44,249 bases of DNA, taken from Alphaproteobacteria bacterium. Its GTDB lineage: Bacteria > Pseudomonadota > Alphaproteobacteria > UBA11073. A model generated the notes under the pieces. That model did no database searches. It saw only the letters and a program-made list of their open reading frames with translations, and was not told the DNA's origin. The DNA is taken from positions 1-44,249 of the forward strand of contig JABDAM010000010.1 of assembly GCA_013289145.1 (NCBI GenBank), given 5' to 3'. Made by a program: the position numbers and the translations under genes. Below, one piece after another: positions 1 through 44,249 of this stretch; position 1 is the stretch's first letter, and each line of letters begins with the position of its first letter.

Positions 1-845
1 CCAAAAATCGCGGCGGCGAGCGCATGCACCGCCGCGCGGTCGGCGAGGCCGAGCATGTTTTGTACAGTGTCGGTTTTGATTTCCGCTTGATCTTCGCCCA
101 GTGCGGCTTCGGCCAGCGCTTGATCGAGCAGTGAGAGGCCGTCACGCACCGAACCGTCAGCGGCGATGGCGATGAGACGCAATGCCTCGGGCTCCGCCGC
201 GCCGTTTTCATTCGCCAGGACTTTTTGGAAATGCGTGACAAGTTCGCCGGTTTCAATCCGGCGTAAATCAAAACGCTGGCAGCGCGACAGAACCGTAATC
301 GGCACTTTGCGCACCTCCGTCGTCGCCAAAACGAATTTTACATGCGCGGGCGGCTCCTCCAACGTTTTCAAGAGCGCATTGAACGCGCTTTTGGAAAGCA
401 TGTGCACCTCGTCGATAATATAAACTTTAAACCGCGCGGAGGTCGGTGCGTAACGCGCGCTGTCAATAATTTCGCGGATGTTATCGACGCCGGTATTACT
501 GGCCGCATCGATTTCCAGCACGTCGACATTGCGTCCTTCGCGGATGGAAACACAGGCGCTGCAGACATCGCAGGGCGCCGCGGTGGGGCCGTTCTCGCAA
601 TTCAATGCCTTGGCAATAATCCGCGCCGTTGTGGTTTTGCCGATGCCGCGAATTCCGGTGAGCATCCAGGCATGGGCGAGCCGCCCCATATTGATCGCAT
701 TGGTGAGCGTGCGCACGAGCGCTTCCTGCCCGATCAACTGGTCAAAATTCTGCGGCCGGTATTTGCGCGCCAGAACGCGGTAGGCGTTGTTGTTGGCGGC
801 GTTGGCGGAGGTTTGCACGGGCAATTCTTCTGCGGCGAATAACAT
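1..845 (-). CDS. dnaX: DNA polymerase III subunit gamma/tau, N-terminal part (runs off the window start)
   Basis: Clamp-loader ATPase that assembles the beta clamp on DNA in the replisome. About 281 residues are present and the C-terminal part lies outside the window. Translating the minus strand from the ATG at 845 gives the typical opening (VLARKYRPQNFDQLIGQEA), a Walker A motif GIRGIGKTT, a four-cysteine zinc module (LNCEN followed by CDVCSAC), a Walker B region YIIDEVHML, and the sensor stretch LLKTLEEPP with SRCQRFDLRRI. All are diagnostic of DnaX. The start is supported by an AAGGTAA-type ribosome site just upstream. The ffs RNA nearby on the same strand is a common companion of dnaX. 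It is divergent from the orphan gene at 953. Confidence 0.96.
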   Translation of the reverse strand, partial: MLFAAEELPVQTSANAANNNAYRVLARKYRPQNFDQLIGQEALVRTLTNAINMGRLAHAWMLTGIRGIGKTTTARIIAKALNCENGPTAAPCDVCSACVSIREGRNVDVLEIDAASNTGVDNIREIIDSARYAPTSARFKVYIIDEVHMLSKSAFNALLKTLEEPPAHVKFVLATTEVRKVPITVLSRCQRFDLRRIETGELVTHFQKVLANENGAAEPEALRLIAIAADGSVRDGLSLLDQALAEAALGEDQAEIKTDTVQNMLGLADRAAVHALAAAIF

Positions 846-876
846 GGGGTTACCTTACCAAAATTAAAGGAAAAAT

Positions 877-905
877 ATATAAGAATGTAGCCATTTATCG
901 TGCAA
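877..905 (-). promoter_or_regulatory. Candidate sigma-70-type promoter for dnaX
   Basis: On the minus strand a TTGCAC hexamer (900-905) is followed after 17 bases by TTATAT (877-882), in an A/T-rich divergent gap and about 30 bases upstream of the dnaX ATG. The match to the -35/-10 consensus is partial. This is an inference from sequence only. Confidence 0.35.
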
Positions 906-952
906 ATGTAACAGTTTTTTGCTAAAATAAAGGCCAAGCCAAAGGAAATCCC

Positions 953-1528
953 ATGCCCAGACCAGACGATATATCATCCAAAACGGCGTTTTTAAAAATT
1001 ATTACGGGAACGACCGATGATCTTCGCGGAGATCTCGATATTATCACTAATGCTTTGGGACGGACTGGTAGGATGGGCAAGAGTTTGGGAAACTTTATTC
1101 ATGAGAATTTAGACCCCTATCAGTATCCGAGAGAAGAACTTGCAGTAAAAGCGTTTGATGATGCTGTCCATGGCAACCATGTTCGCCTCGCGCGCCTGAA
1201 ATTCACATTATTGGGGAATATGGAGGACGAAACAAAGGGGACGCCTGAACAAATAGAAGAGGAAATCGCATGGCATTGGGAAAAGGGAAGATTAAAGCCA
1301 ACGGATTTAGGGATCGGCAAAATTCAATTCGCCCGGGGACAGCCCAAAGGAAGACGGATGGCAGCTTTTATAAATATTAATAGGCCGACGATTGAGACGA
1401 TAACGCGACCTATGACAAAAGATGCGCATGCGCGCATTGCAAAAAAGAAATCTGAATCTCTGGCAAACGAGGGACCTCAGAGATCTGTAGTGTCCATACG
1501 TGAATTAACGCCATACAAACTGAATTAG
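953..1528 (+). CDS. Hypothetical protein, 191 residues, orphan
   Basis: I do not recognise this protein. It is charged and soluble-looking, with no signal peptide or membrane segment. Lysine, arginine, glutamate and aspartate are frequent, and the C-terminal third (around residues 125-190) is basic. The ATG at 953 is preceded by AAAGGAAA at a good ribosome-site distance. The gene lies on the plus strand among minus-strand genes, divergent from dnaX, and its TAG stop meets the 3' end of the ffs RNA on the other strand. Its codons are more A/T-rich than those of dnaX and dnaE, which suggests separate acquisition. I am fairly sure it is a gene because of its length, ribosome site and consistent frame, but no function can be assigned. 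Confidence 0.7.
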   Translation: MPRPDDISSKTAFLKIITGTTDDLRGDLDIITNALGRTGRMGKSLGNFIHENLDPYQYPREELAVKAFDDAVHGNHVRLARLKFTLLGNMEDETKGTPEQIEEEIAWHWEKGRLKPTDLGIGKIQFARGQPKGRRMAAFININRPTIETITRPMTKDAHARIAKKKSESLANEGPQRSVVSIRELTPYKLN

Positions 1529-1620
1529 GCACCCCCGCCGCGACCCGCGGCAAAATCGTTACGGCTGCTGCCTTTCGGCCCTGACCGGGTTGGCGCACGC
1601 CGCGCCCGCGGGGGGATACC
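1528..1620 (-). ncRNA. ffs: 4.5S signal recognition particle RNA (small bacterial SRP RNA)
   Basis: The minus strand carries the helix-8 signature of SRP RNA: GGTCAGGGCCGAAAGG followed by CAGCAGCC, around 1564-1588. The two ends (GGTATCCCCCCGC at the 5' side and GCGGCGGGGGTGCC at the 3' side) pair to close one long hairpin of about 93 nt, the size of the alphaproteobacterial form. The apical tetraloop reads GAAA rather than the more usual GGAA; both are GNRA loops. The RNA binds Ffh and targets ribosomes to the membrane. Ends are estimated from the terminal helix and may be off by a few bases. Confidence 0.92.
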
Positions 1621-1625
1621 CGGGG

Positions 1626-1728
1626 AGCAGACTAGCAGACTAGCAGACTAGCAGACGAGAGGAAAAATGGCTTTTTTGCAAATTTTTTTATTTTTCTCGT
1701 CTACTCGTACCTCGTCTGCTCGTCTGCT
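1626..1728. repeat. Long imperfect hairpin built of 8-base tandem repeats
   Basis: The left arm (1626-1657) is four tandem copies of AGCAGACT/G. The right arm (1696-1728) is a run of CTCGTCTG-like units that is close to its reverse complement. The arms are separated by about 36 A/T-rich bases that can themselves pair in part (GGAAAAAT against ATTTTT). The right arm runs into the dnaE stop codon. It could end dnaE transcription on the minus strand or be a mobile palindromic repeat. A related shorter copy lies at 9466-9489. Confidence 0.75.
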
Positions 1729-4700
1729 AAATCTCCTCCACCCCCACCACGCCCTGCACCTGCGTAATCGCGTGGCGCTGGGTGGGTGGGACGCGGAAGC
1801 GGCCAGGGATTTGAATTTCCGTGCGCAGACCACCCGGGAGGAAGAGCGTCAGGAAAATTTCACCCTTGCCGGGCGGCAGGGCGGATAAAGTTTCTTTGAG
1901 CGCGGGGATCCCTTTTTCCGATTGCAAGGAAATCACCACACCGTCGGCAACATCCGCCGCCGCGGCTTCGAGCAATTGCACATCCTGCACCGTCAGGCGG
2001 TAGCCGTCGTCATTCGCTTGCGCATCGACCGACAGGATCAGCGTTTTGCCCGCCGCCAGAATATCGCGGTGGCGCAGCAGGATTTCGGCAAAGACCATCA
2101 CTTCATAGACGCCTGATGCATCCGACAATTGCACAAAGGCGAAACGGTTACCGGATTTGGCGGTTTTAATCGTCACGCCCACGACAACGCCCGCCAGTTT
2201 AACGCGCGAAGTGCGCGAACGCGCGAGCATATCTGCCAGGTCCGCATAACGCGCGACGTTGATACGTTTGAGCACGCGCGCAAAACTGTCGAGCGGGTGG
2301 GCGGAGAGATAAAACCCGACCGCGCCGAATTCCATTTGCAAAGCTTCAAGCATCGGCCATTGCGCCGTGGCGGGCAGCGCGGGCGCGGCCATGGTGACTT
2401 CTTCGCCAAACAGATTGCCCTGGCCGGATGATTGTTCCGCGCGCAGGGTTTGGGCGTATTTTAACAAAATATCCGCCCCGCCATGTGCGGCGGCACGGTT
2501 ATTAGTAACACCGTCAAACGCGCCGGCGGCGGCGAGCGCTTCCCATTGTTTTTTATTCATGCCATGCGCTACGCCGCGCCGCGCGATGTCGGCCAAGTCT
2601 TTAAACACGCCGTTGGCTTCGCGGTCCGCAACCATATTTTTCATCGATTCAAATCCGACGCCTTTGATCGCGCCCAACGCATAACGGATGGCGTATGTAT
2701 CGTCCGTGATTTTTTCGACCGCGAAATCCGCCGCGGATTTATTGATATCAGGCGGCAATAATTTGATATTCAAACGCTGCAATTCCTGCCGGAATTTAGC
2801 CAGTTTATCGGTATCGCCCAGATCGAGCGTCATCAGCGCGGCCATGAATTCGACGGGATAATGTGCTTTCAGGTATGCGGTTTGCCAGGCGATGAGCGCA
2901 TAGGCAGCCGCGTGGGATTTGTTAAAACCGTAACCCGCGAATTTATTCACCTGCTGGAAAATCATGCGCGCCTGATCGGCGTTCACATCATTCGCCACCG
3001 CGCCTTCGATAAAACTCTTTTCCTGTGCATCCATTTCGGATTGAATTTTTTTACCCATCGCGCGGCGCAGCAAATCCGCGCCGCCCAAACTATAACCCGC
3101 CAAAACCTGCGCGACCTGCATCACCTGTTCCTGATAGATCATAATGCCGTAGGTTTCGCGCAGAATGGGCTCAAGCGACGGGTGCAGATAATCCGGCGCT
3201 TCCTCACCATTTTTTACGGCGATGTATTTCGGAATGTTATCCATCGGGCCCGGTCGGTAAAGCGCGACAAGCGCGATGATGTCTTCAAACCGGTTGGGTT
3301 TCAGACGCCGCAGCGTGTCGCGCATCCCCGAACTCTCAAGCTGAAACACGCCAGATGCTTCGCCGCGCGCGAGCATGGCGAAGCTGTTGTCGTCGGAGAA
3401 TGGAATATCTTCCAGGCGCAGGTTAATGCCGCGCTGCGCCATATAAGCGAGCGTATATTGCAGCACGGTGAGGGTTTTCAGACCGAGGAAGTCGAATTTC
3501 ACGAGGCCGGAATTTTCCACATCCTTCATGCTGAATTGCGTCACAAGCGCATCGGAGCGCGGATCTTTATAGAGCGGAATGCGTTCAATCAACGCTTTAT
3601 CCCCGATGACAACACCCGCCGCGTGCGTGGAAGCATGGCGGTATAGCCCTTCCAATTGCAACGCGTAACCCATCATACGCGCGATGTTTTCGTCTTCCGC
3701 GCGTTGCTGTTGCAACATGGGTTCACCATCAATAGCTTCTTGCAGCGTCACCGGCGCGGCGGGATTGTTAGGCACCATTTTGCAAATGCGGTCCACAACC
3801 GGATAGGGAATTTGCAGCACGCGCCCAACATCGCGCAGCACTGCGCGCGCCTGAAGTTTTCCAAAGGTGATAATATGCGCGACGCGTTCGTTGCCATATT
3901 TGCGGCGGACGTATTCAATGACTTCATCGCGGCGTTCCTGGCAGAAATCAATATCGAAATCCGGCATGGAAACGCGTTCGGGATTTAAAAAGCGTTCAAA
4001 CAGCAATCCGAATTGGATCGGATTCAAATCCGTAATCGTCAGGGCCCAGGCTGCAACAGATCCCGCGCCCGAACCACGGCCAGGGCCAACGGGAATATTT
4101 TGCGCCTTCGCCCATTGGATGAAATCTGCGACGATCAAAAAATATCCGGCAAAGCCCATTTGAATGATCACGTCGAGTTCAAATTCCAATCGCGCGCGGT
4201 ATTGTTCCTGATCTTCGGACGGGATGGCGGCGGCGGTCAGACGTTCATCCAGCCCGCGGCGCGCCTGATTGCGCAGGAGTTCGGGTTCGCCCAGGCCATC
4301 TTCATGCGGAAATGGCGGCAGGGTCGGATTGGATTTTCTCGGCGCATAGGCACAACGCTGAGCGATCAGTATCGTGTTCTCAATCGCCTCGGGCAGGTCG
4401 GAAAAGAGTTCCGCCATTTGCTCAGCCGACTTGAAATAATGCTGCGACGTTTCGCGGCGGCGGTCCTGTTCCACCACATAACGGCCACCTGCGATGCAGA
4501 GCAGCGCGTCATGCGCTTCGTAAACTTCCTCAGCGGCGAAATAAACGTCATTAGTCGCGACGATGGGGATGTCATGCGCATAGGCCAGATTAATCAGCGC
4601 GTTTTCCAATTGCCGTTCTTCGTTGATATCATGGCGCTGGATTTCGATATAAAGACGGTTGGGAAAAATGGCCGCGAGTGTTTTCGCGATTTCTTCCGCA

Positions 4701-5176
4701 CATTGCGGTGATTTTTTCACCGCGCTGGCCAGCGGGCCGCGAATACCACCGGAAAGGCAAATCAATCCCGCCGCGTAATTTTCGATTTGCGCGAGCGTCA
4801 ACGGTTTTGGATCGCCCTCGCCGCGTTCAAGGTATGGCAAACTCGCGAGCGCCATCAGGTTTTGATAACCTGTTTCATTCTGCGCCAGCAGCACAATTTG
4901 ATCCGGGCGCGCGCGGCGGTTGGGATTTTGGTTTTTGCCGATTGCGCCGCCGTCATCCGGCAAAATCGCGACATCTAATTGTGCGCCAATGATCGGCTGT
5001 ACGCCCATCTTGCGCGCTTTTTCCGAAAATTCCAGAGCGCCGAACAGGTTATTCGTATCCGTGATCGCGACTGCGGGCATTTGATGGTCGACGGCGAGAT
5101 CGACCAAATCCTCAACCGCAATCGCGCCTTCAAGCAACGAATAGGCGGAATGGGTGTGAAGGTGGATGAAGGTCAT
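1727..5176 (-). CDS. dnaE: DNA polymerase III alpha subunit (replicative polymerase)
   Basis: Catalytic subunit of the chromosomal replicase, 1149 residues, normal for DnaE1. It opens with the PHP domain (HLHTHSAYSLLEG, residues 5-17). The C-family polymerase core carries GPGRGSGAGS (364-373) and the catalytic aspartates in PDFDID (405-410), followed by the fingers and helix-hairpin-helix region. A C-terminal OB-fold lies around residues 975-1025 (VKLAGVVVGV, then FAFVQLSDASG). No key residue is visibly lost. The ATG at 5176 lies 5 bases after the stop of the binding-protein remnant, so the two are probably on one transcript. The 3' end runs into the 8-base-repeat hairpin. Confidence 0.97.
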   Translation of the reverse strand: MTFIHLHTHSAYSLLEGAIAVEDLVDLAVDHQMPAVAITDTNNLFGALEFSEKARKMGVQPIIGAQLDVAILPDDGGAIGKNQNPNRRARPDQIVLLAQNETGYQNLMALASLPYLERGEGDPKPLTLAQIENYAAGLICLSGGIRGPLASAVKKSPQCAEEIAKTLAAIFPNRLYIEIQRHDINEERQLENALINLAYAHDIPIVATNDVYFAAEEVYEAHDALLCIAGGRYVVEQDRRRETSQHYFKSAEQMAELFSDLPEAIENTILIAQRCAYAPRKSNPTLPPFPHEDGLGEPELLRNQARRGLDERLTAAAIPSEDQEQYRARLEFELDVIIQMGFAGYFLIVADFIQWAKAQNIPVGPGRGSGAGSVAAWALTITDLNPIQFGLLFERFLNPERVSMPDFDIDFCQERRDEVIEYVRRKYGNERVAHIITFGKLQARAVLRDVGRVLQIPYPVVDRICKMVPNNPAAPVTLQEAIDGEPMLQQQRAEDENIARMMGYALQLEGLYRHASTHAAGVVIGDKALIERIPLYKDPRSDALVTQFSMKDVENSGLVKFDFLGLKTLTVLQYTLAYMAQRGINLRLEDIPFSDDNSFAMLARGEASGVFQLESSGMRDTLRRLKPNRFEDIIALVALYRPGPMDNIPKYIAVKNGEEAPDYLHPSLEPILRETYGIMIYQEQVMQVAQVLAGYSLGGADLLRRAMGKKIQSEMDAQEKSFIEGAVANDVNADQARMIFQQVNKFAGYGFNKSHAAAYALIAWQTAYLKAHYPVEFMAALMTLDLGDTDKLAKFRQELQRLNIKLLPPDINKSAADFAVEKITDDTYAIRYALGAIKGVGFESMKNMVADREANGVFKDLADIARRGVAHGMNKKQWEALAAAGAFDGVTNNRAAAHGGADILLKYAQTLRAEQSSGQGNLFGEEVTMAAPALPATAQWPMLEALQMEFGAVGFYLSAHPLDSFARVLKRINVARYADLADMLARSRTSRVKLAGVVVGVTIKTAKSGNRFAFVQLSDASGVYEVMVFAEILLRHRDILAAGKTLILSVDAQANDDGYRLTVQDVQLLEAAAADVADGVVISLQSEKGIPALKETLSALPPGKGEIFLTLFLPGGLRTEIQIPGRFRVPPTQRHAITQVQGVVGVEEI

Positions 5177-5181
5177 AGGAA

Positions 5182-5520
5182 TTATTTTTGATAATAATCA
5201 AAATTGCCGTTGTGCCATTGATAGACGGCCCAGTCTAAACCTGTCACGTCGCCCTTGGCGTTAAAACCGACGGCGCCCGCGGCGGTTTTAAATTCCAGGA
5301 AATCCGCGGTCCGGACTGCCTGGCTGTCCGTGCGACCGTAAAAGCGAAGTTGATTGATGTGTTCCACCGCCAGTTTCGCGCCCTGCAGGATTTGTTCGCC
5401 CACCATCGCCGTATCGCCCGTCAGCGGCGCGGCCAGGCCGAGCGTGACGGTATCCTGCGCGGCGGCAAGCCCGGCAAAAAGCGTGAGCGTGAAAATGGCG
5501 GCAAAAAATGGCTTCATCAT
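5182..5520 (-). pseudogene. Internally deleted branched-chain amino acid-type ABC substrate-binding protein
   Basis: The 112-residue frame starts with a clear signal peptide (MMKPFFAAIFTLTLFAGLAA) and the N-terminal strand of LivJ/LivK-type binding proteins (VTLGLAAPLTGDTAMVGEQI). At about residue 48 it jumps directly to the family's C-terminal end (FLEFKTAAGAVGFNAKGDV, then VYQWHNGNFDYYQK). Roughly 250 or more central residues, holding most of the two lobes and the ligand site, are missing, yet the frame stays open. The start at 5520 has GGAG about six bases upstream. It sits just 5 bases ahead of dnaE. It is most simply a decayed transporter gene. A short secreted product is possible but could not bind ligand in the usual way. 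Confidence 0.8.
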
Positions 5521-5609
5521 TATCTCCCGCATAAATCCTAGCGGATGTGACGGCTGTTTTCCAGCCCGGGCGGCAGAGCGCATGATGGATTCCTATGGCA
5601 TTGGAGGAT

Positions 5610-5646
5610 AAAAAAACCGCCCGGAATCGGGACGGATTCCGGGCGG
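5610..5646 (-). terminator. Rho-independent terminator downstream of lolD
   Basis: A perfect 12-base-pair G/C-rich stem (5617-5628 with 5635-5646, loop of 6) is followed on the minus strand by seven T residues. It lies about 100 bases after the lolD stop and before the binding-protein remnant. It therefore should separate lolCD transcription from dnaE. Confidence 0.85.
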
Positions 5647-5748
5647 TGTCGATTTTAGTATGGCACAGACGGGCGGACTTGTCAAGGAATTTTTTCCTTG
5701 TTAAGTCATTGATAAGATTGTATTCTTAGAAAAAATTGTAAAAAATTT

Positions 5749-6420
5749 TCAGGTCAGCCGGCCGTTGTGCATTGTTACGACGCGGTCCATGCGCGCGGCG
5801 AGGGTTTGGTTGTGCGTGACGATGAGCATCGCGACGCCTTCGGCGCGCGCCAATGACAGCAGTAATTGGAAAATATTTTCCGCCGTAGTTTCATCCAGGT
5901 TGCCGGTGGGCTCATCCGCCAGTAGGAGTTTCGGTCGGTTGGCGAGAGCGCGGGCGATAGCGACGCGCTGCGCTTCGCCGCCTGACATTTCTGCCGGACG
6001 ATGATGCGCGCGATCCGCCAGGCCAACAGCCACGAGCAACTCATGCGCGCGTTGTTCGGCTGCTGCGCGCGTATGGCCCGCCAGCAATTGCGGCAGGATG
6101 ATATTTTCCGCCGCGGAAAATTCAGGCAATAGGTGATGGAATTGATAAACAAACCCGACCGTATGGCTGCGCAACTTTGTACGCGCGTTGTCGTGCAGCG
6201 CTTCGGTATTTTCGCCCTGGATTAAAACTTCGCCGGATGTGGGCGGATCAAGCAAACCAGCCGCATGGAGCAACGTCGATTTCCCCGAACCCGACGGGCC
6301 CAGCAGCGCGACCATTTCACCCGCGCGTAATTCCAAATTCACGCCGCGCAGAACTTCGATCGCTTGTTCGCCTTTGCCGTAGGTGCGGCGGACGTCGCGG
6401 AGTTGTAGTACGCTATTCAT
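5749..6420 (-). CDS. lolD: Lipoprotein-releasing ABC transporter, ATP-binding subunit
   Basis: Cytoplasmic ATPase that powers extraction of outer-membrane lipoproteins from the inner membrane by the LolCDE complex. It has Walker A GPSGSGKS (about residues 41-48), a Q-loop region VYQFHHLLPEFSAAENI, the signature MSGGEAQRVAIARAL, Walker B LLLADEPTGNLD and the switch histidine in IVTHN. The chosen ATG at 6420 overlaps the end of lolC by 8 bases, giving 223 residues, and fits the family. An in-frame start 15 bases earlier is less likely because it extends further into lolC. The pair is translationally coupled. Confidence 0.95.
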   Translation of the reverse strand: MNSVLQLRDVRRTYGKGEQAIEVLRGVNLELRAGEMVALLGPSGSGKSTLLHAAGLLDPPTSGEVLIQGENTEALHDNARTKLRSHTVGFVYQFHHLLPEFSAAENIILPQLLAGHTRAAAEQRAHELLVAVGLADRAHHRPAEMSGGEAQRVAIARALANRPKLLLADEPTGNLDETTAENIFQLLLSLARAEGVAMLIVTHNQTLAARMDRVVTMHNGRLT

Positions 6421-7654
6421 AACGCAGCGCCTCAACCGGGCTCAGGCGCGCGGCGCGCCAGGCGGGATAAATGGTGGCGAGGAATGACAGTACGAAGGAC
6501 ATGAGCGTGATGCCCGCAACTTCCGGCCATTCAATTTTGGCGGGAAGCTGCGACAGGAAATAAATTTCAGCGTTGAATAAATCCGTATGCGTCAGGCTTT
6601 GTAAAAACTGACGAATGGATTCTATATTCAAAGCAAACAAGACACCAAGCGCGAGGCCCGCGAACGTACCCGCTACGCCGATCGTCGCGCCGGTGAGCAT
6701 AAAGATTTTCATCACGCTGGCGCGCCCCGCGCCCATGGTGCGCAGAATAGCGATGTCGCGGCCCTTATCCTTTACCAGCATAATCATGCCGGAAATAATG
6801 TTGAAAGCGGCGACGATGATGATGAGCGTGAGGATTAAAAACATCACATGCCGTTCCGTTGCCAGGGCATTGAAATAACTGCCGTTGACCTGTTCCCAAC
6901 TTAGCACGCGGTAACCTGAACCCAGTGCCTGCACAATTTTATCCGTGACGCGGTCCAGACGGTTCGGATCGGCGGTGGTGATTTCAATCGAATTCACGCG
7001 CCCTTCCATATTGAGGAATGCCTGCGCGGCGGCAAGCGGCATATAGATGAAATTCGCGTCATATTCATACATGCCGACATCGAAAATACCGACGATCTCA
7101 TAGGCCTTCGCGCGCGGCATAGTGCCGAAGGGCGTTACGTTTCCAGCGGGCGAGAGTAAATTCAGGCGGTCGCCGACCTTGACATGAATGGTTTCAGCCA
7201 GGCGGCGGCCGATGATGATTTTCTCGCTTTGCAATTCCGGCAGGTGGCCGGAGATAATATGGTTCGCGAGCAGCGGTTTCATCCCCATATCGGCGGACGA
7301 CATGGCACGCAGCATCACGCCGCGCGCAGAGCCATTTTGTGAAATCAAAACCTGCGCATCAAGCAAAGGGAAAACACTCACTACATTCGGAATGATGCGG
7401 ATTTTATCGGTGGTGTTAGTGTAATCCGCGATCGGACCAGCCGTACCGTAAACGCTGATATGCCCGCCGAGGCCCAAAATGCGGTTCATAAATTCCGCGC
7501 GAAATCCATTCATCACAGACATCACGATGATAAGCGTCGCGACGCCCAGCATAATACCAAGGAAAGAAAACAGCGAAATGACCGAAACAAACCCCTCCTT
7601 TTTGCGCGCGCGCAGGTAACGGAAAGCGATCAGGCGTTCAGGAAGAGAGAACAT
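6413..7654 (-). CDS. lolC: Lipoprotein-releasing ABC transporter, permease subunit (LolC/LolE family)
   Basis: Inner-membrane permease of the lipoprotein sorting system, 413 residues, the usual size. The N-terminal motif ERLIAFRYLRARKKEGFVSV precedes the first membrane helix (about 22-48). A large periplasmic domain follows, and an FtsX-type domain with three helices forms the C-terminal third, including the cytoplasmic coupling stretch DKGRDIAILRTMGA. Only one LolC/E-type gene is here, as in many alphaproteobacteria where a single protein (sometimes called LolF) may form a homodimer. The ATG at 7654 is 7 bases after the small membrane-protein gene, and the stop overlaps lolD. Confidence 0.94.
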   Translation of the reverse strand: MFSLPERLIAFRYLRARKKEGFVSVISLFSFLGIMLGVATLIIVMSVMNGFRAEFMNRILGLGGHISVYGTAGPIADYTNTTDKIRIIPNVVSVFPLLDAQVLISQNGSARGVMLRAMSSADMGMKPLLANHIISGHLPELQSEKIIIGRRLAETIHVKVGDRLNLLSPAGNVTPFGTMPRAKAYEIVGIFDVGMYEYDANFIYMPLAAAQAFLNMEGRVNSIEITTADPNRLDRVTDKIVQALGSGYRVLSWEQVNGSYFNALATERHVMFLILTLIIIVAAFNIISGMIMLVKDKGRDIAILRTMGAGRASVMKIFMLTGATIGVAGTFAGLALGVLFALNIESIRQFLQSLTHTDLFNAEIYFLSQLPAKIEWPEVAGITLMSFVLSFLATIYPAWRAARLSPVEALRYE

Positions 7655-7661
7655 AAAATAA

Positions 7662-7916
7662 CTATAATGGCTTTTGGCGCGATAACCAGTATTTCTTTAT
7701 CCAAGGCAGCGATAACGTGGAAAGCAAATAGCCCAAAACCGGCACAATCGCTGTTATCCAGGGATGCAGAAAACCATTCACCACCATGAAAATCCCGGCG
7801 GTAAGGTACGTCATCACCGAGATCACCGCACGGCGCGTAATACTGACTTCCCAAGCCTTGTCCGCTGCAACGCGGGCGTTGCGTTCTTCGATGGCGGAGA
7901 GACGTTCTTCGACCAT
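7662..7916 (-). CDS. Small hypothetical two-helix membrane protein, 84 residues
   Basis: I do not recognise a family. The first 28 residues are charged and helical (MVEERLSAIEERNARVAADK), probably a short coiled coil. Two hydrophobic segments follow, at about 30-48 and 52-70, and a basic tail ends the protein (WIKKYWLSRQKPL). The ATG at 7916 shares one base with the proS stop (TAATG), so translation is probably coupled. A longer in-frame start upstream would lie inside proS and is rejected. It sits between proS and lolC in one transcript. A membrane role is inferred only from hydrophobicity. Confidence 0.75.
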   Translation of the reverse strand: MVEERLSAIEERNARVAADKAWEVSITRRAVISVMTYLTAGIFMVVNGFLHPWITAIVPVLGYLLSTLSLPWIKKYWLSRQKPL

Positions 7917-9454
7917 TAATAAGCCCGCGCGAAAATCGCTTCGTATTTCGCTGCGCCGCCGGTGATGATGCAATTGCCGGATGGCACAGCCGCATGGTCC
8001 GGCACATTTGTGTCAAACGGCAAGCAGCGGATGGTGACGCCCAGGGGTTTGATTTTGGCTTCGGTGGCGGCTTCGTCGCCCGACCAGGGCGCGCGGACGA
8101 AACCGGGGGCCTCGTCAAATTTGCCGTCTGTGTCCTTGCCGAAATAAGTTTCAAATTCCGCCCAGGTTTTAATGTCCGTGCGCGTGCGGGATTTTTGCAT
8201 TTCCAGCGCGCGTGCGTAAATACCGCGCTGCATTTCATCCAACAGCGCGGGTAATCCGGCGATAAATTCTGCGCGCGCCGGAAAAGTTTTCTTACCCGCC
8301 ACATCATCGCGCCGCGTCACTGCTACGCCGTCTTTTTCGATATCTTTCGGGCCGACTTCCAAAATCACCGGCACACCCTTTTTAATCCAGTTCCAGCGTT
8401 TGGTGGCGGATTCTTCATCGCGCTTATCTACTTTGACGCGCACGGCCTCGCCCGCATAAGTTTGCGCGGCGATGTCGGTGGCCAATTTATCGCAATAATT
8501 CAGCACAGCTTCACGCGCGGTTTCATCACGCAAAATCGGCACGATCACAACCTGCTGCGGCGCCAGTTTCGGCGGCAAAACCAAACCATCGTCATCCGCG
8601 TGGGTCATAATCAAACCGCCGATCACGCGCGTGGAAAGGCCCCATGATGTCGTGTGGCATAATTCCAGGCTGCCTGATTTACCCTGAAACTGGATATTCG
8701 CGGCCTGCGCGAAATTTTGGCCGAGGTAATGCGATGTACAGCTTTGCAGCGCGCGGCCGTCTTGCATCATAACTTCAAGTGTCAGGGTATCTTCCGCGCC
8801 GGCGAATTTTTCGGATTCCGGTTTGCTGCCCTGAATCGCCGGCATGGCAATGTAATCTTCGATCAATGCGCGGTAAACCTCAAGCATGCGTTCGGTCTCG
8901 GCACGTGCGTCAGCCTCATCCGCATGGGCAGTGTGACCTTCCTGCCATAAAAATTCGGCGGTGCGTAAAAACATCCGCGTGCGCATTTCCCAGCGCACCA
9001 CGTTCGCCCATTGATTCCATAGCAGCGGCAGGTCGCGGTACGACTGCACCGCGCGCGCCATCGCTTCGCCGATAATGGTTTCGGACGTCGGCCGCACGAT
9101 CAGCGGTTCATCTAATTTACTATCGGGATCGGGCACGAGTTCGCCGTTTTTATTAATCAGGCGGTGATGCGTGACGATGGCCATTTCCTTGGCAAAACCT
9201 TCGACGTGTGTGGCTTCTTTCTGGAAATAGGACAGTGGAATAAACAAGGGAAAATAACAATTGTCGTGCCCAGTGGCTTTAATCATACCGTCCAGAACGT
9301 TTTGCACACGTTCCCAAATCGCATAACCCCACGGCTTGATAACCATGCAGCCGCGCACGCCGGAGAGTTCAGCCATGTCGGCAGCCTTGATGACGGCCTG
9401 ATACCATTCGGGGTAATTTTCGGCGCGGATGGGGGAAATGGCGGATTTACTCAT
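7916..9454 (-). CDS. proS: Prolyl-tRNA synthetase, archaeal/eukaryote-like type
   Basis: Class II synthetase that charges tRNA-Pro with proline, 512 residues. The N-terminus (FPLFIPLSYFQKEATHVEGF), motif 2 (RWEMRTRMFLRTAEFLWQEG) and the tail ending in tyrosine (EAIFARAY) are those of the short-insert-free archaeal/eukaryote-like form with a C-terminal zinc-type domain. The usual alphaproteobacterial enzyme is about 440 residues and of the bacterial type. The gene nevertheless occupies the standard alphaproteobacterial position next to lolC, so replacement in place by a transferred gene is likely. The ATG at 9454 follows an AGGAATTA ribosome site. The stop overlaps the next gene by one base. 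Confidence 0.95.
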   Translation of the reverse strand: MSKSAISPIRAENYPEWYQAVIKAADMAELSGVRGCMVIKPWGYAIWERVQNVLDGMIKATGHDNCYFPLFIPLSYFQKEATHVEGFAKEMAIVTHHRLINKNGELVPDPDSKLDEPLIVRPTSETIIGEAMARAVQSYRDLPLLWNQWANVVRWEMRTRMFLRTAEFLWQEGHTAHADEADARAETERMLEVYRALIEDYIAMPAIQGSKPESEKFAGAEDTLTLEVMMQDGRALQSCTSHYLGQNFAQAANIQFQGKSGSLELCHTTSWGLSTRVIGGLIMTHADDDGLVLPPKLAPQQVVIVPILRDETAREAVLNYCDKLATDIAAQTYAGEAVRVKVDKRDEESATKRWNWIKKGVPVILEVGPKDIEKDGVAVTRRDDVAGKKTFPARAEFIAGLPALLDEMQRGIYARALEMQKSRTRTDIKTWAEFETYFGKDTDGKFDEAPGFVRAPWSGDEAATEAKIKPLGVTIRCLPFDTNVPDHAAVPSGNCIITGGAAKYEAIFARAY

Positions 9455-9465
9455 GCCTAATTCCT

Positions 9466-9489
9466 AGCAGACCAGCAGACCAGCAGACC
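9466..9489. repeat. Three tandem copies of an 8-base unit (AGCAGACC)
   Basis: Three exact copies of AGCAGACC follow one another in the gap upstream of proS, then AGGGGAAAAAT. The hairpin at 1626 has four copies of AGCAGACT/G followed by AGAGGAAAAAT. The shared unit and flank show both belong to one repeat family, but this copy has no inverted right arm. Confidence 0.7.
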
Positions 9490-9499
9490 AGGGGAAAAA

Positions 9500-9976
9500 T
9501 TAATCGCCGCGCAGTAAATTTTTATGGGTAATGATGGGCTTGCTGTCAGTGGCGCGGTTCTGGTCACAAGCCTGTTGGATGTTCGCGCGCGCTTCGTCAG
9601 AGATCGGCTGTCCGTTAAAGGTCAGCTGGCCGTTTTTATATTCGATTGTTCCCACGACGGCCTGCGGTGAGGTCAGGTTGCTGTTTTGCGGCAGGTGCAA
9701 GGCATTTTGGAGATTCAATTGCAGCGGGATTTGGATATCCTGCGGCCACGGCATGGTGGAATTCGGCACATCCGCGGGCGCGACGGCTTTGCCACCCGCT
9801 TCGGTGCCGGGTTTGTATTCGACGTCCGGCGCGGGTGTTGCGGTGATATTGGAGCAGACATCGTGGTTGATCAAAATATTGGCGGCATGCGCGCCAGAGG
9901 CAAAGAACAAGAGAATAAAGGCGAGAAAAATAACGCTTGCAATCTCGCATATCGTTCCTCGCACATCGCCTCTCAT
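9500..9976 (-). CDS. Hypothetical secreted (periplasmic) protein, 158 residues
   Basis: The product has a signal peptide: basic start, hydrophobic core IASVIFLAFILLFFASG, and cleavage expected after AHA near residue 31. The mature part is polar, Pro/Asn/Gln-rich, with two cysteines (about 41 and 137) that could form a disulfide. I recognise no domain. The ATG at 9976 overlaps the stop of the DUF1467 gene as ATGA, so translation is coupled. Position between rnj/DUF1467 and proS suggests only co-transcription, not a shared function. Confidence 0.75.
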   Translation of the reverse strand: MRGDVRGTICEIASVIFLAFILLFFASGAHAANILINHDVCSNITATPAPDVEYKPGTEAGGKAVAPADVPNSTMPWPQDIQIPLQLNLQNALHLPQNSNLTSPQAVVGTIEYKNGQLTFNGQPISDEARANIQQACDQNRATDSKPIITHKNLLRGD

Positions 9977-10224
9977 TGCCAATTCTCCACCATTTCGCGG
10001 AATGAAATGCCGCTGAATTTTACGCCCGCCCAGATGACGAGCCAAATAACGGCGGCAATCGCGCTGTTGAGCAATATCTTCTTACCGAGATAAAATTTTA
10101 CCGGCGCGGCCCGGTCCGTGCCGACTTGCGGATTTTCCGCCGTGCGGTGGCCGATGTTTAGAACGGCGAAAATCGTCACCCACCAGATCAGGAAATAAAC
10201 GACGATGCCGGTGAACCAGTCCAT
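9973..10224 (-). CDS. DUF1467 family membrane protein
   Basis: An 83-residue protein with two membrane helices (about residues 5-25 and 50-70) joined by a polar loop containing AENPQVGTDRAAP. This arrangement, and the position directly downstream of RNase J, match the DUF1467 family of alphaproteobacteria, whose function is unknown. The ATG at 10224 is 6 bases after the rnj stop. The stop overlaps the next gene by 4 bases. Confidence 0.85.
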   Translation of the reverse strand: MDWFTGIVVYFLIWWVTIFAVLNIGHRTAENPQVGTDRAAPVKFYLGKKILLNSAIAAVIWLVIWAGVKFSGISFREMVENWQ

Positions 10225-10230
10225 GCGTGA

Positions 10231-11880
10231 TTATACGCGGATCACATGCACTTCCGCAACGGGTTTGCGGCCGTGGGAATTATTCACGGCGCGGCGCACG
10301 GCGATGCGCGCCGCCTGTTCCACCGCATCGTTTTTGAAAATGTGGCGGTCGTCGAGGTCTTCAACGGCGGCGATAACAAGTTCCATTAATTCCGCTTCGC
10401 CCGCGACTTGTTGTTCTTCAGTATAAATACCATGCGTGGAAATCGCCGGATCGGAGATCAATGAGCCGTCCTGATCAAGCGCGAGAGATACTAACACCGT
10501 ACCTAATTCCGCCAATTTTTTACGGCTGTGGATGGCGCGGTCCGCCACAGAGACGATTTTTTTACCGTCGACGCAGAGGATGCCGTGATGCACCTCGCCT
10601 GCCACGCGCGCGCCAGCCGGAGTTAATTCGATTAGGTCGCCGTCGCGCGGAATTAAAACTTGCGGCACTTGCAATACTTCGCCGATTTTCGCATGAGCCT
10701 GAAGCTGATAAACTTCGCCGTGCACAGGCAGCAGGACCTTGGGTTTTAACCACTGGATTAAATCTACTACGTCATCATAAGCCGGATGGCCGGAGACATG
10801 CACGAATTCTTCGTGGTCGGTCACGACATTGATGTTTCGCGCACGCAGATTGGTTTGCACGCGCGCGATATCCTTTTCATTGCCGGGAATCGCACGGGCA
10901 GAAAAAATCACGACATCGTTCGGCGACAGATCTAATTGCGGATGTTCACCCGTCGCCAGGCGCGCCATGGCGGCGCGCGGCTCACCTTGGCTGCCGGTTG
11001 CCATGATGACGATTTGACCTGGATCAGCCATGGTGGCTTCGCGTTCGGATAAAAACGGCGGCAGGTCCTTCAGATATCCGGTTTTGCGCGCGGCCTCATT
11101 CATGCGCCAGAGCGATCGGCCCGCTAATGCCATGACGCGGCCCGCGCCGTGCGCCGCCGTGGCAACCGACTTCAACCGCGCGATGTTGGAGGCGAAAGAC
11201 GTCACCACAATCCGGCGCCCTGGATAACGGAGGAAGATTTTCTTCAAACTTTCGCGCAAGTCGCCTTCGGACCCGCTGCGGCCGGGCGTGGCGGCGTTGG
11301 TGCTGTCGCCAATCAAAGCCAGCACGCCTTCTTGGCCGATTTTTTTCAGGGCCGCTACGTCCGTTGTGGAACCTTCCACCGGATTGGCATCCAATTTCCA
11401 ATCGCCCGTATGCACGATATTGCCCACCGGCGTTTTAATCACCAGCAAATTCGGTTCTGGTATAGAATGAGCGACATTGATGAATTGCACTTCAAACGGG
11501 CCGAATTTACGCGCGCCGCCCAGGGGGATTTCATGCAAGATGAGCTGTTCCAGCAACCCGGCTTCTTTCATTTTCAAGCGGATAACTTCGGCGGTGAAAG
11601 GCGTGGCGTAAATCGGCGTGCGCAAACGCGTCCATAAATGCGGCAGCGCGCCGATATGATCTTCATGCGCATGCGTGATGACGATACCGAGGAGTTTATC
11701 TTTGCGTTCTTCAATAAATTTCGGATCGGGCAGAATAATTTCAATGCCGGGCAGATCATCGCCCGCAAAGCCCATGCCGAAATCCACCATCAGCCATTCA
11801 TCGTTATAGCCGAAGAGATTCAAATTCACGCCGAATTCACCGCAGCCGCCCAGTGGCAGAAAAGTAACCTTATTTTCCAT
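10231..11880 (-). CDS. rnj: Ribonuclease J
   Basis: Metallo-beta-lactamase/beta-CASP ribonuclease that processes and degrades RNA with endo- and 5'-exonuclease activity. About 549 residues, normal for the family. It shows the opening PLGGCGEFGVN, the zinc motif THAHEDHIGALP (about residues 69-80), a second histidine motif HTGDWK with GDSTNA, and the beta-CASP motif HVSGHPAYDD. I chose the ATG at 11880 rather than the TTG two codons earlier. It overlaps the coaX end by 11 bases, so the two are coupled. DUF1467 follows directly, as in other alphaproteobacteria. Confidence 0.95.
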   Translation of the reverse strand: MENKVTFLPLGGCGEFGVNLNLFGYNDEWLMVDFGMGFAGDDLPGIEIILPDPKFIEERKDKLLGIVITHAHEDHIGALPHLWTRLRTPIYATPFTAEVIRLKMKEAGLLEQLILHEIPLGGARKFGPFEVQFINVAHSIPEPNLLVIKTPVGNIVHTGDWKLDANPVEGSTTDVAALKKIGQEGVLALIGDSTNAATPGRSGSEGDLRESLKKIFLRYPGRRIVVTSFASNIARLKSVATAAHGAGRVMALAGRSLWRMNEAARKTGYLKDLPPFLSEREATMADPGQIVIMATGSQGEPRAAMARLATGEHPQLDLSPNDVVIFSARAIPGNEKDIARVQTNLRARNINVVTDHEEFVHVSGHPAYDDVVDLIQWLKPKVLLPVHGEVYQLQAHAKIGEVLQVPQVLIPRDGDLIELTPAGARVAGEVHHGILCVDGKKIVSVADRAIHSRKKLAELGTVLVSLALDQDGSLISDPAISTHGIYTEEQQVAGEAELMELVIAAVEDLDDRHIFKNDAVEQAARIAVRRAVNNSHGRKPVAEVHVIRV

Positions 11881-12670
11881 TTGCAACCTGTTGATATTCG
11901 TATAGCGCCAAAGCGCCCTTGATTGTAATTTCAGGATCCAGTGCCGTCAGGCCGGAAATATGATCCTGAAACAATTTTGCCAAGCCGCCAGTGGCAACGA
12001 TGCTCACCACCATGCCGTTTTCGTGTTGTAATTGTTTTAAAATTCCGTCAATCAAACCAACATAGCCCCAAAATAGGCCGGATTGCATTGCGGAAACCGT
12101 ATCGGTGCCGAGGGCCCGCACCGGCCGCGTAATATGAATGTGCGGTAATTTTGCGGCGACATCCGTCAACGCGCGCAAAGATTGTTGCGGCCCCGGCGCG
12201 ATGGCGCCGCCGATATAATTGCCGTCACCGTCCAGCACATCAAAGGTCGTCGCCGTGCCGAGGTCAATGATAATTGCCGGACAAGCATAACTCGTGCGCG
12301 CGCCTGCCGCATTGGCAAGACGGTCCGCGCCCAATTGTTCGGGATGCGGCAGTTTGACCGCGAAAGGTAATTTCATATTTGATGTGATGAAAATCGGTTC
12401 GCACTTTAAATATTTGCGGGACAGCTGGCGCAGCGCGTAATCCAGCGCAGGCGCGACAGATGCAATGACAACGGCAGCGATATTAGCAAAACTGAATTTT
12501 TCCAGTTGCAGCAACGGCAGCAGCCAAACCGCCAAATCATCAGCCGTGTCGCGCGCGTTGGTTTCATGACGGTATTCCGCGACAATCCGCGCGCCATCCG
12601 CCAGGGCGAAAACCACATTCGTGTTGCCCGCGTCGATTACCAGCGTCAGCTTTTTATGAAACAAGGACAT
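11870..12670 (-). CDS. coaX: Type III pantothenate kinase
   Basis: First step of coenzyme A synthesis: phosphorylation of pantothenate by the ASKHA-fold, feedback-insensitive kinase. The 266 residues include the phosphate-binding motif DAGNTN (13-18), GADRLAN (114-120) and DLGTATTFD (136-144), with GGAIAPG after it. All are diagnostic of CoaX. It overlaps birA by 17 bases and rnj by 11, consistent with one tightly packed transcript. No separate CoaA is visible here. Confidence 0.95.
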   Translation of the reverse strand: MSLFHKKLTLVIDAGNTNVVFALADGARIVAEYRHETNARDTADDLAVWLLPLLQLEKFSFANIAAVVIASVAPALDYALRQLSRKYLKCEPIFITSNMKLPFAVKLPHPEQLGADRLANAAGARTSYACPAIIIDLGTATTFDVLDGDGNYIGGAIAPGPQQSLRALTDVAAKLPHIHITRPVRALGTDTVSAMQSGLFWGYVGLIDGILKQLQHENGMVVSIVATGGLAKLFQDHISGLTALDPEITIKGALALYEYQQVANGK

Positions 12671-13346
12671 CTGCGGTGGTGACTTTGACGGCCTGTGTCC
12701 CCTGGGTCAAGAGCAAGTTGCCTTGATCGTCCAAGCCGCTGAAAATTCCATGCAGTTTTTTATGCGGCGTTTGCACGGCGATTTCATGCCCCAGCGCATG
12801 GGCGCGGCACAACCATTCCGCGCGAATGGCGGAGAAACCATCACGCAAATATATATTGTGCCAATGTGTCCATTTTATCATTAATTCGGAAGTGAATTTC
12901 TGTTTGTCGTGAATGTTTAATGCGGCGGCAGGATAAGGCACAACATCCGGTGGCGGTGCATAAAGTAAATTCACGCCAATGCCGATGATCAGGCTGCCGT
13001 GTTCAGCTTCGATTAAAATTCCGGCGCACTTCTTGCCATCCGCCAAAACATCATTCGGCCATTTTAAGGTGACGGGTTGTTCTGAAAAAACGGCAATCGT
13101 GTCACGCAATATAACCGCAGTCAGGAAACTATATTCGCTGTAATGCGCGGGGGGCACATCGGGACGCACCACCAATGAAGCAAAAAAATTTCCGCGCGGC
13201 GAAAGCCACTGGCGCCCTTGCCGTCCCCTGCCCGCGCTTTGTTCATCCGCGGTGACGAGAAAAGGCAAAGATGTATCGGACAATAATTCACGCGCCGTGT
13301 CTTGCGTGCTTTGAACCTGGTCAAAATGGTACTGTTTAATAGCCAA
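12654..13346 (-). CDS. birA: Biotin--[acetyl-CoA-carboxylase] ligase, monofunctional
   Basis: Attaches biotin to carboxyl-carrier proteins. The motif GRGRQGRQWLSPRGNFFASL (about residues 39-58 from this start) binds biotinyl-AMP, and KWPNDVL plus KCAGILIE complete the active site. The N-terminal DNA-binding domain of the bifunctional E. coli repressor is absent, as in most alphaproteobacteria. The start is uncertain. A TTG at 13346, just after the nuoN stop, gives the expected opening (YHFDQVQSTQD) in 230 residues. A GTG at 13400 would overlap nuoN by 50 bases. The gene follows nuoN in the conserved alphaproteobacterial order. Confidence 0.9.
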   Translation of the reverse strand: MAIKQYHFDQVQSTQDTARELLSDTSLPFLVTADEQSAGRGRQGRQWLSPRGNFFASLVVRPDVPPAHYSEYSFLTAVILRDTIAVFSEQPVTLKWPNDVLADGKKCAGILIEAEHGSLIIGIGVNLLYAPPPDVVPYPAAALNIHDKQKFTSELMIKWTHWHNIYLRDGFSAIRAEWLCRAHALGHEIAVQTPHKKLHGIFSGLDDQGNLLLTQGTQAVKVTTADVLVS

Positions 13347-13350
13347 TGTC

Positions 13351-14799
13351 CTAATAGCCGATACTCTGCGCGGCGGCGGTAGCTGGGCCGATGATTGCAC
13401 TCGGCATGATCATAAGGATGAAAGTCAAAGCCACAGTCAAGAATAACAAAGCGGTCAGGCGGCGTGACGGGCGAATGCTTGGCATAACATTCGATACCGG
13501 CGCGTCATCGAAATACATAAGTTTAATCACACGCAAATAATAAAATGCCGCAACCACCGATGTCACAACACCCAGCGCCGCGAGCCAGTTGTAACCCGCA
13601 TGCATCGTGGCCAGTAAAACATACATTTTGCTAATGAAACCCGCCGTTGGCGGCACGCCCGCCAGCGCGAACATCAAAACCGCGAAAGCCAGAGCGATGC
13701 GCGGACGGCGCTTGGACAGGCCGCGCAGGTCGGTGAGCATTTCCGCCGCTTCGCCTTCCTGTTGCAACAATAAAATCGCGCCGAAAGCGCCCAAGCTAAT
13801 GACGACATAAATCGCGAGATAAGTTAACAATGCCGCGTTGCCGTCCTGGCCGCCCGCCAAAATAGCCATAAGTAAAAAGCCGACGTGATTAATTGTAGAA
13901 TAGGCAAGCAGGCGTTTGATATTCTGCTGCATCAGTGCGGCAAAAGCGCCAACGATCAGCGATAGCGCAGCCGTCGCCCATAAAATCTGCGCCCAAACGG
14001 CATGCGCGCCTGCCAGAGGCCCCGCCAGCAATTGCAAAAGCACCATCGCGCCCGCGACTTTCGGCGCCGTAGTAAAAAAAGCGGTGATGGGCGTAGCGGC
14101 ACCCTGGTAAACATCCGGCGTCCACATATGAAACGGCGCGGCGGAAATTTTGAATGCCAGCGCGGCGAGAATGAAGACGAGCGCCAACGTCACCGCCATA
14201 TTCGGCGCGCCAGAAGAAATAAAACGTATCAGCGATTCATATTGAATGGTGCCCGTCGCGCCGTAGAGCAGCGAAATGCCATATAGCAGCAGGCCGGACG
14301 ACAACGCACCGAGAACGAAATATTTCAAACCTGCTTCGGCGCTTTGTTCACTTTGGCGCACGAAGGCGGCGAGGATGTAAAGCGTCAGCGATTGTAATTC
14401 GATGCCGACATAAAGCGCCAGCAAATCACGCGCTGAAATCATCAGGCACATGCCAAGCGCCGAAAGCAAAATCAAAACCGGAAACTCCGCGCGCTGAACC
14501 TGCAAGCGTCCGAGTGCGTGATGTGATAGCGCCAGCGTGCCGATACAGGCCGCCATCACCCATATTTTGGCGAATTGCGTTGCCGCAGTGGCGGCGAAAT
14601 TCAGCCCAAAAGAAACCGCGCCGCCGGCAGGCGCAGATAACAATACAATCAATGCGCCCGCGAAGGTGATATAGGCCAAACGCTGCGCCGCTGCATAACC
14701 ATCTTGCAAATAGGTTCCCGCGATCAAAGCGCCGAGGGCGCCGACGAGCAAAATCAATTCCGGCGCGAAAACAATAGCATCCTGTAAAAAGGGGTTCAT
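13351..14799 (-). CDS. nuoN: NADH-quinone oxidoreductase subunit N
   Basis: Proton-pumping, antiporter-like membrane subunit of complex I, 482 residues, hydrophobic throughout with about 14 helices expected for the family. The conserved proton-translocation core is visible (AAPFHMWTPDVYQGA, then LLAYSTINHVGFLLMAI). The ATG at 14799 overlaps the nuoM stop by 4 bases (ATGA). Confidence 0.95.
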   Translation of the reverse strand: MNPFLQDAIVFAPELILLVGALGALIAGTYLQDGYAAAQRLAYITFAGALIVLLSAPAGGAVSFGLNFAATAATQFAKIWVMAACIGTLALSHHALGRLQVQRAEFPVLILLSALGMCLMISARDLLALYVGIELQSLTLYILAAFVRQSEQSAEAGLKYFVLGALSSGLLLYGISLLYGATGTIQYESLIRFISSGAPNMAVTLALVFILAALAFKISAAPFHMWTPDVYQGAATPITAFFTTAPKVAGAMVLLQLLAGPLAGAHAVWAQILWATAALSLIVGAFAALMQQNIKRLLAYSTINHVGFLLMAILAGGQDGNAALLTYLAIYVVISLGAFGAILLLQQEGEAAEMLTDLRGLSKRRPRIALAFAVLMFALAGVPPTAGFISKMYVLLATMHAGYNWLAALGVVTSVVAAFYYLRVIKLMYFDDAPVSNVMPSIRPSRRLTALLFLTVALTFILMIMPSAIIGPATAAAQSIGY

Positions 14800-16286
14800 T
14801 TGACCGCTCCATGATGCGCAGGAGTTAAAATACTTTGCAAGTTAGCCTGATAAAAACTGCTAAAGGTCGTCGGATAAACGCCCATCCAGATCACCAGCAG
14901 CAAGAGCGGCGCAAAGATCGCCCATTCGCGCGGCGTCATGTCTTTCATGCGGCGCACGTCCTGCGTCGCAGGCACGCCGAAGCAGCAGGCGCGGTAAAGC
15001 CGCAGCATATAGGCCGCGCCGAGGATCACGCCGATGGCGGCGAAAGCCGTGATCGTCGGGTGCGTCTGCCACGCACCCAGCATGGATAAAAATTCGCCCA
15101 CAAAACCGGATGTGCCCGGCAAGCCGACGGATGCCAGCGTGAAAAACATCATCACAACGGCGAAGTGCGGCGTGATATTTGCGAGGCCGCCATAGGCGGT
15201 AATTTCACGCGTGTGCAAACGGTCGTACATAAAACCGATGCATAGGAAGAGCGCGGCGGAAACAATAGTGTGCGAGAGCATCACCAGCATCGCGCCGTCC
15301 AGACCTTGATGCGTGAAACTGAATAGACCGAGTGTGACAAACCCCATATGCGCGACTGATGAATAGGCGATCATCTTTTTCATATCCTGCTGGGCCAACG
15401 CAACGAGCGAGGTATAAATAATCGCCACCGCCGAAAGGATCATCACCAACGGGGCCATAAGTTGGGATGCTTCAGGCAGTAATTGAATACAAAAACGCAT
15501 GAAACCGTAACCGCCCATTTTCAGCAGAATTCCAGCCAGGATGACAGAACCCGCCGTCGGCGCTTCGACGTGCGCATCGGGCAACCAGGTATGAACCGGC
15601 CACATGGGCGATTTGATGGCAAAAGACAGAAAAAAGGCAGCGAATAACCAAACCTGAATATTCAACGGCAGGTGATGGTGATTGATCAGCGCAGTGAGGT
15701 CGGTTGAGCCAGTCTGAACATAAATCGTCAGCATTGCCAGCAACATGAACAGCGAACCAAGCATGGTGTAGAGGAAAAATTTATAAGACGAATAAATCCG
15801 CCGCGACCCGCCCCAGATACCGATGATGAAGAACATCGGCAGCAGCACGCCTTCGAAAAAAACGAAGAGTAAAATCAGATCAAGCGAGGAAAAGACGCCA
15901 ATCATCATGGTGAGCAAGATCATCAGCGCCATATGATACATCGGCACGCGCGTGGTGATGCTGTTCCACGAGCACAGGATCGCGGAAATCGTCAGCAGCG
16001 CCGAAGCCGCGACGAACCAGATCGAAATCCCGTCCACGCCGCGCACGTAATAAATATTCGCGGGCGCGAACCAGACGGCGCGTTCCATAAACTGGAACCC
16101 CGCATTGGCTGCGTCAAAATTGAACACCAGCACCAGCGAGAGCGCAAAGGTAATCAGCGCCGTCCAAAGCGCCACCCAACGGGCATTTTTGGCGACAATG
16201 GCTTCATCCCCACGCAGCGTCGCGATAAACAACGCCCCGAGCAGCGGGATGATGGTGAGGACGGAGAGGATGGGAAATTGCATCAT
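14796..16286 (-). CDS. nuoM: NADH-quinone oxidoreductase subunit M
   Basis: Antiporter-like proton-pumping subunit of complex I, about 496 residues. Family motifs include GVDGISIWFV in the N-terminal half, FAIKSPMWPVHTWLPDAHVE, and MIAYSSVAHMGFVTLG. The start was taken at the first ATG of the ATGATG at 16286, which overlaps the nuoL stop (ATGA) and has an AGGAG-like site upstream. The open frame continues about 60 codons further into nuoL but that part is out-of-frame nuoL sequence and is not NuoM-like. Confidence 0.95.
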   Translation of the reverse strand: MMQFPILSVLTIIPLLGALFIATLRGDEAIVAKNARWVALWTALITFALSLVLVFNFDAANAGFQFMERAVWFAPANIYYVRGVDGISIWFVAASALLTISAILCSWNSITTRVPMYHMALMILLTMMIGVFSSLDLILLFVFFEGVLLPMFFIIGIWGGSRRIYSSYKFFLYTMLGSLFMLLAMLTIYVQTGSTDLTALINHHHLPLNIQVWLFAAFFLSFAIKSPMWPVHTWLPDAHVEAPTAGSVILAGILLKMGGYGFMRFCIQLLPEASQLMAPLVMILSAVAIIYTSLVALAQQDMKKMIAYSSVAHMGFVTLGLFSFTHQGLDGAMLVMLSHTIVSAALFLCIGFMYDRLHTREITAYGGLANITPHFAVVMMFFTLASVGLPGTSGFVGEFLSMLGAWQTHPTITAFAAIGVILGAAYMLRLYRACCFGVPATQDVRRMKDMTPREWAIFAPLLLLVIWMGVYPTTFSSFYQANLQSILTPAHHGAVK

Positions 16287-18217
16287 GCTCCTGCCTTGCC
16301 GAATAATAGCCATCCAATCAACAACACCAACGCGGTGAGCATCACAAAGGCATAATGATACAAATACCCTGTCTGCAATTTCGACAGGCGCGCGCCGAGG
16401 AAGCTGGAGGCCGCCGCCGCGCCGTCGGGGCCGAATTTGTCGATGGTGCCCTGGTCGCCGTAGCGCCATAGCAATTTACCCACCAGCGGTGCGCCAGCGG
16501 CAAAGACCACGCCGTACACTTTGTCAAAATAGAATTTGTTTTCGATGATGCGGTTGAGGAATGAAAATTTGCGCGCGAACCAGGCGGGCAAATCCGGTTC
16601 CTTGACATAGCACAACCAACCGAGCGCGAGGCCGAGCAATCCGGCCAGCGTCGGCGCCAGTTTGACCCAGAGCGGATCATGTTCCGCCGCATCCAGGATG
16701 AGTTCGGATTTGGGCTGAATCGCGCCTTCCCAAAACAGCGCGTGATGTTCGCCAACAAAATAATCATAGGCGAGCCAGCCGGACAGCAAAGCGCCCGCCG
16801 CCAAAACGAATAATGGGATTAACATTGTTAAAGGCGCTTCGTGAATGTCATGCGCGTGTTCAAGGTCATAGCGCGGGCGGCCATGGAAAGTCATGAAAAT
16901 AACTTTGCTGCTATAGGTTGCAGTCATAAAAGCAACCAGCACGCCAACACCAAAGGCAAAATGGGTGAAACCCGTAACGCCGGCGAATTCCGCTTCCAAA
17001 ATCATGTCCTTGGAAAAATATCCGGCAAAAGGCGGGATGCCGAGCAGCGCGAGCGTCCCGATCCACATCAACGCATAGGTGATGGGCAGTTTTTTCCACA
17101 GGCCGCCGTAATGGCGCATGTCCTGTTCGTGATGCATGGCATGAATGACCGCGCCCGCGCCCAGGAACAACAACGCCTTGAAAAAGGCGTGCGTGAAAAG
17201 GTGAAAAATCGCCGCACCGTAAGCCGTCGCGCCCGCCGCGAAAACCATGTAGCCGAGCTGGGACATCGTCGAATAAGCGACGACTTTTTTAATGTCGAAC
17301 TGCGCGAAGGCGATGGCCGCACCGACAAAGGCCGTGAGCGCGCCGACAACGACAATAATATTCCGCGCCACCGGCGCGAGATCAAGCAAAGGTGAAATCC
17401 GCACGAGCATGAACACGCCGGCAGTCACCATCGTCGCCGCGTGGATTAAGGCGGAAACCGGCGTCGGCCCCTCCATCGCGTCGGGCAACCAAGTGTGCAA
17501 ACCAAGTTGCGCGGATTTACCGACCGCGCCGATAAAGAGCAGCACGCAGGCGAGCGTGATAGCATCAAACGGCGCACCGAAAAGATAAAAAATCCGGTTC
17601 ACGCCCAACGTGGGCGCGGCGCCAAAAACGTTGTTGAATTGCAAATCGCCGAACAGCCAAAAGACCGTGAAAATCCCCAGCACAAAACCAAAATCACCCA
17701 CACGGTTGACGATAAAAGCCTTCATCGCCGCATCGTTCGCGGAGGGTTTATGATTGTAAAATCCGATCAACAGATAGGACGCCAGCCCCACGCCTTCCCA
17801 ACCGAAAAACATTTGCACAAAGTTATTCGCAGTGACCAGCATCAGCATCATAAACGTAAACAACGACAAATAAGACATGAATTTCGCGCGCGACGGATCT
17901 TCGTGCATGTAACCAATCGAATACAAATGCACCATCGCGGAAACGGAAGTGACAACCAGAACCATCACGGCGGTGAGCACGTCAAAACGCAATGACCACG
18001 ACAGATGCAGCGTGCCGCTGTTGATCCAGGACAAAACCGGGATCACCGCCGTCTGTCCCAAACCCGCATATTGATAAAACAATGCAATCGCCATGGCGGC
18101 GCACAGGCCTAGCGTGGCCGTGGTGATAATCTCCGCCCCGCGCGTGCCGACAATCTTGCGGCCAAACCCCGCCACCGCGGCGGCGATTAAAGGCAAAAAG
18201 ACGGTTGCGATTTCCAC
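16283..18217 (-). CDS. nuoL: NADH-quinone oxidoreductase subunit L
   Basis: Largest antiporter-like membrane subunit of complex I, 644 residues, with the long lateral helix expected near the C-terminus. Conserved motifs are FFGWEGVGLASYLLIGF, KSAQLGLHTWLPDAMEGPTP and VVAYSTMSQLGYM. The start is a GTG at 18217 with GGAG about nine bases upstream. Unlike its neighbours it does not overlap the preceding gene: 54 bases separate it from the inserted orphan gene, so coupling to nuoK has been broken. Confidence 0.95.
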   Translation of the reverse strand: MEIATVFLPLIAAAVAGFGRKIVGTRGAEIITTATLGLCAAMAIALFYQYAGLGQTAVIPVLSWINSGTLHLSWSLRFDVLTAVMVLVVTSVSAMVHLYSIGYMHEDPSRAKFMSYLSLFTFMMLMLVTANNFVQMFFGWEGVGLASYLLIGFYNHKPSANDAAMKAFIVNRVGDFGFVLGIFTVFWLFGDLQFNNVFGAAPTLGVNRIFYLFGAPFDAITLACVLLFIGAVGKSAQLGLHTWLPDAMEGPTPVSALIHAATMVTAGVFMLVRISPLLDLAPVARNIIVVVGALTAFVGAAIAFAQFDIKKVVAYSTMSQLGYMVFAAGATAYGAAIFHLFTHAFFKALLFLGAGAVIHAMHHEQDMRHYGGLWKKLPITYALMWIGTLALLGIPPFAGYFSKDMILEAEFAGVTGFTHFAFGVGVLVAFMTATYSSKVIFMTFHGRPRYDLEHAHDIHEAPLTMLIPLFVLAAGALLSGWLAYDYFVGEHHALFWEGAIQPKSELILDAAEHDPLWVKLAPTLAGLLGLALGWLCYVKEPDLPAWFARKFSFLNRIIENKFYFDKVYGVVFAAGAPLVGKLLWRYGDQGTIDKFGPDGAAAASSFLGARLSKLQTGYLYHYAFVMLTALVLLIGWLLFGKAGA

Positions 18218-18271
18218 AGGCTAGACTCCGAATTCTTCGTCAGCCGGATATAGCGGATGTTTAAGCTTCTG

Positions 18272-19135
18272 TCATCCCGAAAGGCCGCCGGGGAAGAAAT
18301 TTTCCCCTTTTCTTAAAGGCTGCGGGTATGCATTCATTTTGGCGACAGGCTGGAAATTGGGGAGGGCCTCCGTACAGCCCCGCTCCAAGAAATAAATATT
18401 GCCGTTTTCAGGATCAACGCCGACATTGCTCGCATGTAATTCAAAATTTGGCTTAAAGCCTTTCTGGGTTAAATAACCTTTGCAAGTTTCCAGAATGCCA
18501 TCAAATAAAATTTTTGTTTCATCTTCTCCAAAGGCGGCTTTAAAATCGGACGCCGTCAGCAGTCGCGGCAAACATTCGATTTTCACATATATTTGCTCCC
18601 TGATCAAAGCCAAAGGATCGTCTAAAGCTATCGCATCATGAATAGCCGGATTATTCAGAAGCGATGGATCATTCCCCGCTTTCTCAAATTGCGTTTTTCC
18701 TGTCGCGCCGGCCGGAGTAACAGGATTAAAGGGAATTTTGGCAATAAAGTCCGGCTCAACATACGGTTGGGTTTTATCTAAATCTTCGGCTAAATCATGC
18801 CCGCTCCAGGCGGTTAGGCGGATAATCTTGCCTTGGCATAAAAACACCATGGCTTCGTTAGAATAAGCGACTAGCTCCAGATCGATATTGCCAAAGGCTT
18901 TTTCCAATCTGCCGGAAATATCCAGCCCCTCATCGTCTGCCGCTTTTATTTTATCGTGTATCCGGCAGCCGAAGCGATGTTTTCCGGGTAAACTTTGCAA
19001 TCCGGCGGGGTCGGAGAATGCATTTAACCACTCGGCCATATTTTGCATAGGCGTAGGGTCAGGAAAGGCTGGCATAAGCGCGCTTTTCAGCCGCAAAGGG
19101 GCGGCGGGATCGGCCATGATTTCCCAATCAGACAT
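18272..19135 (-). CDS. Hypothetical protein, 287 residues, inserted between nuoK and nuoL
   Basis: I do not recognise this protein. It is soluble with no signal peptide. The C-terminal half (about residues 205-262: EIRE-like charged helices, then FELHASNVGVDPENGNIYFLE) faintly resembles the catalytic-loop and metal-site region of a kinase-like fold, with an N plus acidic residues, but this is only a visual impression. It breaks the usual nuoK-nuoL adjacency, is more A/T-rich than the flanking nuo genes, and has no ribosome site before its ATG. A perfect TATAAT (19142-19147) lies only 7 bases upstream, which could give a leaderless message. Its last codons overlap the TGTCATCCCG repeat sequence found elsewhere in the window. 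Confidence 0.72.
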   Translation of the reverse strand: MSDWEIMADPAAPLRLKSALMPAFPDPTPMQNMAEWLNAFSDPAGLQSLPGKHRFGCRIHDKIKAADDEGLDISGRLEKAFGNIDLELVAYSNEAMVFLCQGKIIRLTAWSGHDLAEDLDKTQPYVEPDFIAKIPFNPVTPAGATGKTQFEKAGNDPSLLNNPAIHDAIALDDPLALIREQIYVKIECLPRLLTASDFKAAFGEDETKILFDGILETCKGYLTQKGFKPNFELHASNVGVDPENGNIYFLERGCTEALPNFQPVAKMNAYPQPLRKGENFFPGGLSG

Positions 19136-19193
19136 TCAGTTATTATAAGCTTTTTAAATGTCGAATTGATGACATTTACATATAATTTTAGCT

Positions 19194-19511
19194 TTAACCC
19201 TTCATCCGGTTGGCTTCGGCCACTTCGATATTGCCGAGGCGGCGGAAATAAATCACGAGGATGGCAAGGCCGATCGCCGCCTCCGCCGCCGCAACGGTAA
19301 GCGTAAACATCACGAAAACCTGGCCTGTCAGGTCATGCAATTGCGCGGAAAAGGCGACGAAGTTGATATTCACGGCGAGCAGCATCATTTCAATCGCCAT
19401 TAAAATGACGATGATGTTTTTGCGGTTGATGAAAACCCCCAGCACGCCAATCGTAAACAGCGCTGCCGCGACAATCAGGAAATGTTCAACAGAAAGACCG
19501 GCGGGTATCAT
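19194..19511 (-). CDS. nuoK: NADH-quinone oxidoreductase subunit K
   Basis: Small membrane subunit of complex I, 105 residues, about the standard 100, with three hydrophobic helices. The typical opening ([20 protein letters not shown]) and the membrane glutamate segment [20 protein letters not shown] are present, along with the tail [17 protein letters not shown]. The ATG at 19511 overlaps the nuoJ stop by 4 bases. Confidence 0.95.
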
Positions 19512-20134
19512 GCGTTGCCCTCCTCTGGAATTTCGACGCCCGTGCCGACGGTAACGTGGACCATGTGGACGGTTTCCTCCGCTGTGCGCTGAGTCTGCGC
19601 GGCGACGGACTGGCGGCGCGTATCGCTGCGGTGACGCTGGGTCAGGACAATCGCGCCGATCATGGCGACGAGCAAAATCACGCCGGAAATCTGGAAGATG
19701 TAAAAGTAATCGGTATAAAGAACACGGCCCAGCGCGGCGGTATTCGTGACATTGCCGGGGTTGGGAATTGGCGCGTGCGGCGAGGCCAGCAAATGCGGCC
19801 AGGCGTTAATGACAAAAATCAATTGCGCGAGCAGCACGCCGCCCACGGCCAAACCGAACGGCAGAATTTTGATAAATCCCGCGCGCAGCTGGGCAAAATT
19901 CACGTCCAGCATCATGACGACGAACAGGAACAACACCGCCACCGCGCCGACATAGACAATCACCATAATCATGGCCAAGAATTCCGCGCCGAGCAGCAGC
20001 ATCAAACCAGCCGCATTAAAGAAACATAAAATCAGCAGCAGCACCGAATGCACCGGGTTACGCGCAAACACCACTCCCGCCGCCGCGAGCAGCAGCACCG
20101 TGGAAAACAAATAAAAGGCGATTTGCGTGATCAT
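19508..20134 (-). CDS. nuoJ: NADH-quinone oxidoreductase subunit J
   Basis: Membrane subunit of complex I with five helices, about 208 residues. The helix-3 motif [20 protein letters not shown] is characteristic. The start at 20134 overlaps the stop of the upstream binding-protein gene as ATGA. The open frame extends 11 codons further upstream, but those lie in the other gene and are not NuoJ-like. Normally nuoJ follows nuoI directly; here it follows a transporter gene. Confidence 0.95.
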
Positions 20135-21258
20135 TGGGTTGCCTTTGTCACTTTGCCGTTGCGCCATTCATAGACTTGTTCCGGCGGTCCGACATAACCG
20201 CCTTTTGAGTCAAATTGCCCATCCCCAACGATAGTCGATAGTTTTTGATGATGCAAAACATCGCCTACTTTCTGAGGATCCAGGCTTCCGGCCTTGTTCA
20301 TCGCATCAGCAAGAATTTCCATTGTTATGTAGGCATAGAGTCCAGCTGAATCGGAGGGGATTTTTTTGCTTTTAATCAGTTGCGTCAGCTTTTCGCTCCC
20401 CGAAACATCTTCCGGTAAAGGGACGCTGGCAAATTTTACGCCGTTCCCATATTCCCCGGCGATGGAGAAAAAATCCGGAGCTGAAATCGTTGTCGCAGCC
20501 ATTATTGGCATCTGGCTCCCTGCATCCCGTAGCTGACGAACGATCAGTCCGGCTTCCACTTGATACCCCGAATAAAACAAAAGGGACGGTTTAGCGTCCA
20601 TAACCCTTGTCATAACTGAGCTGAAATCTTTTTCCCCTGCATTAATCTTTTCGTGCATGACCACTTTAATATTTTTTTCCACTAAATCCTTCGCCAGCAA
20701 ATTAGCAATGGATTCCGAATAGGTTTGCTTATCATCAATGATTGCAACACCTCCCTTTGTATCATAATGACCGGCAATATATTTTGCATCCAGTCCGGCT
20801 TCTTCTTCATCACTGGACCAGACACGGAAAATGTTCGGCTGCTTGCCATCGGCAATGGCCGGATTACTGGCAAAAGACGACAACATTAATATATCTTCAT
20901 TTGAAAAAGCCTGTTTCGTCGCCAATGTTGCGCCGGAGCAAGATGCCCCTACGACAAATTTTATTTTGTCCGCAATGATTTTGTTTGCGACTGTCACAGC
21001 CTGTTTTGGATCACAAGCGTCATCAATAATTTCGATGTTTATCTGACGTCCAAGAATGCCGCCTTTATCATTGATGTTTTTCGCGGAAGATTTGACAGCA
21101 TTGGCGGATATTTCTCCAAAAGACGCAACAGAACCCGACATAGGTGCGATGAGCGCAATTTTAATTGACTCTTTGTTATCTGTTTGATCGGACGCAAAAC
21201 CAAGGCCTGCCGCAGTTAAAGCGCAGGTAAAAACAGCTAGGGCGAAGATTTTTTTCAT
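20131..21258 (-). CDS. Branched-chain amino acid-type ABC transporter substrate-binding protein, within the nuo operon
   Basis: Periplasmic type-I binding protein of the LivJ/LivK family, 375 residues, a complete length. It has a signal peptide ([20 protein letters not shown], cleavage near FA-SD). The N-terminal domain opens [20 protein letters not shown], then [18 protein letters not shown], and [13 protein letters not shown]. The C-terminal end is [20 protein letters not shown]. The true ligand is unknown. No permease or ATPase gene accompanies it. Both ends overlap nuo genes by ATGA, nuoI upstream and nuoJ downstream, so it is embedded without any gap. Its codons are more A/T-rich than those of nuoI and nuoJ. 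Confidence 0.92.
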
Positions 21259-21743
21259 CGCTGGTTCGCATCCTTGGCCAGGTTCGCGGCGATTTGCGCT
21301 TCCCAGCGGTCGCCGTTGGCGAGGAGTTTTTCTTTGTTATAAAACAACTCTTCACGCGTTTCGGTGGAGAATTCGAAATTCGGGCCTTCGACAATCGCAT
21401 CCACCGGGCAGGCTTCCTGGCACAGGCCGCAGTAAATGCATTTCGTCATGTCGATGTCGTAACGCGTCGTGCGGCGCGAACCGTCTTCGCGCGGTTCGGC
21501 TTCGATGGTGATGGCCTGGGCGGGACAAACGGCTTCGCAGAGTTTGCAGGCAATGCAGCGTTCTTCGCCGTTCGGATAGCGGCGCAGCGCATGTTCGCCG
21601 CGAAAGCGCGGGCTGATCGGCCCCTTTTCAAACGGGTAATTCACCGTCGCGCGCGGGCGGAACATATAACGGAATGTCAGGCCAAACCCCTTGATGAGTT
21701 CTGCCATGGCGGCCTGTTTGATGGAATTCCATAACTTTTTCAT
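21255..21743 (-). CDS. nuoI: NADH-quinone oxidoreductase subunit I
   Basis: Peripheral-arm subunit of complex I carrying clusters N6a and N6b, 162 residues, standard for alphaproteobacteria. Two complete [4Fe-4S] motifs are present: C63-C66-C69-C73 ([12 protein letters not shown]) and C102-C105-C108-C112 ([12 protein letters not shown]). The TAATG junction with nuoH shares one base. The stop overlaps the inserted binding-protein gene by ATGA. Confidence 0.97.
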
Positions 21744-22762
21744 TACTGCCCCGGCAGAGAGTTCGTCGCCAATAATACGCCCGCCACAAAGACCACGTAA
21801 ACCAGCGAAAAGGGTAAAAATATTTTCCAGCCCAGGCGCATGAGCTGGTCATACCGGAAGCGCGGCAAAGTCGCGCGCGACCAGACGAAACAAAACAGGC
21901 ACGCCGCGATTTTCAGCGCGAACCAGATTGGGCCGGGCAGCCAGGTGAAAGGCTCAAAATTCAACCCAAAGGGCGGCAGCCAGCCGCCCAAAAACAAAAT
22001 CGTCGTGGTGGCGGAGAGTAAAATCATATTGGCGTATTCGCCCAGGAAAAATAACGCAAAGGTGAAAGCGCCGTATTCCACGTTATACCCGCCGACGATT
22101 TCGCTCTCGCCTTCTGGCAAATCAAAAGGCGCGCGGTTGGTTTCGGCAAGCGCCGAGATGAAAAACACGACCAGCATGGGGAAGAGCAAAATCCACATCC
22201 AGATGGGACGCGGTGCCTCGACCAATTGCTGTAGATTTAATGTGCCGGTGCAGAGCAGGACACAAACAATGACAAGGCCGAGGGAGACTTCGTAACTCAC
22301 CATCTGCGCGGCGGAGCGCAACCCACCGAGGAAAGCATAACGTGAATTCGGCGCCCAACCGGCCAGGATGATGCCGTAAACGCCGAGGGATGAAATCGCG
22401 AAAAGATACAGCACGCCCACATTGATATTCGCAATAACTAATTTTTCACTGAACGGAATTACCGCCCATGCCGCCAGCGCGAAAACAAACGTCAAAAACG
22501 GCGCCAAATAATAAACAAACCGGTTCGCGCCCGTGGGCACGACGGTTTCCTTCATCATCAATTTCAAACCATCGGCGAAGGGTTGTAGCAGCCCGAACGG
22601 CCCCACCGTATTCGGCCCCTGGCGTAATTGCATCGCGCCAAGGATTTTGCGTTCCCAATAAGTCAGGTAGGCGACACCGATTAATACAACGACGGTGACA
22701 ACCAATATCCCTGCGAGCATCCACAGGCCGGGCACGAGGTAGAGGTTGATGAAATCATCCAT
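21743..22762 (-). CDS. nuoH: NADH-quinone oxidoreductase subunit H
   Basis: Membrane subunit that joins the hydrophilic arm to the membrane arm near the quinone site, 339 residues. Characteristic motifs are [48 protein letters not shown] and [20 protein letters not shown]. The ATG at 22762 directly follows the nuoG stop, with no gap. Confidence 0.97.
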
Positions 22763-24811
22763 CTAAGCCGCCTTCCGCTCTGCCTGCGGCATTAATTCCA
22801 CGACGCATTTCGCCATGGTTTCGCTGGCGCGTGCGATGGCGTTGGTTTGATAGAAATTCGCAAAGGCGGGCTGGAAAGGCGTTGGGTCAATTGGCCCGGG
22901 CGTGCCGAATTCCGCCATTTCAGCGGCAACGATTTTACCGATGTGACGGAAAGTGGGCGCAACATTCGCCAGATCCGCGCGCACATCCGCAATCGTGGTG
23001 TAATTCAACGGCGCGCCGACGTAATCCGATAACGCGCGGATGATTTTCCAATCCTCACGCGCCTCGCCGGGCGGGAAGACGGCCTGGCGCGCGTGCTGTG
23101 CGCGGCCTTCGGTATTCACATAAGTTGCGTTCTTTTCGGTATAAGCCGCGCCGGGCAAAATCACATCGGCGTGACCAGCGGCGCGGTCGCCGTGGTGGCC
23201 CTGGTAAATCACAAAGGCGCCTTTGAGTTTCTCAACATCCACTTCATCCGCGCCGAGCAGGTAAACGGCTTTCACCTGACCACCCGCAACGCCTTGATAA
23301 ATCTTGCCGATATCGCGTCCGGCAGGCGGCATGAAACCCACGGCCAGCGCCGTCGGCAAGCCGATTTGCGCGTGCAGGACATTGAAACCGTTCCACGCCC
23401 CGCGCATCAGATATTTTTGCGCGATACGCGAAGCCGCCGCATGCACCGCGCCGCCGTCCTTTCGGGCCAAGGCGGAAATACCCACGATCATCATCGGATT
23501 TTTCACGGCGGCCAGACGGTCCGCGATGGGATGGCGCCCTTCCGCAACCTGTTGCAGCAGCGTTGAAACATCGCCCAGTTGTTCGGCGGGATAAGTCAGA
23601 TCGTATGCCGTGCCGATATTGGCAACTTCGCAATTGCCGCTATTCACGCGTTTTAAAATACGCGCGTTCAGCACAGCGGCCTCGGTGCGCGGGTTCGTGC
23701 CGACCAGCAAAATCAAATCCGCCTGGTCGATGCTGGCGATGGTGGAATTAAACGTCCAGCCAGAGGGTTGCGAAACATCAAACGTCTCACCGCGCTGGCG
23801 GCATTCCATGTTTTGCGAACCGAGCGTCTCCAGCCAGCGGCGCAGCGCCAAAATTTCTTCCGCCGCCGCCAGATCGCCCGTCACGCCCGCGATCGCATCA
23901 CCGCGCAGACCTGTTAATTTTTCCTGCATATGACGAAACGCATCATCCCACGAAACTGGCGTGAGTTTCCCCCGCACGCGAATGTATGGCATGTCGAGGC
24001 GCTGGCGTTTCAAGCCGTCCAGCGCAAAACGCGTGCGGTCTGAAATCCATTCCTCGTTAATATCTTCATTCAGGCGCGGCAGGATGCGCATCACTTCGCC
24101 GCCGCGCGCATCAACGCGGATAGCTGACCCCAGCGCATCCATCACATCCACCGATTCCGTTTTGCGCAGCTCCCACGGGCGCGCCTTAAACGCATAGGGT
24201 TTGCTCGTCAAAGCACCCACCGGGCAAACATCAATCATATTGCCCGACAGCTCGCTGCTCACCGCCGCCTCAATATAAGGCCCGATTTCCGCGTGTTCGC
24301 CGCGGAACATTTGGCCCATTTCACTATTCCCCGCCACTTCCTCAGAAAACCGGACGCAGCGCGTGCAATTGATACAGCGGTTCATGGAGGTTTTAATCAG
24401 CGGCCCCAATTCCTTATCCACCACTGCGCGTTTGTTTTCCTCAAACCTGCTGCGGTCAAAACCATAGGCCATGGCCTGATCCTGCAAATCACATTCCCCG
24501 CCCTGGTCGCAAATGGGGCAATCCAGCGGGTGGTTGATGAGCAGGAATTCCATCACGCCCTTGCGCGCCTTATGCACCATTTCGCTGCCGGTCAGGACTT
24601 CCATTTTATCGGCGCAGGCCATGGCGCAGGACGCCACCGGTTTCGGCGCGCCTTTGACCTGAACCAGGCACATGCGGCAATTCGCCGGAACGGACAATTT
24701 ATCGTGATAGCAAAAGCGCGGGACCTCTATCCCCAATTGCTCACAGGCCTGGAGGATGGAAGTCCCCGGCTCAACTTCAAGGCTGACGCCATCGATGACA
24801 ACTGTGGGCAT
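22763..24811 (-). CDS. nuoG: NADH-quinone oxidoreductase subunit G
   Basis: Largest peripheral subunit of complex I, 682 residues as in mitochondria-like alphaproteobacterial forms. The N-terminal ferredoxin domain binds a [2Fe-2S] cluster (C34, C45, C48, C62). Next comes a histidine-ligated [4Fe-4S] site (H94, C98, C101, C107), then another [4Fe-4S] site (C146, C149, C152, C196). The rest is a molybdopterin-oxidoreductase-like domain without the extra N7 cluster motif. The ATG at 24811 is the first gene of its transcription unit because a plus-strand gene separates it from nuoF, so a promoter within 24812-24977 is required. Confidence 0.96.
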   Translation of the reverse strand: MPTVVIDGVSLEVEPGTSILQACEQLGIEVPRFCYHDKLSVPANCRMCLVQVKGAPKPVASCAMACADKMEVLTGSEMVHKARKGVMEFLLINHPLDCPICDQGGECDLQDQAMAYGFDRSRFEENKRAVVDKELGPLIKTSMNRCINCTRCVRFSEEVAGNSEMGQMFRGEHAEIGPYIEAAVSSELSGNMIDVCPVGALTSKPYAFKARPWELRKTESVDVMDALGSAIRVDARGGEVMRILPRLNEDINEEWISDRTRFALDGLKRQRLDMPYIRVRGKLTPVSWDDAFRHMQEKLTGLRGDAIAGVTGDLAAAEEILALRRWLETLGSQNMECRQRGETFDVSQPSGWTFNSTIASIDQADLILLVGTNPRTEAAVLNARILKRVNSGNCEVANIGTAYDLTYPAEQLGDVSTLLQQVAEGRHPIADRLAAVKNPMMIVGISALARKDGGAVHAAASRIAQKYLMRGAWNGFNVLHAQIGLPTALAVGFMPPAGRDIGKIYQGVAGGQVKAVYLLGADEVDVEKLKGAFVIYQGHHGDRAAGHADVILPGAAYTEKNATYVNTEGRAQHARQAVFPPGEAREDWKIIRALSDYVGAPLNYTTIADVRADLANVAPTFRHIGKIVAAEMAEFGTPGPIDPTPFQPAFANFYQTNAIARASETMAKCVVELMPQAERKAA

Positions 24812-24873
24812 ATTCTGTTCCGCGTACCGAACGTTCTGTTTGGGTTATTCCTAATACGTTAACCGGAATTTGA

Positions 24874-24899
24874 ATAGGGTAATTCTAGAATTACCCTAT
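24874..24899. promoter_or_regulatory. Perfect 26-base palindrome between nuoG and the divergent orphan
   Basis: The 13-base half-site beginning ATAGGGTAATTCT is repeated exactly in inverted orientation with no spacer. It lies 63 bases upstream of the nuoG ATG and 79 bases upstream of the plus-strand gene, in an A/T-rich gap that must hold promoters for both. On the minus strand TTGCAG and TATAGG hexamers flank its upstream side with an 18-base spacing; on the plus strand TTGACT begins at 24907. It could be an operator for a dimeric repressor or a mark left by insertion of the orphan. Function is inferred. Confidence 0.6.
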
Positions 24900-24977
24900 A
24901 AATTTCTTGACTTGCCCGCTGCAAATATGCTCGATTGCCGCAATTCGTTCTTAACTTAAATTGTAAGGGATTACCTT

Positions 24978-25565
24978 ATGACTGCAGGATTTTTGGCAAA
25001 ACTATTTAGGCGCAAATCAGCCGGCCAAACTATTCCGGCTATTTCGGCGGGCTCGCAGGTTCCTGTGATTGTGGAATTGATTAAGCCTCTGCCCAATGGA
25101 GGCCGCATTATTGCCGTTATGCCTGATGATATTCTATCAATTCAGGACAGAGACGCTATAGCCGCACATTTAGTTGGGCGTCTTCATCCTGATATCAAGA
25201 ATAGCATCCAAATCAAATCCGGAGACTCTCAGGCAAAAGCAAGACATGCAAGGTATGGCGGCCAATGGGAATTAGAGACGGTACATGATACGAAACAACT
25301 AAAACTCGCCGTCAGGGCTGCTTCCATTGGAACACCGGATGGCGAACCGATCAATTTAACGCTCACAAAACCGGAGGAAGTTTTATCTGAAACAGCGAGA
25401 ATTGCCTCTGCATTTGGAATCGAACCAAAAGCTTTGGTGCTTGCTCTTTGTTCAAGTTCCGCAGCAGAGCTTGCAGCTTTTGGATTAACAACCCCTGAAG
25501 TTCTTGAACTTGGCGAAAAAATACTTCATGTACGCAATTCAACTCACCGGCAAGCACTTCCCTGA
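24978..25565 (+). CDS. Hypothetical protein, 195 residues, plus-strand insert between nuoF and nuoG
   Basis: I recognise no family. The protein is soluble with a short basic start (LAKLFRRKSAG), then alternating strands and helices (VPVIVELIKPLPNGGRIIAV, then DRDAIAAHLVGRLHPDIKNS) and a helical C-terminus. The ATG at 24978 follows TAAGGGA at ribosome-site distance. It is convergent with nuoF, with stops only 3 bases apart, and divergent from nuoG. It is more A/T-rich than both neighbours and was probably acquired. Its orientation means it cannot be part of the nuo transcript and that nuoEF and nuoG-N are two transcripts. Confidence 0.75.
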   Translation: MTAGFLAKLFRRKSAGQTIPAISAGSQVPVIVELIKPLPNGGRIIAVMPDDILSIQDRDAIAAHLVGRLHPDIKNSIQIKSGDSQAKARHARYGGQWELETVHDTKQLKLAVRAASIGTPDGEPINLTLTKPEEVLSETARIASAFGIEPKALVLALCSSSAAELAAFGLTTPEVLELGEKILHVRNSTHRQALP

Positions 25566-25568
25566 CAA

Positions 25569-26843
25569 CTAGGCTGCAACCGTCACGCGCCCACGCAGCC
25601 GCTTCTCAATCTCCGGCCGGAAATGGCGGATTAATCCCTGGATAGGCCAGGCCGCCGCGTCGCCGAGGGCGCAGATGGTGTGGCCTTCGATTTCTTTGGT
25701 CACGTCGAGGAGGTTGTCGATATCTTTGCTTTCAGCATTCCCCGTCACAAAACGTTCCATGACGCGCCAGAGCCAGCCGGTGCCTTCGCGGCAGGGGGTG
25801 CATTGGCCGCAGCTCTCGTGCATGTAGAATTTCGCCAGGCGCGCGATGGCTTTGATCAGATCGGTCGACTTATCCATGACAATCACGCCCGCAGTTCCGA
25901 GGCCCGATTGCACCGCGCGCAGGCTGTCGAAATCCATCAGGACCGTGTCGCAGATTTCTTTTGGAATCATCGGTGTGGACGAGCCGCCGGGGATGACGGC
26001 CAAAATATTATCCCAGCCGCCGCGCACGCCGCCCGCGTGTTTTTCAATCAGGTCGCGCAGGGGGATGCCCATTTCTTCCTCAACATTGCAGGGTTTATTC
26101 ACATGCCCCGATATGCAGAAAATTTTCGTGCCCGTGTTTTTCTCTCGCCCCAAACCCGCGAACCACGCGGGACCGCGCCGCAAAATCGTCGGCACGACGG
26201 CGATAGATTCGACGTTATTCACCGTTGTCGGACAAGAATATAAACCCGAGCCCGCCGGGAACGGCGGCTTATTACGCGGCTGGCCTTTTTTGCCTTCCAG
26301 GCTTTCAATCAGCGCGGTTTCCTCGCCGCAAATGTATGCGCCCATGCCGCGGTGCAGATAAACATCGCAATCAAAACCACTGCCGCAGGCGTTTTTGCCG
26401 ATCAGGCCGGCGGCATAAGCCTCATCAATCGCGCGTTGCAGGTTGCTGCACTCGCCCGCGAATTCGCCGCGCACGTAAATGTAACAAGCATTCGCCCCGA
26501 TGGCGTAACAGGCGATCAAACAGCCTTCGATCAGTTTATGCGGATCGTGGCGCAGGATGTCGCGGTCTTTGCAGGTGCCCGGCTCGCCTTCATCGGCGTT
26601 CACCACCAGATAATGCGGCTTGCCGGAATCCTTGGGCATAAAAGACCATTTCATGCCCGTCGAAAACCCCGCGCCGCCGCGCCCGCGCAGGCCGGAAGCC
26701 TTGACCTCTTCAATGATCGCGTCTCGCCCCTTGGCCAGCAAATCTTTCGTCCCCGCCCAATCGCCGCGCGCCTTTGCGCCCGCCAAGCCCCAGTCTTGAA
26801 AGCCATAGAGGTTGGTGAAAATTCGGTCGGAATCTTTCAGCAT
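25569..26843 (-). CDS. nuoF: NADH-quinone oxidoreductase subunit F
   Basis: NADH-binding flavoprotein of complex I, 424 residues. It carries the NADH/FMN glycine-rich stretch [16 protein letters not shown] (51-66), [15 protein letters not shown], and [20 protein letters not shown] for flavin binding. The N3 [4Fe-4S] ligands are C345, C348, C351 ([11 protein letters not shown]) and C391. It is 3 bases downstream of nuoE and should be co-transcribed with it. Confidence 0.97.
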
Positions 26844-26846
26844 GTT

Positions 26847-27455
26847 TTACCCGTCATTCGCGGCTTTGACGGGCGCGGCCGGTTCGGAGGTATGGCGGCC
26901 GCTTTGCGGGCCTGCCTTAACTTCCTTGCCCACGGCCAGGTCCGTCAGAATTTTTTTGGTATTTTCCGGCGTCAGGTCTTCGTAATAAGTCGATGACGAT
27001 TTTGTATCCACCTGCATCATCGGCGCATTGACGCAAGCGCCCAGGCATTCGACTTCGCATAAGGTGAATTTTCCGTCTGCTGTTGTCTCGCCCAACTTGA
27101 CGCCCAAATGATCTTCACAGGCCTCAACAATCTTATCCGAGCCGCGCAGCCAGCAGGGCGTGGTGGTGCAAACCTGCACATGATACGTCCCCACGGGCGC
27201 AAGGTTATACATCGTGTAAAACGTCGCGACCTCATACACGCGCACGCGCGCCATGCCGAGCATTTCCGCCACATAATCCATCGCCGCGCGCGGCAGCCAA
27301 TTGTCGTTTTGCTGCTGCGCCAGATGGAGCAAGGGCATCACGGCCGATTGCTGAAACCCTTCGGGATATTTTTTAATGACTGCTTCGGCCTTGGCCAAGT
27401 TTTCCTTGGTAAAAGCAAAGGCGGCAGGTTGCTGGGGATTAAACAGGGCTTTCAT
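26847..27455 (-). CDS. nuoE: NADH-quinone oxidoreductase subunit E
   Basis: Thioredoxin-like [2Fe-2S] subunit of complex I, about 202 residues. Cluster N1a ligands are C96, C101, C137 and C141 (CTTTPC and CLGAC). The start at 27455 ([19 protein letters not shown]) has GGAAG about eight bases upstream. The frame extends 7 codons further but without a better ribosome site. It is the first nuo gene here; nuoD does not precede it. The C-terminal tail after about residue 165 is low-complexity. Confidence 0.95.
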
Positions 27456-27540
27456 CGAAGTTCTTCCGAACCCCATTCATACTGGCTCCCACCAAAGCTG
27501 GCAAGCTTGGGATGGTATTTTACCCGAAATAAATGTCAGC

Positions 27541-27918
27541 TCATGCTTCCAGCTGCAAAGCTGGCGCCGGTGTTTTTCTTCCGCCGGATCGCGGGTCCGG
27601 TTTAATCTCCGCTGGAGGTTTTCCTGCTTTCTTTGAAAGCGCCCAACGCTTGGCTTGCTCTCTAAGCTCTCCGCGCGCTTCCACTGTTGGGTGCTCTTCA
27701 AAAAAAGACAGAAGTTTCCCGCAAATTTCTCCGGCCGGCAGACTATCGCCTTTATTACGCCAGGAACTGATCAACCCCAACATTGGCACAGTAATCTCCT
27801 GCCCGGTTTCTTGGCTCAGAAAACCCGCCATTGTCTTAATTTCCAAAGCGAAGCCGCCTGGCTCGACGCGCAGCTCTTTCAGCCCGTCTTGCAAAAATTC
27901 CACATCGTGTTTTTTCAT
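27541..27918 (-). CDS. Hypothetical protein, 125 residues
   Basis: I do not recognise it. The first 90 residues look folded and helical (FLQDGLKELRVEPGGFALEI, then EICGKLLSFFEEHPTVEARG). The last 30 are Pro/Lys/Arg-rich and probably disordered. The ATG at 27918 has GGGAGA at the right distance; a start 11 codons earlier lacks one. It lies between the alpha/beta hydrolase and nuoE, where nuoD would be expected in a complete nuo operon, with 85 bases to the nuoE start. Confidence 0.65.
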   Translation of the reverse strand: MKKHDVEFLQDGLKELRVEPGGFALEIKTMAGFLSQETGQEITVPMLGLISSWRNKGDSLPAGEICGKLLSFFEEHPTVEARGELREQAKRWALSKKAGKPPAEIKPDPRSGGRKTPAPALQLEA

Positions 27919-28002
27919 AGAAAATCTCCCAATTTCACCTGGGTATAGCAAAACACCCTGGGAAAATCAAAGAAATTATCGCTGTCAGGCAACGCTTTGC
28001 GA

Positions 28003-28659
28003 TTACGCGGCTTTTTTCTGCTCGGTAAAGGCGGCGGCGACGTAACCCTCAATGGTTTTATTGAGCGTGTCCAGCTGATCGACAAAGAAGTGATCCGCGC
28101 CCGTCATCGTGCGGTAATCAATCGTGATGCCTTTTTGCAAACGCAGGCTTGAGACCATCGTATCCACGATCGGCTTGGGCACAACCTTGTCTTCATCGCC
28201 TTGTAAAATCAGGCCGCTGCATGGGCATGGCGCCAGGAAATCGAAAGCAAACATATTCGCGGGCGGCGCGACGACAACGAAACGATCCGTTTCCGGACGG
28301 CGCATCAAAAGCTGCATCGCAACCCAGGCGCCGAAGGAAAATCCGGTAATCCACAGCGCGCGCGATGTTGAGTTATGCGCCTGCAAGAAATCCAATGCGG
28401 ATGAAGCATCCGCCAATTCCCCTTCGCCTTCACCCCATTCGCCCTGGCTTTGCCCGACGCCGCGGTAGTTGAAACGCAAAGTGGAAAAACCCAATTTGCT
28501 GAAGGTCTGATACATTGCGTAAGTGACCTTGTTATTCATCGTGCCGCCGTGCAGCGGGTGTGGATGGCAAACAAGGGCGACGGGGGCATTGGGAACTTTA
28601 CTATGTTGATAACGCGCTTCGATACGACCGGCCAAACCTTGGATAATGACTTCAGGCAT
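28003..28659 (-). CDS. Alpha/beta hydrolase (COG2945-type)
   Basis: Cytoplasmic serine hydrolase of unknown substrate, 218 residues. The nucleophile is S108 in GFSFGAW. The acid is likely D155 or D157 in QGDEDKVVP and the histidine is H190 in GADHFF. The N-terminal motif CHPHPLHGGTMNNKV (31-45) and FNYRGVGQSQG are typical of this group. In several alphaproteobacteria a member sits beside a cysteine desulfurase, as here, where it is divergent from one. The ATG at 28659 follows AGAGG at a suitable distance. Confidence 0.9.
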   Translation of the reverse strand: MPEVIIQGLAGRIEARYQHSKVPNAPVALVCHPHPLHGGTMNNKVTYAMYQTFSKLGFSTLRFNYRGVGQSQGEWGEGEGELADASSALDFLQAHNSTSRALWITGFSFGAWVAMQLLMRRPETDRFVVVAPPANMFAFDFLAPCPCSGLILQGDEDKVVPKPIVDTMVSSLRLQKGITIDYRTMTGADHFFVDQLDTLNKTIEGYVAAAFTEQKKAA

Positions 28660-28733
28660 AGGGCAAACCTCTGGGTTAGAGTTTCAGGGTTCCCGCCGCG
28701 TCTGCAGGTAACCCGTTCTGGGACGGGGAGACT

Positions 28734-28770
28734 ATAACACTATTTGCCATGGCAAATGCAACAGTGTTAT
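28734..28770. promoter_or_regulatory. Nested inverted repeat in the hydrolase/cysteine desulfurase promoter gap
   Basis: An inner perfect 16-base palindrome, ATTTGCCATGGCAAAT (28742-28757), is enclosed by outer 8-base arms ATAACACT (28734-28741) and AGTGTTAT (28763-28770). It lies 12 bases before the desulfurase start and in the shared gap with the divergent hydrolase. It could be an operator for a dimeric regulator acting on both genes, or a leader hairpin of the desulfurase message. It does not match the Irr or RirA site patterns I know. Confidence 0.6.
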
Positions 28771-28782
28771 TTAGCGGGAGTG

Positions 28783-29883
28783 ATGGAAATTTATCTTGAC
28801 TATAATGCAAACGCCCCGTTAATGCCCGCCGCTCGCGCGGCGGTGGTGGCGGGATTGGACTTGCTCAACGCCTCATCCGTGCATTGGGCGGGACGCGCAG
28901 CGCGGTCAGCCGTCAGCACGGCGCGCGGGCATATTGCCGAATATCTGAGTGTGCGGCCCGCGCAAGTTATTTTTACGAGTAGCGCGACGGAAGCTCTTGT
29001 CACCGCTCTGCGCGGCGTGTCGGCGGGCGATCATATCATTAGCGCGGTTGAACATGACGCAGTGCGCGCGACAGCGGCGCAGGCGAAAATTATTCCGGTG
29101 ACGGCGGATGGTTTGATTGATTTGGCAAGCTTGGAAAGTCATTTGAAAAGCGCCGCCGCGCCTGCCTTGGTCGCCGTGCAATTCGTCAATAATGAAACCG
29201 GCGTCATTCAGCCGGTTGCGGAGGTGATGAAACTCTGCCGCAAATATGGCGCGCTGTTTGTATGTGATGCGGTGCAGGCGGTGGGGCGCATTTCACTGGA
29301 GGATTTGCGCGGCGCGGATATGACCGTGATATCGACGCATAAAATGGGCGGGCCGAAAGGCGCGGCGGCTTTGGTTTTGCGTGAAGGCCTGGCCATCACC
29401 CCATTATTGACCGGCGGCGGGCAGGAAGAGCGCCGCCGCGCGGGCACGGAAAACGTCGCGGCGATCATGGGCATGGGCGCGGCAGTGGAACATATTTCGG
29501 ATAGTTTGAATATCATGCCGCAACTCGCCGCCTGGCGCGACGGAATGGAAAAAGAAATCTCATCCGCCTTGCCGCCAAATAAAAATGGAGCGCAAATTTT
29601 CGGAAGCGCCACGCCGCGCATTGCGAATACATCAATGCTAGCTTTGCCGGGCGCGAGTGCCTCAACACAATTGATGAATTTGGATTTGGCGGGGATTGCG
29701 GTTTCATCCGGCTCTGCTTGCAGCAGCGGCAAGGTGACGGCGTCACACGTCGTCAGCGCGATGGGTTTTGCACCCGATATCGCCGGCGCCGCGATCCGCG
29801 TTTCCGGCGGCTGGGCGACGCGCGCGGAGGATTTTCAGCGCTTCACCAAAACTTATATTGAAATAGCGAAAAGATTAGCCTAG
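28783..29883 (+). CDS. Cysteine desulfurase (NifS/IscS family)
   Basis: Pyridoxal-phosphate enzyme that takes sulfur from cysteine for iron-sulfur cluster assembly, about 366 residues, shorter than the roughly 400 of E. coli IscS. Seen are LDYNANAPL at the start, TSSATEA, H91, the cofactor lysine K187 in STHKMGGPKG, RAGTEN and the active-site C313 in the loop SSGSACSSG. The start at 28783 follows GCGGGAG; an ATG 39 bases earlier lies inside the palindrome and lacks a ribosome site. A ferredoxin gene follows 10 bases downstream. Product and partner genes (iscU, sufB) are not in the window, so IscS versus NifS naming is left open. Confidence 0.93.
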   Translation: MEIYLDYNANAPLMPAARAAVVAGLDLLNASSVHWAGRAARSAVSTARGHIAEYLSVRPAQVIFTSSATEALVTALRGVSAGDHIISAVEHDAVRATAAQAKIIPVTADGLIDLASLESHLKSAAAPALVAVQFVNNETGVIQPVAEVMKLCRKYGALFVCDAVQAVGRISLEDLRGADMTVISTHKMGGPKGAAALVLREGLAITPLLTGGGQEERRRAGTENVAAIMGMGAAVEHISDSLNIMPQLAAWRDGMEKEISSALPPNKNGAQIFGSATPRIANTSMLALPGASASTQLMNLDLAGIAVSSGSACSSGKVTASHVVSAMGFAPDIAGAAIRVSGGWATRAEDFQRFTKTYIEIAKRLA

Positions 29884-29893
29884 GTAATCCCGC

Positions 29894-30223
29894 ATGAGCA
29901 AAATAACCTTTATCCAAAAAGACGGCACGCCCACGAACGTCGATGCGCCCGACGGCCTGACGGTGTTGGAAGTCGCGCGCAAGCATAACGTGGATCTGGA
30001 GGGGGCGTGCGAAGGCTCACTGGCTTGCTCCACTTGCCACGTCATCGTCGACCCCAAATATTACGACACCCTGCCTGAGGCGAGCGAGGATGAGGAAGAT
30101 ATGCTCGACCTGGCGTTCGGCCTGACCAAGACATCGCGCCTGGGCTGCCAGATTTGCATGGCGCCGGAACTGGATGGGCTGGTGGTGACCATCCCCTCCG
30201 CCACACGCAACGCGCAGAGCTAG
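29894..30223 (+). CDS. fdx: [2Fe-2S] ferredoxin, adrenodoxin/Isc type
   Basis: Small electron carrier, 109 residues, with the adrenodoxin-type ligand pattern C39-x5-C45-x2-C48 and C85 ([13 protein letters not shown] and GCQIC). The acidic partner-binding region [14 protein letters not shown] is present. This class supplies electrons for iron-sulfur cluster assembly, which matches its position just after the cysteine desulfurase. Start ATG at 29894. Confidence 0.94.
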
Positions 30224-30365
30224 GCGCAGCCGGGAGTATTCGGCAAAAAATGACAAACAACCCTATAGACCCCCCAATCCGGCTAATAATGTTGCATGTT
30301 TGTATATGAAAACTTTCCTAAAGTTGCGCGCATTTTTGGCTTTGAAAACCGCGTCGAAACCCATC

Positions 30366-30400
30366 TTAAAAACAATTAACGGCTCCGAAGAGCCGTTAAC
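30366..30400 (-). terminator. Rho-independent terminator with UUCG tetraloop
   Basis: On the minus strand a perfect 10-base-pair stem, TTAACGGCTC pairing across a TTCG loop (30376-30399), is followed by ATTGTTTTTA. It lies 32 bases beyond the stop of the small gene at 30432-30593, so it should end that transcript. On the plus strand no T-run follows the stem. Confidence 0.75.
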
Positions 30401-30431
30401 CCAATTTCAAACGTAATCGCGAAAAAGGCGA

Positions 30432-30593
30432 TTAGCGTTTGTCAGATGCCATTGGATTGGCGGGTTTGCCGTCAGAACTGCATGAACCATCTTTGTTCGC
30501 AGGATTTTTGTTGTCTTGCGGTTTTTGATTTTGATCTGGTTTCGGCATTGCGGAATTGTTTGGCGTGGTGGGCGCTGTAGCAGGTGTTGTCAT
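30432..30593 (-). CDS. Small Pro/Asn/Lys-rich protein, 53 residues
   Basis: A short, low-complexity, probably disordered protein (MTTPATAPTTPNNSAMPKPD, then QNQKPQDNKNPANKDGS) with one cysteine. It has no signal peptide. The ATG at 30593 has AAAGGA six bases upstream and the gene has its own terminator, so I believe it is expressed despite its size. I cannot assign a function. Confidence 0.65.
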   Translation of the reverse strand: MTTPATAPTTPNNSAMPKPDQNQKPQDNKNPANKDGSCSSDGKPANPMASDKR

Positions 30594-30725
30594 AGGATTT
30601 CCTTTGGTATCCATCCAAATAATTTCAGATAGACAACAGGATTAGGCTTTTGCCCATCTTATTCCTATGCCTTGCACGCCGCGTTTAAATAAGGGGGCTA
30701 TGTTGATTAGGATCTGACGGAAAAA

Positions 30726-31721
30726 TTACAAAGCCGCGCCCGTCGGCCCTATCTTTATAATCTCTGGTTTTATAGTCTCTGGACAGAGACCTAAACTTCT
30801 TACTTCTTTAATTACATTATTCGCCACATAGCGGCGCATTTCCGAGATGGCGGGAACTGCCGCAGCATGCGGCGAAGTCAGGACGCGGTCTTTATTACTT
30901 TCTGTATAAAGAAAATTAAATTCCCGCATTCCGGTGGCGTCTATGCCAAAGCGAATATCGGGACGTTCCTGCATTGCCCGTTCCAATCCCGTCATGGATA
31001 CAATTCCCGCGCGGGAAGTGTTAATCAAAACGGCATTTTCCGGCATGCTTTTAATGAGATCGTAAGTGATCAACTCTTTGGTTTCGGGTGTTAAGGCGAT
31101 ATTCAAACTTACGAATTGCGATCTTTGCATCAGCGTTTCCAATGGTTCAAACGTTCCGAATTGCGTTATTTCCGCGTGCGCTTCGGGATGTTTTGTCCAA
31201 AAATGGAATTGTTTCGGGCCAAAAGACCGAAGCCGCGTTGCAAGCTCCTTTGCTATATTGCCCGCACCAATGATGCCGATCGTTGAATTCAATAGGGAGA
31301 TGGGTTTAATACTAAGGCCGTCTCGTTCCCGCCCTGTGCGGCAAGCTTCCTGTCCGCCCGGCAAGGCCTTAGCCAGCGCGAGCATCATGCCTAAGGCGTG
31401 TTCGGCGACAAAGGGCGCGTTAATGCCGTATGCGGTAACCAATTTAATTCTCCGCCGCGCCAAGGCTTCCATATTGATGTTGTCTGTGCCTGTCGCAATG
31501 GTTCCAATAACCTTGAGGCGGGGAAGCTGCGATAAAATTTCTGCCGAAAACGGTTCCTCCGTTCCGATAATAAGCGCATCGCAATCCGGATGATCCGTAA
31601 CTTCATTCATCGCGTTGACGCGCGAAGTCGGAAAAACAATTTCATCAAATTGACACTGTAATGTTCCCATGGCTTCCGCCTCTTGAGCGAATGCAGGGTT
31701 AGCTATGAATACTTTGGACAT
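30726..31721 (-). CDS. D-isomer-specific 2-hydroxyacid dehydrogenase family protein
   Basis: NAD(P)-dependent oxidoreductase, about 331 residues. It has the ATGTDNI and VAEHALGMML motifs of the catalytic domain, the Rossmann motif GIIGAGNIA (149-157), the substrate arginine R237 in INTSRAGIV and the catalytic histidine H285 in TSPHAAA. The glutamate usually found in a DVFExEP motif is not in the normal place: the stretch reads GIDATGMREFN. Substrate is unknown. The ATG at 31721 is preferred over a TTG 15 bases earlier. More A/T-rich than aroB upstream; it may be transcribed with aroB or alone. Confidence 0.87.
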   Translation of the reverse strand: MSKVFIANPAFAQEAEAMGTLQCQFDEIVFPTSRVNAMNEVTDHPDCDALIIGTEEPFSAEILSQLPRLKVIGTIATGTDNINMEALARRRIKLVTAYGINAPFVAEHALGMMLALAKALPGGQEACRTGRERDGLSIKPISLLNSTIGIIGAGNIAKELATRLRSFGPKQFHFWTKHPEAHAEITQFGTFEPLETLMQRSQFVSLNIALTPETKELITYDLIKSMPENAVLINTSRAGIVSMTGLERAMQERPDIRFGIDATGMREFNFLYTESNKDRVLTSPHAAAVPAISEMRRYVANNVIKEVRSLGLCPETIKPEIIKIGPTGAAL

Positions 31722-31792
31722 GGTTGAACCGAGCAATAAGGGATTAAGAATAGTCCGACTTTAAAACTCGCGAAGGGCCAGAGTCAAACATT

Positions 31793-32881
31793 TTATAGCA
31801 CCGCCCGCACATCGGTTTCAGGGATGTTTTTGGCGACGAAGGCCTGGCCCGCGCCGCGCAGTAAAATGAAATTCAATTCGCCCCGATTATTTTTCTTGTC
31901 GCCGCGCATGCGGGTGAGGATTTCGTCCGCAGTGAATTGGCCGTAAAATTTCGGATCGATGGGCAGGCCGACGTGGCCCAGGTGCATTTCGATGCGGCGG
32001 ATGAGCGCGGCGTCGCTGTGGCCCAGGTGGGCGGAGAGTTCGGCGGCTTTGACGAGGCCCAGCGCGACGGCTTCGCCATGCAGCAATTCACCCGTGTAAC
32101 TGCACAGCGCTTCATAAGCATGACCAAAGGTGTGGCCGAGGTTGAGGAGCGCGCGGCGGCCCGTGCGTTCCTCGGGATCCTGCATCACCACATCGGCCTT
32201 GTGTTTCACGGCGGTATAAATGGCGTGCTGCAAGGCCGCATCATCCAGCGCGAGCAGCGCGGACGCGTGGGCTTCGCACCAAGCGGCAAAAGCTTCATCC
32301 AAAATCAAACCCATTTTGTAAATTTCGACATAACCCGCCAGCAATTCGCGCGGCGGTAGGGTTTTCAAAACTTGCAGATCGATGATGACGAGTGATGGAT
32401 GATGAAAGGCGCCGATCAGATTTTTGCCTTCAGGCGCATTGATGCCGGTTTTGCCGCCGACGCTGCTATCCACCTGTGATAATAACGTGGTTGGAATTTG
32501 CACATAACGAATGCCGCGCAAAACCGTCGCCGCTGCAAATCCTGCCAGATCACCCACCACGCCGCCGCCCAGGGCGATTAAAATACTGTTGCGGTCGACG
32601 CCGCCCGCCAGCAATTGGCGCGTGACATATTCGTATTGCGTGAACGATTTGCTGCCCTCGCCCGCCGGCACGACAATCGGCGCGCCGATATCGAGCGAGG
32701 CCGCGCGCAAAGCGGAAATCAACGGCATCAAATGATGCTGCGCGCAGTGCTCATCCGTCAACACAAACACCCGCGTCGGCGCGAGCGGCGTGATCAGCGC
32801 TCCCGCCTCCGCCAATGCGCCTGCGCGAATGACAATGTCATAGACATGATCCACCAATCCAATGCGCACATTCCCGGTCAC
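31793..32881 (-). CDS. aroB: 3-dehydroquinate synthase
   Basis: Second step of the shikimate pathway: converts DAHP to 3-dehydroquinate using NAD and a metal ion. 362 residues. Motifs are GGGVVGDLAGFAA (105-117), DSSVGGKTGIN (138-148), NLIGAFHHP and the metal-binding stretch LNLGHTFGHA with LLHGEAVALG. The start is GTG at 32881, overlapping the aroK stop as GTGA, so the pair is coupled. Confidence 0.96.
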   Translation of the reverse strand: MTGNVRIGLVDHVYDIVIRAGALAEAGALITPLAPTRVFVLTDEHCAQHHLMPLISALRAASLDIGAPIVVPAGEGSKSFTQYEYVTRQLLAGGVDRNSILIALGGGVVGDLAGFAAATVLRGIRYVQIPTTLLSQVDSSVGGKTGINAPEGKNLIGAFHHPSLVIIDLQVLKTLPPRELLAGYVEIYKMGLILDEAFAAWCEAHASALLALDDAALQHAIYTAVKHKADVVMQDPEERTGRRALLNLGHTFGHAYEALCSYTGELLHGEAVALGLVKAAELSAHLGHSDAALIRRIEMHLGHVGLPIDPKFYGQFTADEILTRMRGDKKNNRGELNFILLRGAGQAFVAKNIPETDVRAVL

Positions 32882-33489
32882 TGCTGAAGAACTCCATTTC
32901 TTTGCTGCACGGCATAAGCATGCAAGCGGTCCAGCACAACATCCAGCGTCTGCCAGCGCGTGAAATTATCGGTGTCCACCACCAATGCCGCCTCGGCATA
33001 AAGCGGATAACGTTTTTCCATCAAATCCGCCAGCACCGCGGCGGGATCGGCGGTTTGCAATAACGGCCGGTGTTTGCCGCGCTGGGTGCGGTAAACCAGG
33101 GTTTCCAAAGTCGCGCGCAGCCAAACGGAAATCGCGCGTTCCTTGATCATCTCGCGCGTCGCGGCCTGAACGAATGCGCCGCCGCCCGTCGCCAAAATCA
33201 TCGGCCCCTGGTCCAGTAAATCACCAATCACACGGCGTTCGAGTTCGCGGAATTTTTCCTCGCCGAAACGGTCGAAAATCTCGCTGATCACCAAACCGCC
33301 GATGCGCTCGATTTCGTGATCGGAATCATGAAACGGCAAGCCCAGTTTCTCCGCCAGATGCTGGCCCAATTGCGTTTTGCCCACGCCCATCAGACCCACC
33401 AGGACAATCGGCCGACCCAGCGATTTAATCGCCTGCAAATAACGGGCATAGGGGCCCATTGAGTTGGCTGATGGTTGGTTGCCTGTCAT
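32878..33489 (-). CDS. aroK: Shikimate kinase
   Basis: Phosphorylates shikimate at the 3-position. The P-loop GLMGVGKT lies at about 32-39, followed by HDSDHEIER (shikimate and magnesium binding), ATGGGAFV and the lid region RTQRGKHRPLL. I use the ATG at 33489, giving 203 residues with about 25 extra at the N-terminus. An ATG at 33459 is an alternative, and neither has a strong ribosome site. The adjacent coupled aroB supports the call. Confidence 0.95.
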   Translation of the reverse strand: MTGNQPSANSMGPYARYLQAIKSLGRPIVLVGLMGVGKTQLGQHLAEKLGLPFHDSDHEIERIGGLVISEIFDRFGEEKFRELERRVIGDLLDQGPMILATGGGAFVQAATREMIKERAISVWLRATLETLVYRTQRGKHRPLLQTADPAAVLADLMEKRYPLYAEAALVVDTDNFTRWQTLDVVLDRLHAYAVQQRNGVLQQ

Positions 33490-33545
33490 GCGTAAATATG
33501 GTTTACCTGCTGAATGGCTTTCGGCCAAGAGTGGAGAAGACAGGG

Positions 33546-33677
33546 ATGTTAAAGTATTTATTCGCCGCATTAATCATTGCAGTGGCAGGCGGCATCGCGG
33601 CCTTAACATTTTGGCGCATTCCCGCGCCCGGCAAAGCGGTTGAAGTGGTAATTCCGAATGATCATTTCAAACTTTAA
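33546..33677 (+). CDS. 43-residue single-helix membrane peptide
   Basis: One hydrophobic helix (about residues 4-25: YLFAALIIAVAGGIAALTFW) and a short polar tail (RIPAPGKAVEVVIPNDHFKL). The ATG at 33546 has GGAG upstream at good spacing. The gene is divergent from aroK and its end overlaps the lipoprotein gene by 20 bases, which suggests coupled translation. Family unknown to me. Could be a membrane partner of the lipoprotein. Confidence 0.6.
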   Translation: MLKYLFAALIIAVAGGIAALTFWRIPAPGKAVEVVIPNDHFKL

Positions 33678-34698
33678 ACGTTTATGCGCACTTTCCGCAT
33701 TGTTATTCCTGGCAGGCTGTTTGCCCGCGCCAGCGACCGGCGAATTGCGTACAACGCCTTCGCCTGAAGAAGCCGCCTATAACGCCGATCTGGCCCAGTT
33801 CAAACGCGCGGAACAGGCGGCTTTGAACGTCGGCACGAAAAACATTCCGGCACAGGGCCGTCTGCGTGACGCTGGGCTGGGAGAAATCGGCATGCGCTCG
33901 GTGGCGCAGCGGCTGGACCGCATTTCCTTGTGGCGTGATGAGGCCGATAAAAATCCGGTCAGCAGCACAATTTGGGACGGCGCGAAACCTCAAGACGTCG
34001 CGGTTATTCTGCCCAGCCTGATCGGCAGCAAGCATGAAGAAGTGAAAAAAATCACCCTGCGCATCGCCATGTCGGCGGTTTATACGCCTGAAGGCCCCGA
34101 GAATACGGATGCGATGGATTACGTGCGCTGGCGCGCGGCAGTGCTGGCGGCGGATAAAAAATACACCCAGGCCGCGCGGTTGTTAAACGTCGTGCGGATT
34201 GGGCGTGATAGCGGCACAGATCTGGTCATGCGCATCGCCTATGAATTGGCGAGCGAACAACCTGAAGCCGCGTGCGTTGAAAGCATGGCGGCCGGGCACG
34301 CGGGCGATACGCCGTTTTGGCAAGGCATGCAGGCGCTGTGCGCCTGGCAGATGGGCGATGCGAGCGCGGCACGGCAAGCGGCAACGGCGATTGCCGATGA
34401 TGAAATCAAAGCCGCCGCGGAAAAATTGAACGGCGGCAATCCCAAGCCTTTGATCGCGGCGCTGGTAAACGGTTCCGGCGCCTTGCCGGTGGCGCAGCCT
34501 CTGCCCGATAACAAGGATATGATAGACCGCCTGAAAAGCCTGTTATCCGATATCAAGGATGCGGATGACAGCGCGGCGGCGTTAAAGGACAAACAGGGCG
34601 AGGTATTATTGCTCGCGCTAGGCTCCTTGGCGGCTGAAAATCGCGGTGACGATACGCAAAGCGTCACGCATGACGCACTGAAGCTGGTGGGGTTTTAA
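33658..34698 (+). CDS. Hypothetical lipoprotein with helical repeats, 346 residues
   Basis: The N-terminus is a lipoprotein signal with lipobox LAGC (C21), so the protein should be lipid-anchored and exported. The mature part is Ala-rich and helical, with patterns reminiscent of TPR-like repeats (ADKKYTQAARLLNVVRIGRD, then WQGMQALCAWQMGDASAARQ). No catalytic motif is visible. The residues after the cysteine (LPAP) lack an Asp at +2, favouring the outer membrane by the E. coli rule. It is paired with the upstream 43-residue membrane peptide and ends at a strong bidirectional hairpin. Confidence 0.85.
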   Translation: MIISNFKRLCALSALLFLAGCLPAPATGELRTTPSPEEAAYNADLAQFKRAEQAALNVGTKNIPAQGRLRDAGLGEIGMRSVAQRLDRISLWRDEADKNPVSSTIWDGAKPQDVAVILPSLIGSKHEEVKKITLRIAMSAVYTPEGPENTDAMDYVRWRAAVLAADKKYTQAARLLNVVRIGRDSGTDLVMRIAYELASEQPEAACVESMAAGHAGDTPFWQGMQALCAWQMGDASAARQAATAIADDEIKAAAEKLNGGNPKPLIAALVNGSGALPVAQPLPDNKDMIDRLKSLLSDIKDADDSAAALKDKQGEVLLLALGSLAAENRGDDTQSVTHDALKLVGF

Positions 34699-34705
34699 AT
34701 CACCT

Positions 34706-34751
34706 TGTCATCCCGGCTCGGCGCGCCTAACGGCGCTTGGCCGGGATGACA
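34706..34751. terminator. Bidirectional hairpin terminator of the TGTCATCCCG repeat family
   Basis: Outer arms TGTCATCCCGGC (34706-34717) and GCCGGGATGACA (34740-34751) pair perfectly; an inner GCGCC/GGCGC stem closes on a TAAC loop. It fills the gap between the convergent lipoprotein gene and greA and can terminate both. The outer sequence recurs at 35309-35418. Confidence 0.7.
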
Positions 34752-35234
34752 TTATTTATAAGCGACCTTTACAATCTCATAAACCTTCGACCCGCGCGGC
34801 GTCACGACTTCAACATTTGCGCCCTGCGATTTGCCGATCAGCGCGCGCGCGACCGGGGAGGTGATGGAGATTTTACCCTTGGCGATATCCGCCTCGAATT
34901 CGCCGACGATTTGGTAGACAACTTTGTCGTCCGTGTCTTCGTCAATCAGCGTCACCGTCGCGCCGAATTTAATTTGTTTGCCGGATAGTTTGGAGGGGTC
35001 GATCACCTCCGCGCGCGAAATTTTGTCTTCGAGTTCCAGAATCCGGCCTTCGATAAAACTCTGCCGCTCCCGCGCCGCGTGGTATTCGGCATTTTCGGAT
35101 AGGTCGCCATGTTCGCGCGCCTCCGCGATCGCCTTGATGACTTCCTGGCGGTCGGTGTGTTTGAGCTGCTTCAATTCCCCTTCCAAAGAGGTGAAACCAC
35201 GCTCGGTCATGGGCACTTTTTGCACTGCGGACAT
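34752..35234 (-). CDS. greA: Transcription elongation factor GreA
   Basis: Rescues backtracked RNA polymerase by stimulating cleavage of the nascent RNA. 160 residues. The N-terminal coiled coil holds the acidic tip with [14 protein letters not shown], and the C-terminal FKBP-like domain ends in [18 protein letters not shown]. The start at 35234 has AGGA upstream. It lies downstream of carB on the same strand, across a repeat-bearing gap of 184 bases, a common neighbourhood in alphaproteobacteria. Confidence 0.96.
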
Positions 35235-35308
35235 TTTTTCTATCCTAGGTTGAATTTAGAGCCAATTAACCTAGCAATTCTGGGCGCGGTTTTCAAGGAA
35301 AAAGGGAT

Positions 35309-35418
35309 TGTCATCCCGAAAGCTAGCGTAGCTGCTATCCGGGATATCCCGTCAATTAAGCACTTCACTGTCAGGGGATCCAGGCTCTGCGCCACTACGT
35401 GGCTTGGCTGGGATGACA
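35309..35418. repeat. About 110-base palindromic intergenic repeat (TGTCATCCCG ends)
   Basis: It starts TGTCATCCCGAAAG and ends GCTGGGATGACA, roughly inverted copies of each other. Inside is a 12-base perfect palindrome CGGGATATCCCG and the stretch GGGGATCCAGGC, which resembles dispersed CATCCCCGC...GGATCCAGG elements known from many proteobacteria. It lies between carB and greA and abuts the carB stop. It may terminate carB transcription. Confidence 0.65.
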
Positions 35419-38400
35419 CTATGCCGCTTTTTGTGCTTTTCCCGTACCTGCGGGCAGATAGCTTTGCAGCTTTTCCACCGTCAAATTCGCCGCGCCGCAG
35501 GCCTGGAGAGCTTCGATCGCCTCCACCGCCGCGCGGGCACCGGACAGGGTCGTATAATGCGGGATATTATGCATCAAGGCCGTGCGGCGGAGTGAGAAAC
35601 TGTCCGCCGTCGCCTGGGCGCCCGCCACGGTATTGATGACCAATTGCACTTCACCGTTAATCATCGCGTCGACGATATGCGGCTGGCCTTGATAGACCTT
35701 GTTGATGCGCTGCGCGGCAACGCCGCTGTCCAGCAAAAATTGCGCCGTGCCGTCCGTCGCGATGATTTTGAAACCGAGTTCGGATAATTTTTTTGCGGTG
35801 GGGATGATGAATTGTTTGTCGCGTTCTTTGACAGAGATAAACGCCGTGCCTTTAGTCGGCAGCATAAAACCCGCGCCCATGATGGCTTTGACATAGGCAA
35901 GCGGGAATTCGGCGTCGATGCCCATGACCTCGCCCGTCGATTTCATTTCGGGGGAGAGCAAGATATCTACGTTCTGGAATTTGTTGAACGGAAAGACGGG
36001 CGCTTTCACTGCCGTGTGTTTCGGATGCTGTTCCGTCAGATTGAACGCGGCCAGTTTTTCACCCGCCATCACGCGCGCGCCGATTTTGGCGACTTCAACG
36101 CCGGTGGCCTTAGCGACAAACGGCACCGTGCGCGAGGCGCGTGGGTTGACTTCGAGCAGGTAAATTTCATCGTCCTTAATCGCGAATTGGATATTCATCA
36201 GACCGACGACGTTCAATGCCTTCGCCAGCGCGCGGGTTTGGATGCGGATTTCGTTTTGCAGTTTTTCGGACAATGAATAAGGCGGCAGGGCACAGGAACT
36301 GTCACCGGAATGCACGCCTGCTTCTTCGACATGTTCCATGATGCCCGCGATAAAAACATTTTCGCCGTCGGCGATGGCGTCGACATCAACCTCGCCCGCA
36401 TCGAGTAAAAAGCTGTCGAGAAGCAATGGACTATCACCGGAAATTTTAATCGCGGAATTGATATAGCGTTCCAGCCCCGCTTCATCCGTCACGATTTCCA
36501 TGCCCGCGCCGCCGAGGACGTAGGATGGACGCAGGACGATGGGATAACCCACACTGGCGGCGACGCGGCGCGCTTCATCAACGCTGCGCGCGATGCCGTT
36601 AGCGGGTTGTTTCAGACCGAGTTTTTCCACGAGTTGTTGGAAACGTTCGCGGTCTTCGGCCAAGTCAATCATATCGACAGACGTGCCCAAAATCGGAATC
36701 CCAGCCGCCTGCAAATCATGCGCGAGTTTCAGCGGCGTCTGGCCGCCGTATTGCACGATGACGCCGAGGAGTTCGCCATTCGACGCTTCGCGCTGAATGA
36801 CTTCAATCACGTCTTCCGCCGTCAGCGGTTCGAAATACAAACGGTCGGACGTATCATAATCCGTTGAAACCGTTTCCGGGTTGCAATTGATCATGATGGT
36901 TTCTATGCCGACTTCGCGCAGCGCATAGGCGGCATGGACGCAGCAATAATCAAATTCAATCCCCTGCCCGATGCGGTTCGGGCCGCCGCCAAGAATGACG
37001 ATTTTGCGGTTGGCGGACGGGTTCGCTTCGCAAGTGGATTTGCCGAAGGATTGATTTTCATAAGCGCTGTAAAAATAATTCGTGCTGGCCGGAAATTCCG
37101 CCGCGCAGGTATCGATGCGGCGAAAGGCCGGACGCACGTTCAATTGATGACGCATGTTACGCACATTGATTTCCGGCTGGCCGGTGAGTTTCGCAATGCG
37201 CGCATCGGAAAAGCCCATGCGTTTCAGCGCGCGCAAACCCGCTTCATCTTTCGGCAAACCGTTTTTCTGTAATTCTTTTTCCGTCTGCACAATGGCGTTA
37301 ATTTGTTCCAGAAACCACGGATCAATTGCGCTGGCAGCGTAAATTTCAGCAACCGTCATGCCCCGCCGGAAAGCTTCGGCAACGGCGAGGATGCGTTGCG
37401 GTGTCGCCTTGGCAACCACAGCAATGAGACCTTCGCGCGTGTCCGGCAGCCACGGCTGGTCGTCAAATCCGGCCAGGGATTTTTCCATGCCGCGCAGCGC
37501 TTTTTGCATGCTCTCTTGGAAATTGCGACCGATTGCCATGACCTCGCCCACCGATTTCATTTGCGTGGTAAGCGATGAATCCGAACCACGGAATTTTTCG
37601 AACGCAAAGCGTGGAATTTTCGTCACGACATAATCAATCGTCGGTTCAAACGACGCGGGCGTGATTTTTGTGATGTCGTTCTGCAATTCATCGAGCGTAT
37701 AACCCACCGCCAATTTCGCCGCGACTTTCGCAATCGGGAAACCCGTCGCCTTGCTCGCCAGCGCGGATGAACGCGACACGCGCGGGTTCATTTCGATCAC
37801 GATCATGCGGCCGTTTTTCGGGTTGATCGCGAATTGCACGTTGCTGCCGCCCGTTTCAACACCGATTTCACGCAGGCATGCGATGCTGGCGTTGCGCATA
37901 ATCTGATATTCTTTATCTGTCAGCGTCAGCGCGGGCGCGACGGTGATGCTGTCGCCCGTATGCACGCCCATCGGGTCCAGGTTTTCAATCGAGCAGACAA
38001 TAATGGCGTTATCCGCGCGGTCGCGGACGACTTCCATTTCGTATTCTTTCCAGCCCAAAACGGATTCTTCGATCAAAACTTCCGTCGTCGGCGAAGCAGC
38101 CAAGCCGCCGCGCACGATGCTTTCGTATTCTTCGCGGTTATAAGCGATGCCGCCGCCCGTGCCGCCAAGGGTAAAGGACGGGCGGATAATCGCGGGCAGG
38201 CCAATATCGGGCAGCGCTGCCAGCGCCTCATCAAAATTATGCACCACGCGCGATTTCGGGCAATCCAAACCGATTTTGAGCATCGCGTCTTTAAACAATT
38301 GGCGGTCTTCGGCCTTTTTAATCGCCTCACGGTTCGCGCCAATCAATTCGATGTTCAATTCTTCCAGCACGCCCATATCGGCGAGTTTCAGCGCGGTATT

Positions 38401-38688
38401 CAACGCCGTCTGGCCGCCCATGGTCGGCAATAACGCCTGCGGGCGTTCTTTGCGCAGAATTTTCGCGACGGTTTCCGGCGTGATCGGTTCGATATAGGTC
38501 GCATCTGCCATATTCGGATCGGTCATGATCGTGGCGGGATTGGAGTTGATCAGCACTACGCGGTAACCCTCGTCCCGGAGCGCCTTGCAGGCCTGGGCGC
38601 CGGAATAATCGAACTCACAAGCTTGGCCGATAATGATGGGTCCAGCGCCGATAATCGCGATGGTTTGGATATCTGTACGTTTTGGCAT
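35419..38688 (-). CDS. carB: Carbamoyl-phosphate synthase large subunit
   Basis: Makes carbamoyl phosphate for pyrimidine and arginine synthesis. 1089 residues, standard length. It has duplicated ATP-grasp halves: the first opens [20 protein letters not shown], the second [20 protein letters not shown]. Paired conserved stretches are [16 protein letters not shown] and [16 protein letters not shown]. An allosteric MGS-like domain forms the C-terminus. The small subunit carA is not adjacent here. The start codon overlaps a strong hairpin at 38688-38716. Confidence 0.97.
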
Positions 38689-38716
38689 TAAAGCGGTGTT
38701 ATAGGCACCGCTTTAA
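38688..38716 (-). promoter_or_regulatory. Hairpin covering the carB start
   Basis: An 11-base-pair perfect inverted repeat (TTAAAGCGGTG and CACCGCTTTAA, loop of 7) ends on the A of the carB ATG. The nearest ribosome-site-like sequence, GGGAAG, is just upstream of the hairpin on the minus strand, so folding would bring it near the start while partly closing the ATG. No T-run follows, so it is not a classical terminator for the gene upstream. A role in translation control is inferred. Confidence 0.55.
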
Positions 38717-38741
38717 CTTCCCGCAAGCAAAAACTATCGGA

Positions 38742-39206
38742 TTAGGCGCTTAAAACACGATATTCGTTGTCATGCCCGCCTTGATAGCAAGCGCCGTCTT
38801 TGCAGCGCGTGCAAATACGGTTGTGCGAACCATGGGAGTTGAACGCCGTGTTACACATCAGGCAATTACGCGGCTTTTTAAGATTTTGCGACGAGGCCTC
38901 AACGACTGCGCCGCTGTAACTGCGTACATGGGCAATCGAAACCACGTTGGAATGGACCAAAACCGGGCGGCGCGGGGTTTTATTCGGCACCTGTGGCTTG
39001 CGGCCCGACGGCGCGCGGCGTTCCAGGCCGATGCGCACGGCTTGGGTCTGAACGGCGGAAACCGTGCGGTTCAGGCGCAGGGCGATTTCTTCAACGGGTA
39101 CGCCTTCGACCCACATCGCGCGCAGGTCTTCCCATTGCTGGGCCCAGGTGACGGTAGCGGGTTCTAGGGTTTTTAATTGTTTTAGGGTGCTTTTATGTGC
39201 GAGCAT
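38742..39206 (-). CDS. GcrA-like helix-turn-helix protein with a C-terminal zinc finger
   Basis: A 154-residue DNA-binding protein. Residues 21-62 (WAQQWEDLRAMWVEGVPVEE, then IALRLNRTVSAVQTQAVRIG) match the helix-turn-helix pattern of the GcrA/Myb-like class. A basic linker (RRAPSGRKPQVPNKTPRR) follows. The C-terminus has a CxxC pair at 115/118 and another at 132/135 (CLMC, CTRC) with histidines between, a likely zinc site. The zinc finger replaces the usual GcrA tail, so I do not call it gcrA. The ATG at 39206 has GGAG about ten bases upstream. It is upstream of carB on the same strand. Confidence 0.8.
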   Translation of the reverse strand: MLAHKSTLKQLKTLEPATVTWAQQWEDLRAMWVEGVPVEEIALRLNRTVSAVQTQAVRIGLERRAPSGRKPQVPNKTPRRPVLVHSNVVSIAHVRSYSGAVVEASSQNLKKPRNCLMCNTAFNSHGSHNRICTRCKDGACYQGGHDNEYRVLSA

Positions 39207-39512
39207 GTCAAAAAATCTCCGGTTAAGTATGCGTAAAGGTTTTTAAATGTTGTTTAATATGATCAGGAAACCTGACTTTTTCATCGTATCAAATCCGCTT
39301 AGGCAATGTCAATAAAATTTTATATAAATTTATGATTTGTTTAACACTAATTAAATTATGACAATTTTTTGAAGTAAATATGACAGAATTACTACATTGT
39401 AAAATAAAGTTCAATAAAACTTTAAGTAATTTGTTTGGAACGCCGCGCGCCTGTATGATAAGATGAAAAGTACGTATAGTATGGCAATGAATCGCGGCGA
39501 ATGAGGCACATG
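39207..39512. other. A/T-rich intergenic stretch between divergent genes
   Basis: About 300 bases, clearly richer in A/T than the surroundings, between the zinc-finger regulator (minus) and the secreted-protein pair (plus). No reading frame with a convincing ribosome site is seen. It contains a 12-base A/T palindrome (39312-39323, ATAAAATTTTAT) and a candidate promoter at 39431-39459. It should hold promoters for both flanking units. Confidence 0.6.
39431..39459 (+). promoter_or_regulatory. Candidate sigma-70-type promoter for the secreted-protein pair
   Basis: TTGTTT (39431-39436) and TATGAT (39454-39459) are separated by 17 bases, about 50 bases upstream of the first gene's start, at the end of the A/T-rich gap. 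The match is reasonable but unproven. Confidence 0.45.
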
Positions 39513-40655
39513 ATGCGCACACTCCTTTCTTTAATATTAGTAACTGCTTTGGCGCTGCCGGTTCCGGCTTTTGCACAGGCCACATCATCCAATCCCGCGA
39601 CGGATCCCGACGGTAAAATGTTTCCGGACATTTCCGACATGAGGGGGCAGGTAAACCAGAATACAGCGGTTACCATTCCGCCTTATAATGATGACGGCAC
39701 TGAAAAGAGCGCAGGCAACGATGACGGCAACGGGGCGACGACAACCCAGCAGACCTTATACAGCATCGGCGATGCAAAACGTGATATTGATAGAGACACC
39801 AAGGCAGGCTTGCCCTTTGCCAATGCCTGCAATCCCGTGATCTGGGCGCGCCTGAAGCAGCAGCAGCAATTCCAGGCTTTACAGCAAACCGCCGCCGCGA
39901 TGGCCATGAACAATCAGGCAACCAATGCGGTCGGCAAAGGCTCATGCGTGCAAACCGCTGCGGGCAATACGCGTCAAACAGTCCTTCAACAGGTTCAAAA
40001 CAAATTACAAAGCAGTCTGACGAATGCAGTCTGTTCCCTGAACTGGTCCAGCCTGCTCGGCTTTTCCTTCAATGCCAGCCTGAATATTTGCCAAAACGGC
40101 CAGATATTCGGCGTGAGCGGTAATGGCCAGGCGAACAGCCAGTTGAGCATCGGCGGTCAGGACGCGAGCAAAAAGAATACCGGTTGCGTCACGGGCGGTT
40201 CGGTGAGTACGACCACCATGCAAAACGTCGTTAATATAACGCAACAAATCAAACCTGTGACGACCCAACAGGTATCCAGTAACGGTGGTAATACCGTCGG
40301 GAATTTTAAGACCACCTCCGTGCCGGTTCCCACAAGCGGTTGCAGCGGTTTCAGTTTCGGCCTCGGCAACGGGTTTGGCCTTCCCGGTAACAGCGGCAGC
40401 AGTTGCGGCATCGCAGGCCTGCTGAGCAACGCCGCGAACGGCGGTTCCTCGGGCGGCAGCCACACCACTGGCGGCGGCACGACCGGCAACTCAGGCAACG
40501 GCACATCAAGCGGCGCAGGCGGCAGCACGATATCACATACAGGCGGCCCGATTATTAGCTCCGGCTCCAGTTCCGGCAACCAAACCCATCCGCTTCCGCC
40601 GTCATCCGGCAGCAGCAACGGTGGTGGTGGCGGTCACCTAAACCCTTACCAATGA
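39513..40655 (+). CDS. Hypothetical secreted protein with Gly/Ser/Asn-rich C-terminus, about 380 residues
   Basis: A signal peptide (MRTLLSLILVTALALPVPAF, cleavage near AFA-QA) directs it across the inner membrane. The mature N-terminal 200 residues contain a Gln-rich helical part (WARLKQQQQFQALQQTAAAM) and several cysteines (in ACNP, GSCV, AVCS, NICQ, TGCV). The last 130 residues are a Gly/Ser/Thr/Asn-rich, probably flexible tail ending in Pro and Gly runs. I do not recognise a family. The start is set at the ATG at 39513 after GAGGC; ATGs at 39501 and 39510 are alternatives. The next gene starts 17 bases after its stop, so the two form an operon. The domain pattern could fit a surface or secretion-machinery component, but this is a guess. 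Confidence 0.75.
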   Translation: MRTLLSLILVTALALPVPAFAQATSSNPATDPDGKMFPDISDMRGQVNQNTAVTIPPYNDDGTEKSAGNDDGNGATTTQQTLYSIGDAKRDIDRDTKAGLPFANACNPVIWARLKQQQQFQALQQTAAAMAMNNQATNAVGKGSCVQTAAGNTRQTVLQQVQNKLQSSLTNAVCSLNWSSLLGFSFNASLNICQNGQIFGVSGNGQANSQLSIGGQDASKKNTGCVTGGSVSTTTMQNVVNITQQIKPVTTQQVSSNGGNTVGNFKTTSVPVPTSGCSGFSFGLGNGFGLPGNSGSSCGIAGLLSNAANGGSSGGSHTTGGGTTGNSGNGTSSGAGGSTISHTGGPIISSGSSSGNQTHPLPPSSGSSNGGGGGHLNPYQ

Positions 40656-40672
40656 TGAATTGGAGAATGACC

Positions 40673-41869
40673 ATGCGAAACATCCTTTCTTTTTCCACTT
40701 TCTTGTGCCAGTTGCTTGCCCTTCTTGCGTTATCAACAGGTAATGCTTTCGCGCAGATGCCCTTAACGCCCGCTGCGCCGCCTTGTGTGGGCGGAGGCAT
40801 GGCTCCCACTGTTGGCTGCGCCAGCAGCGCGGATGTCGCGGCGGCAAAGGATTCTATTACCCAGGCCATTGGCGGCATGAGCCAGGCCGTTACCGACGCA
40901 ATCGACCTTTTGGCACAGGCAATCACCGATAACGGCGCCGTCGACGATGCGGCCAAGGCCAGCATCAAGACAGAAAACCACGTCAACGCCACCGGCTTGC
41001 AAAGCGGCGCGGCAGCCCTGGCCGCCATTCAACAATATAATCCCACCTATGAGGATTGTGCGCATGCCACGACCAAAATGCTGGCGAAAAAAGTCGGCAT
41101 GGATTTCCGCACCGACACCACCACGCTCTCGCTTTATGATCCCAAACAGGGCACCAGCGACGCCGCAATTTTAATCAAGGGCCCGCCCGGCGGCGCGACC
41201 GCTTACCGGAAAAGCTATGGGGACAAGGTGCAAGCCGCGATGAAAGAAGTCGCCAACGGCACGCCCAGCTATGGCGACAGCGGCACATTCAATCCCGATA
41301 TGGGACAGGTAAAGGCCTTTTGCCACAGCGATAAATGTTACAATGCCTCTTTGCTGAATCTGGTGAACGGCGCCTTGATCTCTTCCACGCCGGAACGGCC
41401 GCCCGTGAACGGCAGCAGCAATTCACAGCTGACCAATTACTTTATGCAGCGCGCGCAATGGGGCGCGGACCGCAGCGAGGCGCGCGAGACTGTCTTTAAG
41501 CTTTTGCCCAAAATGTACAAAAGCAAATTATATTACACCCAGGCGCTGGCGAGCTTTAACGGCAATGCGAATGCCGCCACCATTTTAAATCAGGAATATC
41601 CCAATTCGCAAAACATCGGCCTGTCGGAATATGAACTTCAGGAAGCGGAGTTTTCCGCCCTGACGGCATCCGAGGAAACCCTGGTTTCCGTCGGCCAGAG
41701 CGATAGCCAGCGCCAGCGCGCGGCAGAAACGCTGCAAGCCGCGGCCGCGCAATTGCAGATTGCGAAAACGGAGCGCGATGCTTTTGACAAGGCCTTAAAG
41801 GTGATTGAGAATTCGCAGCCGCCCAGCCTTAGCATCGGCGCGGTTGGCACCACGACGTCTTCGCCTTAA
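40673..41869 (+). CDS. Hypothetical secreted protein, 398 residues, partner of the preceding gene
   Basis: A signal peptide spans about residues 1-27 (FLCQLLALLALSTGNAFA). The mature protein has five cysteines (PPCVGG, VGCASS, EDCAHA, and the close pair AFCHSDKCYN), a helical early region (DSITQAIGGMSQAVTDAIDL) and a long C-terminal coiled coil (about 315-385: ELQEAEFSALTASEETLV, then AAETLQAAAAQLQIAKTERD). I recognise no family; periplasmic components of type IV secretion or conjugation systems sometimes look like this, but no other such gene is present. The start at 40673 has TTGGAG at correct spacing. It converges with flgL, with 12 bases between stops. Confidence 0.78.
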   Translation: MRNILSFSTFLCQLLALLALSTGNAFAQMPLTPAAPPCVGGGMAPTVGCASSADVAAAKDSITQAIGGMSQAVTDAIDLLAQAITDNGAVDDAAKASIKTENHVNATGLQSGAAALAAIQQYNPTYEDCAHATTKMLAKKVGMDFRTDTTTLSLYDPKQGTSDAAILIKGPPGGATAYRKSYGDKVQAAMKEVANGTPSYGDSGTFNPDMGQVKAFCHSDKCYNASLLNLVNGALISSTPERPPVNGSSNSQLTNYFMQRAQWGADRSEARETVFKLLPKMYKSKLYYTQALASFNGNANAATILNQEYPNSQNIGLSEYELQEAEFSALTASEETLVSVGQSDSQRQRAAETLQAAAAQLQIAKTERDAFDKALKVIENSQPPSLSIGAVGTTTSSP

Positions 41870-41881
41870 TTAGGGCTTTAA

Positions 41882-42898
41882 TTAGGATGACGGCAGATAG
41901 TTAACGAGGCTCAGGTTTTTTAACTGACCGATGATTGTATAGGTTTCCTGTAACTGCGTTTGCAAAGTGGACAGTTGCGTTGCGAGACCTGGCAGGTCCG
42001 CGTCTTCAAGATTGGAAATGTTGCCCTCCACCGTCAATTGGGTGCTTTGATGGCTTGAGACCAAAGATGCCATTTGACCGCGCATAATCCCCAATTGGCC
42101 CTGACGAGAGGTAACGGCGGTATTCGCGTTGTCCAGGCGGGCTTTAGCATCCTGGTAAATCGACCAGAAACCGCTGGGGTTACTGGAGTTATATTGCAGG
42201 TTCGCGATTTCCGCGAGGCCTTTGATCGCGTCTTGAAACTGGCTTTCATCGCCCTTCATGGTGTAATCCAGCGTCAAGTTATTATCCGCTTGAAACTTAT
42301 TATTGCCCGCCGCCGCCAGATTGGAGTTATATCCCAATTGGGTTTCCGCCATGCTGTTTAAATTCGCGATAACGGTTGAAGCAGGCGTTCCTGAATTATA
42401 AGCCGCAACAATAGCGGCAACATTGGTGTTCGCCGCGCCGGTATTCGTGATGGGCGCCGTGCCGGAATTGTTGCCCGCAAAAACGAAAGAGCCGCCGACG
42501 CTGGTATTGACATCCCCTATTAGACTTGAAAGCGCATTCTGCGCGGCGGTTTGAATCATGGCCAAAGTGTTGGCGTCAGGCGTGCCGCCGCCCTGGGCCA
42601 GTTTATCCATATCCGCTGCCACGGTTTGCAAGGCATTCGTCATATCCGTCAGCGAGCTATCCATCTGATCGGTTTTTAACTGGACGTTATTGATCGCGCT
42701 GATAAAAGTCGTCAGAACATTATCCTGCGCATGCAGATCCAGCGACGTTCCCGCCTTGGTGCCGAGATCGGCATAGACGCCTGCGACCTTGCCCGTGGAG
42801 ACCTGCTGGGTGATTTTATTCAGCTTTTCATTTAAGGCTGTAATGACATTGCTGTTGAAAAAGTTGGTGCCCTGATTAGATACGGATGTCGTGGACAT
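41882..42898 (-). CDS. flgL: Flagellar hook-associated protein 3 (hook-filament junction)
   Basis: A 338-residue flagellin-like protein. The N-terminal helical part (LNEKLNKITQQVSTGKVAGV) and the C-terminal coiled part (LEDADLPGLATQLSTLQTQL, then IIGQLKNLSLVNYL) match the terminal domains of FlgL. These pack in the filament core. The middle is Asn/Ala/Gly-rich. It is exported by the flagellar type III system, with no signal peptide. flgK lies 13 bases upstream on the same strand, the usual flgK-flgL order. GAAGGAGA precedes the ATG at 42898. Confidence 0.9.
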   Translation of the reverse strand: MSTTSVSNQGTNFFNSNVITALNEKLNKITQQVSTGKVAGVYADLGTKAGTSLDLHAQDNVLTTFISAINNVQLKTDQMDSSLTDMTNALQTVAADMDKLAQGGGTPDANTLAMIQTAAQNALSSLIGDVNTSVGGSFVFAGNNSGTAPITNTGAANTNVAAIVAAYNSGTPASTVIANLNSMAETQLGYNSNLAAAGNNKFQADNNLTLDYTMKGDESQFQDAIKGLAEIANLQYNSSNPSGFWSIYQDAKARLDNANTAVTSRQGQLGIMRGQMASLVSSHQSTQLTVEGNISNLEDADLPGLATQLSTLQTQLQETYTIIGQLKNLSLVNYLPSS

Positions 42899-42911
42899 GG
42901 TTGTCTCCTTC

Positions 42912-44249
42912 TTATTGAATCGCGTTTTCGAGGTCTGAGAACATTTTCTGCACGGCGCTCATCATTCTGGCAGCCGCCGAATAGGCATTTTGCGCCGTGA
43001 TCGTGTTGGCCATTTCCGTGTCCAGCGAGACCGCGCTTTGGTTCAAAAAGTTCGTTTGCAGGGTGTTTTGATAATTGCTTTCATAGGCGTTGTCCGATTG
43101 CACCTGCGAATATTGTCCGGACAGGTTGGAAATGATGTTGTTGCTGTAATTAACAATGGTGCCGCTGCTGGGCAGCGTAATAGACAGGTTACCGCCAGGC
43201 CCCAAACCCGTTGTATTAAACGGCGTGTTTGGTGTACCCGAAGAATTGGAATTCGCGCCGAAAGCGTAGTTCAGGACATTCTCGATATTCGTTGTATCGC
43301 CGCTATTGAAAGTACCGCCCGCGGTGCCTTGCTGCAACAAAGCCGGATTGCTGATGACCGCCGGATTTATCCGAATGAGGCCGCTGAAACCGGCATAGGT
43401 GGTTGGCGTATTGGCTGGTACATTGCCAGCAGGATCCGTAAAAAGCTTGACGTTCTGCGCGCTGAAACGCGATGCCAGTTTCTGCGACATCTCATCCAGC
43501 ATCGCTTGCGCTTTGGGGAGATCGCTATCGCGCAGCGTGATCAAACCGCCCATTGAACCGTTGGTAATCTCACTGGTGATATCCTGGCCGTCCACCATGA
43601 TACCGTTGATCGTCGCCGGATAATAACTTTGTGCCGTTATCGGCGCTGAACTGTAACTAAGCGGATGCGCCGTGCCATCCGCCAATAAAGTTCCGCCAGC
43701 TGTGCTGACGATGACGGAGCCGTCACTGCCGTTATAGGTGGAAATATTGATCAGCTGCGACAATTGATTGATGGATTGATCGCGCTGGTCTTGCAAGTCG
43801 ACACTGTCCTGATTGGTGCTTTGCGCTTTGCCGATTTGCGTATTTAAATTGCCGATTTGCGTTAATAATTGATTGACCTGTCCAACTGAATTGGTCAGAT
43901 CGGAATTTGCGCTGTTGCGCAAATTTTGAATATTTTGCGACACGTTATTGAGTTTATTGGTCAGATTTTCGGCATCATTGACCGCCTGGCTTTGCAAGAT
44001 ATTGTTGCCGGGATCCGCATCAAGCGAAATAAAATCGTTTTGCAAATTGGTCAGCGAGCTGGCAAAGGAAGTGGCGCTGTTAGGCGTGCCGAAAGCCTGC
44101 TGCAATTGTTGCAAGCTCTGTTGACGGGTGCTGACGGCGCTTGCCACGCTGTTTTGCGCCCAAACGCTGGACTGGAGATTGGTATTGACGGTGCGTGTCA
44201 ATTGACCGATGGAAACGCCCGCGCCCAGGCCGCCGATATAGCTTGCCGT
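42912..44249 (-). CDS. flgK: Flagellar hook-associated protein 1, C-terminal part (runs off the window end)
   Basis: Joins the hook to the filament together with FlgL. About 445 residues are present; the first part of the conserved N-terminus lies beyond the window. The frame stays open to the last base (the opening residues read TASYIGGLGAGVSIGQLTRT). Typical parts are the heptad-rich DLQDQRDQSINQLSQLINIS and the C-terminal helix VSLDTEMANTITAQNAYSAA followed by RMMSAVQKMFSDLENAI, which is diagnostic of FlgK. The TTG at 44201 is not a real start. Confidence 0.93.
   Translation of the reverse strand, partial: TASYIGGLGAGVSIGQLTRTVNTNLQSSVWAQNSVASAVSTRQQSLQQLQQAFGTPNSATSFASSLTNLQNDFISLDADPGNNILQSQAVNDAENLTNKLNNVSQNIQNLRNSANSDLTNSVGQVNQLLTQIGNLNTQIGKAQSTNQDSVDLQDQRDQSINQLSQLINISTYNGSDGSVIVSTAGGTLLADGTAHPLSYSSAPITAQSYYPATINGIMVDGQDITSEITNGSMGGLITLRDSDLPKAQAMLDEMSQKLASRFSAQNVKLFTDPAGNVPANTPTTYAGFSGLIRINPAVISNPALLQQGTAGGTFNSGDTTNIENVLNYAFGANSNSSGTPNTPFNTTGLGPGGNLSITLPSSGTIVNYSNNIISNLSGQYSQVQSDNAYESNYQNTLQTNFLNQSAVSLDTEMANTITAQNAYSAAARMMSAVQKMFSDLENAIQ

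What the first reader, a model, noticed from the sequence alone, without database searches (positions are those of the whole stretch)
24812..25568. Plus-strand orphan splits nuoF from nuoG, next to a perfect 26-base palindrome
nuoF and nuoG normally share a transcript. Here an A/T-rich orphan on the opposite strand separates them: its stop is 3 bases from that of nuoF, and its promoter region is shared with nuoG. Complex I synthesis must therefore use at least two promoters, and the palindrome is well placed to control nuoG and the orphan together. The orphan may be a regulator acting on this site.
Basis: partly seen in the sequence, partly recalled or inferred. Interest (0 to 1): 0.52.

Follow-up and report, generated by a model that had tools for sequence, protein, structure and literature searches.

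The report
Orphan gene splitting complex I operon
A small gene with no known relatives has settled backwards between two genes of the respiratory complex I operon, beside a one-of-a-kind mirror-image DNA sequence; the split is real, but this spot is often invaded by unrelated genes in related bacteria, and nothing shows that the orphan controls the operon.

Summary
Between nuoF (25569-26843, minus) and nuoG (22763-24811, minus) lies a 195-aa plus-strand ORF (24978-25565). A perfect 26-bp palindrome (24874-24899) sits in the 166-bp gap it shares with nuoG. The palindrome is far beyond chance (expected 0.0007 per window). It is unique in the assembly; its 20-bp core is absent from the two collections scanned. 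The ORF has no relative in any library or genome set searched, and the lowest GC3 of 32 window genes measured. No DNA-binding family was recognised; the structure model is too poor to judge. I read it as a recently acquired or newly arisen accessory gene with its own promoter region. Two more A/T-rich genes sit inside this nuo cluster and are absent from the one congener. The split is not unique: 17 of 149 class members (window included) have 300 bp or more between nuoF and nuoG, with unrelated cargo; in three genomes of another family an opposite-strand purL-purQ block makes the same convergent/divergent layout. The palindrome is most simply an operator-like dyad; an RNA hairpin or perfected quasi-palindrome is not excluded. 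"At least two promoters" is plausible but unproven.

The parts
24978..25565 (+). orphan gene, 195 aa, no known relatives; convergent with nuoF, divergent from nuoG
   Evidence: ORF; no relatives; GC3 and CAI lowest of 32 window genes measured
24874..24899 (.). perfect 26-bp palindrome, core of a longer imperfect inverted repeat
   Evidence: DNA fold of 24856-24914 z = -5.4; unique in own assembly; core absent from genome contigs and viral contigs
24812..24977 (.). 166-bp divergent intergenic region shared by nuoG and the orphan
   Evidence: no sigma-70-type promoter by the strict scan
22763..24811 (-). nuoG
   Evidence: TIGR01973, E 3.6e-220
25569..26843 (-). nuoF
   Evidence: NF010120, E 3.4e-247
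26847..27476 (-). nuoE
   Evidence: TIGR01958, E 2.3e-56
20131..21258 (-). periplasmic-binding-protein gene inserted between nuoI and nuoJ, absent from the congener
   Evidence: PF13458, E 6.3e-48; nuoI-nuoJ contiguous in G001; GC3 0.431
18272..19135 (-). 287-aa gene of unknown family inserted between nuoK and nuoL, absent from the congener
   Evidence: no Pfam, PADLOC or PHROG match; no relative in 57 other genomes; nuoK-nuoL contiguous in G001; GC3 0.479

Best explanation
An accessory gene without known relatives has been inserted (or has arisen) in reverse orientation at the nuoF/nuoG joint, a place in the nuo operon that unrelated genes invade repeatedly in this class. It probably has its own promoter in the 166-bp gap shared with nuoG, and the 26-bp palindrome there is most simply a dyad operator for some dimeric DNA-binding protein encoded elsewhere, acting on the orphan, on nuoG, or on both. 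Shown: the ORF, its layout, the absence of relatives, its foreign codon usage, the rarity and uniqueness of the palindrome, other lineage-specific insertions in the same nuo cluster, and other insertions at the same joint. Inferred: recent origin, own promoter, operator role.
For: No relative in 57 other near genomes, in 385 class and 398 phylum genomes sampled, in the genome-contig scan, or in viral, phage and plasmid collections. GC3 0.347 and CAI 0.473 are the lowest of 32 window genes. Two further A/T-rich genes in the same nuo cluster are missing from congener G001, whose nuoI-J-K-L run is contiguous. 17 of 149 assessable class genomes, window included, have 300 bp or more at this joint, with unrelated cargo: GNAT (G100, G101), DUF29 (G270), CCDC90-like (G246), methyltransferases (G383), purL-purQ (G136, G236, G318). 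The palindrome is single-copy and lies in a divergent gap.
Against: The congener's contig starts inside nuoG, so the empty nuoF/nuoG joint was never seen in the genus. No promoter passes the strict scan. Expression is unknown. An operator with only one copy and no cross-genome conservation has no comparative support. Scored with the window's codon usage the ORF is best of six frames but still negative (-0.105 per codon).
Confidence: 0.6

Rival explanations
1. The orphan encodes a local regulator that binds the palindrome and controls nuoG and itself.
For: Classic divergent regulator-target layout; perfect dyad between the two start codons, single-copy in the assembly. Slight positive charge, predicted pI 8.8.
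Against: No DNA-binding domain in Pfam, PHROGs, NCBIfam or PADLOC; no PDB sequence relative. The low-confidence model gives no usable fold. The C-terminal helical part, where a helix-turn-helix might sit, has net charge -2.
Confidence: 0.08
2. The palindrome works as RNA: a hairpin in the leader of nuoG or of the orphan that affects mRNA stability or translation.
For: An 11-bp stem with a CUAG loop forms on either strand; the local DNA fold is far stronger than shuffles (z -5.4).
Against: Over the whole 166-nt gap the RNA fold is unremarkable (z -1.9 plus strand, -1.3 minus strand). Perfect loop-free symmetry is not needed by an RNA hairpin. No Rfam family matches. No U-tract follows it on the minus strand; the plus-strand scan hit has only a weak tail.
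Confidence: 0.2
3. The palindrome has no present function: a quasi-palindrome perfected by template switching, or a scar of the event that placed the orphan.
For: The inverted repeat continues imperfectly outside the perfect 26 bp (folds). It has no counterpart in 249 other class genomes with up to 3 mismatches on a 22-bp core, nor at the f136 nuoG/purL gaps.
Against: It sits exactly in a divergent promoter-sized gap. No flanking direct repeats of 12 or more were found in 24700-25700, and no transposase was recognised among the genes I identified.
Confidence: 0.25
4. Assembly artefact: the orphan segment was joined wrongly into the nuo contig of a draft genome.
For: Draft assembly of 60 contigs, 70% complete; GC differs from the flanks.
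Against: The insert fits exactly between intact nuoF and nuoG with no gene cut. Two other A/T-rich genes fit the nuo cluster just as cleanly; the PBP gene shares an ATGA overlap with the nuoI stop.
Confidence: 0.05

Closest known systems
Opposite-strand purL-purQ block between nuoF and nuoG in three genomes of family f136 (G136, G236, G318)
   Same: Same joint, same topology: opposite to nuo, starting 76-139 bp upstream of nuoG and converging on nuoF
   Different: Conserved purine-synthesis genes, not an orphan; no palindrome of the window's kind in the gap; in G136 and G236 further genes lie in the same interval
Same-strand inserts at the nuoF/nuoG joint of other class members (e.g. GNAT in G100 and G101, DUF29 in G270, a 112-147 aa family in G015, G147, G325, G245)
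   Same: Unrelated accessory genes at the same joint
   Different: Co-directional, many fitted tightly to the nuo genes, so the operon's transcript need not be broken
URFs of the Paracoccus denitrificans and Rhodobacter capsulatus nqo/nuo clusters (recalled from general knowledge; no paper in the library confirmed it)
   Same: Unidentified reading frames lying between complex I genes of Alphaproteobacteria
   Different: As I recall they are co-directional with the nuo genes; not compared here

Membership tests
Divergent autoregulated regulator gene with operator | gene encodes a DNA-binding protein | tested here: inconclusive
   No DNA-binding family; model pLDDT 43 cannot decide a fold
Divergent autoregulated regulator gene with operator | dyad-symmetric site in the shared promoter gap | tested here: met
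   26-bp perfect palindrome at 24874-24899
Divergent autoregulated regulator gene with operator | gene and site co-occur in relatives | tested here: inconclusive
   Neither was found elsewhere; the congener lacks the region
Accessory (orphan) gene inserted into an operon | no relatives in near genomes | tested here: met
Accessory (orphan) gene inserted into an operon | atypical codon usage or base composition | tested here: met
   Lowest GC3 and CAI of 32 genes
Accessory (orphan) gene inserted into an operon | empty joint in a close relative | tested here: inconclusive
   Joint not covered in the only congener; tight joint in most of the class
Dispersed palindromic repeat element (REP- or RPE-like) | many copies in the genome | tested here: not met
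   One copy with up to 3 mismatches
Bidirectional intrinsic terminator | lies between convergent genes, hairpin plus T-run | tested here: not met
   Lies between divergent genes; no minus-strand hit and only a weak plus-strand tail

The most novel reading that the evidence does not exclude
In this lineage complex I synthesis has been broken into separately controlled blocks by lineage-specific cargo genes, two of which (the orphan and the 287-aa gene) bring a dyad-flanked start region of their own. The orphan would be a new protein family that tunes or assists assembly of the NADH-dehydrogenase arm through the single-copy palindrome.
Probability: 0.08. Interest if true: 0.6.

Novelty: new member of a known kind. 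Interest (0 to 1): 0.27.

Why it matters
It documents that a joint in a very conserved respiratory operon is invaded again and again by unrelated genes, including opposite-strand ones in at least two families, so a split of nuoF from nuoG is tolerated. That is useful for anyone who infers operons or complex I regulation from gene order. If the palindrome were shown to control nuoG, it would be a new local control of complex I. As it stands the orphan is one of many lineage-specific genes.

Tried and rejected
Palindrome as a repeat family or genome-wide operator: rejected, one copy in the assembly and none in 249 other class genomes with up to 3 mismatches. Core 20-mer in public collections: none.

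Weak protein matches: Pfam CFAP161 (E 0.068) and SAM_EPH (E 0.22), both far below their cut-offs; two PDB hits at E 0.5 and 0.72; class hits in G366 (E 0.002) and G043 (E 0.0077). The last two are what about 385 searches give by chance. The G366 match was not recovered by tblastn, and the G043 match is a 62-residue stretch inside an 892-aa frame. Not used as relatives.

Structure: single-sequence AlphaFold2 model of mean pLDDT 43 and its Foldseek matches (best E 2.4) carry no information. Defence and phage libraries: nothing. Known RNA families: only an SRP RNA elsewhere in the window. Integron attC: read by eye only; the flanks do not show the core sites as I recall them. Literature: searches found nothing on inserts at nuoF/nuoG; passages of PMC9696053 and PMC13201721 were seen and do not bear on it. 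Lookup of the genus Micavibrio was a guess about the host and was not used.

Full report
What is there. The window is one whole contig (C10) of a draft assembly of 1.42 Mb in 60 contigs, about 70% complete. nuoE, nuoF, nuoG and nuoH are on the minus strand and pass NCBIfam models. Between nuoF and nuoG lie 757 bp: a 195-aa plus-strand ORF at 24978-25565, 3 bp from the nuoF stop, and a 166-bp gap towards nuoG. In that gap, at 24874-24899, is a perfect palindrome of 26 bp.

Is it more than chance? Yes for both. From base composition 0.0007 palindromes of this length are expected in the window and 0.023 in the assembly; 60 Markov-1 simulations never exceeded 22 bp, the second longest in the window is 16 bp, and about 400 kb of fetched loci held none of 20 bp or more except this same site in L052, which is the window's own DNA. 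Outside the perfect part the repeat goes on imperfectly; the DNA fold of 24856-24914 has z -5.4. Over the whole 166-nt gap the RNA fold is ordinary (z -1.9 and -1.3). An open frame of 195 codons or more arose in 0.001 of 2000 Markov-1 copies of the gap. The ORF's frame scores best of the six with the window's codon usage, though still negative (-0.105 per codon), and a Shine-Dalgarno-like AAGGGA precedes the ATG (by eye).

The orphan. It has no match worth the name in Pfam, PHROGs, NCBIfam or PADLOC or PDB sequences. It has none in 57 other near genomes, none I accept in 385 class genomes (two hits at E 0.002 and 0.008 that look like chance), none in 398 phylum genomes (these samples overlap), none in the genome contigs and viral-contig scans, which reach close relatives only, and none in phages and plasmids. 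Its GC3 (0.347) and CAI (0.473) are the lowest of 32 window genes measured, the CAI table having been trained on the other 31. It is soluble-looking, pI 8.8, net charge +2. The structure model (pLDDT 43) says nothing about its fold. That it is a regulator rests on layout alone.

The palindrome. It is single-copy in the assembly with up to 3 mismatches, its 20-bp core is absent from genome contigs and viral contigs, and a 22-bp core with up to 3 mismatches is in none of 249 other class genomes. This rules out a dispersed repeat and any regulon with near-identical sites; a weaker consensus is not tested. It lies between divergent starts, so it is not a terminator of either gene. By eye a TTGACT (24907-24912) follows it 7 bp downstream on the plus strand, but no promoter passes the strict scan. 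A dimeric protein's operator is the simplest reading of a loop-free perfect dyad in such a place; this is inference.

How special is the split? I listed nuoF and nuoG in 385 class genomes. The tool printed only the 150 best nuoG rows (of 313 genomes with a match) and the 150 best nuoF rows; 104 genomes, window included, had both rows on one contig and strand. Of the remaining 46 nuoG genomes, G020 was read from its own fetched contig and 44 from fetched stretches; G338 has the two genes on different contigs and was dropped. So 149 genomes were assessable. 17 of them, window included, have 300 bp or more between nuoF stop and nuoG start (337 to 6456 bp). Contents differ between families: GNAT acetyltransferases (G100, G101), DUF29 (G270), CCDC90-like (G246), two methyltransferases (G383), a 112-147 aa family shared by G015, G147, G325 and G245, an A/T-rich 173-aa protein without Pfam match (G115), a DUF4429-like weak match (G110), and others. 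In G136, G236 and G318, all of family f136, purL and purQ lie on the opposite strand, start 76-139 bp upstream of nuoG, and converge on nuoF: the window's layout with different genes. So opposite-strand splits occur in 4 of 149, from two families. No such palindrome is present in the f136 gaps. The sample is biased to genomes with nuoG most like the window's.

Not the only intruder. The same nuo cluster carries a periplasmic-binding-protein gene between nuoI and nuoJ and a 287-aa gene of unknown family between nuoK and nuoL, both low in GC3 (0.431, 0.479). In congener G001 nuoI, nuoJ, nuoK and nuoL are contiguous without either gene. The 287-aa gene has no relative in 57 other genomes and also has a dyad (TAAATGTC-N8-GACATTTA) before its start. 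G001's contig begins inside nuoG and its nuoF was not found, so the decisive empty joint could not be seen.

Promoters. The orphan makes an antisense stretch inside nuoE-to-N, so a second promoter before nuoG is likely. But no minus-strand terminator-like site was found between nuoF and nuoG, and read-through is not excluded.

Verdict. Real and well described, but of an ordinary kind: a lineage-specific gene in an operon joint that is invaded often. The palindrome is the least explained part. Steps shown: anatomy, rarity, absence of relatives, other insertions. Steps inferred: recent origin, own promoter, operator function. The Paracoccus and Rhodobacter URF comparison is recalled, not looked up; the searches found no paper on it.

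Noticed in passing
window 20131-21258 (-): A periplasmic binding protein gene (PF13458) sits between nuoI and nuoJ; its ATG overlaps the nuoI stop. It is absent from the congener's nuoI-nuoJ joint.
   Followed up: partly
window 18272-19135 (-): A 287-aa protein of unknown family between nuoK and nuoL, absent from the congener, with a dyad TAAATGTC-N8-GACATTTA and a TATAAT just before its start.
   Followed up: partly
window 28742-28757: The second longest perfect palindrome (16 bp, ATTTGCCATGGCAAAT) lies near the start of a class-V aminotransferase gene, in another divergent gap.
   Followed up: no
L046 1803-2046 (congener G001): The congener has its own extra small ORF, with a signal-peptide-like start, between nuoH and nuoI, where the window has none.
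   Followed up: no
L046 338-539 and about 3960-4185: The congener's contig has runs of N and what looks like a foreign stretch inside nuoL (part of nuoL is matched twice), so its assembly is imperfect there.
   Followed up: no
L064, L072, L074: Family f136 carries purL-purQ on the opposite strand between nuoF and nuoG in all three genera seen.
   Followed up: yes
window 1525-1620 (-): Bacterial small SRP RNA (RF00169).
   Followed up: no
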